Shown one piece after another: positions 1-64,000 of a DNA stretch of 64,000 nucleotides. The position numbers and the translations under genes are program-made. The stretch covers positions 16,660,354-16,724,353 of the forward strand of contig NC_045139.1 in NCBI RefSeq assembly GCF_008831285.2. Reading direction: 5' to 3'. Within the stretch, counting starts at the first letter, position 1; each line of letters starts with the position of its first letter. Below the pieces are notes generated by a model. That model made no database searches, was not told the origin of the DNA, and was given only the letters and a program-made list of their open reading frames with translations. Source of the stretch: Nymphaea colorata (Eukaryota; Streptophyta; Magnoliopsida; Nymphaeales; Nymphaeaceae).

Positions 1-3000
1 TTCAAGTTCTCAGCAGTCCCATTCTTCCACGGTGGTCAATCCTTCCAGTGTCTGTATCCTCCTTTACCTTGGATTTTCATATTTACAGCTTTTAATGACT
101 TAATTTGATCTGCTTTACAGGCTAGTGCCCTTAGTTCATTGGACAGTGGAAAGTTCATAGCACCAGCCAATGCAGCATCGTTACAACCTCCAGCCCCTGG
201 GCAATCTAATGTTGCTGGGCGTCCAGCTTCGTGGGATTCAGGAACTGTTGCTCAAAATGCACCATTGTCATTACGACCTCCTCTGTTGGCCGCATCTGGT
301 TATTCTTTTCCTGTTAGCTTGCAAGTGCCTGCAGCCTCTGAAGGTTCTCAAAATAGTCAGTCCAGTGCTGTATGTTTTCTGATCCATAATTCGGTACATT
401 TTCGGAAGTTTTTTTCCATATTGATGACCTGAATGTTATTAGCACTTCAATGAACAGAGCACCTCCGCAGCAGTTGCACAAGAATCATCAGGCATAACAT
501 CGGCTTGTAGTTCACCAATGGTTAATGTGCCTATTCATACATCTTCAATTCCTAATATTGTGCCAGCAGCAAATCCATATAATACTGTGAGGATGCCAGC
601 TATACCAATGTTTCCTAGTCCTCCTATGATGCCCGGCACCCCTGGAACCCCTGGGCCTCCTGGGATACATATGCCTGCCCCATCATCATCTTCTAATGTT
701 AATGCACGGCCACCAGCACTAGATTCATCTGCATCTGCAAGACCTACTTTGCCCTCTGTACCTCCAAGTTCATCAAATTCAGCCACAGTGAATGCTGCTC
801 AAAATGTTCAACAGCAAATGTATTCCGCATATCCAGGACCTCCAATAATTCCTCCACCTCAGGCACTGTGGCTGCGTCCTCCTCAAGCTGGGGGCCCACA
901 GCACCCCCCTTTCCTTCCATACCCACCCGTGTATCCTGGTCAAATTCCTATTCCTGTACGTCCTGTGTCATTTCCTCCAGTTACTTTGCCTGAACAATCT
1001 CAACCTCCTGGTGTTTCTCCTGTGGGACCTCCTGCAGAAACATCCTTAACTGCGGGAGGGGCTGGGCAGCAATCAAGCCCCCTGGGGACCCAATCACCAC
1101 CTCCAGGCATAGGTACATTATATTGCTTGATATATTATTTGGATTGTAAGATTGAGTTTTGAGGTGAAATTCTTTGTTGCAGATAAGGAAACAAAGTCTT
1201 CTGATTCAGTTAAGAAAGATGAGGTAATTATTAGCAGTGATGGTGATGATGCTTGGACAGCACACAAGACTGAAGCAGGGGTTGTTTATTATTATAATGC
1301 TATCACTGGAGAATCAACCTATACTAAGCCTTCTGCATTTAAAGGGGAGGTAAGAGCAGCTTTGACTTATTGTATACCCTTTCTTTATCAGCTTATGTGC
1401 ATATGCTGCTGATATTGTTGTACAAAATCTTTTGTTTTTGCAGCCAGAGAAAGCCATTGGCCAGCCAATTCCAATTTCATGGTATGTGCTTGTCTATTCA
1501 TGCTTATGGATAATGTTGTGAAAGAAATTCTTTCATGTGGATATTTTAAAAAGTTAGCCTGCTTGTCTTATTCAATGAAAAGGAACACCCTCATTGTTTC
1601 AATGTGCATGTGGGATGGTTGATCTTTAGGTTCTTATTCTCTTGGCTTTTTTCAGTTGATGGTTGCTTTTGTGTCTCATTGTGATAGCTGCCGGGCTACC
1701 AAAGTACTCTTGCAAGGGTTAAACCAAGGAAAAGAACAGAACACAAACACACTTTAACCACTAAAGAATTGGGGTTAACCAGAAAGCCTCCTTAATTTCG
1801 TTCATAATCTGGGGTTCACCCATCTCCACTATAAATAGAGTGATCACTTACATATACGGGTCGGAGAGTTCTTTTGACTCTGATGATCCAGACCTGGCTT
1901 ATTAAAGTGCCTAATAGCCATATACTTGGATCTCTTTTCATATTTGCAATATATACCCCTCAAGTACCTATCATATGGAATGTCATTTCTAACGTGCCAA
2001 ATCTCTGATCCCAGTCATGTTGTATGTTCGGCATGCTGGAGTAGTAAAGAGCAAAAGGCCATACAGACATGTTGGTTGTAGAAGTTAGTAATCTCACTGC
2101 CAATCTGGGTACACGCTGTGGTGATTCTGATGTTCATAGCATTGTTAGTGAATCTCAAAGAAAAATAGAATAGAAAAAAGACAATTGAGCAAGTGATCTT
2201 TGTCTTCAAGCTGGTTATTACTGAGATGAAGGAGACATCTTAGCTCAACTTTGTAAGGACAGAGCAATTCTTGATTCATGTAGTTTTGACTTTTGAGGCT
2301 TTGGTCTTAGTCGGTTTGATTTCATTTCTTTTTCTTAGGCAAGACTAAGTAACTTAGGTGCTTTGTTGCCCATCTAGGAGACTATTTGGTTGACTAGTTG
2401 CATAATTGACAACAAGACAGCTAGTTCATGACCATCTAGTTGGCTGGGCCATGGCTCATGGACTAGTCGACTGCCTTGGTTGGCTAGTCCATACTTGTTT
2501 TTCACTGACTGGTAGGTTCTTAGATCTTAGATGCAATTACAGTCTTTTTTTTTCCTCCTTTCTGGTTATTATTTTTCTTTATATCTCTGTGTGTTCATTT
2601 ACTTCCTTAGTTGTTTGCTGAAGGGTGCATTTATTACTCTTCTTTTCCCCTTGTTGTTTCACCTAGTTATGATTGCTTCTTAACTAGCTAATTTAGTTGG
2701 TTCAGGTAATTACCAACTAGCTATCTTGACTAGTCTTTCTAGGAACTTGACTGACCTACGTCTGACTTTCCGTGTTGGCAATTTAGCTTAGGAGAGATTA
2801 TGGGCACCAATGTCTATTTTTTCTTCGTGCTGCTACTCCACCCACAACACCGCTCCTCCTCCTCCCCCCCCCCCCCCTCTTTCTCCCCCAATTCTTTCTT
2901 TGTCTCCATCTCTGTCTTTGTTTTTGGGTGTGCGTGTTTCGTTAAGACTCAGTTGGAGCTTTTGGAAGTGCACTAGCTTTGATGTTCATCTGGGGCTAGG

Positions 3001-6000
3001 GCTGAACAACAAGCCGAGTAACTCGAACTCGGCTCAAATTTGAATTCGAGCCAGCTTTTATACTCAACAAGCCGAGCTCGAGTTGTCCGTTCAACTCGTT
3101 TATTTTATCGAGCCGAGTACGAGTTCGGTTAAGGAAGCTCGCTTAACCCAACTCGGCTCGCTTAACCCAAGAAAGGATATTTATTTTTTTCTTCATTCGC
3201 GCATCTTCATTTCTCATCTTTTTTTTCTCTCTCTTCACTTTCTTCCTCCTTCTTGCGACCAGTGGAATCCTCAAACCCTCCTTCCTTCTCTTCTCTCCTT
3301 CTCTCTCTCTCTCTCCCTCTCTATCTCTCTCTCCCCCTCTCTCCCTAAATCAGAGAACTGAAACCCTCTCCCTCAAACGAGAGAGGGTCTCAAGAACCCA
3401 ATGATTTCTAACTTTGTTTTGCAGAAGAGAAGAAGAAGAAGGAGAAAGAAGCGTCTGATTTTTTTTTGGAGAAGAAGGCGCCCAAAAATTTTTTTTGGAG
3501 AAGAAGGCGCCCAAAAAGCGCTTGGTTATGGCTCTGTGAAGAAGACCAAGGAAGAAATAGGGTTCTCCCTCAAACCCTCGCAGCCTCCCTCCTTCTCTCT
3601 CTCTCTCCCTCTCCTCAAACCCTCGCAGCCTCGCCCCTTCTCTTCTCTCCTTCTCTCTCTCTCTTCTCCCTCAAACCCTCGCTCGCAGCCTCGCTCCTTC
3701 TCTTCTCTCCTTCTCTCTCTCCCTCTCCTCAAACCCTCGCAGCCTCGCCCCTTCTCTTCTCTCCTTCTCTCTCTCTGTTCTCCCTCAAACCCTCGCCTCT
3801 CTCTCTTGTCCCTCAAACCCTCGCAAATTCGCTCCTTCTCTCTCTCTCTCTCTCTTCTCCCTCAAACCTTCGCAGCTTGGTGGGGGGAACAGGCTACTTG
3901 GGCCAACATCTGCTTCAAGAGCTCACCGAAAAGCCGTATGATGTAGCTTTCACATACCACAGTGCTACCAATCCTCCGCCGTCCCTCCTCCAGGCGCTGC
4001 TCCCCTCACCACCACGCGCCTTCAGGCTCGACCTCCAAACCGGCGAAGGACTCGACCTCATTGCCGACGCTCTGGGACAATGCCTAAACTAAACGAGTTA
4101 AACGAGTCGAGCTCGAGCTCGACTATAATAGGCGAGTCGAGCTCGAGCTCGTGTTAGGGAACTCGACTCGAGTTCGAGTTCGAGCTCTTTGAGCCGAGTC
4201 GAGCTCGAGCTGGCCAAGCTCGGGCTCGACTCGGCTCGTGTGCAGCCCTATCTGGGGTTGACAGCTAGATTGTTGCTCCAAGTAAGAGAGAATTCATACC
4301 AAGGGTGGTAAACCCAAAAGCCTGACAACCTTTGAGGATTTAGTTACAGGTATGTAACTTCTATGGAGTGCTTCATTAATAACCCCTTGTTTCTTGGTTC
4401 CTGTTGCCTAGGTTGGCCTGTTTTGCTGAAGGCCAATCTTTTAGTGAATAGCAGGTTTAATTGGGAGTTGGGACATGTATCTGACATTCAGATACAAATT
4501 TCCTTACCAGTATTTTGGTCGGGAAGCTGCTGGAATTGTTTCATTTTGGTAGCAAATTTTGTTATTTTGCCATTTGACATAAACCAACAAGCATTTTTCT
4601 TCTTCTTGGTAGAGGAGGTTCTCTTAGCAATGCATCTCATATGAAATATAATCTGTCATGTTTAAGTTTTGTCAGAATTTCATTGTAGATCAGGATGTTT
4701 CTTACAAGCTTCCTTCTTTTCAATTCCATATTTGGCAAGTTCCCTTCACTGTCTTTGAGAAATTGGTGTAATTCACTCTTGTGATGCAGAGATTTCGGTT
4801 TGACTTGTTTATATGTGTAATTATATTCCTGATTTTCAATTTTTACTTTTTCCACATGTTATTTAATTGAAATTCTGAACGATTAGTTCATTTTGGAGAT
4901 AGTGTTCAATGGAATGTAGGGCTTCAGATCGTCCATGTACAGGTCTAACCGGTCCATCATTCTATTCTATGCGGTCATTGGATTGGTTTCCACAAGGCCC
5001 TATATATTGCCCAGGACCATATCCAACCTCAGGGTGTTAATCTAATGTCTTTCACCGAGACAGATTTGTCCTTCATGTGGGTTAGCATATACAATTAATG
5101 TACCATTTCATGGATCCAATCCAAACTAAAAGGATACTTGTGATCAATTTTTGTTGAGAGCCGATTAGATGCCATGTTTGATTTGCTATATTGCCAATAT
5201 GTGATGGTTGATTGCCTTTCAGGGAGAAGCTGGGGAGTACAGATTGGTCCCTGGTCACCACTAATGATGGCAAGAAATATTACTATAATACAAGGAGCAA
5301 GGTATTTTATTCCTTGGTTTAGGTCTTATTAGTTATTTTGTGATTCTAATTCTACTTAAGATTTTTGAACTTGTTAACATAGATTTTCCTTTTGAATTTC
5401 AAGCGTTGGATGCCCAAGACACGTGAGTTTCCAAAGTAAGGTCTATGTTCATAAGTTTAACAGCCTTAGTTAGAACCACAATCACGGAAATCTACCATGC
5501 ACAGAAGGGGTGAGAACATTGTCTTGTATTTTCAGTGTCCAGTTACTCTGTTTGATCAGTGTCATTATTACCATCAGATGAGCTATGAGTATGCTATCGC
5601 TATTCTCTGAAAGGTGTTAAGTGAAGTCATATACAAAAAATGTGCATGATCTTGGGATTATGCTGCAGTATGCCTAATTCCAGATGCTGCTGTTGTTCTG
5701 GAACTTTATTGAGAGCTGCTTTATGGTGCTTAGTATGTGACAATATATGATTGAGCTAAAAGAAACTGTTACTATGGAACTGAAATTTGACTGGAACTGC
5801 TCCTTAGTAGTGATCATTTTTTGGTCTAAAAACCCTAATAAATTGAATTTCTGGATAAAAAATGGAACATGTCAAATGTGGATAACATTGAAGAAAAAAT
5901 AATTAGTGAAAAAGGAATAGCCTGACTGTGGCCCTTATGAGCAATATTCTTTGATGCCCTACAAAGTGACTGCTGGTTGTAGATTATTCTACCACTATCT

Positions 6001-9000
6001 CAACCTTCTCTACTAAAATAATTTTCTTTCTTGTCCTTAAAAATAAAATTTATGAACCTAACAATAAATTCTATACTGAAATTTTACCAATGATAGTCTC
6101 CTGATATGTCTGTTTGTTGCCATATCTTAATGTGCTATGTTGTGCTTAGTTGATTTTATCAGCAAGGCTACCTTTTATTGGTTTCTGCCATTCATGTTGT
6201 TGGATGCATTGACAATTTGACATGTCTGAATATGTGCATCTGCCAGGTAAGTAGCTGGCAAATACCCATTGAGGTTGTGGAACTAAGAAAGAAGCAGGAA
6301 TCTGAATCTTCTTCAAAAATGAGTGCACCATCTGCTCCAAATTCTGGTGGATTGGAAGAAAAGTCTCCTTCTTCTGTCGGTCTGAGTGCTCCTGCAGTTA
6401 ATAGTGGTGGTCGTGATGCAATGACACTTAGACCCTCTGCTGTGCCAGTGGGTTCATCTGCACTGGATCTGATTAAGAGGAAGTTGCAGGATGCTGGCAC
6501 ACCTGCTGGCTCATCTCCTCTTCCAGCTTCATCAGTCTCTTCTGCAACTGAGGTGAATGACCCTAACATGGTGGAGAATACTGCAAAGGACCAGCAACTT
6601 GACAATTTAAAAGAAAAAATTAGAGATGCTAATGGGGATGGCAATATGTCAGACTCGTCCTCCGATTCAGATGATAATGATGGTGGACCATCCAAGGATA
6701 AATATATCATGGAGTTCAAGGTATCGTTAGATTATAAATGATTTGTTTGTCCATAATTGGAAGAAATGCTTTCCTACTTGATGCTGCAACATGTGACAAC
6801 TGCATGCAGTGCATCTTCATATGTATTTAACAGGAAATGCCATTCTTTTCATTCAGTATATCCGTTAGGTTGTTTTAACTTTTTAACTAAATTTCTGCAC
6901 TAAAATTAGCTGTTCTTCTGTCTCCAGGAAATGCTGAAAGAAAAAGGAATTGCACCTTTTTCAAAATGGGATAAAGAACTTCCAAAAATTATTCTTGATC
7001 CACGTTTTAAGGTTTGTTTACTCAAGACTATCTGTTACCTTGTACAGATGGATGAAGCTCTATGAGTTGAGAGTTCTGTTTAACATGCACGAGCATCTTA
7101 ATTGGTGCTGGGTGAAACTATTTTGGTGTTCATGCATTTATTGCTCCGTTTGGTGTTTTTTTTTTTCATGAACAGTGGCCACTACTTATTTGTAGCAAAG
7201 ATTCATTGTTCTTCTAACTGGTTTTACTTGTCTTTTAAACACTTTGTCTTGTGTTGGACTTTTGAATAGCTCTTAGATGCTTATGAAACTAGTGTTACTA
7301 GCATGATCCTGAAATCTGGCTTGTCCTGGTAATTGACTTATTTGCAGTTGCCATCTTTACTTTTTCTGGTGTAGTTGCTTTACCTTGGGGTCACTCCTAT
7401 GCATTCTGAAACCTGTGCCCATTTGGTGCCGGCCTTATGGATAAGTTATATCTGGCCTCTACACTTTCTGTGCTACTTCTTGAGCTTCAGGAAGGAAGCT
7501 ACTTCGTGCGTTGAATTTATGCCTGTAAGATGAATGACCCTGAACTTATGGACTTAGGAATGTCATCTTTGTTAACTTGTGTTTTTTCATATAGATTCTG
7601 TTAACGTTTTTGCGCATCATCTAGGTAATGATGGAGGGGTGCTTCTGTATAGTAGGTTAGGTTGACTGCAAGTCTACCACATCATGGGCAATCTACCATT
7701 TGTGGTCACATCCAGATCTTCTGTCAATCCCTGTTATTTATTTATTTATTTAGATTTTGCTGCTAGTCTTTTTAGCTGTTTGCTTTCATGCAGGCTGTAC
7801 CAGGTTATGCATTAAGGAGGTCTCTGTTTGAGCACTATGTTCGTAATCGAGCCGAAGAAGCACGAAAGGAGAAACGGGCAGCACAAAAGGCTGCGGTTGA
7901 GGGTTTCAAACAATTGCTGGAAGAAGCTTCAGAGGTTATATTATGGGCTTGTCTTAAATTTTCACTGCAACTCTTTAGGTGACAATTTCCTTACAGTTAT
8001 AGATTTGGAGATTCTTGCGCTTGACTTTGTGCTCTCGTACGGCATCTTTTGTTCTCCTACCTCCTATTTTTGTTTCTTATGTTCTTCATTTACTCCACAT
8101 CAGGATATTGATCACAAAACTGATTATGCAACGATTAAACAAAAATGGGGAAATGATCCACGATTTCTGGCCTTGGATCGCAAGGAGCGAGAGCAGTTAT
8201 TGAATGAGAAGTAAAATATTTTTCCTTGTAGTTTCCCATAGGTTTTTCTTTTCTAATTATATTTAACTTTGTGCTACATGTTGGACGTATATGTAATTTG
8301 CTATAGGGTTCATCCTCTGAGGAAAGCTTATGAAGAGAATGTCCAGGCTGCCCGTGCAGCTGCAGTTTCCAGCTTCAAGTCTATGCTTCGAGATAATCGA
8401 GATATCAACAGCAGTAGCCGTTGGTCCAGGGTAAGTTTAGGCTTTAAATAATAACTTTCTACTGTTTGTTTTTGAGAATTTCAAAGGATTGAGTTTTTCC
8501 CTTGTTTTTTTTATAATGTTATAAAATAAGCATATTTTAAGTTTCACTATGCTATGTCATTGTTAGACTTTGTCTCCTTGCTTTAGCTTTATAATGCTTT
8601 TAACGTCTGAAACAACAAAAGGATGGACTGTTTTGGGAACGAGGAAACTTTTTCAAGAATCCTATTGGAAAAATCTTTTGGTTAGCAATTCATGGTTTAA
8701 AGTTTAAACAAATCATAAATTTGATGCTGAAGAAAGGAAGAACTGGGAATTCCTCCCACTTTTTAGTAATGTTTGTGAATTATGATAGTCGTCTTGTCAT
8801 TACAAGTATCAAATATTATGTATGTTAGGTGGGTGAAAATTTTGGCTTGCAAAGGCTTCCTTACAGGCTTTTCTTGTTTCAGCACTTGTGACTCTTTGAT
8901 GTATATAATTACATCCACTGTGAATATCATCCACAAAATGCCAAGGTACATCATGATGGTCCTCATGGTTGCCTGTGGAATTTATGTATTTCCAGTTGCT

Positions 9001-10949
9001 CCCAGTACTCTATTACGTTGTTGGATATGTTATGGATGTGGTAATGGTTGCCTTTGACAATGTAAATGGCTGTTTGTGAGTGCATATATGAATGAAGGTT
9101 GTATTCTTGGAAGAAGGCATTTCTTTTCTCTACTATCACGTGATAAAATTCTTTCCCCCCCTTCCAATGAATTGCTGTTTCTTTAGATGAAGGATAGCTT
9201 ACGGGGTGATCCAAGATACAAATCAGTGAAGCATGAAGAAAGGGAAATTTTGTTCAATGAATACATATCTGAACTAAAAGCTGCAGAACAAGAAGCAGAA
9301 AGAGCTGCAAGGGCAAAAAAGGAGGAAGAGGTAGCGACATAGTCAATTTTTTTGTGCCTTTTGAGTATTTTGGTAATAGCTATTTTTCATATATCTTTAT
9401 TATTTGGTCCACTTAAGATTTATCATTTGCATCCAGGAGAAGTTGAAAGAAAGAGAACGTGAAATGCGCAAGAGAAAAGAAAGGGAAGAACAAGAAATGG
9501 AAAGAGTGCGCTTGAAGGCGCGTAGAAAGGACGCAGTGGTTTCTTATCAAGCCCTTCTCACAGAGAAGATAAAGGATCCTCAGGTATTTCTCAAGCTAAA
9601 GTTGGTAATACTCATTAGGTATTGGCTTGCTTGTCACTACCAGTTGCTAATCGTTGATAAGTGCAAATTTCCTTAACAATTGAAGCTTAAAATGGAATCT
9701 TTGACTTTCTGATCCTGTGAGGCACATATAGATGTAAGCAACATAGTTGTGTCCTGGAAGGGTTTTTTGTTGTTCTTATCTACCAACTGATTTGTTTTAT
9801 GTGAATCCCTCATATAAGGGCATTTTAAGTTTGAACTGAGTTGGTCATCAGCTAAAATGTTTGCTATTCTCTATGTTGCATTGCATACTTTCAGGCATCA
9901 TGGACTGAATCAAAACCTAAATTGGATAAAGATCCACTTGGTCGTACCAAAAACCCTGATCTCGAGGAAACTGACATGGAAAAACTATTTCGGGAGCATA
10001 TGAAGATGCTGTATGAGGTGAGAATGTGAATATGTTGCTTTAGTGGGCCAAATTTTTATGTCAATAAACTTCTGGATAAGTTGGTTGTGTCAGTTACATT
10101 ATCATTCTTGATTGGCTACTCTTTTCAGAATTTTATTTTTTCTGATTTTAATGCTTGGGTAGGAGCATAATTTCGACTTAATAGGTTTCTATATACAAGT
10201 ATTTTTGTGCTTCTCTTTCTCTATGCATTGGGTTTTTCTTTTATAAATGGCATTGTACTAGGTGGCTAAACCCGTGATATGGTGTTCCTACCATCTTGCC
10301 AAGTCTTGTTTTGTGAATTTGGTATGTTCTTTGATGCCTTTCCACAATAATTTTCATACCAACTGAACATGTTCCTGCCAACAAAAATATAATGAGTTGT
10401 GAACCTAGATTCATCATTAGTGCATATCTGCAGCACTCCAATCGTCATGTAGCATTTCTTTTCCCAGTTTCAATCTTGAAAGATTTGGTGATGGTTTTCC
10501 AAGAATGCATCTTTTGCCCCCATCATCAGAATGGTTTACAACTCACTGCCTGTATCACTCATGTTATCCATGAACTTGAGATATCATGACCATTCACAGT
10601 ACTTAGTTTCTCTTCTGGTTTTTTCCTGTTACAGCGCTGTGCTCGTGAATTTCGGGCCTTGTTAGCTGAAGTTATCACAGGGGAGACTGCATCCCAAGCA
10701 GCAGAGAATGGGAAGACTGCGCTCAATTCCTGGACTATGGCAAAGGAACTGTTAAAACTTGACCCAAGATATTCAAAATTGCCTAGGAAAGAGAGGGAGT
10801 CTCTCTGGCGTCGACATGTTGATGAGATAATTCGAAAGCAAAAAAAGTATGATACCAAGGATGAGAAAGCGAATCCTATTGAGAAAGTTAAAACTCCCAT
10901 GGATTCGAGGAGTTCACCAGTGCCGGGGAGAAACCATGGCCGGAGATGA
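1..10949 (+). CDS. PRP40C: Pre-mRNA-processing protein 40C-like (WW/FF splicing factor), 5' end missing
   Basis: Partial gene; the upstream exons lie outside the window. Exons, all in phase: 2-49 (tail of an earlier exon), 121-369, 458-1112, 1183-1349, 1444-1481, 5223-5301, 6247-6720, 6928-7011, 7794-7934, 8104-8210, 8307-8430, 9187-9330, 9437-9583, 9895-10017, 10635-10949 (TGA). They give 964 residues. Order: a Pro/Ser/Gly-rich low-complexity region (about 1-320), WW domain 1 (about 340-370, DDAWTAHKTEAGVVYYYN), WW domain 2 (about 388-420, STDWSLVTTNDGKKYYYN, split by an intron), a Ser/Asp-rich acidic linker, then a chain of FF domains from exon 8 to the end with typical signatures such as DPRFLALDRKERE and DPRYSKLPRKERE. 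Known for the family: PRP40 proteins bind the phosphorylated RNA polymerase II tail and U1 snRNP/branch-point factors in the nucleus. The order of WW domains and long FF array fits PRP40C rather than PRP40A/B. Intron 5 (1482-5222) is swollen by a transposon. Confidence 0.93.
2395..2790. repeat. CTAGT/TTGACT-rich repetitive block in PRP40C intron 5
   Basis: The motif GACTAGT/CTAGTTGG and its complement recur many times (TTGACTAGTTGC, CATCTAGTTGGC, GGACTAGTCGACTG, CCAACTAGC, TTGACTAGTC). It looks like the short-motif arms of a non-autonomous DNA element, but I could not find convincing ends or a target duplication. Confidence 0.35.
3560..3870. repeat. CT-rich tandem repeat inside the hAT element
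   Basis: Roughly 45-60-bp units, each containing CTCAAACCCTCGCAGCC followed by a run of CTTCTCTTCTCTCC and CT repeats, occur about five times with small length differences. They may derive from the pyrimidine-rich 5' leader of the captured gene that has since multiplied by slippage. The units leave one frame open on the plus strand. Confidence 0.7.
3873..4092 (+). pseudogene. Captured 5' coding fragment of a Rossmann-fold (RmlD/MAT2B-like) gene
   Basis: The frame reads LVGGTGYLGQHLLQEL, followed by KPYDVAFTYHS, FRLDLQTGEGLDLI and ALGQ, about 70 codons, then a stop at 4090-4092. GGTGYLGQ is a glycine-rich NAD(P)-binding motif of extended SDR proteins. The sequence resembles the N terminus of plant proteins related to dTDP-4-dehydrorhamnose reductase and methionine adenosyltransferase beta subunit (recognised from memory, not by a search). 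Only the first strand-helix units are present; catalytic and substrate-binding parts are missing, so it cannot be an enzyme. It lies between the CT-rich repeat and the right arm of the hAT element. The surrounding frame is open from 3466 (208 codons). Confidence 0.72.
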
Positions 10950-13447
10950 TTGCTTCCCACCTTTGCTTCCGCCTTGTTTTTGCAATAATATAATATCTGA
11001 TGCACAGGACGAGAAGAGAAATGTTGTGGGAAGAAACTATAAGGTTCTCTGGCATTGAGGAGTTCACCTGCTTAAGAGAATCATGGCGAAAAAGGTAGTC
11101 TTTTCCTCTTTGTAACTTACGCTTCCCCCAGTGTGATAGTAACATAAATTCATTCTTCCCTTGCTTCTATAGTTCTACTTGTAGCGCAATTTTGTTTTCT
11201 TATTTTTGAGTACAAGATATGATCGTAGGAAAATGTCTAGATGGAAATGTTTATATAATCTATATCATGATAGCTTTCGATTCATTCTTTTCATGGTTGC
11301 GAGATTATGTAAAGTAAATTTGCACTAGAATGGTCAACATTACCTGCATGGAAATGTTTCGCATGTGCATGCGTGTGCAGTGACTAGGTGCTTCTGGTGT
11401 ACCTATCCTATGATCGATGGTTATGTTTATTGAAAGGTGAACAAATGTCACAACTGTTCGGTTTCTTTTCTTTTTTTTAACGTTTCTATAGGAGAAACTG
11501 CCGTCAGCAGCATAAAACCCCCAAGGCCAATATCCTTACTCAGGTTCTTGCTTGCCTTGTGATCTGCATGGGGATATGATGCATCCTTTAGCTCGGTTGT
11601 CACTTTGCCACCCTTTACATATATCAAAGGAGTAACACGTAAGACCGTGACAGTGATAATGAGAATCGAACTTCAAACCCTTGAGTGTGAGCGGCTTTAT
11701 CACCTGAGCCCCTTGAGGTAGCAGTTGGTTACATTAAGTAGTTTCCTTCTCGAGTTGACAGTTTTGTTTTTCAGTATGATTGAATGGTTGAGAAGAGTGC
11801 ATATTATAATGCTCATATTCGATATTCGACAAATGCCAATCACGAGCTCATTGGGACTCCAAAATTAAAACCCACAAGACTGAACAGTTGTGACGTGTTC
11901 ACCTTTCAATGACCATTGCAATCGAATATCTTACAAACCGGTCTGGCTCATTGCAAATGTTTTTGACAACAAAAACAGTTATTTTCAGTAAAATATTTAT
12001 TAGCACGCCGGCTGTAGATTAAGCATTATATAAGTTGTGCTTTTATTTTGCTGGTTTTCCTTTTAGTACAAGGACTGTTGCTTTATGAAGCTTACTGGCA
12101 AAACATCCCTGCCTTGTAGTTTCACAAGTTTGTCATAATTATTTAATTTTTGAAACAATGTATGCTGCCATGGAGCCGACAAAATATAAAATAAAGATGC
12201 ACACAGTTCTTATAAACTATAAGGGTTTAATACGAAGAGATTTTTCCTTCAGTTTACAATATGAATTTTATAAAATGCAAACATAATATGTTGATTCATA
12301 GCATTTGACAAGTTCGATTAGTCAGTTTTGCAAAAGGTGAGCGGTAAATATGAATTTTATCTGCAAAGAAGATTATGAGGCAAATTCACCTTATTGCAAT
12401 ATTAACTTTCACGAAGAAGGGCAAACACAGTGTCGTCTTATCATATTATACTTGACAGCATTAACTTTATAGCCTTTTTTGAAAGATTAACAGACAGATA
12501 AGTACCACGTTAAAAAAAAAATGCAAATCATATACCAGTTTGTAATATGGTTGGTATGGATCATTTTGCAAAAATAATTACTGCGGATCTGAGCCGGTAC
12601 GGCGTTCACTTTGTTATGTTTAGTGACCCGAATCGGAACCCAATTAACGTTTGATGGAAGAATGATGGTCACATTGGCTTGGACATGCCATTGTCCTCCT
12701 CTGATCAAGGAAATCTCGGAAAACTTCTTTGTAAGATATTTATAAACGAGTTGCTATGATAGAAGTATTGAAACTTTGTAACTGCCCTTGAATTGAAAGA
12801 ATAATTGAGTCAAGTTACAAATAGAAAATCGAAAGTATAAACCATGGTAGTGAGAGCAAACTGACGGTCTCCATATTTAAGTTTCATACCAAATGTTCAA
12901 TTTTTCATTCGATGTTGGCAATGAAATTTACTGTCCGGAAGCGAAAAAAAATTCTTCTGCCAACTAAATTGTGTTGAACCGTATCTACTTGCAACCACAA
13001 CTGGATTCCCAAGATCGATCTTTTTCTATTATTTCATAAAATACCAAATAAGAAAATAATATTATTCTCATTATGGGGTAAGTCGGGTTACAGAGTAGAT
13101 CAAAATGTCTACAGCATCAACTGAAAATTTACCGCATGAAAGATCATCCAGAAAATTGAACGGTTGATTTTCACAATGAAGGTGCAGTCCCTCCATGGTG
13201 GAGACTTTGCATTTCAGAGTTGCATGAGCTCTACTTATCCATGTTATCCTTCCTGATCATAGTCCAAATTCAGCAGAACAATCACATATCAGCATACCAC
13301 AGTTGCAGAACTTGAAAATTCAAGACAACGAGCCCTTGGCATGATGACTCCTCCCTCTAGCAAACCCATTAAAGTATCACGATTTCTTTCTTGGTTTTTG
13401 CTCTAATCTTGTGAAAAAACAAACGCCAACATCCTCGGATACACACA
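10950..13447. other. Intergenic stretch between PRP40C and the PPR gene
   Basis: The first few hundred bases are the probable 3' untranslated region of the splicing-factor gene. A tRNA-like SINE head lies near 11655-11725. The rest (11800-13400) is AT-rich with no open frame that resembles a protein. The PPR gene runs toward this stretch, so the two genes are convergent and it holds both 3' ends. Confidence 0.6.
11655..11725 (-). repeat. tRNA-derived SINE head
   Basis: On the minus strand GGGCTCAGGTGATAAAGC (A-box-like, around 11693-11712) is followed about 30 bases later by GTTCGATTCTC (B-box-like, 11661-11671). This is the internal RNA polymerase III promoter layout of tRNA-derived SINEs. 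The body would extend to lower coordinates, perhaps to about 11500; I could not fix its ends or a target duplication. Confidence 0.5.
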
Positions 13448-14704
13448 CTATGCAGAGGCCACGGCTGATGATCCTCCGTCATCCTCCGTGAAACCAAGAG
13501 CAACTTCAAGTTTCCTCCACGCATTCAGAAATGAATCTTGGTACTTCTTCTTCATCTGCGCGATCACCGATTTCGCGTCGGCTTCTCTCGATCCCTTCGT
13601 CAATGCTTCCACGAAGATCTTCATGGTTCCGAAATCAGGAATTCTATCCCTCCTAACGCTCTCTTTGTAGACCTTCATGGCGGACTCCAGATCACCACCC
13701 TTACACAAAAAGAACAACAATGTCCTAAACGTCGCCGCATTGGGGTGGCACCCTTTTCCCCTCATCTGCCTATAGACCTTCTTCCCCTCCTCATAGTTTC
13801 CACTCTTGCAGTAAGAGGTGAGAAGGAAATTGTAGCTAACGACGTTAGGCTTCAACCCAAGACGTTCCATTTCCTCAAGCAGCTTCAGAACCTCCTCTGG
13901 CTTGCCATTGTGGGCGACGTTCAATATTTTAGCGTTATACGCCGTGGAATCGATCAGAGAGCCTTCTTTTTTCCGCATCAAATCCCAAATTTTGTCGCCC
14001 ATTTTTTCGTTTCGCTTCTTGTAGAAGCCGTCGAGGATCGTCGTGTAGGTGACTCCGGTGACTTCTATCTCCTTCTCCTCCATCTCCTTCAGGAGATCGT
14101 AGGCCTTCTCCGGCTTGCCCTTTTCACATAAAGCCTTCGCGAGGACTCCGTACGATACTTTATCCGGCGAGATCTCCGGGTACCTTGAAGGAATGTCGTG
14201 AAAGAGATCCGGCACCTTGTCGAATCGCTTCGCCTGGACGCAGGCGGCGAGCAACGCGTTGAAGGCGGCAAGGGAGGGGCGGACCCCAAGCCCCTCGAGC
14301 TCGTCGAAAGACCGGACAGCGTGGTCGACCATACCGGCCTTGCCATACGATATGATAAGCCCCGACAGGAAGGCCTCTGGGTTCGCCGTCTGCGGGTGGT
14401 GCTTCTTCATCCCCTCCAGGAAGGCTTCGACATCAGAGGAGCGCCGGTACTTGGCGAGACGCCGGACGGCGATGTCGCGAGCGTGGCGGCCGGCGACGGA
14501 GGTAGTGGCAGTGAGGCTTTCGGCAAGAGGACTGACCAGGCGGACAATGGCATCGGGGTCCTGCTCGGACTTGATCTTGGTCCGGATCAATGACGCCGAA
14601 ATCGATTCAGACGGTGGTGGTGGCGGCGGCAGCGGCGCAGCCGCATGGGAGGAGAAATGGCGGTGGAAATTGAGGACGCAGCGGCGTCGGAGGAAGGAGG
14701 CCAT
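13448..14704 (-). CDS. Small mitochondrial pentatricopeptide repeat (PPR) protein
   Basis: Intronless, 418 residues. The N terminus (MASFLRRRCVLNFHRHFSS) is Arg/Ser-rich without acidic residues, as expected for a mitochondrial presequence, and is followed by a Pro run. From about residue 115 on come P-class PPR motifs of about 35 residues, for example VSYNFLLTSYCKSGNYEEGK and VSYGVLAKALCEKGKPEKAY, and a conserved tail SFLNAWRKLEVALGF. Sequence and length fit the Arabidopsis At4g36680/At2g18520 group, related to the mitoribosome-associated PPR336 proteins (from memory). Family role: sequence-specific RNA binding in organelles; the target here is unknown. No DYW or E domain, so editing is unlikely. 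The coding region is clearly more GC-rich than its surroundings. Telo-box motifs lie 79-93 bases upstream of the ATG. Confidence 0.92.
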   Translation of the reverse strand: MASFLRRRCVLNFHRHFSSHAAAPLPPPPPPSESISASLIRTKIKSEQDPDAIVRLVSPLAESLTATTSVAGRHARDIAVRRLAKYRRSSDVEAFLEGMKKHHPQTANPEAFLSGLIISYGKAGMVDHAVRSFDELEGLGVRPSLAAFNALLAACVQAKRFDKVPDLFHDIPSRYPEISPDKVSYGVLAKALCEKGKPEKAYDLLKEMEEKEIEVTGVTYTTILDGFYKKRNEKMGDKIWDLMRKKEGSLIDSTAYNAKILNVAHNGKPEEVLKLLEEMERLGLKPNVVSYNFLLTSYCKSGNYEEGKKVYRQMRGKGCHPNAATFRTLLFFLCKGGDLESAMKVYKESVRRDRIPDFGTMKIFVEALTKGSREADAKSVIAQMKKKYQDSFLNAWRKLEVALGFTEDDGGSSAVASA

Positions 14705-14782
14705 CTCCGGAGCAGAGGGAAGGAGAGAGAGGAAGACTGGCCCTTACTTTACTCTGCCATTTGAGAATGGGGCCTTGGACAT

Positions 14783-14797
14783 TAGGGTTTAGGGTTT
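14783..14797 (-). promoter_or_regulatory. Tandem telo-box upstream of the PPR gene
   Basis: Read on the minus strand this is AAACCCTAAACCCTA, a double telo-box about 80 bases upstream of the PPR start codon. Telo-boxes are known in promoters and leaders of plant genes for translation and organelle biogenesis. Confidence 0.55.
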
Positions 14798-15383
14798 AAG
14801 AGTTACACAATATTTTAGCTCCGTTCTCTCTTTCTTTGAAGCTCACCTCTTACCTCTTAACCTTTTTAGAGCCGAGTTCAGTTTAACTGTTGCGCGTTGT
14901 AGTTACACTTAATATATATACTTCAAACACGAATGAATATTCAAAATACATCTAATATATTTTCCATTTCTTATTTTTTTTTTCTCATTAAGATGTCAGC
15001 TCATGAACACCACCTGAAGAAAATATAAACTTGATTTAGAGTTTTCAACTTGAAATCTACCACCTGCTCTCGAGCATGTAATTATTTCTTGAAGCATTCT
15101 TATGTGCGTTGATTGTTTTTTAATGCGAAACATCTAATCTAATGCAATGCACTTGATGCAATAAAGCATGTAGTACTTGCAAGTTGCATCAAACATGTAA
15201 TGCCAACTTAGGAAACATATTGTGCCATCATGGTAAGTATTACAGCAATAGTTTTTAAGACTCCCAATATGACAATGCAACCTATCATCAACTTCCTGGT
15301 TCTAGCGATAGCGCTTGAAGACACTCAATGTGTTTCTTCTCCAACATCTCATAAACTTTCTCATTCTAAACTTAAGATTATTA

Positions 15384-15596
15384 GGTCTTGTTTGGCAATA
15401 GAAACAGTTTGTTAAAGACAAATTTTCTTAAATACTCCAAAAGGAAATTTTTATGGGCCAATTTGCTAATGGAATAGTTTGTAACTATTTTATGAATCTA
15501 AGTAAAGGTTGAGGTAGATTTATAAAACACTTTTTAAGATGTTTTATGAACCTATCCTAATCTTTAGGTCATATTGTTTTGTTTGCCAAACAGGTC
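15384..15596. mobile_element. MITE-like element with GTTTGGCAA inverted ends
   Basis: The left end GGTCTTGTTTGGCAA and the inverted right end GACCTGTTTGGCAA are imperfect inverted repeats about 213 bp apart, with AT-rich filling. The CTTGTTTGG end resembles PIF/Harbinger MITEs. The flanking TTA on the left is not matched on the right, so ends and class are uncertain. Confidence 0.45.
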
Positions 15597-17487
15597 AAAA
15601 CAGCTACTGGGCACAAAGTGGATTGTGACTTTGGATCCAATCCAATATACCCATCCAAATAGAATCAACTAAACCATAACTAAGTTGCTTGCGTCATTTT
15701 GGATTCGATTGCTCATGGAATTTAGGTTCCCAGTTCAACCTGAGCAAAGCCTGATACATTTACTTGTGTAAGAGTCGGATCTTAAACTAATTAGATCCGG
15801 TCTTATTTCAACAAATCAAATTCCAGTCCGAGACGAGTGCCAAATCCTATAGGTCAGATTCAAGTATGACTTATTGTGCAAGCCTGTTCATCCAATTTGG
15901 AGTCGGATTCGGTTCGGGTTTAAGTATCAAAACCTTGCCTCTCAAAATTATGGATCTGTTGTTGGATCCGGATTTGCAGAATAATGCTCGATACAAAATG
16001 GAAAGCCAGGACATTGGTACAAGTCGACATGATCCGATCCATTTTGGTGGCGAACAGTGGCGTCCTCGTGAACTATTCTCCGTTGACAGGTATTACAGTA
16101 ATCCGTCGGCCTCCAAGGCCGCGTTATTTCGCGTAAAAGGGCTACTCTCCTTCTTTCTTCTCCAGATCGCTCTCACGAACAATTACGGTTTTGTCCTCTC
16201 TGCGTATGCGCCGGAAGTCCTCCCTTTCGTCGCCGGAATTCATCGAGCGTTCGGGCTTCTCCGTCTTATTCCTCCGATATCTGAGACTCTGAGTCAGTTC
16301 AATCTCTACCGTCCTTTCGCATGTTCCGTCTCTACCTCCTCTCCCGTCCCCCCTCCTCTCTCTCGTTCTTTATATTTTCCTGTAAAAACTGAGCAACTCG
16401 GGTAGAGATGCGGTTTTAGGATTTTACTGCTTTCAATATATGGATCCTAGTCTCAGATTGGATTGTCTTGGGGGTTTTGTTGGTAGGTTTCCTTGGTCAT
16501 GTGCGCTTTTTGTTTGCGCCTTGTGGCAGGTTAGGGTTTACCTTCTCTTTGGTAGTGAAAATGTTGATTGAATTATGATGTCTGACACTAGTTGACAATG
16601 CCCCCTTATGTTTTTAATGTGTTTGAATTTGAGAGAAGAAACCATTTTTCTCAATGTTTTTGGACCAGTCAGTAGAAATCAATAGAAAGCTAAATTTCTT
16701 GTTATTGTAAGCAAGTAAGCATTGTTTAATGTGTAAATTTGTGGGCATTTATTCAACCTCATAAAACTTGCTTCGTCATTATCATCGATCCTGATTCAAG
16801 TCTCTAGCATCATGCGTTGGAATCGTCTTTTTTGCTCAAACTAGGGAGGTTATTGCGTCGAAATTCTCAGAGCTCTCAAAATTTCTGGATATCCCTCTAG
16901 ATTGTTGGTTTTGCATCTCATACCTGTATTATGAGGGCTTCAGATTAGTTCCTTGGTATGCAGCTCTTTAATAACTTCTCCATTGAACTGACAAATCACT
17001 TGATGTTGGCGTGCTAATCGGATACTGCATACGTTGAGCTTCGTTGCTCGATCAGATAAGTCGTGCATGTTTTATGGTTTTGCGTCGTAGTATTCGTCGC
17101 TTGATGTCCGTCAACGTTATTGCAGTAGAAGGGTTTCTGAAGATAACACAGAGCTGTCATGAGCCACCCACTAGGGAAAGAGTCTATGTTTGATTCTCAT
17201 GTGGTCGTGAAGAATTACACTTTATCACAATTGCCAATCTGTGCTTACCTATAATGCTGCAAAAATTTGTCTGAGCTGTTAACTGGATGCTGGTTAGGTT
17301 GAAACATGGGAACCGTTGCATGGCAGTGAAACATGATCTGTATAAATATCCATATATTTGTGTGTGTGTGTGTGCGCGCTTTTTTATGCTTATGGTTTTT
17401 CAGATTATTGGGGTAAAATATTTATATGCATTACAATTGTCAACAGGTCGTCTCCAAATTTCATGACTCTGGAGAGACTCATATAAA

Positions 17488-20400
17488 ATGGCAGGCCATA
17501 TGGGAAAGGCAGCCCCCTCCACTGGTTCAGTTTATGTGTGTGACTTGCCGCCAGGGACCGATGAGAATATGCTGGCAGAGTTCTTTGGTACAATAGGTCT
17601 GCTGAAGGTATCATTCCATCTGGTTTGCTTATTAAAATTGATGATGGCAGCATGTCAATAATTACAGTACTGTTAAAGTATCTAATAATATAGGTCTCTT
17701 TGTTTCCAAAAAATCTTGCAGAAGGACAAAAGAACAGGTCGTCCCAAGATCTGGTTATACAAGGACAAAGTGACCAATGAGCCAAAAGGTGATGCTACGG
17801 TAACATATGAGGACCCACATGCAGCATTGGCAGCAGTTGAATGGTTTCATGACAAGGATTTCCATGGAAGTAGAATTGGTGTGTTTATAGCCGAGTCTAA
17901 AAGCAAGGAACCTGAGGTAGTTGTAAATGGAGTGGGTGCTGAGCTAGGGGAGGATGGTACAGATCCCAATGAAGGGGCTGGAAGAGGCAGAGGAAGGGGT
18001 GATGCTTCAGCCAAAGCATGGCAACAAGATGGAGATTGGATGTGTCCAAATACAAGGTCTGTGATGTGATATTGGTGAGCAGCCCTTTCTTTGACTTAAA
18101 GTTTTCTCTCTTCATGAAAAGTTTAATGGCTTTGTATATGAGATTTAATGTTCTTTTTTTTTTGTCTAACATTTGTTTTAAGCAGCTGTGGCAATGTAAA
18201 TTTTGCATTTCGTGGTGTCTGTAATCGTTGTGGAACTGCCCGTCCTGCTGGTAGCTCTGGCACAGGTACTGGAGGTGGTGGTCGTGGGAGGGGCCGAGGT
18301 GCCAGTGATGCAGGTGGCCGTGGTCGTACAGTTGGTGGTCCTACTGGACTTTTTGGTCCAAATGACTGGCCGTGCCCTATGTAAGCCCTTTCTTTCAATT
18401 TTCTGCCTTAAGGTTCATCCACTGGTTTTCCATTTTCCAAGGGATTGGAGAAAAGGAAAAATGAAAAAAAAAACACCAACCTGTTTCAGTCTATACTGTA
18501 ATTTGTTGCTCATTGTTCTCCCTCATATCACTATTGCCTCTTCCTGTATATCCTTGCACATAGCACGCTTCACACACATTTAAGGTGATTGCTAATACTA
18601 TTTTGCTCTTTCCCTTTTTGAGCCTTTTTTTTTATGGTTGAACTGTAATCCGTTAGTTGCTTTGACTTGTAACTTTCCATTAACCTGGTGAACGCATATT
18701 GCATTTCATGTGATAACGATGGTACGATTAATCAATCTCAAGTATTTTTACTAAAATTTGCTGACTTGCTGGGGCCCCTAAAGATGGAATTCTGAATATA
18801 TGTTGTGCATCTTTTTCTGTGTACTCTCTTATTATCTTCATAAAAAAATTTGACTTGCATATTATTTGAAGAAGGTTCAAAAGCTGATGGAAATTTGTTA
18901 ATGCATGTTTCTGACTGAAATGACTGCATAGAGGTGTGATTGCATTTGCCATTCTTAAAATAGTTGATGCTGTGTTGTACTACATGCATTAACATTTCTT
19001 TGACTTTATTATGAACATAGTTTTTTACTTGCTTAATCTGCTGCATATTCGTTTCTTATGCATCAGATTGCTTTTTTTCAGGTGTGGAAACATCAATTGG
19101 GCAAAACGCACGAAGTGCAATATCTGTAACACCAACAAGCCTGGCCATAATGAAGGTGGTGTTAGGTGAGGTTTAAGTAGTACACCGTTTTATATGAATG
19201 AATGTCCAAAATTAGTTTCTAGATCTGGTCATTGGAAAAAAATAATTGTGCTTCTAAATGTAACTCCATAAATCGCTACTGTTAGTATCCCAAAACTATT
19301 GTAGTGGACTTGTCATAATATGTACAACAGTTTGTTGCCCAGTTGTAGAAGGTTGTCCCATCTGTGCCATCTATGCAGCAAGATCTGAGAAAACAATTGC
19401 TGGCATTGCATAAGGAAAGGATGGCAGGATTTGATGCATTAAACTGTATTTCTCAACTTCTTATTGATGAAGAGGGGAAAAAAAAATCTTGGAGTAGTCA
19501 TCCTGTCATCACCTTTACACATCTTATTTTCTACCTTTGCTAAGCAATCAAATATTTCTTTGTCACCAGAGGAGGACGTGGAGGAGGTTACAAGGAATTA
19601 GATGAAGAAGAAATTGAGGAAACAAAACGAAGGCGTAGAGAGGCTGAAGAAGTATGTCTTTCCCTTAGCATGTGCAGCACATTAGAAGTGGGCATGTTAC
19701 TGATCTTATTTTCTTTTCAGGATGATGGTGAGATGTATGATGAGTTTGGGAATCTCAAGAAGAAGTTCCGTGCCAAGACACAACAAGCAGAGACCACACA
19801 ATCACTTCCAGGTTCAGGACGGGCTGGATGGGATGTCGAGGAGCTAGGTATGCCAGAACAGGATACAGAACAATTGCAATTTACATGTTTTATGAGTGAT
19901 AACAATATTAGCTGATTTACTAAATCTGCTCTTTTATTGTGATTTTCGACAACCGATAGAATTTTGAAGAAAAAATGAGATTTTCAGGAAAAATTATTAA
20001 TTTGAAAAGATCATGTTCTTCTTGTGATATCATCCTGATAAATGCAATTCCTTTGGCTTTTTAGTCATTTATAATTTGTTTATAATTTTCAAGATAAGAA
20101 CAACATTTTTCTTGGTGTCTTTGCATCATCTGTATTTTTTATTTTTCGTATCTGGTATATATGCCAATATTTCTTTTCTTTTCCCTCAAAAAACTAAAAG
20201 GCTGTAAAAACTCCTGAGGTTTTGCCTCTCTAAGAGTTTCTTTCGGAAATGATGCTTCTGATATAGTTCTTCATTTAAATATTATAGTCTTCTTGAGCAG
20301 ATTGCGTAAGGCATTGATGAAACCACTGCTTTTCGAAAAAAAGGAGCAAAAAACAATTGTTTATGTAATAGCTGCTTGAGAAAGAACACAAGTTCACTCG

Positions 20401-21189
20401 ACTTGAAATAGTGAACAACCAGCTTGCAAGGAGGGAGCATGTATTGTAGGTTTTAGTTACAAACTAAAAATCTGTTTGGAAGTTGTATTTACCAATCTGT
20501 AGCTACTAATTAGCATGGGTTACATGTCAAGCAGTTTGTAAAGAAGAATGATGGCAGAGACAAACGTTATAAAAAGAAAATAAGGATATTGAAATTCATC
20601 TGATTTGGGTGGGCATTTGATTAGATAACAGAGCTTTTAAAAGCTTAACGAGAGAGTGCAAAATTGATGGTAGAACAGTGTTTAAAATAGATTCGGTCTT
20701 GCATCTTGTTTCCCAAATGATTATGGAGTTGTTCCGTTTTGTTCATTACTGTTGGTGACTCTTGGGTTCAGAATGGAACTATTTGTGAGAGAAAAGGTCT
20801 CCTATACCATCGTAGATTTCTCAATTTTTTTTCTTGTTCATATTCCTTTGGAAAGTACACAGTCTTATTGTAATGAAGATTATATTACTTAAAACGTCTT
20901 CTTTGCGGTTGTGATGTTGCTAGGCATGGTGGAAAGGAATAGTAAAGAGAGAGGCAAAGATAGAGGAAGGGACCATAGTGAAAGGGAGAGCAGCAGAAGC
21001 AGAGAAAGAGATGCATACAATCATGAGAAGGATCGTCGAAGGAGCTGGAGTCGAGAAAGAGACCGGGAGCGTGAGAAGGACAGAGGCAGGGATAGAGATC
21101 GTGATTATGACCGTGGGAGAGACAGAGGTTACGAGTATGATATTGACAGAGTACGAGAACATGGGAGAGATCGGGACCGCTATCGGTGA
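17488..21189 (+). CDS. TAF15B: TAF15b-like RNA-binding protein (RRM plus two RanBP2 zinc fingers)
   Basis: Seven coding exons: 17488-17607, 17722-18056, 18186-18380, 19082-19165, 19570-19651, 19721-19847, 20924-21189; 402 residues. Domains: an RRM (about 14-98, SVYVCDLPPGTDENMLAEFF ... KGDATVTYEDPHAALAAVEW), a Gly/Arg stretch, RanBP2-type finger 1 (DWMCPNTSCGNVNF...CNRC), a GGRGRGRG linker, finger 2 (NDWPCPMCGNINW...CNIC), the conserved block EDDGEMYDEFGNLKKKFRAK, and a C-terminal tail rich in alternating Arg with Asp/Glu/Ser. Each finger shows the four Cys. This is the plant TAF15/TAF15b architecture of the FET family: a TFIID-associated nuclear factor linked to transcription, RNA processing and, in Arabidopsis, flowering and immunity. 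The start follows the leader-intron acceptor directly. The last intron (19848-20923) is the longest. Confidence 0.93.
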
Positions 21190-22583
21190 AATGGCTCATC
21201 TTGCTCTTTGTGCAAGTGATCTAGCCTCTTTCCTTGGTGCTGAGCTGCAGGTTGTTAGAGAACTTATTCAATAGGTGAGTTATGCCTTTTGATGTTTCTG
21301 GCTTTTCTGGTGAATATGTTGTTGGAAGTTGAAGAGGAACTTACAACCAGAAGTTTTTCAATTTTCTCCTTATTTATGAGAACTTGTCTAAGCGAGAGGC
21401 ACCATAGTTTTGCTTGGTATTTTGAGATATGTGATTCATTTTCGTGGATAATATCCGAGCTATGTGATTTGGATTATGGAAAGTTGCCAATGCATTTTGG
21501 TTCTTCTGGTCTTTTGGGAATTAAATTGTTGATCGTATAATGAATTATGGTCATCTCAGCATTGTAAGTGCTATCTGGGTATCTTGGTCACTTTTGATGG
21601 CAAATCTGCTACGGTACTTTCCTCTTTTTGGGCTGGTTTAGTGATGTTCGTAAGTTCCTGTGGTTTCATATTTGGTATAACTTGAAAAGCTGTGAAGCTT
21701 CTTGCTTTTCTTCTGATGTTGCCATCAGCTACTACTTGGTAGATTAGATAGTTCGTTTCCTTAGGTATGACCTGCGGAAACTTGCAGGAATTGGTGTGAT
21801 CTCCGTACACACGGTGTCTGTGCAAAAGGTTGGATTATTTGGCATGCTTTGCATCTTTCTCAAAGGAAACTGTCTAAAATATTTGAAAACTTTCGTTTTT
21901 TTTGGTTAAGAAGCAAAAACCTACACGTGACTAAAAATCTTGATTGCATCTTAATTATATGGAAATAAGAAATCTGGTTGATATTTTGAGACAACGGTTG
22001 ATAAATAACCGTACGCAACCTAGAGGATCAAAGGGTCAAGCAACTTCATAAAACTGAATTAGTTGTTGCCTAGTTGCTTGCTTATGCGAACTTTTATTGC
22101 ATGGATGATCATTCAGAATTTTTTATCGTACGACTTAATATTGCGTTTCATATGTCAATTCTTCCATCAAACTAAACTCCTTCTGGCTTTTTAAATTCTT
22201 AATTTTCCTTCAACTCTCCTTCTTCCTTTCTCCTTAAACATATTATTTTCTAACTACCCAGATGTATTTAGTTGGCCAACTCAGCACGTGCCGTAGGCTT
22301 CGATCCTTCTCAATGAAATCTCTCAAAAAATATTGAAACTTCTCCGTGGACTACATCCAAAGATTTGTTACTATGGATTAATCACAGTCATCTAAGATTT
22401 TAACACAAAATTTTACATTGATTACGCGAGGCTGTAAAAGTACTACTATGTCAGGGAAGCCTAAGACACTATGTTGCTTAGGAGCCACTCCTATTGGCAA
22501 CTAGCTCATACAATAGCGGCCAATTATTTCCTTCAGAACTGTTTTCATACTGATGAACAGACCATACAATAAGAACCAAATGT
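21190..22583. other. Convergent 3' flanks of TAF15b-like and SSL genes
   Basis: This holds the 3' untranslated regions of two genes running toward each other. The sequence is AT-rich; I see no further gene, repeat array or clear transposon. Confidence 0.6.
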
Positions 22584-24354
22584 TTACTCATTTGAACGTG
22601 GGGGAAATGGGAGAGTCACAATGTGGTTATGGGCAACAGTGCCTATCCATAGCTTGCCATCAAACTCTTGAACTTCACTGACCAGCTTGACTACTTCACC
22701 TCTTTGGTCCTCCATAACTTCTGCAATCTCTCCGTTTTCATTGAAGAGTGTGATAACTGTGTACATCCTCATTCCCATTAGCCTGGCTAGGATGCTCAGC
22801 TTGAATGGCAATCTGAAGTAGATGCTTTTGATCCACGGGTGACGGGAGAGATGCTCTTGAATCGGTGTTCTGCAGCAATCAATTGCCACCCAGAATTGGC
22901 CTTTGTTGTTTGATCTTATATTGTCAGGGAACCCTGCCAAGTCTGCAAAAACCTCCAGGTTGCCTCTCTGTGGCCCTTCCAGCCAGTACTTCATTATCCT
23001 AAGTCATGGAAGCAGCCTTGTCATTGTCCCTTATTCACTTGAGGATAGTAAATGAACTTTGGTTTGGTTAGACGCTATTTTGAATGCATGAGACTGATCA
23101 AAATCGGACCTGTTAGATCCTTGTCGGGACATTTCAAAGAACCAACTATAACATCTATGAAAATCTGAATAATACATGCAAACACATGCCTGATCTGGGC
23201 AAAAGATTATCAAAGTCGCATCCTTTTAAGTTTTCCACTTTGTCCAAAAACAAATCTAATTAAGCTGCACCATACCAAATGCTGCCCTTTCATACACTTT
23301 CGAAAAGTTAATACCTGCTATTTGTTGTCTCTGTGAAGAGAAGGTATGTATGGTCCTTAGATATTTGTACTCCATTTGGGAATGCCAAGCCATCCAAAAC
23401 AATAGAAGTTGTTCTGGTGTATGGGTCATATTTGAGTAGCCTTCCTGTTGCTTCTCCTTCCAACAGTATAAAGAAGTGGTTCCTGCATCAGACATTTGAT
23501 GTCACATCTGCATGCATAGTTTCAGTAAACATCAAATGCTGGGTAACTGATTTGAAATTCTTACTGTCTGTTATATCTCATGCTAGTGTCTGTGAAGAAG
23601 ATGGATCCATTCTTGTGAATGTCAAGGTCATTTGCAAATAGGATCCTCCTTCCACCAACCTGTGGAGCAAGAGGGGTTGCTATTCCACCATTTGGACCCA
23701 CGACCAACAGGCCATGGTATGCATCTGCAATGTAGAGATCCCCAGTTTGTCTGTCAAACCTCAGACCAAGTGGTCGGCCACATTGTTCTTCGTGCTTGAA
23801 TTGCTTGTGTGTTGTAGAGTAGATTCCATTTGCACACACGCTTTCAGACCTAAAACAGTAACATATCTACATCAGTCATCAACACCATGCTGTATACTAA
23901 GTTCACAAGACCACTCAATCTCAAAAATCATATAACCAATTACCAGAAAATAGAACGAGGCAACTTTATCTGGTGATGAAACATACCAGTTAGGGGAGAC
24001 CAGAGCGAAGGTCTCCCACCCAGCAGAATCTCCCATCCACCTGACAACTCGGCCATCAGCCAACCCTGTGTAAGGCCCTCGACCCTGGAGGTCAAATTCC
24101 AGGGATTCCGGGCCATAAACCTCGTTGACGAACTGGCGCTTTCCGAGCCTAAGCCTGCTAAGGTTATCTCTGGGCCATGAGGCCATGACTTCTGCATATG
24201 GTGCTATGGTGTGTTGAACTGGCTTAAAGTTGTGGCCTCCTAATGGTCCAATATGGAGGGGATCTGTGAAAACCAGAGCCAATAAAATACTGAGTAAGAC
24301 TTGGAATGGGTGATTGCAGAACACTCCATCAGCAAAGAGGCTCTTCTTCTCCAT
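22584..24354 (-). CDS. Strictosidine synthase-like (SSL/APMAP family) beta-propeller protein
   Basis: Four exons on the minus strand: 24354-23987, 23849-23565, 23482-23315, 22998-22584; 411 residues. Residues about 15-30 (FQVLLSILLALVF) form a signal peptide or signal anchor, so the protein enters the secretory pathway. The body shows the conserved blocks of plant SSL proteins: YGPESLEFDLQGRGPYTGL, CGRPLGLRFD, LYIADAYHGLLVVG, FANDLDIHKNGSIFFTDTS, LAFPNGVQISKDHTYLLFTE, PDNIRSNNKGQFWVAI. The family is a six-bladed propeller. True strictosidine synthase performs a Pictet-Spengler condensation; most SSL proteins do not and some are implicated in pollen wall or membrane processes, so alkaloid synthesis should not be inferred. 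Length is normal and no break is seen. Confidence 0.92.
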
Positions 24355-26364
24355 TGAACAGGAGGCAGAAGGAGCACCGATGCTTTTGGAGAAACGATGA
24401 TCTTGGTGTTCATTTGAGTGATTCGTCCATTATAAGATGCAGTAATTGCATAGGCATGAAAGGTTGGTTGTTGCAGGGTAGGTCCACTATCAGTTCGGCC
24501 TCGTTTTTGGTATTGTTTTTCTTGGTCATGGGGATCATCTACTATTCTGGGCATGATCAAATTTTACCTACTCCCGCTGGCACCCTCTTTTTAAGAAACT
24601 CACATGGAGTTAGCCTGTCAGTAAAATAGCTTGTATTTGTGAGAATGGCTGCTTAACTTTCTATCGACTTCTTGGTTGGCATTCCCTTTGAAGAAAAAGG
24701 CCTGAGGATTTGGCTGCCGTCGCTTTGCATTCATAATATTGTTGATTGGCGTGGGGTCTGGGAATTGAACCCAGTCACTCACGATTCGCACTTGGTTCAC
24801 CTCGTCTCGTCTCAATTGAATAAGCCACGCGAAACAAACATGAGCTGGTGGACGAAGAGATTGTGTTGGTCCAGTTGCTCATCTAAGCTCGTTAGTCAAT
24901 CATTTAATGAGCAGCCCAGCTATTTGCGCATATTGAAATGAGAAGATTGATGCCTCTGTAGGTTCGAACCCTGTCCTTAAGCATCCAATTCTTGACTTTG
25001 TGTTTTACAAATCTAACCATAAAATGTATTCTGTAGATTTAAAACTAAGAATTGACATAAATTATCAGACCGTAGTGATTTATACTCTTGAGCTGTAAAA
25101 GTTTAAGACCACTGAATTTGGAACCTGTGCACTCTTCACTACATTCATCAGTGCTTGAGCAAATGGTGTCCAACCTGGTACTTATAATAGTATCTCCACC
25201 GTCTTTGTAAGTGAGCCTTCCACCATTATATGATAAATGTTTGCATAGGACAATGAAGATGTCAACTCCATTCAAGGATGCTTCTCTTATATCAGTGTCA
25301 GATTGAACAAATTCCGGACGCATCATCCTGACTACACTTAAACGCCTTTAGTTTCAATTTTCAGAGACTATTTTATGGCGAACCATGTCCCCTTCCCTCC
25401 CAACGTAAGCTGAGGGCCCCGTTTCTTCTCTTATAAACCAAAGCATCTCCAGCATGTGGAGATCAAGTTATCTAGTGGGCGACGTCCAGGGCCGTCAAGG
25501 ACAAGCTTCTCGCATGGACATCAGTCAATGAAGAGGATGCAGAAAACAATTCAAAATAGGAAGAATATTTTGAAAAATATAACATCAGCATAAACTTGAC
25601 GAAAACGAAGACATGAACTCTGAGAACAGGAAGATATTCGCTGGTTACCACGGTTTCACGTTCACAAGGTCACCTATGGGTGATGTCTGCACCAATAGGC
25701 TTCACATGAGCCTGTTCGACTCCTAACACAAAAAGTTAGGCAAAATCTGGAGGAGGAGACGGGGGATCATGCTAGCCCACTACCAAGAAGAGCCTACCGG
25801 ACAATGAGTTCCAAAGCGCAATCCCAAGCCAAAGAGCAAGGTTAGACAATTATCAGCTGTTTGTGGGGCTCTTAAAAGATTCCACGGCCAGCTTGATTGG
25901 CCCATGTCACAGCTAACAGGCAATCTAGCGCACTCAAAAATGAGTAGGTCGTCCACAAACCTGCAGACAGGCCAATCTAAATGTTTTAGGTCATCGTTTG
26001 TTGGCCATGTATGTCTCATCTCAGATGGCTCGTTTTAAGAGCACAGCTCCTCTGCTGCCAAGCATACATGCCGCTGCAAAACCTGTTGTGAAGCTACGAG
26101 CACACGAAACTTATTACTTAAAAATTCTACATCAACAAACCATGTAGTGCGGCTCTACAATCAGTAACGGTGACAACAAAGAAATCAACAGGTTCCAGAT
26201 TTTCCCATTTAATGAGGACTTAAGGAGGGCAGACATAGAGATCTTAAACATGCACTGAGAGGGATCTGCTATTCACAACATTACAAAATTTGAAAGAAAA
26301 ACAGCAGGATGAAACCCTTGCACGTTGTTAGCATTTGGAAGCCGTGAAGCTGCAACCTTTTGGA
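24355..26364. other. Intergenic stretch between the SSL and bHLH genes
   Basis: This holds the SSL promoter and leader (from 24355 up) and the bHLH 3' flank (up to 26364). A tRNA-like SINE head is at 24748-24831, and an isolated B-box-like GGTTCGAACCC lies near 24961. Between 25000 and 26200 I see no recognisable gene; the 79-codon minus-strand frame at 25780-26019 has no familiar motif. Confidence 0.55.
24748..24831 (-). repeat. tRNA-like SINE head
   Basis: On the minus strand the segment starts GCGTGGCTTATTCAATTGAG and ends GGGTTCAATTCCCAGACCCC plus ACGCC. The ends can pair (GCGTGG with CCACGC), and CTGGGTTCAATTCCCAG forms a five-pair T-arm with a TTCAATT loop. The D and anticodon arms are degenerate, so it is a tRNA-derived SINE or tRNA relic rather than a working tRNA gene. 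Confidence 0.5.
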
Positions 26365-29300
26365 TCAGGCAGCCGGTGGGCGCAATTTGGAGTCTTGAGA
26401 GGTATCAGTATGAGCTGGAGGCATGTACTGCCACATAGCAATTCCAGGATATCCAGCAAAAGGCATGCCCTTGTTTCCAGCAGCAGAGGCTTGGGCAGCA
26501 AATGCTGCAGCAGCTGCGGCATGGAGAGCTGCTGGGTGTGGCATGTATCCAGGAGGAGCCATGCTCATCGCATTTAGTTGTTGCTCGAGTTTTTCTTTTT
26601 CTGCTTTCAACTTGGTTTTCTCTTCCCGGAGTTCATTTTTCTCTGCCTGAAAAATGATCAGGTTATAGTAATCAGAAATTTCACCAACAGTACTATAATG
26701 CACAGCATTCTAAAACCAGCGTTCTATGCAGACGACTCAAATTATATGCAAGAAGTAAAATTAAATTCTACAATGGTAGTGAAATAATTTGAGTGCCAAT
26801 CATCTAAAAAGGAGAACAGTTGAATACAGCACTGGTCATGAACGTGTGAGAAATCATACTGAAATTGTCAAAGGAACGGAGCTATTGTTTTCTCAAATAT
26901 GCTGCCAACTGTTGAGAAAATTGTCCCATATAGATTTGAGAACCTGACTCCTCAAAGTGGTAAAAATAGGTTATTGTGCCAGCCCTCTAGAGATCTAGGT
27001 TCTGTTGACAAAAGAAGCAGGAGGAACTAAACTGAACTTGCAAGTCTCTAGAGAAACTTGAAGCAGGGATAGGAGACCAGACCTTTAGATCTTTGATAGT
27101 TTCCTGAAGCTTCTCATTAGCCTCCTTCAGTTTTTCTGCCTCACTTCGTAAATGATTCAATGTACGAGCAGCATCAATTAAAATACTAGCTTTGTCAACT
27201 TTGACGGGCCTCCCAGGGTCAAGGATTGAACCCAACTCCACAAACCTACATTGATGATCAATAAAAAAAAGCACTTTGAAAATGGTACGTTTCTTTTTCA
27301 GACAAAAGCAGACATTCAGGCATTTCAACAATTAGAAATATGAACAGTTACAGGCTTCAGGTATTTCAGATTCAGCACAACAATCAGCAAAATAAAATGC
27401 CAAATAGGAGCGCATGAGATGGTAACACAAATCATGCTTACTCTGTACAAACTATACACACATGCACGCATGTATTTTACAGAAAAGAAATGCAATACAG
27501 CCTTAGCCATCCTTGGTCAAATTAAAGCAGGAGAAAAATTTCAGGCACCAACATCACTTTCCCTTACAACATGTGTATGAGTTGAGGAATTCCATGTTTC
27601 CTACTTGTACACATGCCTGCATGCACAGAGAGGAGGGGAAGGGAGAGAGCAGCTTGCCTGTCATTCAACTTGTCCCTCCGCATTTTCTCTCGGCAAGCTT
27701 TGGATCCAGGCCTGCTGCATGACTCATCCCTAGCCCTGTCAGCATTTATACCACACATTCTGTTAGCTATTTTTAGCAAAAGGGAAACTGAACCTGTAGA
27801 CAGCACATAAACACAGCAACTGCAGACAGAAAGTACAATAACTCAAACCCAAAAAGAGTATGTGTAGTATGATAAGTTGCCTCAGATACAGCCTGTTATT
27901 TTTCATTATGCTGCGAAATCCTTTTTGAAGTTCTACAAGGTAATAGTAAGATGGGTAAATCAAATGGGGAACAAAGAAGCTGAAATCCTGAGACAGTTAC
28001 ATGCCATGCACACAGTAACAAATCACAAATACCCTTTATTTCAAAAAAAGAAACTTAACAAGCAAGTCAACATGCCGATATTCATCATAACCACATCATT
28101 AGTAACAGGAGGAAGGACCGAAAAGGTAAGGCAGACAATCAGAAAAAGGACGATTCAGCCACTCATAATAGAGAAGATGCACAACAACCAACAACCACTA
28201 AATATGTTGTATTGTTGGGGTATTACCTTTTCTTAGAACCCATCCTCTCAGAACCAGATGCACCTGCAAATGAATCGTCAATTTCCAGCCTGGCACAGTA
28301 CACGTGGAACACCACATAAGTAACAATTACAAGCAGAGACTTGCAGAAAAAAGGGGTAAAAAAGTGCCAGTGATCAATAGCAAATTTCCCCAGGAGAAAG
28401 ATAGCACATCCTTTTTCCTTTATTTGAGCAAACGGCCAAGCATAGATAAACACTTTAATGCAAAATTTAGAGAAATGGTGCAAGAAAAAATGATGCCCAT
28501 AAATGCAAAAACCAAGAATCTTATGATGAGATATTATCAAGATCCAAGTGCCTAAAGCAACTTAAAGTCTTAAACACATGGGAAAAAAATATATGACATG
28601 ACTTGGCTAGCTCAAGATAAAACGCTGCTAAAATAAGGATCATTAGTGTACATATTACATAATAAGTCCCAAATCAATAATAAGAGATTAAAAGATGACT
28701 CTAACAAGGAACAGTTCATGAAAACATTCTTCCCCTTGCACAGCAATAAAAAATAAAAAGTAGTCTCGATCACATCATAAACATTATACCAGGATATCAA
28801 GACGATATAAAAGGAGTTGTTTGCAGTTTTTTAGAGACACTTGGAACTACTGACTACAGTCGTTCCACATTGTCTTCTGATTATATAACCTAAAAGTCAA
28901 CATAATAACAAAGTAACAAATATATATGAATGAGAGGCACCCTTCAAATCATGGAAAAAAATAATCTACATACAGGCCTGCAGCTTAATGGAAAAGGTCC
29001 AACGAGCCATAATATATAGGAGATATAACAAAAATTGCATGAAATCACTCCTTCATCATTCAACTACACAGACTGAGAGGGTGCACCATAAATAACAAGC
29101 TTAAATAGACAAGATCTATTACATATAAAGTAAAAAGTAATCAAGAAGAACTTAATGGGCTAAAGAAAAGACACAAAAGAAACAAGCACCAGTTGTATGA
29201 TCAACTAATCATTGAAGGAAGAAACTTGCAGAAAACTAACACTGCAAATGTGAAATGAAAACCCTCAAAAGCAACACCTTCAAACACAGCACGTTCATTA

Positions 29301-30062
29301 TACTAGTCGATTATTGCAACCTGATGGCACAAAATTTTATTGCATAGCCATAAGGATGGACTCTTTATTAAGGAGAACCAATGCATTTCACTATCAATAC
29401 GATACGACCTTGTACATTTAACAACCTGGAAGCAGATCTGGTGAAGATAGCTTTTACAATTTCGGTTCACAAACATCAAACGAGACCATCTACAAGAGGA
29501 TAACTGCACACCCTCCAAAATTAGTTCAAAATGACTTTATCTAGAGAAAACATAGCAAAACTACACACCCAGGATAAAGCATTTCTGAGAGCTGCGAGAT
29601 TATGAATCAATGAACATGACCAAAATGAAGTTAAATTGCCAGTCTTAATATAGCAAGGGCCTTAATCCTCTATCTCGATTGTTGAAAAGAAAGACAGGTA
29701 AACAGGGAAATAATTCGACGATTCTTTAGAGCAGACAAAATAAAAGAAATTTTACAGGATACCCACATCTGTATGGGCCTAAACGCCAAATCAAAATATT
29801 CACGTTATTCCTGTGTCACGGACACCATGCATCATTTTTGAGAAATAGAAAGAAAGAAAATAACAAGCACACGCCGTCTTATAAGCCAGTAGGAGAAGCA
29901 CACGGAAATTGAAAGTAAATAAAATAACAAATAGTTTAGCAAGATCCAGAAGCCATTAGCATACCCAGCGTTTGATGGATCATTGAACCCATCGTAGTTC
30001 AGATATATTCCACTATCTATGCCCCCCACGTCAAATATGTCAAATATCGGATTTGAACCCAT
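26365..30062 (-). CDS. bHLH subgroup IVc transcription factor, ILR3/bHLH115-like
   Basis: Five exons: 30062-29965, 28289-28227, 27735-27658, 27245-27083, 26646-26365; 227 residues. The basic region is GSKACREKMRRDKLNDRF, with Lys-Glu-Arg at the DNA-contacting 5-9-13 positions. Then come the helix-loop-helix (VELGSILDPGRPVKVDKASI...), a leucine-zipper coiled coil of Lys/Glu-rich heptads (LKAEKNELREEKTKLKAEKE) and an Ala/Pro/Met-rich tail ending MWQYMPPAHTDTSQDSKLRP. Zipper and tail match Arabidopsis ILR3 (bHLH105), bHLH34, 104 and 115, which activate the iron-deficiency response and are targeted by BRUTUS ligases. Which of the four it matches best is open; the N terminus is short. Intron 3 starts with GC instead of GT. 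The 5' leader lies at about 30063-30740. Confidence 0.92.
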
Positions 30063-33000
30063 ATTCCGTATAAGAAGCCGTAGACAAAAATCTAAAATAT
30101 AGAGTCAACCCACTTCCACTGCTCGGTTTTTTCTGTACCTAAAATCCTCAACCTCCAAGGACCTTCTTCAACCTTCCTCCCCAAAATTACAAATTCCACA
30201 CACCAAAACGATCTGTTTCAAGAACCACAAAGCCACTAGAGACCCACCGCTTCAATCCCAGCCTTGCTCCAGATATCTCAAATCCTCCGAAAACGAAGAA
30301 AATTCACCGTTTTAAGGCACAACCTCAACACCGAAAAGCCTCGATAAGGTGCACGTACGCAGATTCTCCCCAAACCACTCTTCCGAACCCTTCCGAGGCA
30401 GAGTACTTCTCGATCGACGACTCAAATGAACGCCGACGGTCCTCTTCCCTTCGCTATCAATTAAAACAAACAAGAACCTCCACCGAGAAAAAAAAAAAAA
30501 AAAAAAAAGAAGGAAAAAACCAGAATACACCGAAGCCTTCCTTCGTCTCGAAACTGACAAAAAACGAGGGAATATCTCGATGCAGCGCGGGAATTCCCCC
30601 AATTTCTCCCGCGAATCCTTCAAACAACCATGAAAGTTCACGGAACCGATCAAGATTCAGCCCGGCACATCTAATTTCCAGGTGACTGCGGTGAAGGAAA
30701 TACCAGGGACCGATCGTTATCAAGGGTTTCTTTCCCTATCCTCTTCTAGGAGGAAGCAAGGCCCTAACCGTTCCCTGCAAGAAGGAAGGAAGATTTTCTC
30801 ATCTTTTTCTCTATTTTAAGAAATTTCACTGATCGCCAAAAACCAAAAAGTCTTTCTTGTCCTCATCATTCGATTCATTTGACCTGTAAGTCCTTCCGAA
30901 TGATCATATCGGTTCGGGTCGGCTTCCGGCCCAATTGTCTCAAATCTAACACAGGGTTGGACCGCATGTATGCTCACCAATTTTAAGTTAAATCATCTAT
31001 TCAAATCCAATGTTGCAAAAATTAATCTTTGAATTCCTTTTTTTTAGTTTAGAAAATTAAATTTGACAAAATAAAGAAATCCAAATTAGTTAATCAAATG
31101 TGTTAACATGCAACTTTATTGGATAATTTGGTCTAAATTGTATTCGAGTTCTTTCCAATTAACATATCAAATTGATCTAACTAACTTGATTCCAAAACAA
31201 ATATCTAAATCAGAACATGAACATCTACTAAAGAAGAAATGACAACAACTTTATAACGACATTTTTCCTGTATCCACATTATTATTATTTTTTAATTGAA
31301 AGAAGACTAGATCTTACCTTCGTCGAAATTGTAACTGATGATGATGTTCAGTAACGTAATGATTTAATGAAGATATGAAAAGTCAAACATATATTGGAAA
31401 ATGATGGTCCAGCTTTGTTTATGTTAGACCATTGGTTGCAGCTGCAGCCGCCGCCATCGCCGCCGCTGCTGCCGCCACCGTCGCCATTATTAAAAAAAAA
31501 AAAAAAAAAATCTCAGAGAATCTGAGTTTTGATGTATTGGCTGATCCTGTGTTGAAAAGAAAGTACCAGTTTGTGAACCGAAGCGGCGAGGCTGCCAATT
31601 CCATGAAATAACCGATCCACCCATTCAAGATAATAGCTAGTGAATCAGAGAAATATGATCTAAAAAGTAATTAAAGAATGAAAATGAATGAAATAAAAGT
31701 ATAAAAATTAAACATTAAAACAATTAAAGTAATAAAAAAAATAGAAACTTGACACTTGGCATTCTTGAATCGACCATGGAATTGAATCGGTTTCGAGTAG
31801 ACCGATTCGGGCCAATTCGTACCAACACTGGGCTGATCTAGATCTGAATATTGCCAACTCTAATGCTAAGTTCATTCAAGGACATGCCGGAACCAGGTCA
31901 AGTCAGATCCAGAATCAGGTTTATTCGACCCGTCTAAAGTCCGATACTGTGGTCAAGAATGCTTGGATCCAAATTGATCCAGTACCAATTTCCTTCTACG
32001 GGCTCAGTACACCCCTCAGACCCGAACCCAGGGGTATCCGAAACTTTCATAGAAGGGGAACCAACATCAATTTCATCATAAAACAAGGGCCAAGTGAGCT
32101 AGATTTGATCCAACCAAATGGAGCCTATTCCAAATCCAAACTTTAACCCAGAACTGTTCTGGATCCCATGATTGGGAAACAAATCCAAAACAAAACCCCC
32201 ACAAGACACCCTAAATCTAATCCATGCAATGTATTTGGATCTCGTTGAAACAGATTTGGATCCAAAATGGGCCTAAGAGTAACAGATCTGGACCAAGTGC
32301 AAACAGTGGGTCCCATCAATGAGGCACACCAACCAGTGGTTTGCTTGTATAGCCCCAAGAAAAGAAGGAACAAGTTCCAAATTTTGAGTGAAAGAGAGAG
32401 AGAGAGAATTTGGGAGATATCCATGTGCACAGCTCATAGAATCCCTTCTAGTGGACCAAATTTGATGAGGTCCAAGAAGGATGGGGTTAAAAGGGATAAG
32501 GCCCCCTTCCTCCACCACTCCTCTCCAAAACTTCAACATCTTCCATAGCTTCCAATTCTCATCTCATGTCAAGAACACAAAGTTAAACCGAGGTGCGCCA
32601 ATTGCTAGTTGAAGGTCGTAAGTACTCGTGGCGTATCGACCCGTATCGTATCGATATATGAAGGAGCTTACCATTACCAGACCTTATGGGCTGACTTTGT
32701 AGAAATGTAATATAATTGTGTATTATGTATAAATCCTTTTATAAAAAAGAAGAACGCAGTAAGACATATATATACATATATATTGTTAATGTTTACTTAG
32801 GAAACCATATTTAACATAAAACCTTTTAAGGTTAAACCCATTATGCTTCTTAGGTTTTGACTTGTTTCGAGACTTCGACTTAAAAGATACATTAAAAACA
32901 TGACAATGACCACATGATTCAAACCTTCCGTGCATACTTGGTTGTTGCACTATTCTTGAGTCTACAATAAAATACTTTAAAAGGAGACCCGTGAAGAGGA

Positions 33001-35057
33001 TGCCCACAATCAAAACAAATAATTCGAGCTTAAAAAATAAATAAATTAAAGAGAAACGTGCATGTATAACGATTAAATATCTAGATAAAGGTCTTGCTCA
33101 TTATGAAGTTAAGGGGTGTCCTATTCGTCAAAAATTAAATTAATGTCCACTCTTCGCAAAAGCTAAAGTTCAAATGAATAAACAACATTAAAATGTTGCG
33201 CTAGTGGAAATTGATGGTCTCACTTTATTCCTGATTCCCCCAAATCTTTAACACATATATCGGTGCTGGAATGATTGGTCAACTTGGGGGATGAAAATTC
33301 AGTCTTTTTTTTAATATTTTGAAATAGTTAAATTTTAAATAAAAATACAAAAACAGTTTGATCAGTTAGCAAAGATGTGCATATCGATTGGACTTAAAAT
33401 TCTTAGAACGTGTTTGATTGCCTAAATTAGTGCCTTTTAAGAGTATCTTCCCCAGTGAAAGAAGTTCGAGAAAATTTTTATCATCTATTTGATTGTCATT
33501 GCCAAGTTTAGTTAGATAGCCAGACATGCGTTAGTGACAAGGGAACGAAGGCACTGAATGGCACGGGCAACCCATTTTCTGCCGCACCTTGGGAAAGGGA
33601 AAAAGATAAAATATTTTTAAACTGACGATACTTGTCTATGAAAAAGTTGTCACAAGACTTTGTTTCTCCTCCACTCGAATCGAACTTGGTGGTTGACATA
33701 ATCTACCAGGCGTCTACCTTGCACCTAGTAGCAGCTTTCTCTTGACTGTCGGCGACAAGGAAAAGACAATAATTTGACTTTTTGACAAAATGTATGGCTA
33801 CAATATATTTTGTGGGAACTTTTTTCGGTCCTTTGGCTCTTCATGGAATGCATCTAGCTTTACCAAGCAACAAGAGGCCCATTGTAAGATCTCTCTAGTG
33901 CTTTGGTACTTTCATTGGTTGACAAACCATGCTCATACTAGCCAAGGACTCTTTGTAGATTTACTCAACACCTTTATGAATTTTGGTGTTTATACATCTG
34001 CAAAACCATCTGATTTGCAATGTATTTAGATTATCTGAATCCAAATTGTTTACACCCCATACCAGGTATAAGGTCATCCAATACCCCTTAGTTGATAGGC
34101 TTGTAAGAGTTTGGGTGTCCATGACACAAGCAGGAGATTATACATTTTCCTTATTAGGGAAAGAAAGGAACAAGAAATAATAATACAGAAGTTCAACCAT
34201 GATCTTTGCAGATGAAAACTGTAATTTGTAGGTTTCCACATTTTGACCTAACAAAGAAATATAGCATTTAGATGGAATGTTACAGATCTCCTCGTGGATT
34301 TTGTCATGAATCTAATCCTACTTGAAGGCGTAGATATAGATCAGATAGACTATATGGCCCTCTAATTGGTTTGGCTCAGGTTGGTAATCAGGTCCAGGTG
34401 CGACCAGGCCTGTATTTTACACGAGACATGCTCCAATTGTGCTTATAAAATAACTATTTCAGAAATTTTGAACTTCAAGAAAGGATTATGAACTTTAATT
34501 GATGCAGCTTTCACTAGATCCAATCAAACAAATTGCATCACACAAACACCCAAGCACTCACCAAGTCCTGCCAGTGCCAACAGCTACAGTGATGCGGTAT
34601 TTTGTAGCATGACAGCAGATATAAGAGATACATAGAGATGTGAATCATATTCAAGCAAGCATGCAGTGAAACTTCTCAACTCAAAGCGTTATTATGCAAT
34701 TTCATGCGACTTTGTGATTAGTGCATTCGGCTAGACAAGCTAAAATTGTTCATCCTAGGTAAGGAGCTCAATTCAGTATGAACACATACAGCAGATCAGG
34801 ATGAGGGCTCACATCATGGGCCCACATAATTTTCCATTATCCAAAAAGCAAGCACCCCAATCTCGTTACAATTTAACAATTGCCATTGATCTACTGTTAA
34901 AGTCACATTAAATTCCAAAAGTAAAAACCAAAGGAGAAGGATCAGCATTCTTTGAATATTGGTAAGAAATGAAAAGACCCAAAAAAGAATCAAACTTCTG
35001 ATCCAGGTGAGACTGCACTGTCAAGTTTATGCTTGATGAAGCTAAAATTTACGTGGA
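30063..35057. other. bHLH leader/promoter and long repeat-bearing intergenic stretch
   Basis: 30063-30740 is a CT/GA-rich probable 5' leader of the bHLH gene, with an A run of about 25 at 30483-30509. 31440-31488 is a GCC/GCT trinucleotide tract next to a second A run. 31790-32280 is GGATCC/TTGGATCC-rich repetitive sequence. 33500-33735 has SINE-like box motifs (AGTTCGATTCG on the minus strand near 33673). The remainder, including 33740-35057, has no recognisable gene; its end is the FEY 3' flank. Confidence 0.5.
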
Positions 35058-38000
35058 TCAATGGCTGTGATCTCTTTCAATCTCCTCCGTGAGAACTTCT
35101 TCCCCTTCTAAAAGCTTCTCCACCACATCTGGAGGGAGACCAACAAGCTCCATAGTCTTCTCATACACCCTCTTTGACGTTTCCAAATTATGTGCCTCTT
35201 CAGATGCATTGGTTGGTCGACAATCAACTGAAATATAGGCACAGACGGGCCAATCATCTGCCTTCAATACGGAGCAATATTCTGGAACTTGTGGGTCAGT
35301 TGCTGTGAACAGAGTGCTCCTTGCACCTGCAGAAAACCAGACACGTATAATGCTCTTTGAATAATAAAATTACAGAAAGTGTGAAATAGAAAGAAAACTA
35401 AAAAATCCATCAAATTGGTCAAGACGGCGCACCTTCTTGTGGAGTGAAAAGGAAATATGGAATCAGATGATATGCAGCTTGAATAGTGCTAGAAAGAGTT
35501 CTGGCCTGCATTTATGTAAATCTTAAGCAACAACTTAGAAACCATATGAAGCAAGGTCAATGACAAAATTTACTAGGCTAATGGAAACAAAGATAAAGGT
35601 ATTGTGGTTAAATAAAGCATTTGCTGCAGACAGAAAATATATAGTAGAAACATTACATTCTGAAGTTTGGACACGTGTAGATTCAGAAAAGGGTAGCCCC
35701 TGGAGATAATGACCACCAAGAAGCTTAGAATAATTAAGACGACACTGCGCAATTTTTTACTACGTTATTGCCTTACCAGAAATTAGGAGATACATTAGGT
35801 TCTGGAATTTAGTACTTTACAAAGACATACCCTGCATTTTCTCATAGTTTATATCAATGTTATCTGTATCGTACGATACGCACATATCGTATAGGTCTAA
35901 AAAACATATACGATACACGATACGCTCGTGTATCGTAAGTGTATCGCCCTTATCGTACGATACAGGCGATACACCCCCGTATCGTACGATACAAGGAAAA
36001 ACATAAAATTTTTAATTTTTAAAGTTTAAACAGTCCTCCCTCTCTTTCTTCTTGTATTTCAAGACTCCAAGAGACGTGGGAGGGAGAGATTTTGCTCATT
36101 TTCATAAATAATAACCGAGGATTCATCGATTTGGGGAGATATTATCGTTGAATCATGAAAGATAATAACTATATGTTTTGAACTTATGAAATTGTAATGT
36201 AATCTAAGTCCTAAGACTCCAAGTCCTAAGACTCTAAGTCCTAAGATTCTATAAAATTGTCAAGTTTAAAATTGTGATGGATGCTCATTATGTTATTTTG
36301 AATCTCTGATTTCTTATTTTTGAATGTGTTGTCGATACACATGAATGTTCCTTATGTATGATGATCTTTTTGATATTTGAAAACAATTTTCTTGATTTCT
36401 GACTTTTGTTTATTTTTCAGATTTTTAATGAATTTTCTCTATTTTTCCGATTTTTTAATACTTTTTCAATTAAAAAATTAATTTTACGATATGCTACGCT
36501 ATTTTTATGATAAGTTATGATACGGCGTATAGGTCGGCCTAACCAATACGCGATACACTACGCCTTGTAGAACATTGGTTTATATAATCACTTATAGCAG
36601 TATTCAAAGCTCAGAGTAGGGAAAAAGAAAATTAATGGAATAAAACATTGCAGAAAAAGTGAAGTAAAATGAAAAACGATATGAAAAAAAGGTAGACAAT
36701 GAATCTATTTTGATGTGGAAGCATGCCATGTGCCACATGGCTCTCAGTATAATTCCTTATAGCAATTTTCCATGCTCAAAGTAGGAAAAAAAATAAATAA
36801 AGAAAAATATTGCAGAAAAACTGAAACAAAAATGGAAAAGGAGAAGCCAAAAAATGGTAGAAATTCAATCTTCCAAGATTTTAATTTGTTCATGAAATTA
36901 ACGTGCAGCCTTTCAAAATTTTTAATTAGTTCATGAAGTTAACATGCAAAATCACAGAGAGACAAAGAGGTGCCAAAAGAAAAACACACACACAAACACA
37001 TAGAAAAACTGAAGAAAAAAGAAAAAAGAAAAAAGGTCGACATTCGACCTTTGAAGTTTAAATTAGTTCACGAAGTTAACATGCAAAATCAGAGAGAGAC
37101 AGACAGAACAGAAGCTTACAACATTTGTTTGAACTGTTCCAGGAGTTTTAATTAGTTCATGAAGTTAACGTGCAAAATCACAGAGAGAGAAGCAGGTGCT
37201 AAAAAAACACACAAATAGAAAAATGGAAGAAAAAATGAAAAAGAAAAAAGGTAGACATTCAACCTTTGAAGATTTAAATTAGTTCACGAAGTTAACATGC
37301 AAAATCATAGAGAGACGGAGAGAGCAGAAGCTTACAACATTTGTTTGAACTGTTCCAGGAGATACGCATGTGACACTGATGCCGGCTTCTGAAGGTATCT
37401 TTTTATTGAGAATGCTATTAAACATAACCTGGAGTAGAATCTAAATTATTAGTCCTGCGCATCTTTCCTCTAAAACACATTGACGAGAATGGACAGTTAC
37501 AATAGTGTTGCACCTGAGCAAGTTTGCTACTTGAATAGCCAATTAGACTTGAAAATTTCCTCTTGCCAGACACCACATTCATGTCATCAGGATCAACAAA
37601 GCCTACTTGGTGCATCTATGTCACGAGTAGGTCATCCATTTAATAGAAATATAAATGGTAAGGAATGAATTTGTAGCAAGCAAAATCATAAGAAGAAAAT
37701 TAAGTGGGTTCTATCGTCATGGTATGAACAAATAACCCTAAAGGCACATTAAAAAGACTATATAAATGAACACCACTTTAAGGTGGGCAGCAAGGAGACG
37801 TATGAAGATATATTTCAGCCACAAATAGACAAAAAGTATAACCATATTTGTATTTCAGTTTCACTGACTATTAGAGTATGAGCTCTGCACAGGATATGAA
37901 TGAAAATTAAATCGTGTACAATCAGATATTATCACCCTTTATTTTCAAGGGTAGTTTTGGAAGTAATTGGGCTTAAGGAGTTCTAAGAATGTGGAAAAAC

Positions 38001-41000
38001 CACATATGGTAGCTCCATCTGGACCATCCATAAATACACGAATGCAAGATTTTCCAATAACCATCACAGGATTCAAGAAGGCTGGACTCCTCTAGTTATA
38101 GCATCATCCAAGTGGAACCCAATCATAATGCAGCCAGTTGGTAGAAAAAATGAACACAATAACCTGAGCTACATTACATATCAAGCCATGAAAAAGTAGG
38201 AAACTTACAATAGAGTTTACATTCACAATTCGACTGGGAGAGCCTCGGATCAAAGATGGTAATAGTAATACTGTAAGAAGTGCTGGAGCCAGGTGATTCA
38301 CTTGCATGTGTTCTTCATGTCCATCCACTGAAAAAGCTTGAGGAGCTGAAAATAAAACCAGGCAAAATCAAACTCTTTTCCCTAGTGTCTGTTTTATATT
38401 AAATGTATACAAGTGAACTGGTTATGGAAGCCATTAGTTGCACAGCATCGTTCTCACCCTTTTTCTTTTTGTTAGTTATTTTGAAAATCAGATCGATATT
38501 GCATATGTTAGTTGGGCAATCAATAAAAAGCCACTGAATTTGGTGGAGTCGTGAACTTTCACAAACCTCCTATTGAGAAAATGCCAGCATTGTTGATCAA
38601 AACATGCAGTGGTCCTGATCTTGCATTCCATGCAGCAGCAAACCTTCTTACTGAATCTAGAGAGAGAAGATCGAGCTCCATCACCTTTACAAGAGTCAGA
38701 ATGGTATCAGTGGCCCTGCAAGCTAAGGTGCAACTAGGAGAAATTTACTGCAATGTTTGTAGCTTACATACAGCATAAAGCCTTAAACCACGAAAATCTT
38801 GTACTGCATTTTTCTTCTGGTATTCAGCATAGGATTGTTCATATTGTAATCAAACTATAAGATAGCTACTAAGCTGTAGAAATAATAAAAAGCAAAGGTA
38901 TCCTCAATCAGCAGGATATAAGAACACTTAAAAGGAGTTCACATATCACTTGTATATCATCTAGTTTTGTTTTTAGTCTTTTACACCAATGCAAATTCCA
39001 TTTGCTAATAAACAAAAGAATGACCTGTGTCTAACTAAGAAGACGTTGAGAAAAAAGAAAGAAATAAATCTAGATAAACTGGGTAAATGACACCTCAGGG
39101 ATTCAAAAATGTGAAATTAACTGAATCTACCTATAAACAGCTCAAGGCTCTGGTCAGCTCCTTTCTTCCTATTGGTCTTTGCTGGGTTTACATAGCACGA
39201 ATTTACCTAGGGAGGACTAGGAGCTACCATGAGCTGCTAATTAGTGCCACTTGGCCTAAGATAACATCCATAGTCTTCTTAGGATAAACAACTATGCAGA
39301 AAAGAAAAATAATCATGCTAATTTAATTGTTCCACTGATGTAACAAATGTATCCCAATATAGAAATCCATATTGGTTTAATTACCTCAGCTATCAGTAAG
39401 TAAATCACATAGTGAATTTCAGGGCATGGCAAATGACAAAGCTTCCACCAAAGTTTTGGGTTTTCTACTGTTTATCAGGCACTCAAAACTAGATACATGG
39501 ACCACTAATAATGAAGGCGGCCAACTGTTTAGAGCAATGAAAATGAAAGCTCTTATCAATGGCATGTCACTCTCGTTCAGGCAGCCTTAAACCTCAATCC
39601 AAGTTACTGGTTCAGTGGCTTTTTCCCTGCGAAGAAGATTATCAACACAATGGAACAAATCATAAGGAAATTCTTGTGGCCTGACTCTGACCATATGATA
39701 CAAATCCATCACATGAAATGATCTACCTAAAGAGGAGGGTATACTTGATTTGAGGAAGTTGGAGGAAGTAAACTTTTTTTAAAATGGCATGCTGCCCTTT
39801 AAATATGTCCAACAGAAAGTGACCCTTTTAGAGATCTGATACCATCCAAGTATGATTCAAGGGAGACAAATAACAAGATCAGAAGTTTGTCCAGATGGAA
39901 AGTATTGAAGATGGGAACCAAAGTCAACTCAAAGTACAGTTAAATGGAGTACAGGAAATGGCACCATTACCAACTTTTAGTTTGGCATTAAGCAATCCTC
40001 TTTATGTTGATGCCAGAGTCCAATCAGGTCGTCTTGTTCACTTCTTGTTGAATGTGAAAGTAGCATATATGCTAGATATATCAATGCATCACAAATACCT
40101 CAATGTTACAGATTCCAGATACATCAACAATCCGTTTAGGATGTAGGTGAATGTTCTCAAAGCAGATCAGTTGGTCGCATGAGAAACAAGGTTAACCATT
40201 TAATATCTATCCTGTACTGAGAGCACTAACATCCCTCTGTTTTTGGTTGTTCAATATTGGCTCTTAACTCATGAAGACTGAAGGAGATGTATTTGCAGTG
40301 TCTAGCATATGCTATTTGTGCTACAATGCATGAATCCCTTGATCACTTGTTTACATGTTGCCCAGCTGCTTCAATGATTACAAGAGATACGTAAGGTATT
40401 TGGTTGAGCGCATTTGTCCTAACAAATTTTTAATAGTAATATAGAGCAACGTAGAAAGTTGAACTTTCAGAGGAAATCAATGAAGACTAGTCGCATGTTA
40501 TGCTTTAGAATTGCAGTACAGCAGAACTAAGAAGAGCGCAAATGAGCAATTTTTCAAGGAAAGGTTAAGCAGAAACAATAGTAAGATCTTGCTTAGCAGT
40601 CATGAAGCAATGAATTAGTTAGACAATAGCAATTCAGAAACTGCAAGCTGGTAGTGCAGTAGCATCCCCACCTGCATTAGGATGGATAAAACAACAACGT
40701 GGATAGCATTTTAAAGCAAAAATTGAGTATGGTATTAACCATTTACAGATATTAATATAAGTTTTTTAGTAGCAGGAGTTATTGAGGTAGCAGGCAGCTG
40801 ATAAATGGAGATTGGAGCCTACGGGCAGCAGTTTTGCATAACGTAAACAGTAATATAGTGATTCAGACAACTGGCAAAACGTGTGATACATTCACCAGTT
40901 CTTGTTAGAGTCTACAAGGGAGCGGGATCCCAAAAGGAATTCCTATTTACGGTATGGTTTTCTCTTGTGAAGTTGTCATGATCGTTGTTAATCTTGTAGA

Positions 41001-41984
41001 TAAAGTGCCCAACAGTGTAGCCCAACTCCTATCACATTTTTGGAGGGCAAACCTCCAACGCGGATGCTTTTTGCATAATCGCCCTTTCTTGTCCGGTGAT
41101 TCAGTAATAAATGGCAGGAGACTGCCAGACCCCACTTGACTATTGGAAAAGAGTAAAGGATAAAAAGAGGTTACCTCTACATTCAATGGAGGCCCCATTC
41201 CAGACCATTCAGATTGCCATTTGTGGATCAACTCCTGACCAGCTTGCGTTCTCCTACATGCCATTACCACATGGGCACCAGATTCTGCTAGTTGCCTGCG
41301 CAACATCCAAAAGTAACCATGAAACGACAGTGATGGTGAACATAAATGCGTATTAAGTTATAATGACGGGGGTTCTTCACCCTTCTCAAGCTGTGCGAAT
41401 GATTGGTGGTTGTGATGATTATAATGATGATGAGTAAAGGGAAAAAGATGGGGCAAAGACCATATACGTTTTTGCCTCAGCTAATGACATCATATGCTGC
41501 TCTCTACATGCCACCATCAAACGCACCACTGATTTACGGTTTCTTTTCACGTAATTGCAAAATTATTATAATGATAAAGATGTAACACCAGAGTCAGAAG
41601 AACAGAGTGATGGCGGCGAGACGACGACGCTGGTGGGTGCCTGAAATGCATGTTCATAGAGGCCATGACTATTTAGTGGCCTTCTTGCCAGAGGTCTAAT
41701 GGCGGTTCACCATGATGGAGCTCCTGACGATCATGGGGAAAATGCCCATGAAGAAAGAAGGTGGTTCTAAGATGATGGTAATTTTTATCTCAGTCAGCAA
41801 CTTACTTGGCTATCTCCAGGCCTATGCCGCTAGTCGAACCAGTGACAATGCAGGTGAGGTCGCCCAGGGGAGGAAGAGGCAGGGGGTTCTTGAGGTGGCA
41901 CGCCAGAATCCTTTGGAAAAATATCTCGTAGAGGATATTGAGCCATCCTCTTAGCCATTCCATCCAACCCAACGCTTCCTTCAT
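35058..41984 (-). CDS. FEY: FEY (FOREVER YOUNG)-type short-chain dehydrogenase/reductase
   Basis: Eight exons: 41984-41806, 41295-41175, 38684-38567, 38345-38209, 37615-37514, 37428-37336, 35505-35433, 35326-35058; 363 residues, all junctions in phase. Classical SDR motifs are present: cofactor motif TGSTSGIG (48-55), NNAG (131-134), the Ser in NVNSI (184) and YSSSK (Tyr212, Lys216), so the catalytic set is complete. An aromatic N-terminal segment (WLRGWLNILYEIFFQ) may be membrane-associated. The C terminus SVLKADDWPVCAYISVDC and the acidic tail are typical of plant FEY, an oxidoreductase required for leaf and meristem development in Arabidopsis; its substrate is not known. The introns hold a hAT element, a tandem duplication of an exon end and an L1 fragment, all described separately. 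Confidence 0.92.
35855..36577. mobile_element. Non-autonomous hAT-type element with TATCGTACGATA-rich arms
   Basis: The left end CAATGTT and right end AACATTG are 7-bp perfect inverted repeats fitting YARNG. They are flanked on both sides by GTTTATAT (35847-35854 and 36578-36585), a perfect 8-bp target duplication. The left arm (35865-35995) and right arm (36485-36560) are full of CGTATCG/CGATACG motifs, several palindromic (TATCGTACGATA). The middle is AT-rich with no open frame, so the element is non-autonomous. It lies in the FEY intron between exons 6 and 7. Confidence 0.85.
36890..37363. repeat. Tandem duplication in the FEY intron that copied an exon end
   Basis: The segment 37063-37145 recurs at 37279-37363 (offset 216 bp) with few changes: AATTAGTTCACGAAGTTAAC, then GCAAAATCA and AGAGAGA, then GAAGCTTACAACATTTG and TTTGAACTGTTCCAGGAG. 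The last 29 bases of the right-hand copy, up to 37363, are the 3' end of FEY exon 6, so the left-hand copy holds a displaced exon end plus donor. Shorter copies of the AATTAGTTCATGAAGTTAAC part start near 36890, 36923 and 37149. Confidence 0.85.
39559..40390 (+). pseudogene. Degenerate L1-type LINE fragment (reverse transcriptase C-terminal part)
   Basis: The plus strand reads WHVTLVQAALNLNPSYWFSG, FFPAKKIINTMEQIIRKFLW, then after a frameshift DLPKEEGILDLRKLEEVN. This is the conserved region after the reverse transcriptase domain of plant L1 elements. Further on (about 40317-40373) CATMHESLDHLFTCCPAA resembles the zinc-binding zf-RVT domain. Stops and frameshifts show it is dead. It lies in the FEY intron between exons 2 and 3, antisense to FEY. 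Confidence 0.75.
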
Positions 41985-45673
<3,689 letters not shown>

Positions 45674-48600
45674 TCAGCTGCCATTCTGAACCACATGCTG
45701 AGGTTGTTGATCTGCTTGAGGTTTTGAGATCTTGTGTAGTGACCTATACTGCAGACGAACGCTTTCCCCATTATCTAAGGTCTTGAGAAGATACCTGGAG
45801 CCACCAGAACCAGGATCAGCAAAGAACATGATGACCAATATCAAGTTTGCAACCAGAAGCACCAACTTGCCTAGCTGAAGGCGGTTCTGAAATTTCAATC
45901 ACATTTCTGAAAGATGCTAAAAGCATGCATCATTAAACCGCTTAATCTCACGACAGATAAATTTCAGACTGCCCAATTTGTTGAATGTATAACACTTTTC
46001 TTTTTAATAGTGACTAAAAAGTTTTCCCATAACAATCATACGAAGTTCTAGTGTCAAGCACAAATCTACAATAAATAGCCTTTAGGGATGCAAGTGGATA
46101 TATTCGCTTAAAACGATTCCATGAAAATATTCCACAAAATTAACAATACCCTGAAAAACATCTTCCACACAGAGACAACGAATACAAGGGAATAGCAACT
46201 TGCACTTCCTTGGATAGCAGTAGAACATGTCTCAAAGAACTGGCATTTGTTGGACAATAGAAGTCATTACATCTCTTCTTTTTAGCTCCTAAAAATGAGA
46301 TAAAAGTTCAAAATACAATGCACGAAGTTGAAGCAACTGATGGGAAAAATTAATATTTTGATTAACTTACCAGCCATTTAGACACTGTGAGGTGATCACT
46401 GCTTCCCTTCCTACAAATTTCTCAGGTGTTCTCCTATTCCCCTGCAAAAAGCTTCTCTTATATGAATTACATATTCAAAATTATCATAATTTCAAGGCTA
46501 CCGATAGTTCTCCAATAAATATGCAAGAGTGAACTCTGACCTTAATTATCACTTTCTCATTTACAGAAAATGGATATTGTACGGCTTTCAGTCCAAGGTT
46601 CTCACCATCTGCATTCATTTCCCCATCTTCCTGTAGTTGAAATAGCAAAGTCAAAAGCCTGCTAAATTTGTAAGAACAAAGCTAACGGAACCACATTAAC
46701 TAATCCTCAGTTAGTGAAAGAATGAGCACCAAGATAGATATTTCAAGCAGAAAAAAAAATATTCAAAATAGCATGGCAAAGTTTTATTTCATAAATCATG
46801 ATAGCACAGTTTGAGCTTCCCAGAAAATACCTTGTTTAGTCTCTTTACTGAATCCACATGCTCAACGCCTTCCTTCCTTCTTTTACGGAGTGCTGCATTA
46901 TGGAATAGCCTCCGGTCGTCCTCATGCTTTACAGCTGCAGCAGCAGCCCTTAGAGCTGCACAAGGTCTCATCAATTCCTTCCTCCTATCTGATGATGGAG
47001 AAGTGTACTTATAATTAAGAATACATACCATGATTAGGGATCAATGAACCACTATCAATCTCCACACCGCAGGTACTGCACCTGGACTATATAATAAACA
47101 GGAAATCAAATTATTGTTCATTACTCCAAAAAGATGCAACTCTGCGATTATCTAAATAATGCATGCAGGAGTGAAGATTTGACATGCATCAGGTCACATA
47201 AACAACACATCAACAGCAATACACGCCTTCCAGGTACAAGCCCACTAAGAAAAGAACAAGACGAAGGCCTGATATATTAGGCAACAAAGATGGAGATAAA
47301 CAGTAATAACACATATGCGTGTGGTAGGAACCTGCTGCCCTTGACACAAGATAGCCAGGACAAGCAGTCAAGCACAACTAGAGAAAACTAAACATTGTCT
47401 CGTGCCATTCCTTTCAAATAAGTCAGAGACATACCATTTCATTTGTCTGTGTGTGTGCATGAGAGAATGAGAACATGTAACACGGAGTTTACAGAACACG
47501 GAGTTTCCAGAAAATGGATTTCTATCATGTATGTAAGGATATTAAATGAGTCAAGCCAACTCGGGCTTGACTGGAACTCATGCGGCTAAGCTCAACTCGA
47601 GCTGGACTCGTTTAATAAATGAGTTGAGTTTGAGTTAAGAACTCAACTCACTTCAAATAAACAAGTCAAACTCGAGCTAGACAGGCTCGGCTTGAATAAA
47701 CTCTCCTAAGCTTGTGGGATAAATATATGTAAAACATGTTTCACATTTTCATCAAGTAAAAGAAGTTGCCTCAATGGGCTTCTGTGGGATTTGCAAGAGG
47801 CAGGTTCAATGTTCAAGTCCTCTTGTCCCCTGCTCATGACAAAATAATTTTTAAATATGGCTCTGCGAGCTTGAGCTCAGCTTGAGCTCAGCTCGAGCTC
47901 AGCTCGTGAACATTCCTACATGTGTATCTCCAATCCTCAATACATAAGTCTAGATCCCACTAAATATTTCAAAAGTAAGACTGTTGTATGGCCGGTTCTC
48001 TCCATAATATACAAAAAAGTATGAGTAGAATGCCGTCTTCTAATTTTGAATGAAATATTTCACAAGCCAGATAACTAATCTGTGAGCAACATAGAAGTAA
48101 TACAAACAGGTTCATCCACCATGATCCAAAATAAGGCATTTAGACCTGGAAAGAAACTATAAGCATCATTGGAAGACTTCAACAATGAAAAATTGAAAAA
48201 ATTACAAATCAATGAGAAATATCTGACAGAGATAAAGAAGAATACAAGTTACATTTTTTTAACAATGGGTCATCTCAGCTCACCATATCAATGACTTTCC
48301 TTAGCATCATCCCACCAAATGAATGACCACAGGAGACAACCATTGCATCTTCGAGGAATGCACCACTGCAATGCAAATGTCCCATCAACCAATAATATCA
48401 CAAACAATAAACAATGTCACATTCCACACATTTAGAAGAAATAACACCAAATGGATGGATCAACAACAAAACAAACTGGACCAACCGTATCAGAAAATCG
48501 CGCTTGAAAAATCAAAACTGCTAAGAGAAGACAAAACTGACAAAAATTGAGACAAACGTAAATTTTAGATAACACTATATCTTTTCGGAAAAATGTTATC

Positions 48601-51600
48601 CAACCAACACATTAAGTAGTCAACTATCAGAAACTACCTCAGCAGTATGATTCTTAATACATAAATCAATCAGGTACACACAGAGCTTAAAGCATAAACA
48701 TAATCACGTTTAACTGTTTAAGATCACTAAGGTATTTCTGAATTTTCCTTTTTTCTATCTTTCCTTATTCTCATATTTATTCATCCATTTTAGTGTCTTT
48801 ACCTAATCTGACATGCTTAAATCTTAATATTGAGTCTTCATTTCTTCAACTTGTTGTAAAAAAGTTATGCTGTATAATCTTTGTAAATTCTACATTCATG
48901 TTCAAGATGATTGGCTTCATTTTGTTGACTAATTTTTCTAATATTGGTAGAAGTAGCATACCAAAGAAATACTTAAGTTTGACCAATATCTGCAAAATAG
49001 ATTATAGCCTTCTCCATGAGAAATTAGGAGTTTGTAACAAAGCCATGCACCAAAATAAAGTTCCAGCTCAATGAGTAGGGCAGTAATCTGCAAACCTAAA
49101 ATTTGTGAACCTGCTCAACAAATTCTTGTAAAGATCACAATAAATCAGTTAAAATACTGGATGTTTATGTCATCGTGGCAAAGCTTTGCAAAATTTTCCA
49201 GAAATGTCACAGGAAAACTATAGTCCTGATTAATTCTATCTTGTGGGGAAAACGTCAGCATCAGAATCATCAGAGAAACCAATTTGCATGTGATGGAGAA
49301 TACATATAATCCATAGAAATAAATAAATAAAAGAGGTATACCTCACCAAAATGAGGATACAACACCACCTAAAAGGAATGACCTTTCCAAGAATGGAAAA
49401 CAACAGTTTCTAGTTCTTGCCCCCACATGGGGACTAGTTAGACATCCTGACACAAATAACCAACTGGCTGTTGGAAAAAGGGACAGCTTGAAGAGAGCTA
49501 AGAATCATATATTTGCAGTATAAAGTCTTGAAGTCCATATTTGCAGTATAAAATCTTTAAGTCCAAGAAAACGTAAAAGGAAATCTGTTATCTATTTCCA
49601 GTAACATACATGCTCAGTGTGTGTTTAGTTTTTTCCTACATAGTATGATTTTTTGAATCCATTGCAGCATAAGATACAGAATGCGAAGGTACTTGTACCA
49701 ATCTAAGCAAAAAGATCAATCCTGAAATTTAATAGCAAACACCTTGCACACAAAATTATCCACAGTATAACGTTATGCATCTGGAAACAACATTGTAAAA
49801 TGTCCTCCGAGGCACTCAACTCTTTTAAAAAAATATTTATAACACGTCCCTGATAAATAGGACTCAGTTAATAACAGAAAAGAAGTTGAAAGCAGTGCTT
49901 CTGAAGAAGGATTGTAAGACATTCCTACATAAAAGCGGCCACAAAGGAAATGGGCCACAGGGCCAGTAATAGTAGATAATTACAGAAAGAATATGAGCTT
50001 CTCTAAACATCTAAGATTCTAAAATAAGAACACCACTTACGACAATGGATCTGAGAGAACACTCCTCAATGATGGCTCTGGGTTAACATTATTTTGCACT
50101 TCCTGCAGTTGAAAAATAGGAGAAACATCATATAAACAATAATTTTATGAACAGTATCTACATGATCTTCTGCTAATATCCTATCAAGAAAAAATGATTT
50201 TTTGCCTTCTAAAGAACAAGTGCCAAAAATGACTAAACTAATTAGCAATGAATGATACATCATCTTAGGTGCACGAGTTTGTTCAAGTAGAATCAAACCC
50301 AACTCGAGTTTGAGATGATACTGAACGGTTTTTTTTGTAGCAAGACAAGTTTGTACAGCTAACGCACAGGTCAGCACTAAATTAATAAGGTCATTGACAT
50401 AAAGCCTTGGATAAAACTTACATAGTTATTCTCTACATGATTGCATGCTGTCATTTCTTCAGTAGATAAATCATCCATAAACTGGCTAACGCTTATTGGC
50501 ACAAAGCTTTGGGGGATTATATGTCCAGCTGCTGCTATAGGAGAACAGTCCAGTATAGCATTGCTTTGTGGCATAAGCCTAAACAATAATGACATCCTGC
50601 AACAACAAAAGGAAACATATATAATTGCATCCAACAGCCAAGAGCATGGACATCTAAGAGGAAGATGAGCAATGAGTGGAAAAAGAAGTCCTTCCCACTG
50701 ATATTTTGAAACAATTGTTACCATTTTCTTGCTTCCTAGTTGTCCTATACTTTTATAGAACGGCCTCGTATGAGTAAAACAGGTGGGATGAAGTGGGATA
50801 TATACATATATTCACACACACACAAACAAGCAGAAACTTAAACACTATAAATATAATTCCCATGCCCATAAGCATTGAGATCAACTCATAAATCATCTCT
50901 ATTAGTGTGCATTGTCAACTGTATCTGGAATTCATAATCAATATGCAAAGCAAAAATTGACTAAAAATTCAGTCTTTTCCAATGTATTGGTCAAATTTGC
51001 AAAAATATGATATGACTCCTAACGCAACTCTTAGGTTTTCTACCTCCAATTAGAAAGTACAGGATTCAAGTATAAAATATTATCAGAGTGCATCAGCACT
51101 CTAGCCAGAACTGATATTTTCAAGTGTTTTCATAAAACTAACTACATAAATGTGATTGCACGTCCGAAAACCTATAAACCAACCTCAAGAAAAAAAAAAA
51201 AACATGCCTTCCCATATGTAGGTCAGATTTAAAAGAGTTTAAAAACAATTAACTGGAATTTCTTGGCTTAACAAATTCTATACAAAAAAAGCACGATTTT
51301 TTATGGATTTCAAGCTCTTTGGGCATGGAGAATACATCTGTGCAGTTAGTCTTCCCAAAATTGAAAACAATGATAACGGATAAATCACAAGGTGTGAGCC
51401 AGCTAGAATCTACAAGTGTGTGCAAACATTATCCATGCATTACATAGTTTATAAACGTACTATCTCTTAACATACCAATAAATCCAACACTGAATATCAC
51501 TTAGATGAACATGATTTTTACTTGTACATACATGACTCAATGCATTTGTTTCCATAGATGGGACATGTCCATACACATGTATATATTTCTTTTCCAAAAA

Positions 51601-51915
51601 AAACAAATTTTTAGACAAACTGTTGAGGCTGACAGTAGGTTGGGCATGGCTTAAATCAGGGCTTTCCTATAACTGCTGAAAAAGTCACTAGATGGAACAT
51701 TGATCCCAGATTTGTTAAATTAAGAAAATAAATGCCAAATCCAGGCCAAGTAACTGAAAAGGCATCGAGACATGGGTCAAGTAAAATACACAGCCCACAG
51801 GTGACCTCAGTTATGTCAGTTGTCCAGACAGATTCACGAACTTTCCATATATATTTCAGATTGGTTTTTTGCTGGCCTAAATAACATTTGATTCACAACT
51901 TGGCATAGCCATCTT

Positions 51916-51980
<65 letters not shown>

Positions 51981-53780
51981 GATAAGGAACCATCAAACCT
52001 GCCCCCAGTCGTAGCTCCTACACCATAATCAGTAATAGCCCTGTATGAAGCAGCATGTCTCAGTCCAGCAGTGGCATGACTAAGTGCTCTTCCTGTAAGG
52101 AGCAACAGATCCCCAGGTCCCAAACCACCATCTGCCAGGTACCAACGCCCATTTGGGTCACAGACCTATGCAAGAAATAACTGAAAAAATGATTTGAGGA
52201 TCACACCAAGTCCTGCTAAAGCTACTATGAGTTGCATGCATTTCAAGTGAGCCATAAGCTTGTTTTTTTCTTTTAAAACATTTCACCTGTAACCAAAGTT
52301 ATCGAAAGTGACTGTGCAAATCCAGCATCTAACTCATGTTATAGTGTATCTTAAGCTTCAGAAAGCTACAAGTGGGTTACCTGAAGCCCTGGATTATCTG
52401 AAGCAATCAATGTAAGTAATCCTTTCTCAACTTCGCCGTTTGTCACAGGCTTTACTCCTCCCATCATACCTTTGCCGTTCTGTGTTGAAGTGTGTGAGTA
52501 AGTTGCAACCAGTACTGATGAAGAAGCTTCGTTAGCAGGTAACGGTGTATCATCCAGTAAATGATTGAAAACACTGCCAACAGCATTTAAAATAGAAAAG
52601 GACACAACAGCGTAAGCACAGCCATCACTTTATATGAAAAGAAAAAAGGAACACAGCATAACCTCAACACTGAAATCCATTATTACTCGCTCCGCAGGCG
52701 AAGATGCCTTGCAATTGCACAGAGTGCCACTCTAGAAGCCTTCCCCATGCATCTGAAAGCCTCCCCCAAACATGGTGGTGAAGAATCCCCTTCTTCAAGT
52801 GCCCTAGAATTTAAGCGCAGTGAAACAGTTTCATATGATTGGTGTAAAGTTGAAAAACAACTATGCATCCTACCTTGCAAGGAATCTAGACGAAGACTCA
52901 GGCAACTTATTAAGGAAGGCCATTACACTATAACAACGCTTTTTAGCTAGCATGATGTGCAAGCAAGAAGCCCGCTATCATAAGTCCTACTGCTAAGACC
53001 ATTAATTGATGGAAAGTAACTGTTATTCAATAAGGTGCGTAATTTAATCTTTTGGCACGAAGGATGAATCCCCATATTCTTCCCCATTCCATTAGCCGTA
53101 AGTGGTCCAATTCTTTTCATAACAAGATTCACTTGCACTACACTTGACAAAATAATTTCCAATTTAACAGTGCACGGCTAAATGCATGTGAGCAAACATA
53201 TCAAACTTGACAAAATAACGGGAAAACAAAAGGTGGCAAGGAATAGGCAACATTTCTACCTTCCGGCTCTATACATGTAAATACCAGGGCGAGCAGGCTT
53301 GGACCAACTGCCACCAAATTGCGAGCGTGTTCGGAAATATAGCTTTCCGGACTCCAAAGCGCACCTAAGCAGAGCAGCTTCCTCGCTCCCTACAACGATC
53401 ACAGCTGCGTTGTGCCTTGTCAACGACGAAGAAAGGGTCTCTACTGCCTTGTTGTACATAGGTGTGGGAGCGCCGTCATATGAAGTGATCTCTGAAAGCT
53501 TTATCTTCGGCAGCGATGATATGGGTGTTGCCGTGGGCACGGAGTGCTCAGGCAGAGGGTGCACTGCAGCAAGTGGCTCCACGTTGATCATGTGGTCAGC
53601 ACGATGATGAGAAGAGGCGGGAGGAGGGAGTGGAAGAAGGCCAAGAGAGAGAGATGATGCAGAAAGGCCAGGCTGAAGTTGTGGTTGGAGAGGAGCGGAG
53701 GAAGATCTCGGAACGGAGCTGTGTGGGATCTGCAAGGGCGACGGTGACATTGCAGACATCTGCATCCCAATTTCGAACAT
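45674..53780 (-). CDS. PUB62: PUB62-like U-box protein with a 2OG-oxygenase-like N-terminal domain
   Basis: Twelve exons: 53780-53260, 52803-52687, 52573-52381, 52165-51999, 50596-50422, 50102-50041, 48365-48284, 47086-47029, 46955-46831, 46630-46541, 46441-46371, 45794-45674; 593 residues, all in phase. Order: a Pro/Ser-rich N terminus; a region resembling isopenicillin-N-synthase-type dioxygenases (IKLSEITSYDG, GLLTLIASDNPGLQV, GPGDLLLLTGRALSHATAGL); a U-box (about 400-470; DPLSGAFLEDAMVVSCGHSF ... CGVEIDSGSLIPNHALRAAA); a basic helix (NAALRKRRKE); and a small SH3/Tudor-like end (VNEKVIIKGNRRTPEKFVG ... VRLQYRSLHKI). U-box proteins are E2-dependent ubiquitin ligases; the substrate is unknown. 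The iron-binding HxD appears lost, so the first domain is probably not catalytic. The name rests on recollection of plant PUB62 proteins. Confidence 0.85.
47534..47918. mobile_element. Short non-autonomous hAT-like element with GAGCTCAGCTCGAGCT-type arms
   Basis: A 385-bp element in the PUB62-like intron between exons 7 and 8. The left end TAAGGATATTAAATGAG and inverted right end TAGGAATGTTCACGAGC are imperfect inverted repeats. The flanks CATGTATG (47526-47533) and CATGTGTA (47919-47926) match at six of eight bases. Both arms carry CTCGAGCT/AACTCGAGCTGG motifs like those of the element at 2997-4250. The centre has a weak tRNA B-box-like GTTCAAGTCCTC. Confidence 0.62.
51916..51980. repeat. 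(CT)n-(CA)n microsatellite
   Basis: About 22 CT units run into about 10 CA units, in the PUB62-like intron just downstream of exon 4. Confidence 0.95.
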
Positions 53781-54474
53781 TACTCATTCTTTCTCCCGCT
53801 TTAAACTCTCGACGACTGTCGGTCTTTCTCCGGCAGAAAAGCAGAACCTCTTGCCTTTCCAAAATACACGCAGCAGAGTAGGGGGCTGCTCAAGAACCTG
53901 CATCCCAATTCGTATCATCTATCGTTCTTCTCGGAGATTCTGAGCTTATCCTACCATGGATTATGGTATTACTTCGGCCAACACAGCATTTGTAAGGCTT
54001 CAAAGGGTCATTTTGAAAGGCCCGAGGAACGTCCCACAGGGAGAAGCAGGTTGTGTACATTCAACTACCCGTTCCTCAGTTACCAATTCCTCGTTTTTAT
54101 ACACAGCCGCTATAGAACCAACTCAAGCACCGTTAACGCCTAAATGACACGAATTCTCTGCCTTATGAATCTGAATAACCTAGGAAGGCCAACGAAAAAC
54201 AGAAATCATACGCATTGCAATCATCTACCACTCGCCTTCGTCATGTCTCCGCGTCAACTGCGGTTTGTAGCGGAAGTAGCAAAAGAAAATGGGTGGGATT
54301 CAGTGCTTCTCCAATAACCATGACAGAAGGAACCGTCAGAGAGCGGAGAAGCCAGAGGCCTTCAGGAACTATGGTTTCTTCTTGTTCTCGCTTCGGTTTC
54401 GAGTCCGGGGACAACGACTGTTCCTCGTTTTAGGGTTACCAATGGCGGGTGAGAATAGAAGATGAGTGAAAAAT

Positions 54475-54490
54475 TAGGGTTTAGGGTTTG
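54475..54490 (-). promoter_or_regulatory. Tandem telo-box upstream of the PUB62-like gene
   Basis: TTAGGGTTTAGGGTTT on the plus strand reads as a double AAACCCTAA motif on the minus strand, about 700 bases upstream of the start codon, probably near the transcription start or in the leader. Confidence 0.45.
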
Positions 54491-55804
54491 GGTTGCAGAC
54501 AGAGGGAGGAAGAGAGGAAGTTTTCAGTTTCCGCGACGACTGTCCCATCGAGGGGTTTTCGCGAAATGCGGAGAGGGATTTTAAATAATAAATAGGGAAA
54601 TAGGAAACCAAAGCGAAAATTTCACATGCGATGAACGAATTTCACCTTAATTGGAATACTGCAACACGAAATTTGTTTTTCGAGTCACCACCACTTCTTG
54701 TATTTATTGTCTCACCATTAATTGGATGTAGGACTTTCCTTATGAAGGCAAAAGTAAAACCTAATATCATTCATCATGTGAACTTTGGTGTTCATATTTT
54801 CTCCTTTCGAGCAAAAAAAAAAAAAACCAAAATAAAGCAAGCTTTAATAATTGGTCCCCTTTTATCACTTATAACAAATAAATGGAGAAAAACAAATGTT
54901 CAATCTAAAATTTTTTTTGGAGGAAAGAGAAAATAATCAAAAGATTTGACTAAATGGGCGTTTGTAATCATAATTTATAATTTAAACGTTGTCTTGCTGG
55001 GGACTTTACGGCTAGGTTAAAAGTTTTCTGAAGACGTTTTAAAAAGTAAGAGAACACTAAGGTAGATATATTGATTAGTGGAAAATGCAGGTGGCTGCAC
55101 GCAAATTACTCCAAACGAGATCCGAAAAGCGCCGCACTTGAATTTCCTCGATATCCTTTAGAAGTTAACAATTATCATTGATGTACCTTCTAAGCAAAAT
55201 TAATTACCATCAACCCCTTCAAAGGTCATGCGACGCCGCACTGAAAATGGAGAGAGAATTGAGAATTCCCTGCTGACTTTGAGAGTAATGCAATTTTAAA
55301 ATATTCTATTCGTCGGCGAGGCGAGTGTGCGATCAAGTTACCAAAATACCCTTTACCTTTTAGGATATCCCGGACTGTGCTTCGTTTGACTTGCGTTCGG
55401 GAATATTCTCTCTCCCCAGTCAATGGGGGCCAAGATGGACTCTCCGCGTGGCCAGGTTCGCGAATCGGATCTGATCTGGTACCGAATCTAATTCCGATAC
55501 TGTACTTCTCGATCCGAGGACCCTGACCCAATTGTACGTTTGGACTTGGATCTGATTCTGCATGGCCAGACTACTTCAGCCTAGTATTGGATTTGGATAG
55601 TTGTTTCTGACAGACCCGTGTTAAGATCCAAATCTATCCAATCAGTTAAATTGGTGGGGCAATGGGTTGTTGACCGGAGTGGACTGGTCAGGAGCCAAGC
55701 CCACTGACTACATGGGCCGGCTCATAATTGGGTGCTTGGCCCTTAGGTCATTAATACATGGGTTGGAGCTACTTTTGCTTCCCTTTACTTACATAAATAT
55801 ATAT

Positions 55805-55929
55805 TTCCACGTATATATATACACACACACAATTGCATAAATAACATTTGTAATGTCCCACCCATCTAAGTTTGACATCATACATATCAGGACAGCCTCC
55901 TTATATCCTCAACAAAACCTTACTATATG

Positions 55930-55961
<32 letters not shown>

Positions 55962-56180
55962 ATTGCATGAATAACATTTGTAATGTCCCACACACCTAAG
56001 TTTGACATTATACATATCAGGACAGCCTCCTTATATGCTCAACAAAACCTTTATATATATATATATATATACACACACATACACAATTGCATGAATAACA
56101 TTTGTAATGTCCCACACACCTAAGTTTGACATTATACATATCAGGACAGCCTCCTTATATGATCAAAAAAACCTTACTAT
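55805..56180. repeat. Three-copy tandem repeat with embedded TA/CA microsatellites
   Basis: Units of about 130 and 124 bp. Each has a TA run, a CA run, AATTGCATRAATAACATTTG, TAATGTCCCAC, CTAAGTTTGACAT, and CATATCAGGACAGCCTCC. The common AATTGC starts at 55831, 55961 and 56085. Copies differ mainly in microsatellite length and a few point changes, so the duplication is fairly recent. Confidence 0.92.
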
Positions 56181-59100
56181 ATAGACTTGCCATATTATCA
56201 TTGAATATAAGAAAACTATATTGTGGTTTCTAAATTCCTGTTACACTTTTTTCATTAATTGCTTTCCTCATTCAACTTTCTTCTCAGCTGTTACTGTTAG
56301 TACCAACCAACCTGTACACTAAAAGGTTCAATAAGTCCTTCAAGGTGTACTATTTAATTTCATGTACATAATTGGCATTAGTCCTTTGTGGAGTACAATA
56401 CAACACTTCATCCTAACAGAAGTGGGAATTTGTAGTTGACAATTGTCCTATTTATTCCACTCCCAAAGTATCTTTTATATGATTCGCTACGGGATGACAC
56501 TGTTTTTTTTGTTTGTTCTCAACCATGGTGTTCCTGCCATATATAAATATTTGCAATAGATTCGAAGGCGATATATATAAAAACAAGTTGAAATAGTCGA
56601 TGGATTGTTCAGATCTCACGGATCCAAGTAAACATGATTATAATAATAGCAATAACTTTGCACGATTTTAATTAAATATATAATGAATCTATATCTATTG
56701 ATATTTTTTAATGTTTACTTGGGGAAAATTACTTAATCTATATCTGTATCTATTGACTGCGATAAGCCAATAACATGCTTGTATATGTAATATGATTATT
56801 AGATGATGTTCGATAATAAGAATACTATGTTTTTAACATGGGCATAGACAGTTAAAAGCTTAAGTTAGTGTTCCCACTTGGGTGGATCTGATTTAGTTAT
56901 ATAAGACCGTCTCACGAGACCAGAGTCACTGTTGTATGTAATTAAAAATTTGTTAACTATATGTTTAGTGTCTCATGAAAAAAAAAATTTGATTCTACCC
57001 CTGGTTCTTAAAAAGGAGTTCATAAAACATGTTATGGGAAAAAGTTTTCTCGATTTTCATGCAATGTACTTTGATTTTGTCCATGATTTCTCATTAATCT
57101 ACAAACACTTATAATCACGACATAATTTTTTAGTGAAAAACAATATATTTAATGAAAAAAAAATGAGTTAGGAGCCTGTATAAAGGCAGGTCTCGAGTTC
57201 GATTCCCATGGGTGTTATATTTTTGTGTCTTAAAGTGGTAGGGCGCGACATCCAAGTTAAATGGTGTACAGTTACTATCACTGACATTGACGCAGCTCAC
57301 GACCCCTGAAAACCATCAATGCACTCGTACTACTTTTCATTTTCTATTTTAAATCTCGATCATCAACAACATTGAAGGCGATCTAAAAATTTAATACGAT
57401 TAAAAATATCGCATCAAATACACATTCACTGCTACATGGTCCAAGATGATTTAAATGCTTAAACTGACAATACATATCATTGCGTGCCAAATTCAGTTTG
57501 CTTCTAAAAATATTAGAAATCTAAATAAATTAATAGCAAACAACTTACCAATTAAAATTTCATGTATACCTTTAAAAAATTTTAATGTAAGTGTATTCCT
57601 TAACTCTTTCCTACAATATAGTTCACTTGAACTCAAATATTAACGCGCTTGCTTGTGTTGCACCAGAGGATCGAGTCGCGATTTGGTTGGAAAATTGACT
57701 CAAGCACCTAGTTTGGAAGTGTGTCACAGGTTGCCGAGGGAGGGGCATTCATGTCATTTCCAAAAAAGAGAAATTGCGTTGAGTGGAATGGTGAAATGAA
57801 GACGTAGCGACAACATCGACCCATGATGAGAGTCGTCAATAATGTCTTTGGTGACAGTGATCATGATGATGGCGCCTAACGTGGTAATTAAAATTGCTTT
57901 GACAATAAATAAATTGATTAATCACTGTATATATAATATGTATAGTCACATGATTAGCGTAATAGGTACGTTTGTTTGCTTCTTCAAAGCAGTACTTAAT
58001 TCAACGATATTGTTTTTTATCTTTAATTTTTATCAAACTGAGAAATTTATTTTCTGAAACATAAATCCAAGTCCACCAAACACAAAAGGGTTATGGAAAT
58101 CTGGATTTTGTTTTAAATTTATTTAAATCCTGAAATAAGTGTTTGAAAACTTATTTCCAATTGTATATTTCCAATGCATCAAACGAGTCCTAATAGAGAG
58201 TCTTGGATCATTTGAGAGATATTTTGGTCTTTTTTAAATAGTTTTACTTTTTTCATCTTCTCTAGATGGACAACACAACTATTTTTATTAAATGTAGCAC
58301 ATAGAGGGCTTGATGGAAATAAAAAGAAAGAGTAGTTACATTCTAACTCGTTAGGCATGAACCTTACCATTGATTTAATTTGCAGGAGAAGTTGAGAAAA
58401 AAAAAATGATATTTTCGTCATTTAATGTTAATTCATAATTTCTTTTGAAATTAGTTATGTTTATAATATAATTGCAAAATAAATAAATAAATAAATAAAC
58501 TTAAATAATTGTTGATGAGTCTAACACCTAAAGGTCTAGTAGCTACTTATGTCTCATAAATTGTTTATAGTATACTATACTGCCATGATGGTGACCACCA
58601 GAGAGAAAATACACCTCAATAAGGCCATAGTAGTAATGGATCATCACCATCTTTGAGAGGGACTACACTCTGACTTTCATCAAAGGACCCTATTGGATGT
58701 TAGAGCAGGCTTTGCTTCTAACAAATTAAAAGTTTTTAAATTTTAATAAATTAAAAGTTTTAAATTTTTTTATAATTATTTAGCTACTATGAAAGCTGGT
58801 AGGCTGTCAGCTTTTATTTTGAATAACATAAAAAGGGATCACTATATGCAAATTAAAGTATAGTAGAGACGACACCCAAAAGCAAAGAAAGCATATCTTT
58901 TACCATAAAAGGACACGGGGTTGGGTGAAAACTTCACTTTTTGTTTAGTGGCAGTCTCTCCTATTTACTCAAAACTTACCTTAAAGTAAAAGCCATTGAG
59001 AGTAAGTAAAATGAGTTTAAAAACGATCCAGCCTCTATAATAAGAGGAACAAATAAACATTGAAAAAAAAAAATTGACCAATAAGTCTGGTTCCAGTTTG

Positions 59101-60058
59101 CATTTTGTAGAAAATGAAGCTCCAAACTGCCATTGTCAACTAAAAAAAGCTACTAATTGATGTTGTTTATTTTTTGAAGGTGATGATGACAAGCTTGCAA
59201 TTAATTGGCATTGGTGTTCAACCATTTTTAGTAAACCACAAGTTTGAGTCTTTGTTTTGTTTGATATTTCAAAAAGCCCTAAAATCTTCAACAAATTCGA
59301 CGAGGTATATTTGTATAGTGATGACACAGGTAAGTTGTTTCTTACACGCTCTGCATGAAAAAAAAGTGCTCCCTATTGATATGCGGCACACGGTGCATGC
59401 GTGATACATGGAGGGAGGGCCACTTGTTCCACCAGTAGTGAAGCTATCATGGGGTTGTCTACCCCAGTAAATTTTTTATTTATCATGTGTTGGACTGAGA
59501 CCTAACCATACGGGATGCTCACACCATACTCATACCAATGTCTTTTTGCTTTATGTGCACCCAATCAATTGCAATAATAAGATGAATCAATGTTCCTTAG
59601 CTAAAATTTTCTGACTCCGTTGCTGTGTTCCACCCTTTACGGTGCAAGAACATTACACCCAAAATGCCTCCTCTTATAATTCGTTGTGCAACAGCCCCAG
59701 TTTAGTAATTTTGTCGTGTTTGATTAACATTTAAGCAAAACTTAGTGCCACCATGACCTCTATCTAATAATCTTTGGTTAAATGGTGTAGAATGAAAATG
59801 TCACGTGGGATCAATTATGACATCTTAAAAAAAACTATTGGGCTAAGTTCCCTAGGTTCATAAATTAGTATAAAACTCTGACCTACTCTAGTCTCTAAAA
59901 TGGAAAAACAACTCTACTGATTCCTGATTAGGTTTAAATGACTAGTACCAACTATGACATTATTTTAAATCAAAACAAAGAGCAACAACTAGAGTGTTCT
60001 AGAGCAACCAAATTTTGTAGTCTTTCTATTGAGACAATTTTTTCTTTTTCCTTTATTA

Positions 60059-60264
60059 GGGACCGTTTGGTGGTTTGGAATTTTGATTCAAAAATAAAAA
60101 TTCTATAATCATAATTTCTCCTCAAACGATAATGAAATCAAAATTTCAGGTTTTAGTTTCTTAGTTTCAAAAACAAGAAAACTCCGTTTGTTTAATAATT
60201 TCATTTTTTTTTAAATAAACATTTCGATTCTAAAATTTCGTGATTTGGGTATATCAAACGCCTC
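60059..60264. mobile_element. Tourist-like (PIF/Harbinger) MITE
   Basis: The left end GGGACCGTTTGGT and inverted right end GAGGCGTTTGAT are imperfect inverted repeats. TTA lies on both sides (60056-60058 and 60265-60267), the target duplication of PIF/Harbinger elements. The 206-bp body is AT-rich and non-coding. Confidence 0.65.
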
Positions 60265-60814
60265 TTAAAAGTTAAAAAAGGACAAGATGAGGCTTTATAG
60301 AGATGGATCCAAACCTAAGACAGTAGACAGCCTAGTGCAAGTCCATGTCAAGCACGAACAAGTCGGATCGATGATGGAGTTCTGTCGTGCTGTCACTTTT
60401 GAATCCGATCTGGATCCAACTCTTGGTATTGTAGTATTTACCAGTAACCAAAATTAACGCAATCCCCCTTGGATTTGGATATCTTTGATCCATTTGCGGC
60501 TTTATGATAGACTTAGAGTTTCTAGGGGAGCCAAAATTTTTTATTGTTGTGGGCACTAATTCAATATGTTTTATGTTTTTAGGGGCACTTATATATATTA
60601 AATTGTTAACATAAAAATAAATAAACTTTGTGAAGCTGGTGTGGGCAACTGCCCACACAAGTCACCATTTTGGTTGGAAGAAGAAAAGAAGAAAGATAAT
60701 GATGGATGCAACGCATGATGGGGCTGTGGTGGTGGAGCGTGAAGGTGGTTGGGATGGACAAGCGGCCACCATCATTAAATTCTGGTGATAAGTCCAAGAT
60801 ACGTGTCGTATTTT

Positions 60815-60990
60815 GTTATGATGATGATGTGGAAGATGATGTTGATGTTGATGGTGGAGGTGGTTGCACATGATAAAATGATAATGATGATGGCTGTGGG
60901 TGGAAAATGGTGGGACAACATGATGGCGATGATGATGATGATGTTGGGTGGTAGTGGTGGGGCATGATGATATGACGATAATGGAAGCAA
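60815..60990. repeat. GAT/GTG-rich degenerate trinucleotide tract
   Basis: ATGATGATG, GATGTTGATGTTGATGG and GATGATGATGATGATG runs alternate with GGTGG stretches. The His-rich minus-strand frame here (60662-61024) is a by-product of the CAT/CAC repeats. Confidence 0.8.
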
Positions 60991-61600
60991 TGATAATGAA
61001 AGTTAAAATTAATCCCACTTGCATCTCCTTTTTATTCTCTCCATTACCAAATTCATGTTTGACTGAGCGATTTTTTTTGTTTTCCTTTTTAGCGGCTTAA
61101 ACCCCAAAAAATTTTCCAAAAACTTCAGCCGGACATGATATTTGGATACCAATGGAGATGAAGAAAAGTCGATACGTTCTACATGCCAAGATAGGGGAGT
61201 TATAAAGAACCTCTCCAATATAATGATAGGCTTATTTACATAATTCAGACCAAGGATTTGAGGTCCGACTAGATGCGGGGTTCTTCGCTACTTAATGTGG
61301 ATCTTAAATCCACACTTTGTCAAATTCAAGCCTACCATAATCCATATGCTACTTGTTTGCCCTCATATCCGAAGGTATCTCAAAATCCCTTTTCTTGAAA
61401 CCCATAGTTTAAAGTTCTTTAAACTAACTAAGGATTTCAGCTAGTCGTTGCAGAATGGATCTAAAATTGAGGATTTTATATGTGTGTGTGTGTGTTTTAT
61501 CGGTGTGGTTGGAGGTTGTGTTTGCCATCAAATTCATAAACATGAGATCCTTGATAGACAAACAACAAACATGGCTATGTTGCCTATCACAGAGCCAGGA

Positions 61601-62085
61601 TGATCTTATGGGCAGTTTGGTATTAAGAACACATTGTGAATGCTTTATGAATCAGTCCTAAATTTAAGGTAGATTTATATGAACTCACCCAAATATCAAG
61701 CAGATTAATAAAACACCAAAACATTGTTCTTACCACCGAACAACTCCTTAAGGAGTGTTTGGATAATTGTAAGTGTGTAATGAATCTAACCCGAAAATTG
61801 CTGCATATATTCGTGGAGCACTAGAACCCAGTGTTCCACGAAGATCTTATGGGCAGTTTGGTATTAGAACATCTTGTAAGTGCTTTATGAATCTAACCTA
61901 AATTTAAGATAGATTCATATGAATTCACTCAAATTTAAAGTATATTCATGAAACACTAACATATTGTTTTTACCACCAAATAGCTCCTTAGGAAGTGCTT
62001 GGACAATTGTAAGTATCTAGTAAATATGCCTCAAGAATTGCGGCATATATTCATGGAGAGCTAGAACCCAGTGCCCAGTGCTTCA
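61601..62085. repeat. Diverged tandem duplication, about 242-bp unit
   Basis: GATCTTATGGGCAGTTTGGT occurs near 61601 and again near 61843. Each is followed by similar text: GCTTTATGAATC, TAAATTTAAG, CTCCTTA-GGAGTG and CATATATTCRTGGAG-AGCTAGAACCCAGTG. Small indels separate the copies. Confidence 0.85.
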
Positions 62086-62227
62086 TGACTTTAATTTTTT
62101 GAACAGATTAATTCATCACTCACAAACTGTTTCTTTATCCAAACACTCCCCTAAAGCCACAGATTTGTAGTCCCATGTGCCCCTTGGACTACATACCCAT
62201 GGTTTTTATAATGTAATGCTAATCACA

Positions 62228-62505
62228 AATATTTTTGGCTCTGCTACACTGAATGACCATGAGGAAAGTTTGTATCCTTTTCTTAACATTAGATTTTCTA
62301 CGTCAGTTTATAGCTTATTTTCATTTCTTTGTCTCCATAAATATCATTTAGATATGAGTATTTCTAAATGAGCACTCTTCCAGCCATTTTTTCAGCTCTG
62401 CCACACTGAATTTCCTCATGGTTATGAGGAAAGTTGTATCTTTTCCTTGAAATTAGATTTTCTACGCTTTTCATTTCTTTGTTCCTATCAATATCATTTA
62501 TTTAG
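62228..62505. repeat. Diverged tandem duplication, about 155-bp unit
   Basis: GGCTCTGCTACACTGAAT (near 62237) and AGCTCTGCCACACTGAAT (near 62393) begin two copies sharing ATGAGGAAAGTT, TTAGATTTTCTACG, TTTTCATTTCTTTG and ATATCATTTA. Confidence 0.8.
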
Positions 62506-62897
62506 TCTACTTTTTTACTTCATATGTGGTCGATTTTATTGTTTGCATTTAGGAGGCGTTTGATTACTTCATATTGAAGATCTATAGATCTGTTTGGATA
62601 TTTTGAAATTCATAATTCATGAAACTCAAGATCTTCAGTCAGACCTAATGTCGACGCTTAAACCATGTAATTATTTATGCTTCAAGAAATAGCTCTACGT
62701 GAGCCAATGCATCTCGATTGAAACGCTACGGTGCACATGCCAGCACCCACAGAAAGCCACGCCCACCGGGTCCAAGTGGGTGCGCCTCTCTCGTCCGATT
62801 CCAAAACGACTCGGGTTGCAGCGACACGGTTCTATCCAAAGGAGCAAAATGCATCTCCCACAGAGAGCGAGCGACCTCCTTCCGGATTCCCCTCCAA

Positions 62898-63391
62898 ATG
62901 GAGGTCGCAACTGCGGTTTTCAACCTCCCCAATCGATTCCAAATCGTGGCGTCTTCACTGACGCCCTCCCTCTGCAGAAATACAACAAAAACTCTCCTCT
63001 TCTTTGCACCAGAGTCCTTCAAGTCCTCTCTCGGGTGGGCCATTGTCAACAAGAAACCGATTTCTGCAAATTTTTATGTGAAGAGAAGGAGAACTCTTTG
63101 TGGGTATGGAGTGAATTGCAGCAAAACTGACATAGAGAACGGAAAATGTGGAAAGGAAGAGTTTATAGTGGTGAACTTCTACCGGTTTGTGCACATAGAA
63201 CAACCTCAAGAAGAGGTTGCCAAGCACCACTCGTTCCTAGAGGTTTTTCTTCTGAACTAGTGTTATTTTCTGTTGTTAATCTCGTCAAACGGAAGGCCTG
63301 AACACTCATTTTAGTGTTAATCTTGGTGGTGTTGCAGGGTCGTGACATTCGTGGTAGGATATACGTCAACGAGCAGGGCATCAACGCCCAG
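62898..63391 (+). CDS. STR8: Rhodanese-like protein 8 (STR8), plastid, first two exons only
   Basis: Exons 62898-63242 and 63338-63391 (133 codons, in phase); the rest lies beyond the window. The chosen ATG opens MEVATAVFNLPNRFQIVASS, and the first 90 or so residues are Ser/Thr/basic-rich, as in a chloroplast transit peptide. The mature part EEFIVVNFYRFVHIEQPQEE and RDIRGRIYVNEQGINAQ is the N-terminal block of the UPF0176/TrhO family to which plant STR8 belongs; bacterial TrhO makes 5-hydroxyuridine in tRNA. The rhodanese domain itself would be encoded downstream. A GT donor at 63392 opens an intron that contains an LTR retrotransposon. Frames that extend further upstream (from 62718) are in GC-rich leader and less likely to be coding. 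Confidence 0.85.
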
Positions 63392-63514
63392 GTGACTTTG
63401 TTGGTTTTTCCTTCCATTCCTTTCAAGTTAAAAGATGAACGGAAAGCTACTTTGGACAATATTTTAATAGGTTATCCGACATACGCATGCAAATGGCGCA
63501 TTGTTTTGATGGTT

Positions 63515-64000
63515 TGTATTGGAGAGGAAAATCAGCAAACTGATTTTAAGGAATCAAGAAAATCTTTATTATACATCAAAGAGGAAAATCATAAAGTGAA
63601 ATTTTAGGAAAGAAGTTATAATCTTTCCTTCTATTGTTGTAAATCACAAGATTGTGATCTTCCAATTCCAATCCCAAAACTTGTGGGATCTGCACATACT
63701 GTAAACTTGTATAAATACCCCATCAAACATGAAATGAAGTATCTCTTTTTGGCTCCTTCATCTTCCTCGTTCATCTTCTTTCCTCACGCTTTTCTTTACA
63801 TGGTATCAGAGCAGTGAAAGAAGAGAAGAGAAAAGAGTGTCGCTTACCCTGTCTGTCTTCTCCATTTCTTGATAAGCAGTGCGAGAAAGACAGAAAGAGC
63901 TGTTGAGATCGGGAGGTCGCCCATTCGTTCATTTGCTCTCCGATCTTCCATAACCGGTCTATTTCTGTCGTCGACCGCCAAATTCATCACCAAAACTTGG
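63515..64000 (+). mobile_element. 5' LTR and primer-binding site of a Copia-type retrotransposon, cut by the window end
   Basis: TGGTATCAGAGC at 63801-63812 is the classic primer-binding site complementary to initiator tRNA-Met. The sequence before it ends TTTACA at 63800. The likely LTR start TGTATTGG at 63515 gives matching TGTA...TACA ends and a length of about 286 bp. TATAAATACCCC (about 63710) is a plausible LTR promoter. The internal part continues past 64000, so the gag-pol content and 3' LTR cannot be seen. The left boundary is an estimate. Confidence 0.75.

Follow-up and report, generated by a model that had tools for sequence, protein, structure and literature searches.

A non-autonomous hAT element of Nymphaea colorata carrying a captured exon fragment of an RmlD/MAT2B-like gene

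Published reports describe gene capture by hAT transposons in grapevine (2008), maize (2011), animals (2021), and maize and rice (2022). Hatvine-6 elements of grapevine have common ends and variable interiors, which often match exons or introns of the host (Benjak et al., 2008; PMC2528002). In maize, pieces of genes have been reported in two Ds2 and nine Ds-l4 elements (Du et al., 2011; PMC3260210). A hAT element of the western clawed frog, Pack-hAT-N8_XT, contains a 291-bp piece of one gene; its three copies lie on different chromosomes and are flanked by different duplications (Tan et al., 2021; PMC8277862). The first-pass annotation of the locus described here regarded gene capture as much less well known for hAT elements than for Pack-MULEs and Helitrons; judging from these reports (PMC2528002, PMC3260210, PMC8277862, PMC8903248), it is less rare in print than that. 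None of the papers retrieved on hAT transposons in N. colorata deals with such a gene-carrying family, judging by title and abstract.

The window, a 64,000-nt stretch of the N. colorata genome, contains a 1,254-bp non-autonomous hAT element with palindrome-rich arms at positions 2997-4250 (Table 1). The first-pass annotation had recognized its inverted ends and an 8-bp target duplication with one mismatch, and both were reproduced. The terminal inverted repeats, TAGGGCTGAACA on the left and TAGGGCTGCACA (reverse complement) on the right, are identical at 11 of 12 positions, and the flanking 8-mers TCTGGGGC and TCTGGGGT at 7 of 8. A total of 88 such left ends were counted in the genome (≤3 mismatches over 34 nt), compared with none in the reversed control. 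In the 17 copies that have a duplication, the terminal inverted repeats show 0-3 mismatches of 12. We take these ends to be of the TAGGG/CAGGG type. Three features used to assign an element to the hAT superfamily were thus found, namely short inverted ends of this type, an 8-bp duplication and repeated subterminal motifs in both arms. A perfect 8-bp duplication (ATCTGGGG) can be obtained with one extra left base, but in the window copy alone. Among the 19 copies having a left end, 16 start with TAGGG (the others being TAGAG in locus L043, TAAGG in L049 and CCGGG in L037), and the boundary at 2997 was therefore kept.

Other transposon classes were rejected. Pack-MULEs have 9-10-bp duplications and long terminal inverted repeats; an 8-bp duplication and 12-bp repeats were found here. 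Helitrons have TC/CTRR ends and lack a target duplication, whereas this element has different ends and is flanked by a duplication. CACTA elements would show CACTA ends and 3- or 5-bp duplications, neither of which is present.

Table 1. Features of the element and its flanks in the window.
Feature	Position	Strand	Evidence
Left target-site duplication TCTGGGGC	2989..2996	.	7/8 against 4251-4258; siblings duplicate 8 bp at the same boundary
Left terminal inverted repeat	2997..3008	+	11/12 with right end
5' subterminal arm, GAGCTCGAG-type inverted motifs	2997..3175	+	Repeats, motif count against shuffles, fold, sibling conservation
CT-rich leader with CCTCAAACCCTC repeats	3176..3877	+	Tandem/direct repeats; sibling alignment
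Captured exon fragment, RmlD/MAT2B-like (NAD-dependent epimerase type) gene	3878..4078	+	190/201 against L044:4507-4707; Pfam
3' subterminal arm, two long palindromes	4079..4250	+	4108-4124/4135-4151 and 4191-4211/4217-4237; inverted repeats
Right terminal inverted repeat	4239..4250	-	Pairs with left end
Right target-site duplication TCTGGGGT	4251..4258	.	Pairs with 2989-2996

Twenty-one copies were read in the 408-Mb host plant genome, comprising the window element, seven others that carry the captured piece (capture copies) and 13 siblings that lack it. Among 40 scored candidates out of 1491, six other loci match the element nearly end to end (82-91%) and L037 matches in pieces; all carry the captured piece. 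L031 is a capture copy that has lost its left end. L032-L037 share the two boundary points of the window element and have exact 8-bp duplications, and a test for arm-bearing copies with other boundaries found none among these six other complete capture copies. Duplications of 8 bp with at most one mismatch flank 17 of the 21 copies, 11 of them exactly, and every one is different; for each copy, several candidate end pairs (maximum 22) were compared and the best one kept. L031, L043, L046b and L047 failed this test, with an end lost or a flank exchanged. An alternative reading, that the ends are paired by chance around a pseudogene with no transposon involved, has a negligible probability, since seven other capture copies and 13 siblings exist and the complete ones are bounded at the same two points; no support for it was found.

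Copies of the captured piece occupy eight or more sites, distributed over seven large contigs, and the right join GGAC/AATGCC is common to all eight capture copies. The seven complete ones have seven different duplications, indicating that the capture was moved on by transposition, as in Pack-TYPE elements. In subgroup B (L033-L036), the captured part is missing about 45 nt close to its start. The window insertion had been considered fairly recent, which the divergence among copies (K2P 0.017-0.069, from hand-chosen columns) supports only in a relative sense, and its duplication is the sole imperfect one among the seven.

A genome search located the donor match at C4:18904506-18904706, separate from the element copies and 95% identical to the captured piece. 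The coding fragment of a Rossmann-fold enzyme gene that the first-pass annotation placed between the arms is real, but it spans 201 bp (3878-4078) and not 3873-4092. It matches Pfam Epimerase above the cut-off of that family (E 2.6e-5); searched against the PDB, the captured 70 aa gave no match. Donor exon 1 (C4:18904478-18904708) is a 77-codon open frame that ends at GTAAGT and is continued in frame by exon 2. Exons 1-3 together match RmlD_sub_bind (E 2.2e-27), and in the PDB they match human MAT2B (E 2.9e-16). The exon as read contains no element, and in the 9.9 kb read around the donor, matches to the element above 60 bits are confined to the 201-bp piece. The host gene sequence in the element has a parental gene elsewhere, free of the element (contig C4, 18.904 Mb), also a hallmark of Pack-TYPE elements.

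The captured piece covers nt 29-229 of the 231-nt exon, ends 2 nt short of the donor splice donor and lacks intron sequence. These properties would suit capture by way of RNA, or of a cDNA made from the donor transcript. However, a cDNA would be expected to extend into exon 2, and a single junction near the exon end may be due to chance (roughly 1-2% in a post hoc estimate). Introns are kept in at least some maize Ds captures (PMC3260210), and the first insert of L048 seems, by eye, to contain intron-like DNA. A transcript-derived origin is thus improbable. In the tandem-insertion route of the Pack-CACTA type, described for Pack-TYPE elements in a review (PMC13317346), two related elements flank donor DNA and aberrant excision fuses their left and right parts. 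The structure of the element, with a left part, foreign DNA and a right arm, resembles such a product. This route is unlikely, as it requires an element to either side of a 201-bp stretch within an exon that, as read, is open and element-free, and the captured piece is very short and purely exonic.

The short-motif arms described at first pass are borne out by repeats in both arms and by CGAGCTCGAG (≤1 mismatch), which occurs 23 times in the window, 17 of them within the element, against 0.87 expected in shuffles. Folded as a single strand, the 5' arm has a z of -5.3 and the 3' arm reaches -59.4 kcal/mol (z -9.0), with 0 of 200 shuffles as good. Rfam gave no match within the window. The leader is common to siblings, with an extent that varies in the alignment, and a stretch at approximately 3404-3424 was judged by eye to be 3'-splice-site-like. 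The longest frame (3412-4089) gave Rossmann-type Pfam matches, one chance-level match and no transposase match. The scan covered this frame alone; the other frames are of at most 194 codons. The 2997-4250 interval is a non-autonomous Pack-hAT.

The window copy appears to be intronic, inside a WW/FF-domain gene with which it shares its strand. This orientation would favor recruitment of the captured frame, either as a gene through the 226-codon frame or by exonization in the surrounding gene through the splice-acceptor-like stretch. The captured part is open in the window copy, L031, L035, L036 and L037, and codon changes between donor and copy comprise seven synonymous and four non-synonymous ones. 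Against recruitment, the synonymous excess is explicable by the donor branch alone, the remainder of the frame is CT-repeat low-complexity sequence, and the four subgroup B copies are shortened close to where the captured part begins. Because three of the eight copies (L032, L033 and L034) are frameshifted inside it, there is no sign of protein function. Recruitment is very improbable, and the captured piece has the appearance of passenger DNA rather than of a gene.

The check for siblings suggested at first pass was positive, with siblings that have the same ends, lack the captured piece and contain other interiors. In the 5'-arm tree, the eight capture copies are split from the 13 others with a support of 0.97 and form a single clade with subgroups. 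The 3'-arm tree, based on 150 bp of repetitive sequence, did not recover them as one clade. One sibling insert has a Pfam-level ankyrin match and another is presumably trihelix-like; the typed L042 fragment, the L048 frame and the L040 frame gave no Pfam match. The joins of these inserts, placed by sibling comparison and not fixed by donors, are GGG/TAATGCC in L042, GGG/TAAACGAG in L043 and L045, and AAG/TAAACGAG in L048. Provisionally, the right joins of other inserts appear to cluster around one point of the palindromic 3' arm, within some 20 bases. On the same strand, 7 of the 88 left ends are followed 3.6-4.3 kb downstream by a match to PF05699 (hAT dimerization domain), as paired by eye among 150 scored hits out of 1113 candidates; five of these seven left ends differ from the pattern at 3 of 34 nt. 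An eighth left end has a PF05699 match at 9.2 kb, outside this count.

Collectively, these copies very probably descend from a hAT element that captured part of the first exon in an RmlD/MAT2B-like gene and spread by transposition. An ancestral element would have copied 201 bp of the donor exon into its interior, flush with the palindromic 3' arm at its inner edge. This chimeric element would then have moved to at least eight sites, duplicating 8 bp at each complete insertion, and the L033-L036 subgroup would later have undergone a deletion of about 45 nt within the captured piece. A hAT transposase supplied in trans would have mobilized it. For the capture itself, the most likely mechanism is DNA-level template switching during a stall of synthesis at the hairpin-forming 3' arm, favored with moderate confidence because inserts seem to join this arm within about 20 bases while left joins vary. 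The right join shows no clear microhomology (donor GGGAC/CAGT; piece-free siblings GTT/AATGCC). The clustering of joins could have been inherited from one event, or could only reflect the need of the arm for movement. A more tentative and rather doubtful extension of template switching is that the inner edge of the 3' arm (AATGCCTAAACTAAACG / TAAACGAG) acts as a fixed acquisition slot, where foreign gene pieces are repeatedly joined as the palindromic arm stalls synthesis; independent captures would then have nearly one breakpoint in common and differ at their other ends. Should several independent donors be confirmed, the family would allow the fork-stalling model of capture in plant hAT elements to be tested at the genomic level.

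The water-lily family resembles Hatvine-6 as a plant hAT group with the same ends and variable interiors, some of them common to a few copies (PMC2528002). However, Hatvine-6 copies are described with a common transposase coding sequence, whereas water-lily copies with both ends are about 1.1-1.5 kb and the frame scanned gave no transposase match. Maize Ds2 and Ds-l4 are likewise non-autonomous hAT elements, with filler from genes on other chromosomes, but the report gives them Ac-type ends and several intron-bearing captures, in contrast to one exon piece in eight copies here (PMC3260210). Pack-hAT elements of maize and rice share the terminal inverted repeats, the 8-nt duplication, captured coding DNA and non-autonomy, and were sought by Bg-type termini in maize and Ac-type termini in rice (Gisby and Catoni, 2022; PMC8903248). 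The present family differs in its TAGGGCTG ends, its GAGCTC-rich arms and its host plant. Pack-hAT-N8_XT shows the same succession of capture and transposition, but with a 5'-UTR piece in three copies in an animal, compared with an exon piece in at least eight copies and siblings with other inserts in the water lily (PMC8277862). The present case is unusually complete in that one genome supplies the donor exon, both joins, amplified copies with distinct duplications, and siblings that are piece-free or carry other inserts, which opens the capture step to study from sequence, in particular at the common right join adjoining the hairpin-rich arm. The general view of hAT elements as capable of gene capture is unchanged, and a new family with known donor and joins is added to the documented gene-capturing hAT elements.

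The window was located at G000:C2:16660354-16724353 of the host genome (408 Mb, 783 contigs). A host-genome DNA search with the element gave 115 matches among 40 scored of 1491 first-look candidates, and element copy counts are therefore lower bounds. Six other genome places aligned from query position 1 or 32 through 1254 with 82-91% identity, and a seventh, L037 (C1:3.243 Mb), matched piecewise. A total of 21 elements were compared, including the window copy, seven other copies with the captured piece (capture copies) and 13 copies without it (L038-L043 and L045-L050, with L046 holding two; L044 is the donor). Duplications of 8 bp with at most one mismatch flank 17 of the 21 copies (exact in 11), as scored by a script taking the best among candidate end pairs per copy (maximum 22), and all 17 differ from one another. 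These sibling copies bear out the boundaries that the first-pass annotation had given to a hAT element. The left end was not found in L031 and L047, and the right end was not found in L043. L046b (L046, C3:7862000-7870900) has no acceptable duplication; its left flank, with the duplication, resembles that of L046a and its right flank that of L045 (C3:7853500-7858800), in inverted orientation. Given these mixed flanks, L046b is probably a recombinant, and looks like ectopic exchange between neighbouring copies. The first 34 nt of the element, used as a pattern with ≤3 mismatches, identified 88 left ends in the genome; the reversed control identified none.

GAGCTC/CGAGCTCGAG-type motifs are present in both arms. 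The window contains 23 of them (≤1 mismatch) versus 0.87 expected, 17 of which fall within the element. Folded as single-stranded DNA, the arms reach -59.4 kcal/mol (3' arm, z -9.0) and -36.8 kcal/mol (5' arm, z -5.3), and none of 200 shuffles did as well for either arm.

The captured piece (window 3878-4078) is identical to L044:4507-4707 on C4 at 190 of 201 positions, ungapped. This donor gene is the only match outside element copies among the 40 scored of 1491 candidates. It lies on a contig other than the window's, and capture copy L033 is on the donor contig, about 11.5 Mb apart. The piece corresponds to nt 29-229 of the 231-nt donor exon, without the start codon and without intron. Joining donor exons 1-3 by reading gave matches to RmlD_sub_bind (E 2.2e-27) and to human methionine adenosyltransferase 2 subunit beta (E 2.9e-16), and the fragment was therefore rightly described as coming from a Rossmann-fold enzyme.

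The piece was captured in one event and amplified afterwards. All eight capture copies share the left join CT^TGGTGGGG and the right join GGAC^AATGCC (caret, join). The 5'-arm tree sets them apart from the 13 others with a support of 0.97; the 3'-arm tree (150 bp) does not separate them. Pairwise K2P distances range from 0.017 to 0.069 (28 pairs; columns chosen by hand). Subgroup A (window copy, L031, L032, and L037) keeps the whole piece, and in subgroup B (L033-L036) about 45 nt have been lost from it. Frameshifts are present in the captured part of L032, L033, and L034, and the remaining five copies keep it open. Compared with the donor, 7 codon changes are synonymous and 4 non-synonymous, a pattern that constraint on the donor itself can account for. 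With these frameshifts and codon changes, the captured piece is read as passenger DNA. In the 3' arm of L037, a GTCGAGTCGAGCTCGAGCTCGACTATAATA-like unit is tandemly expanded, to a far greater length than in the other capture copies.

Other inserts were also identified, with insert/arm borders (L040-L043, L045, L048 etc.) judged from siblings only. One insert is common, over most of its length, to L043, L045, L046a, L046b, and L049, and L042 holds parts of it (e.g., 90 bp, 91-96%). The L043 copy of this insert matches ankyrin repeats in Pfam (Ank, 21.6 bits, cut-off 21.1, E 2.5e-4) and ankyrins in the PDB (E 6e-11, no single stretch being sufficient alone). The typed L042 fragment has no Pfam match. 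L048 contains a 182-codon frame, presumably trihelix-factor-like, without a Pfam match, and a second insert near element positions 295-530. A frame reading MGVV.FFHF... is common to L040, L041, and L050; in its L040 form it matches nothing in Pfam. By sibling comparison, the right joins all fall in a stretch of about 20 bases of the 3' arm, and left joins are widely different.

Ten more loci (L051-L060), picked by the 3' arm, are relatives whose 3' arm is almost the same and whose 5' half differs. The left end and duplication (≤1 mismatch) were found in eight of the ten (seven exact); the left end was not found in L054 and L057. Seven of these eight are 421-562 bp long; the eighth, L058, reaches 1,059 bp, and its interior is longer.

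The WW-domain frame upstream and the FF-domain matches downstream suggest that the element most likely lies within an intron of a WW/FF-domain gene, which we take to be PRP40-like. A splice-acceptor-like stretch at about 3404-3424 precedes most of the element's open frame, making exonisation possible. An AGGTAAG splice-donor-like stretch was seen by eye near element 180-195 of L039, L042, and L048 and is absent in the window copy; this stretch and the acceptor-like TTTTGCAG could mark the two ends of an intron in an ancestral leader.

Features of the window, the donor locus and the insert joins
Feature	Position	Details
Element	2997-4250, 1,254 bp	12-bp inverted ends 11/12 alike; flanking 8-bp duplication 7/8 alike
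WW-domain frame	1131-1412	Same strand, upstream of element; E 3.5e-9
FF-domain matches, two	7816-8214, 10590-10949	Downstream of element
Second, older-looking relative	47537-47918	GAGCTCAGCTCGAGC-type arms, inverted 47589-47609 / 47884-47904; ends TAAGGATATTAAATGAG / CTCGTGAACATTCCTA (by eye); flanks CATGTATG and CATGTGTA, 6/8 alike
Tandem array	36920-37361	216-bp unit, 2.0 copies
Tandem array	55812-56182	124-bp unit, 2.9 copies
Tandem array	61595-62073	240-bp unit, 2.0 copies
Donor exon 1	L044, ATG at 4479	77 codons; GTAAGT at 4710
Donor exon 2	L044, 5021-5180	Preceded by TTTTCAG; in frame with exon 1
Right join, captured piece		GGAC^AATGCCTAAACTAAACGAG
Right join, L042 insert		GGG^TAATGCCTAAACTAAATGAG; sibling comparison
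Right join, L043 and L045 insert		GGG^TAAACGAGTCGAG; sibling comparison
Right join, L048 insert		AAG^TAAACGAGTTAAACGAG; sibling comparison

The element itself, its duplications, its donor and its spread are documented directly. A hAT transposase, supplied in trans, would move the element. Of the 88 left ends, 7 are followed at 3.6-4.3 kb by a same-strand match to PF05699, the hAT dimerisation domain (paired by eye), versus about 0.03 expected under random placement by our arithmetic. Two of these seven ends have ≤2 mismatches to the 34-nt pattern and five have 3; one is accompanied by a 699-codon open frame (C11:5545054). For capture, synthesis may stall in the palindromic 3' arm, and template switching would then take in gene DNA. 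This route is the FoSTeST scheme of Tan et al., proposed for multicopy Pack-TIRs (PMC8277862). They report hAT as the commonest source in their animal set (208/370) and microhomology at one or more breakpoints in 67.6% of cases. The right join of the captured piece has no clear microhomology, which counts against template-switch capture.

No description of this element family was found among the best-ranked matches in the open-licence PMC literature. Gene capture by hAT elements has already been published for grapevine Hatvine-6 (PMC2528002), maize Ds (PMC3260210), maize and rice Pack-TYPE elements (PMC8903248), and animals (PMC8277862), and the present family is a well-documented addition to the gene-capturing hAT elements.
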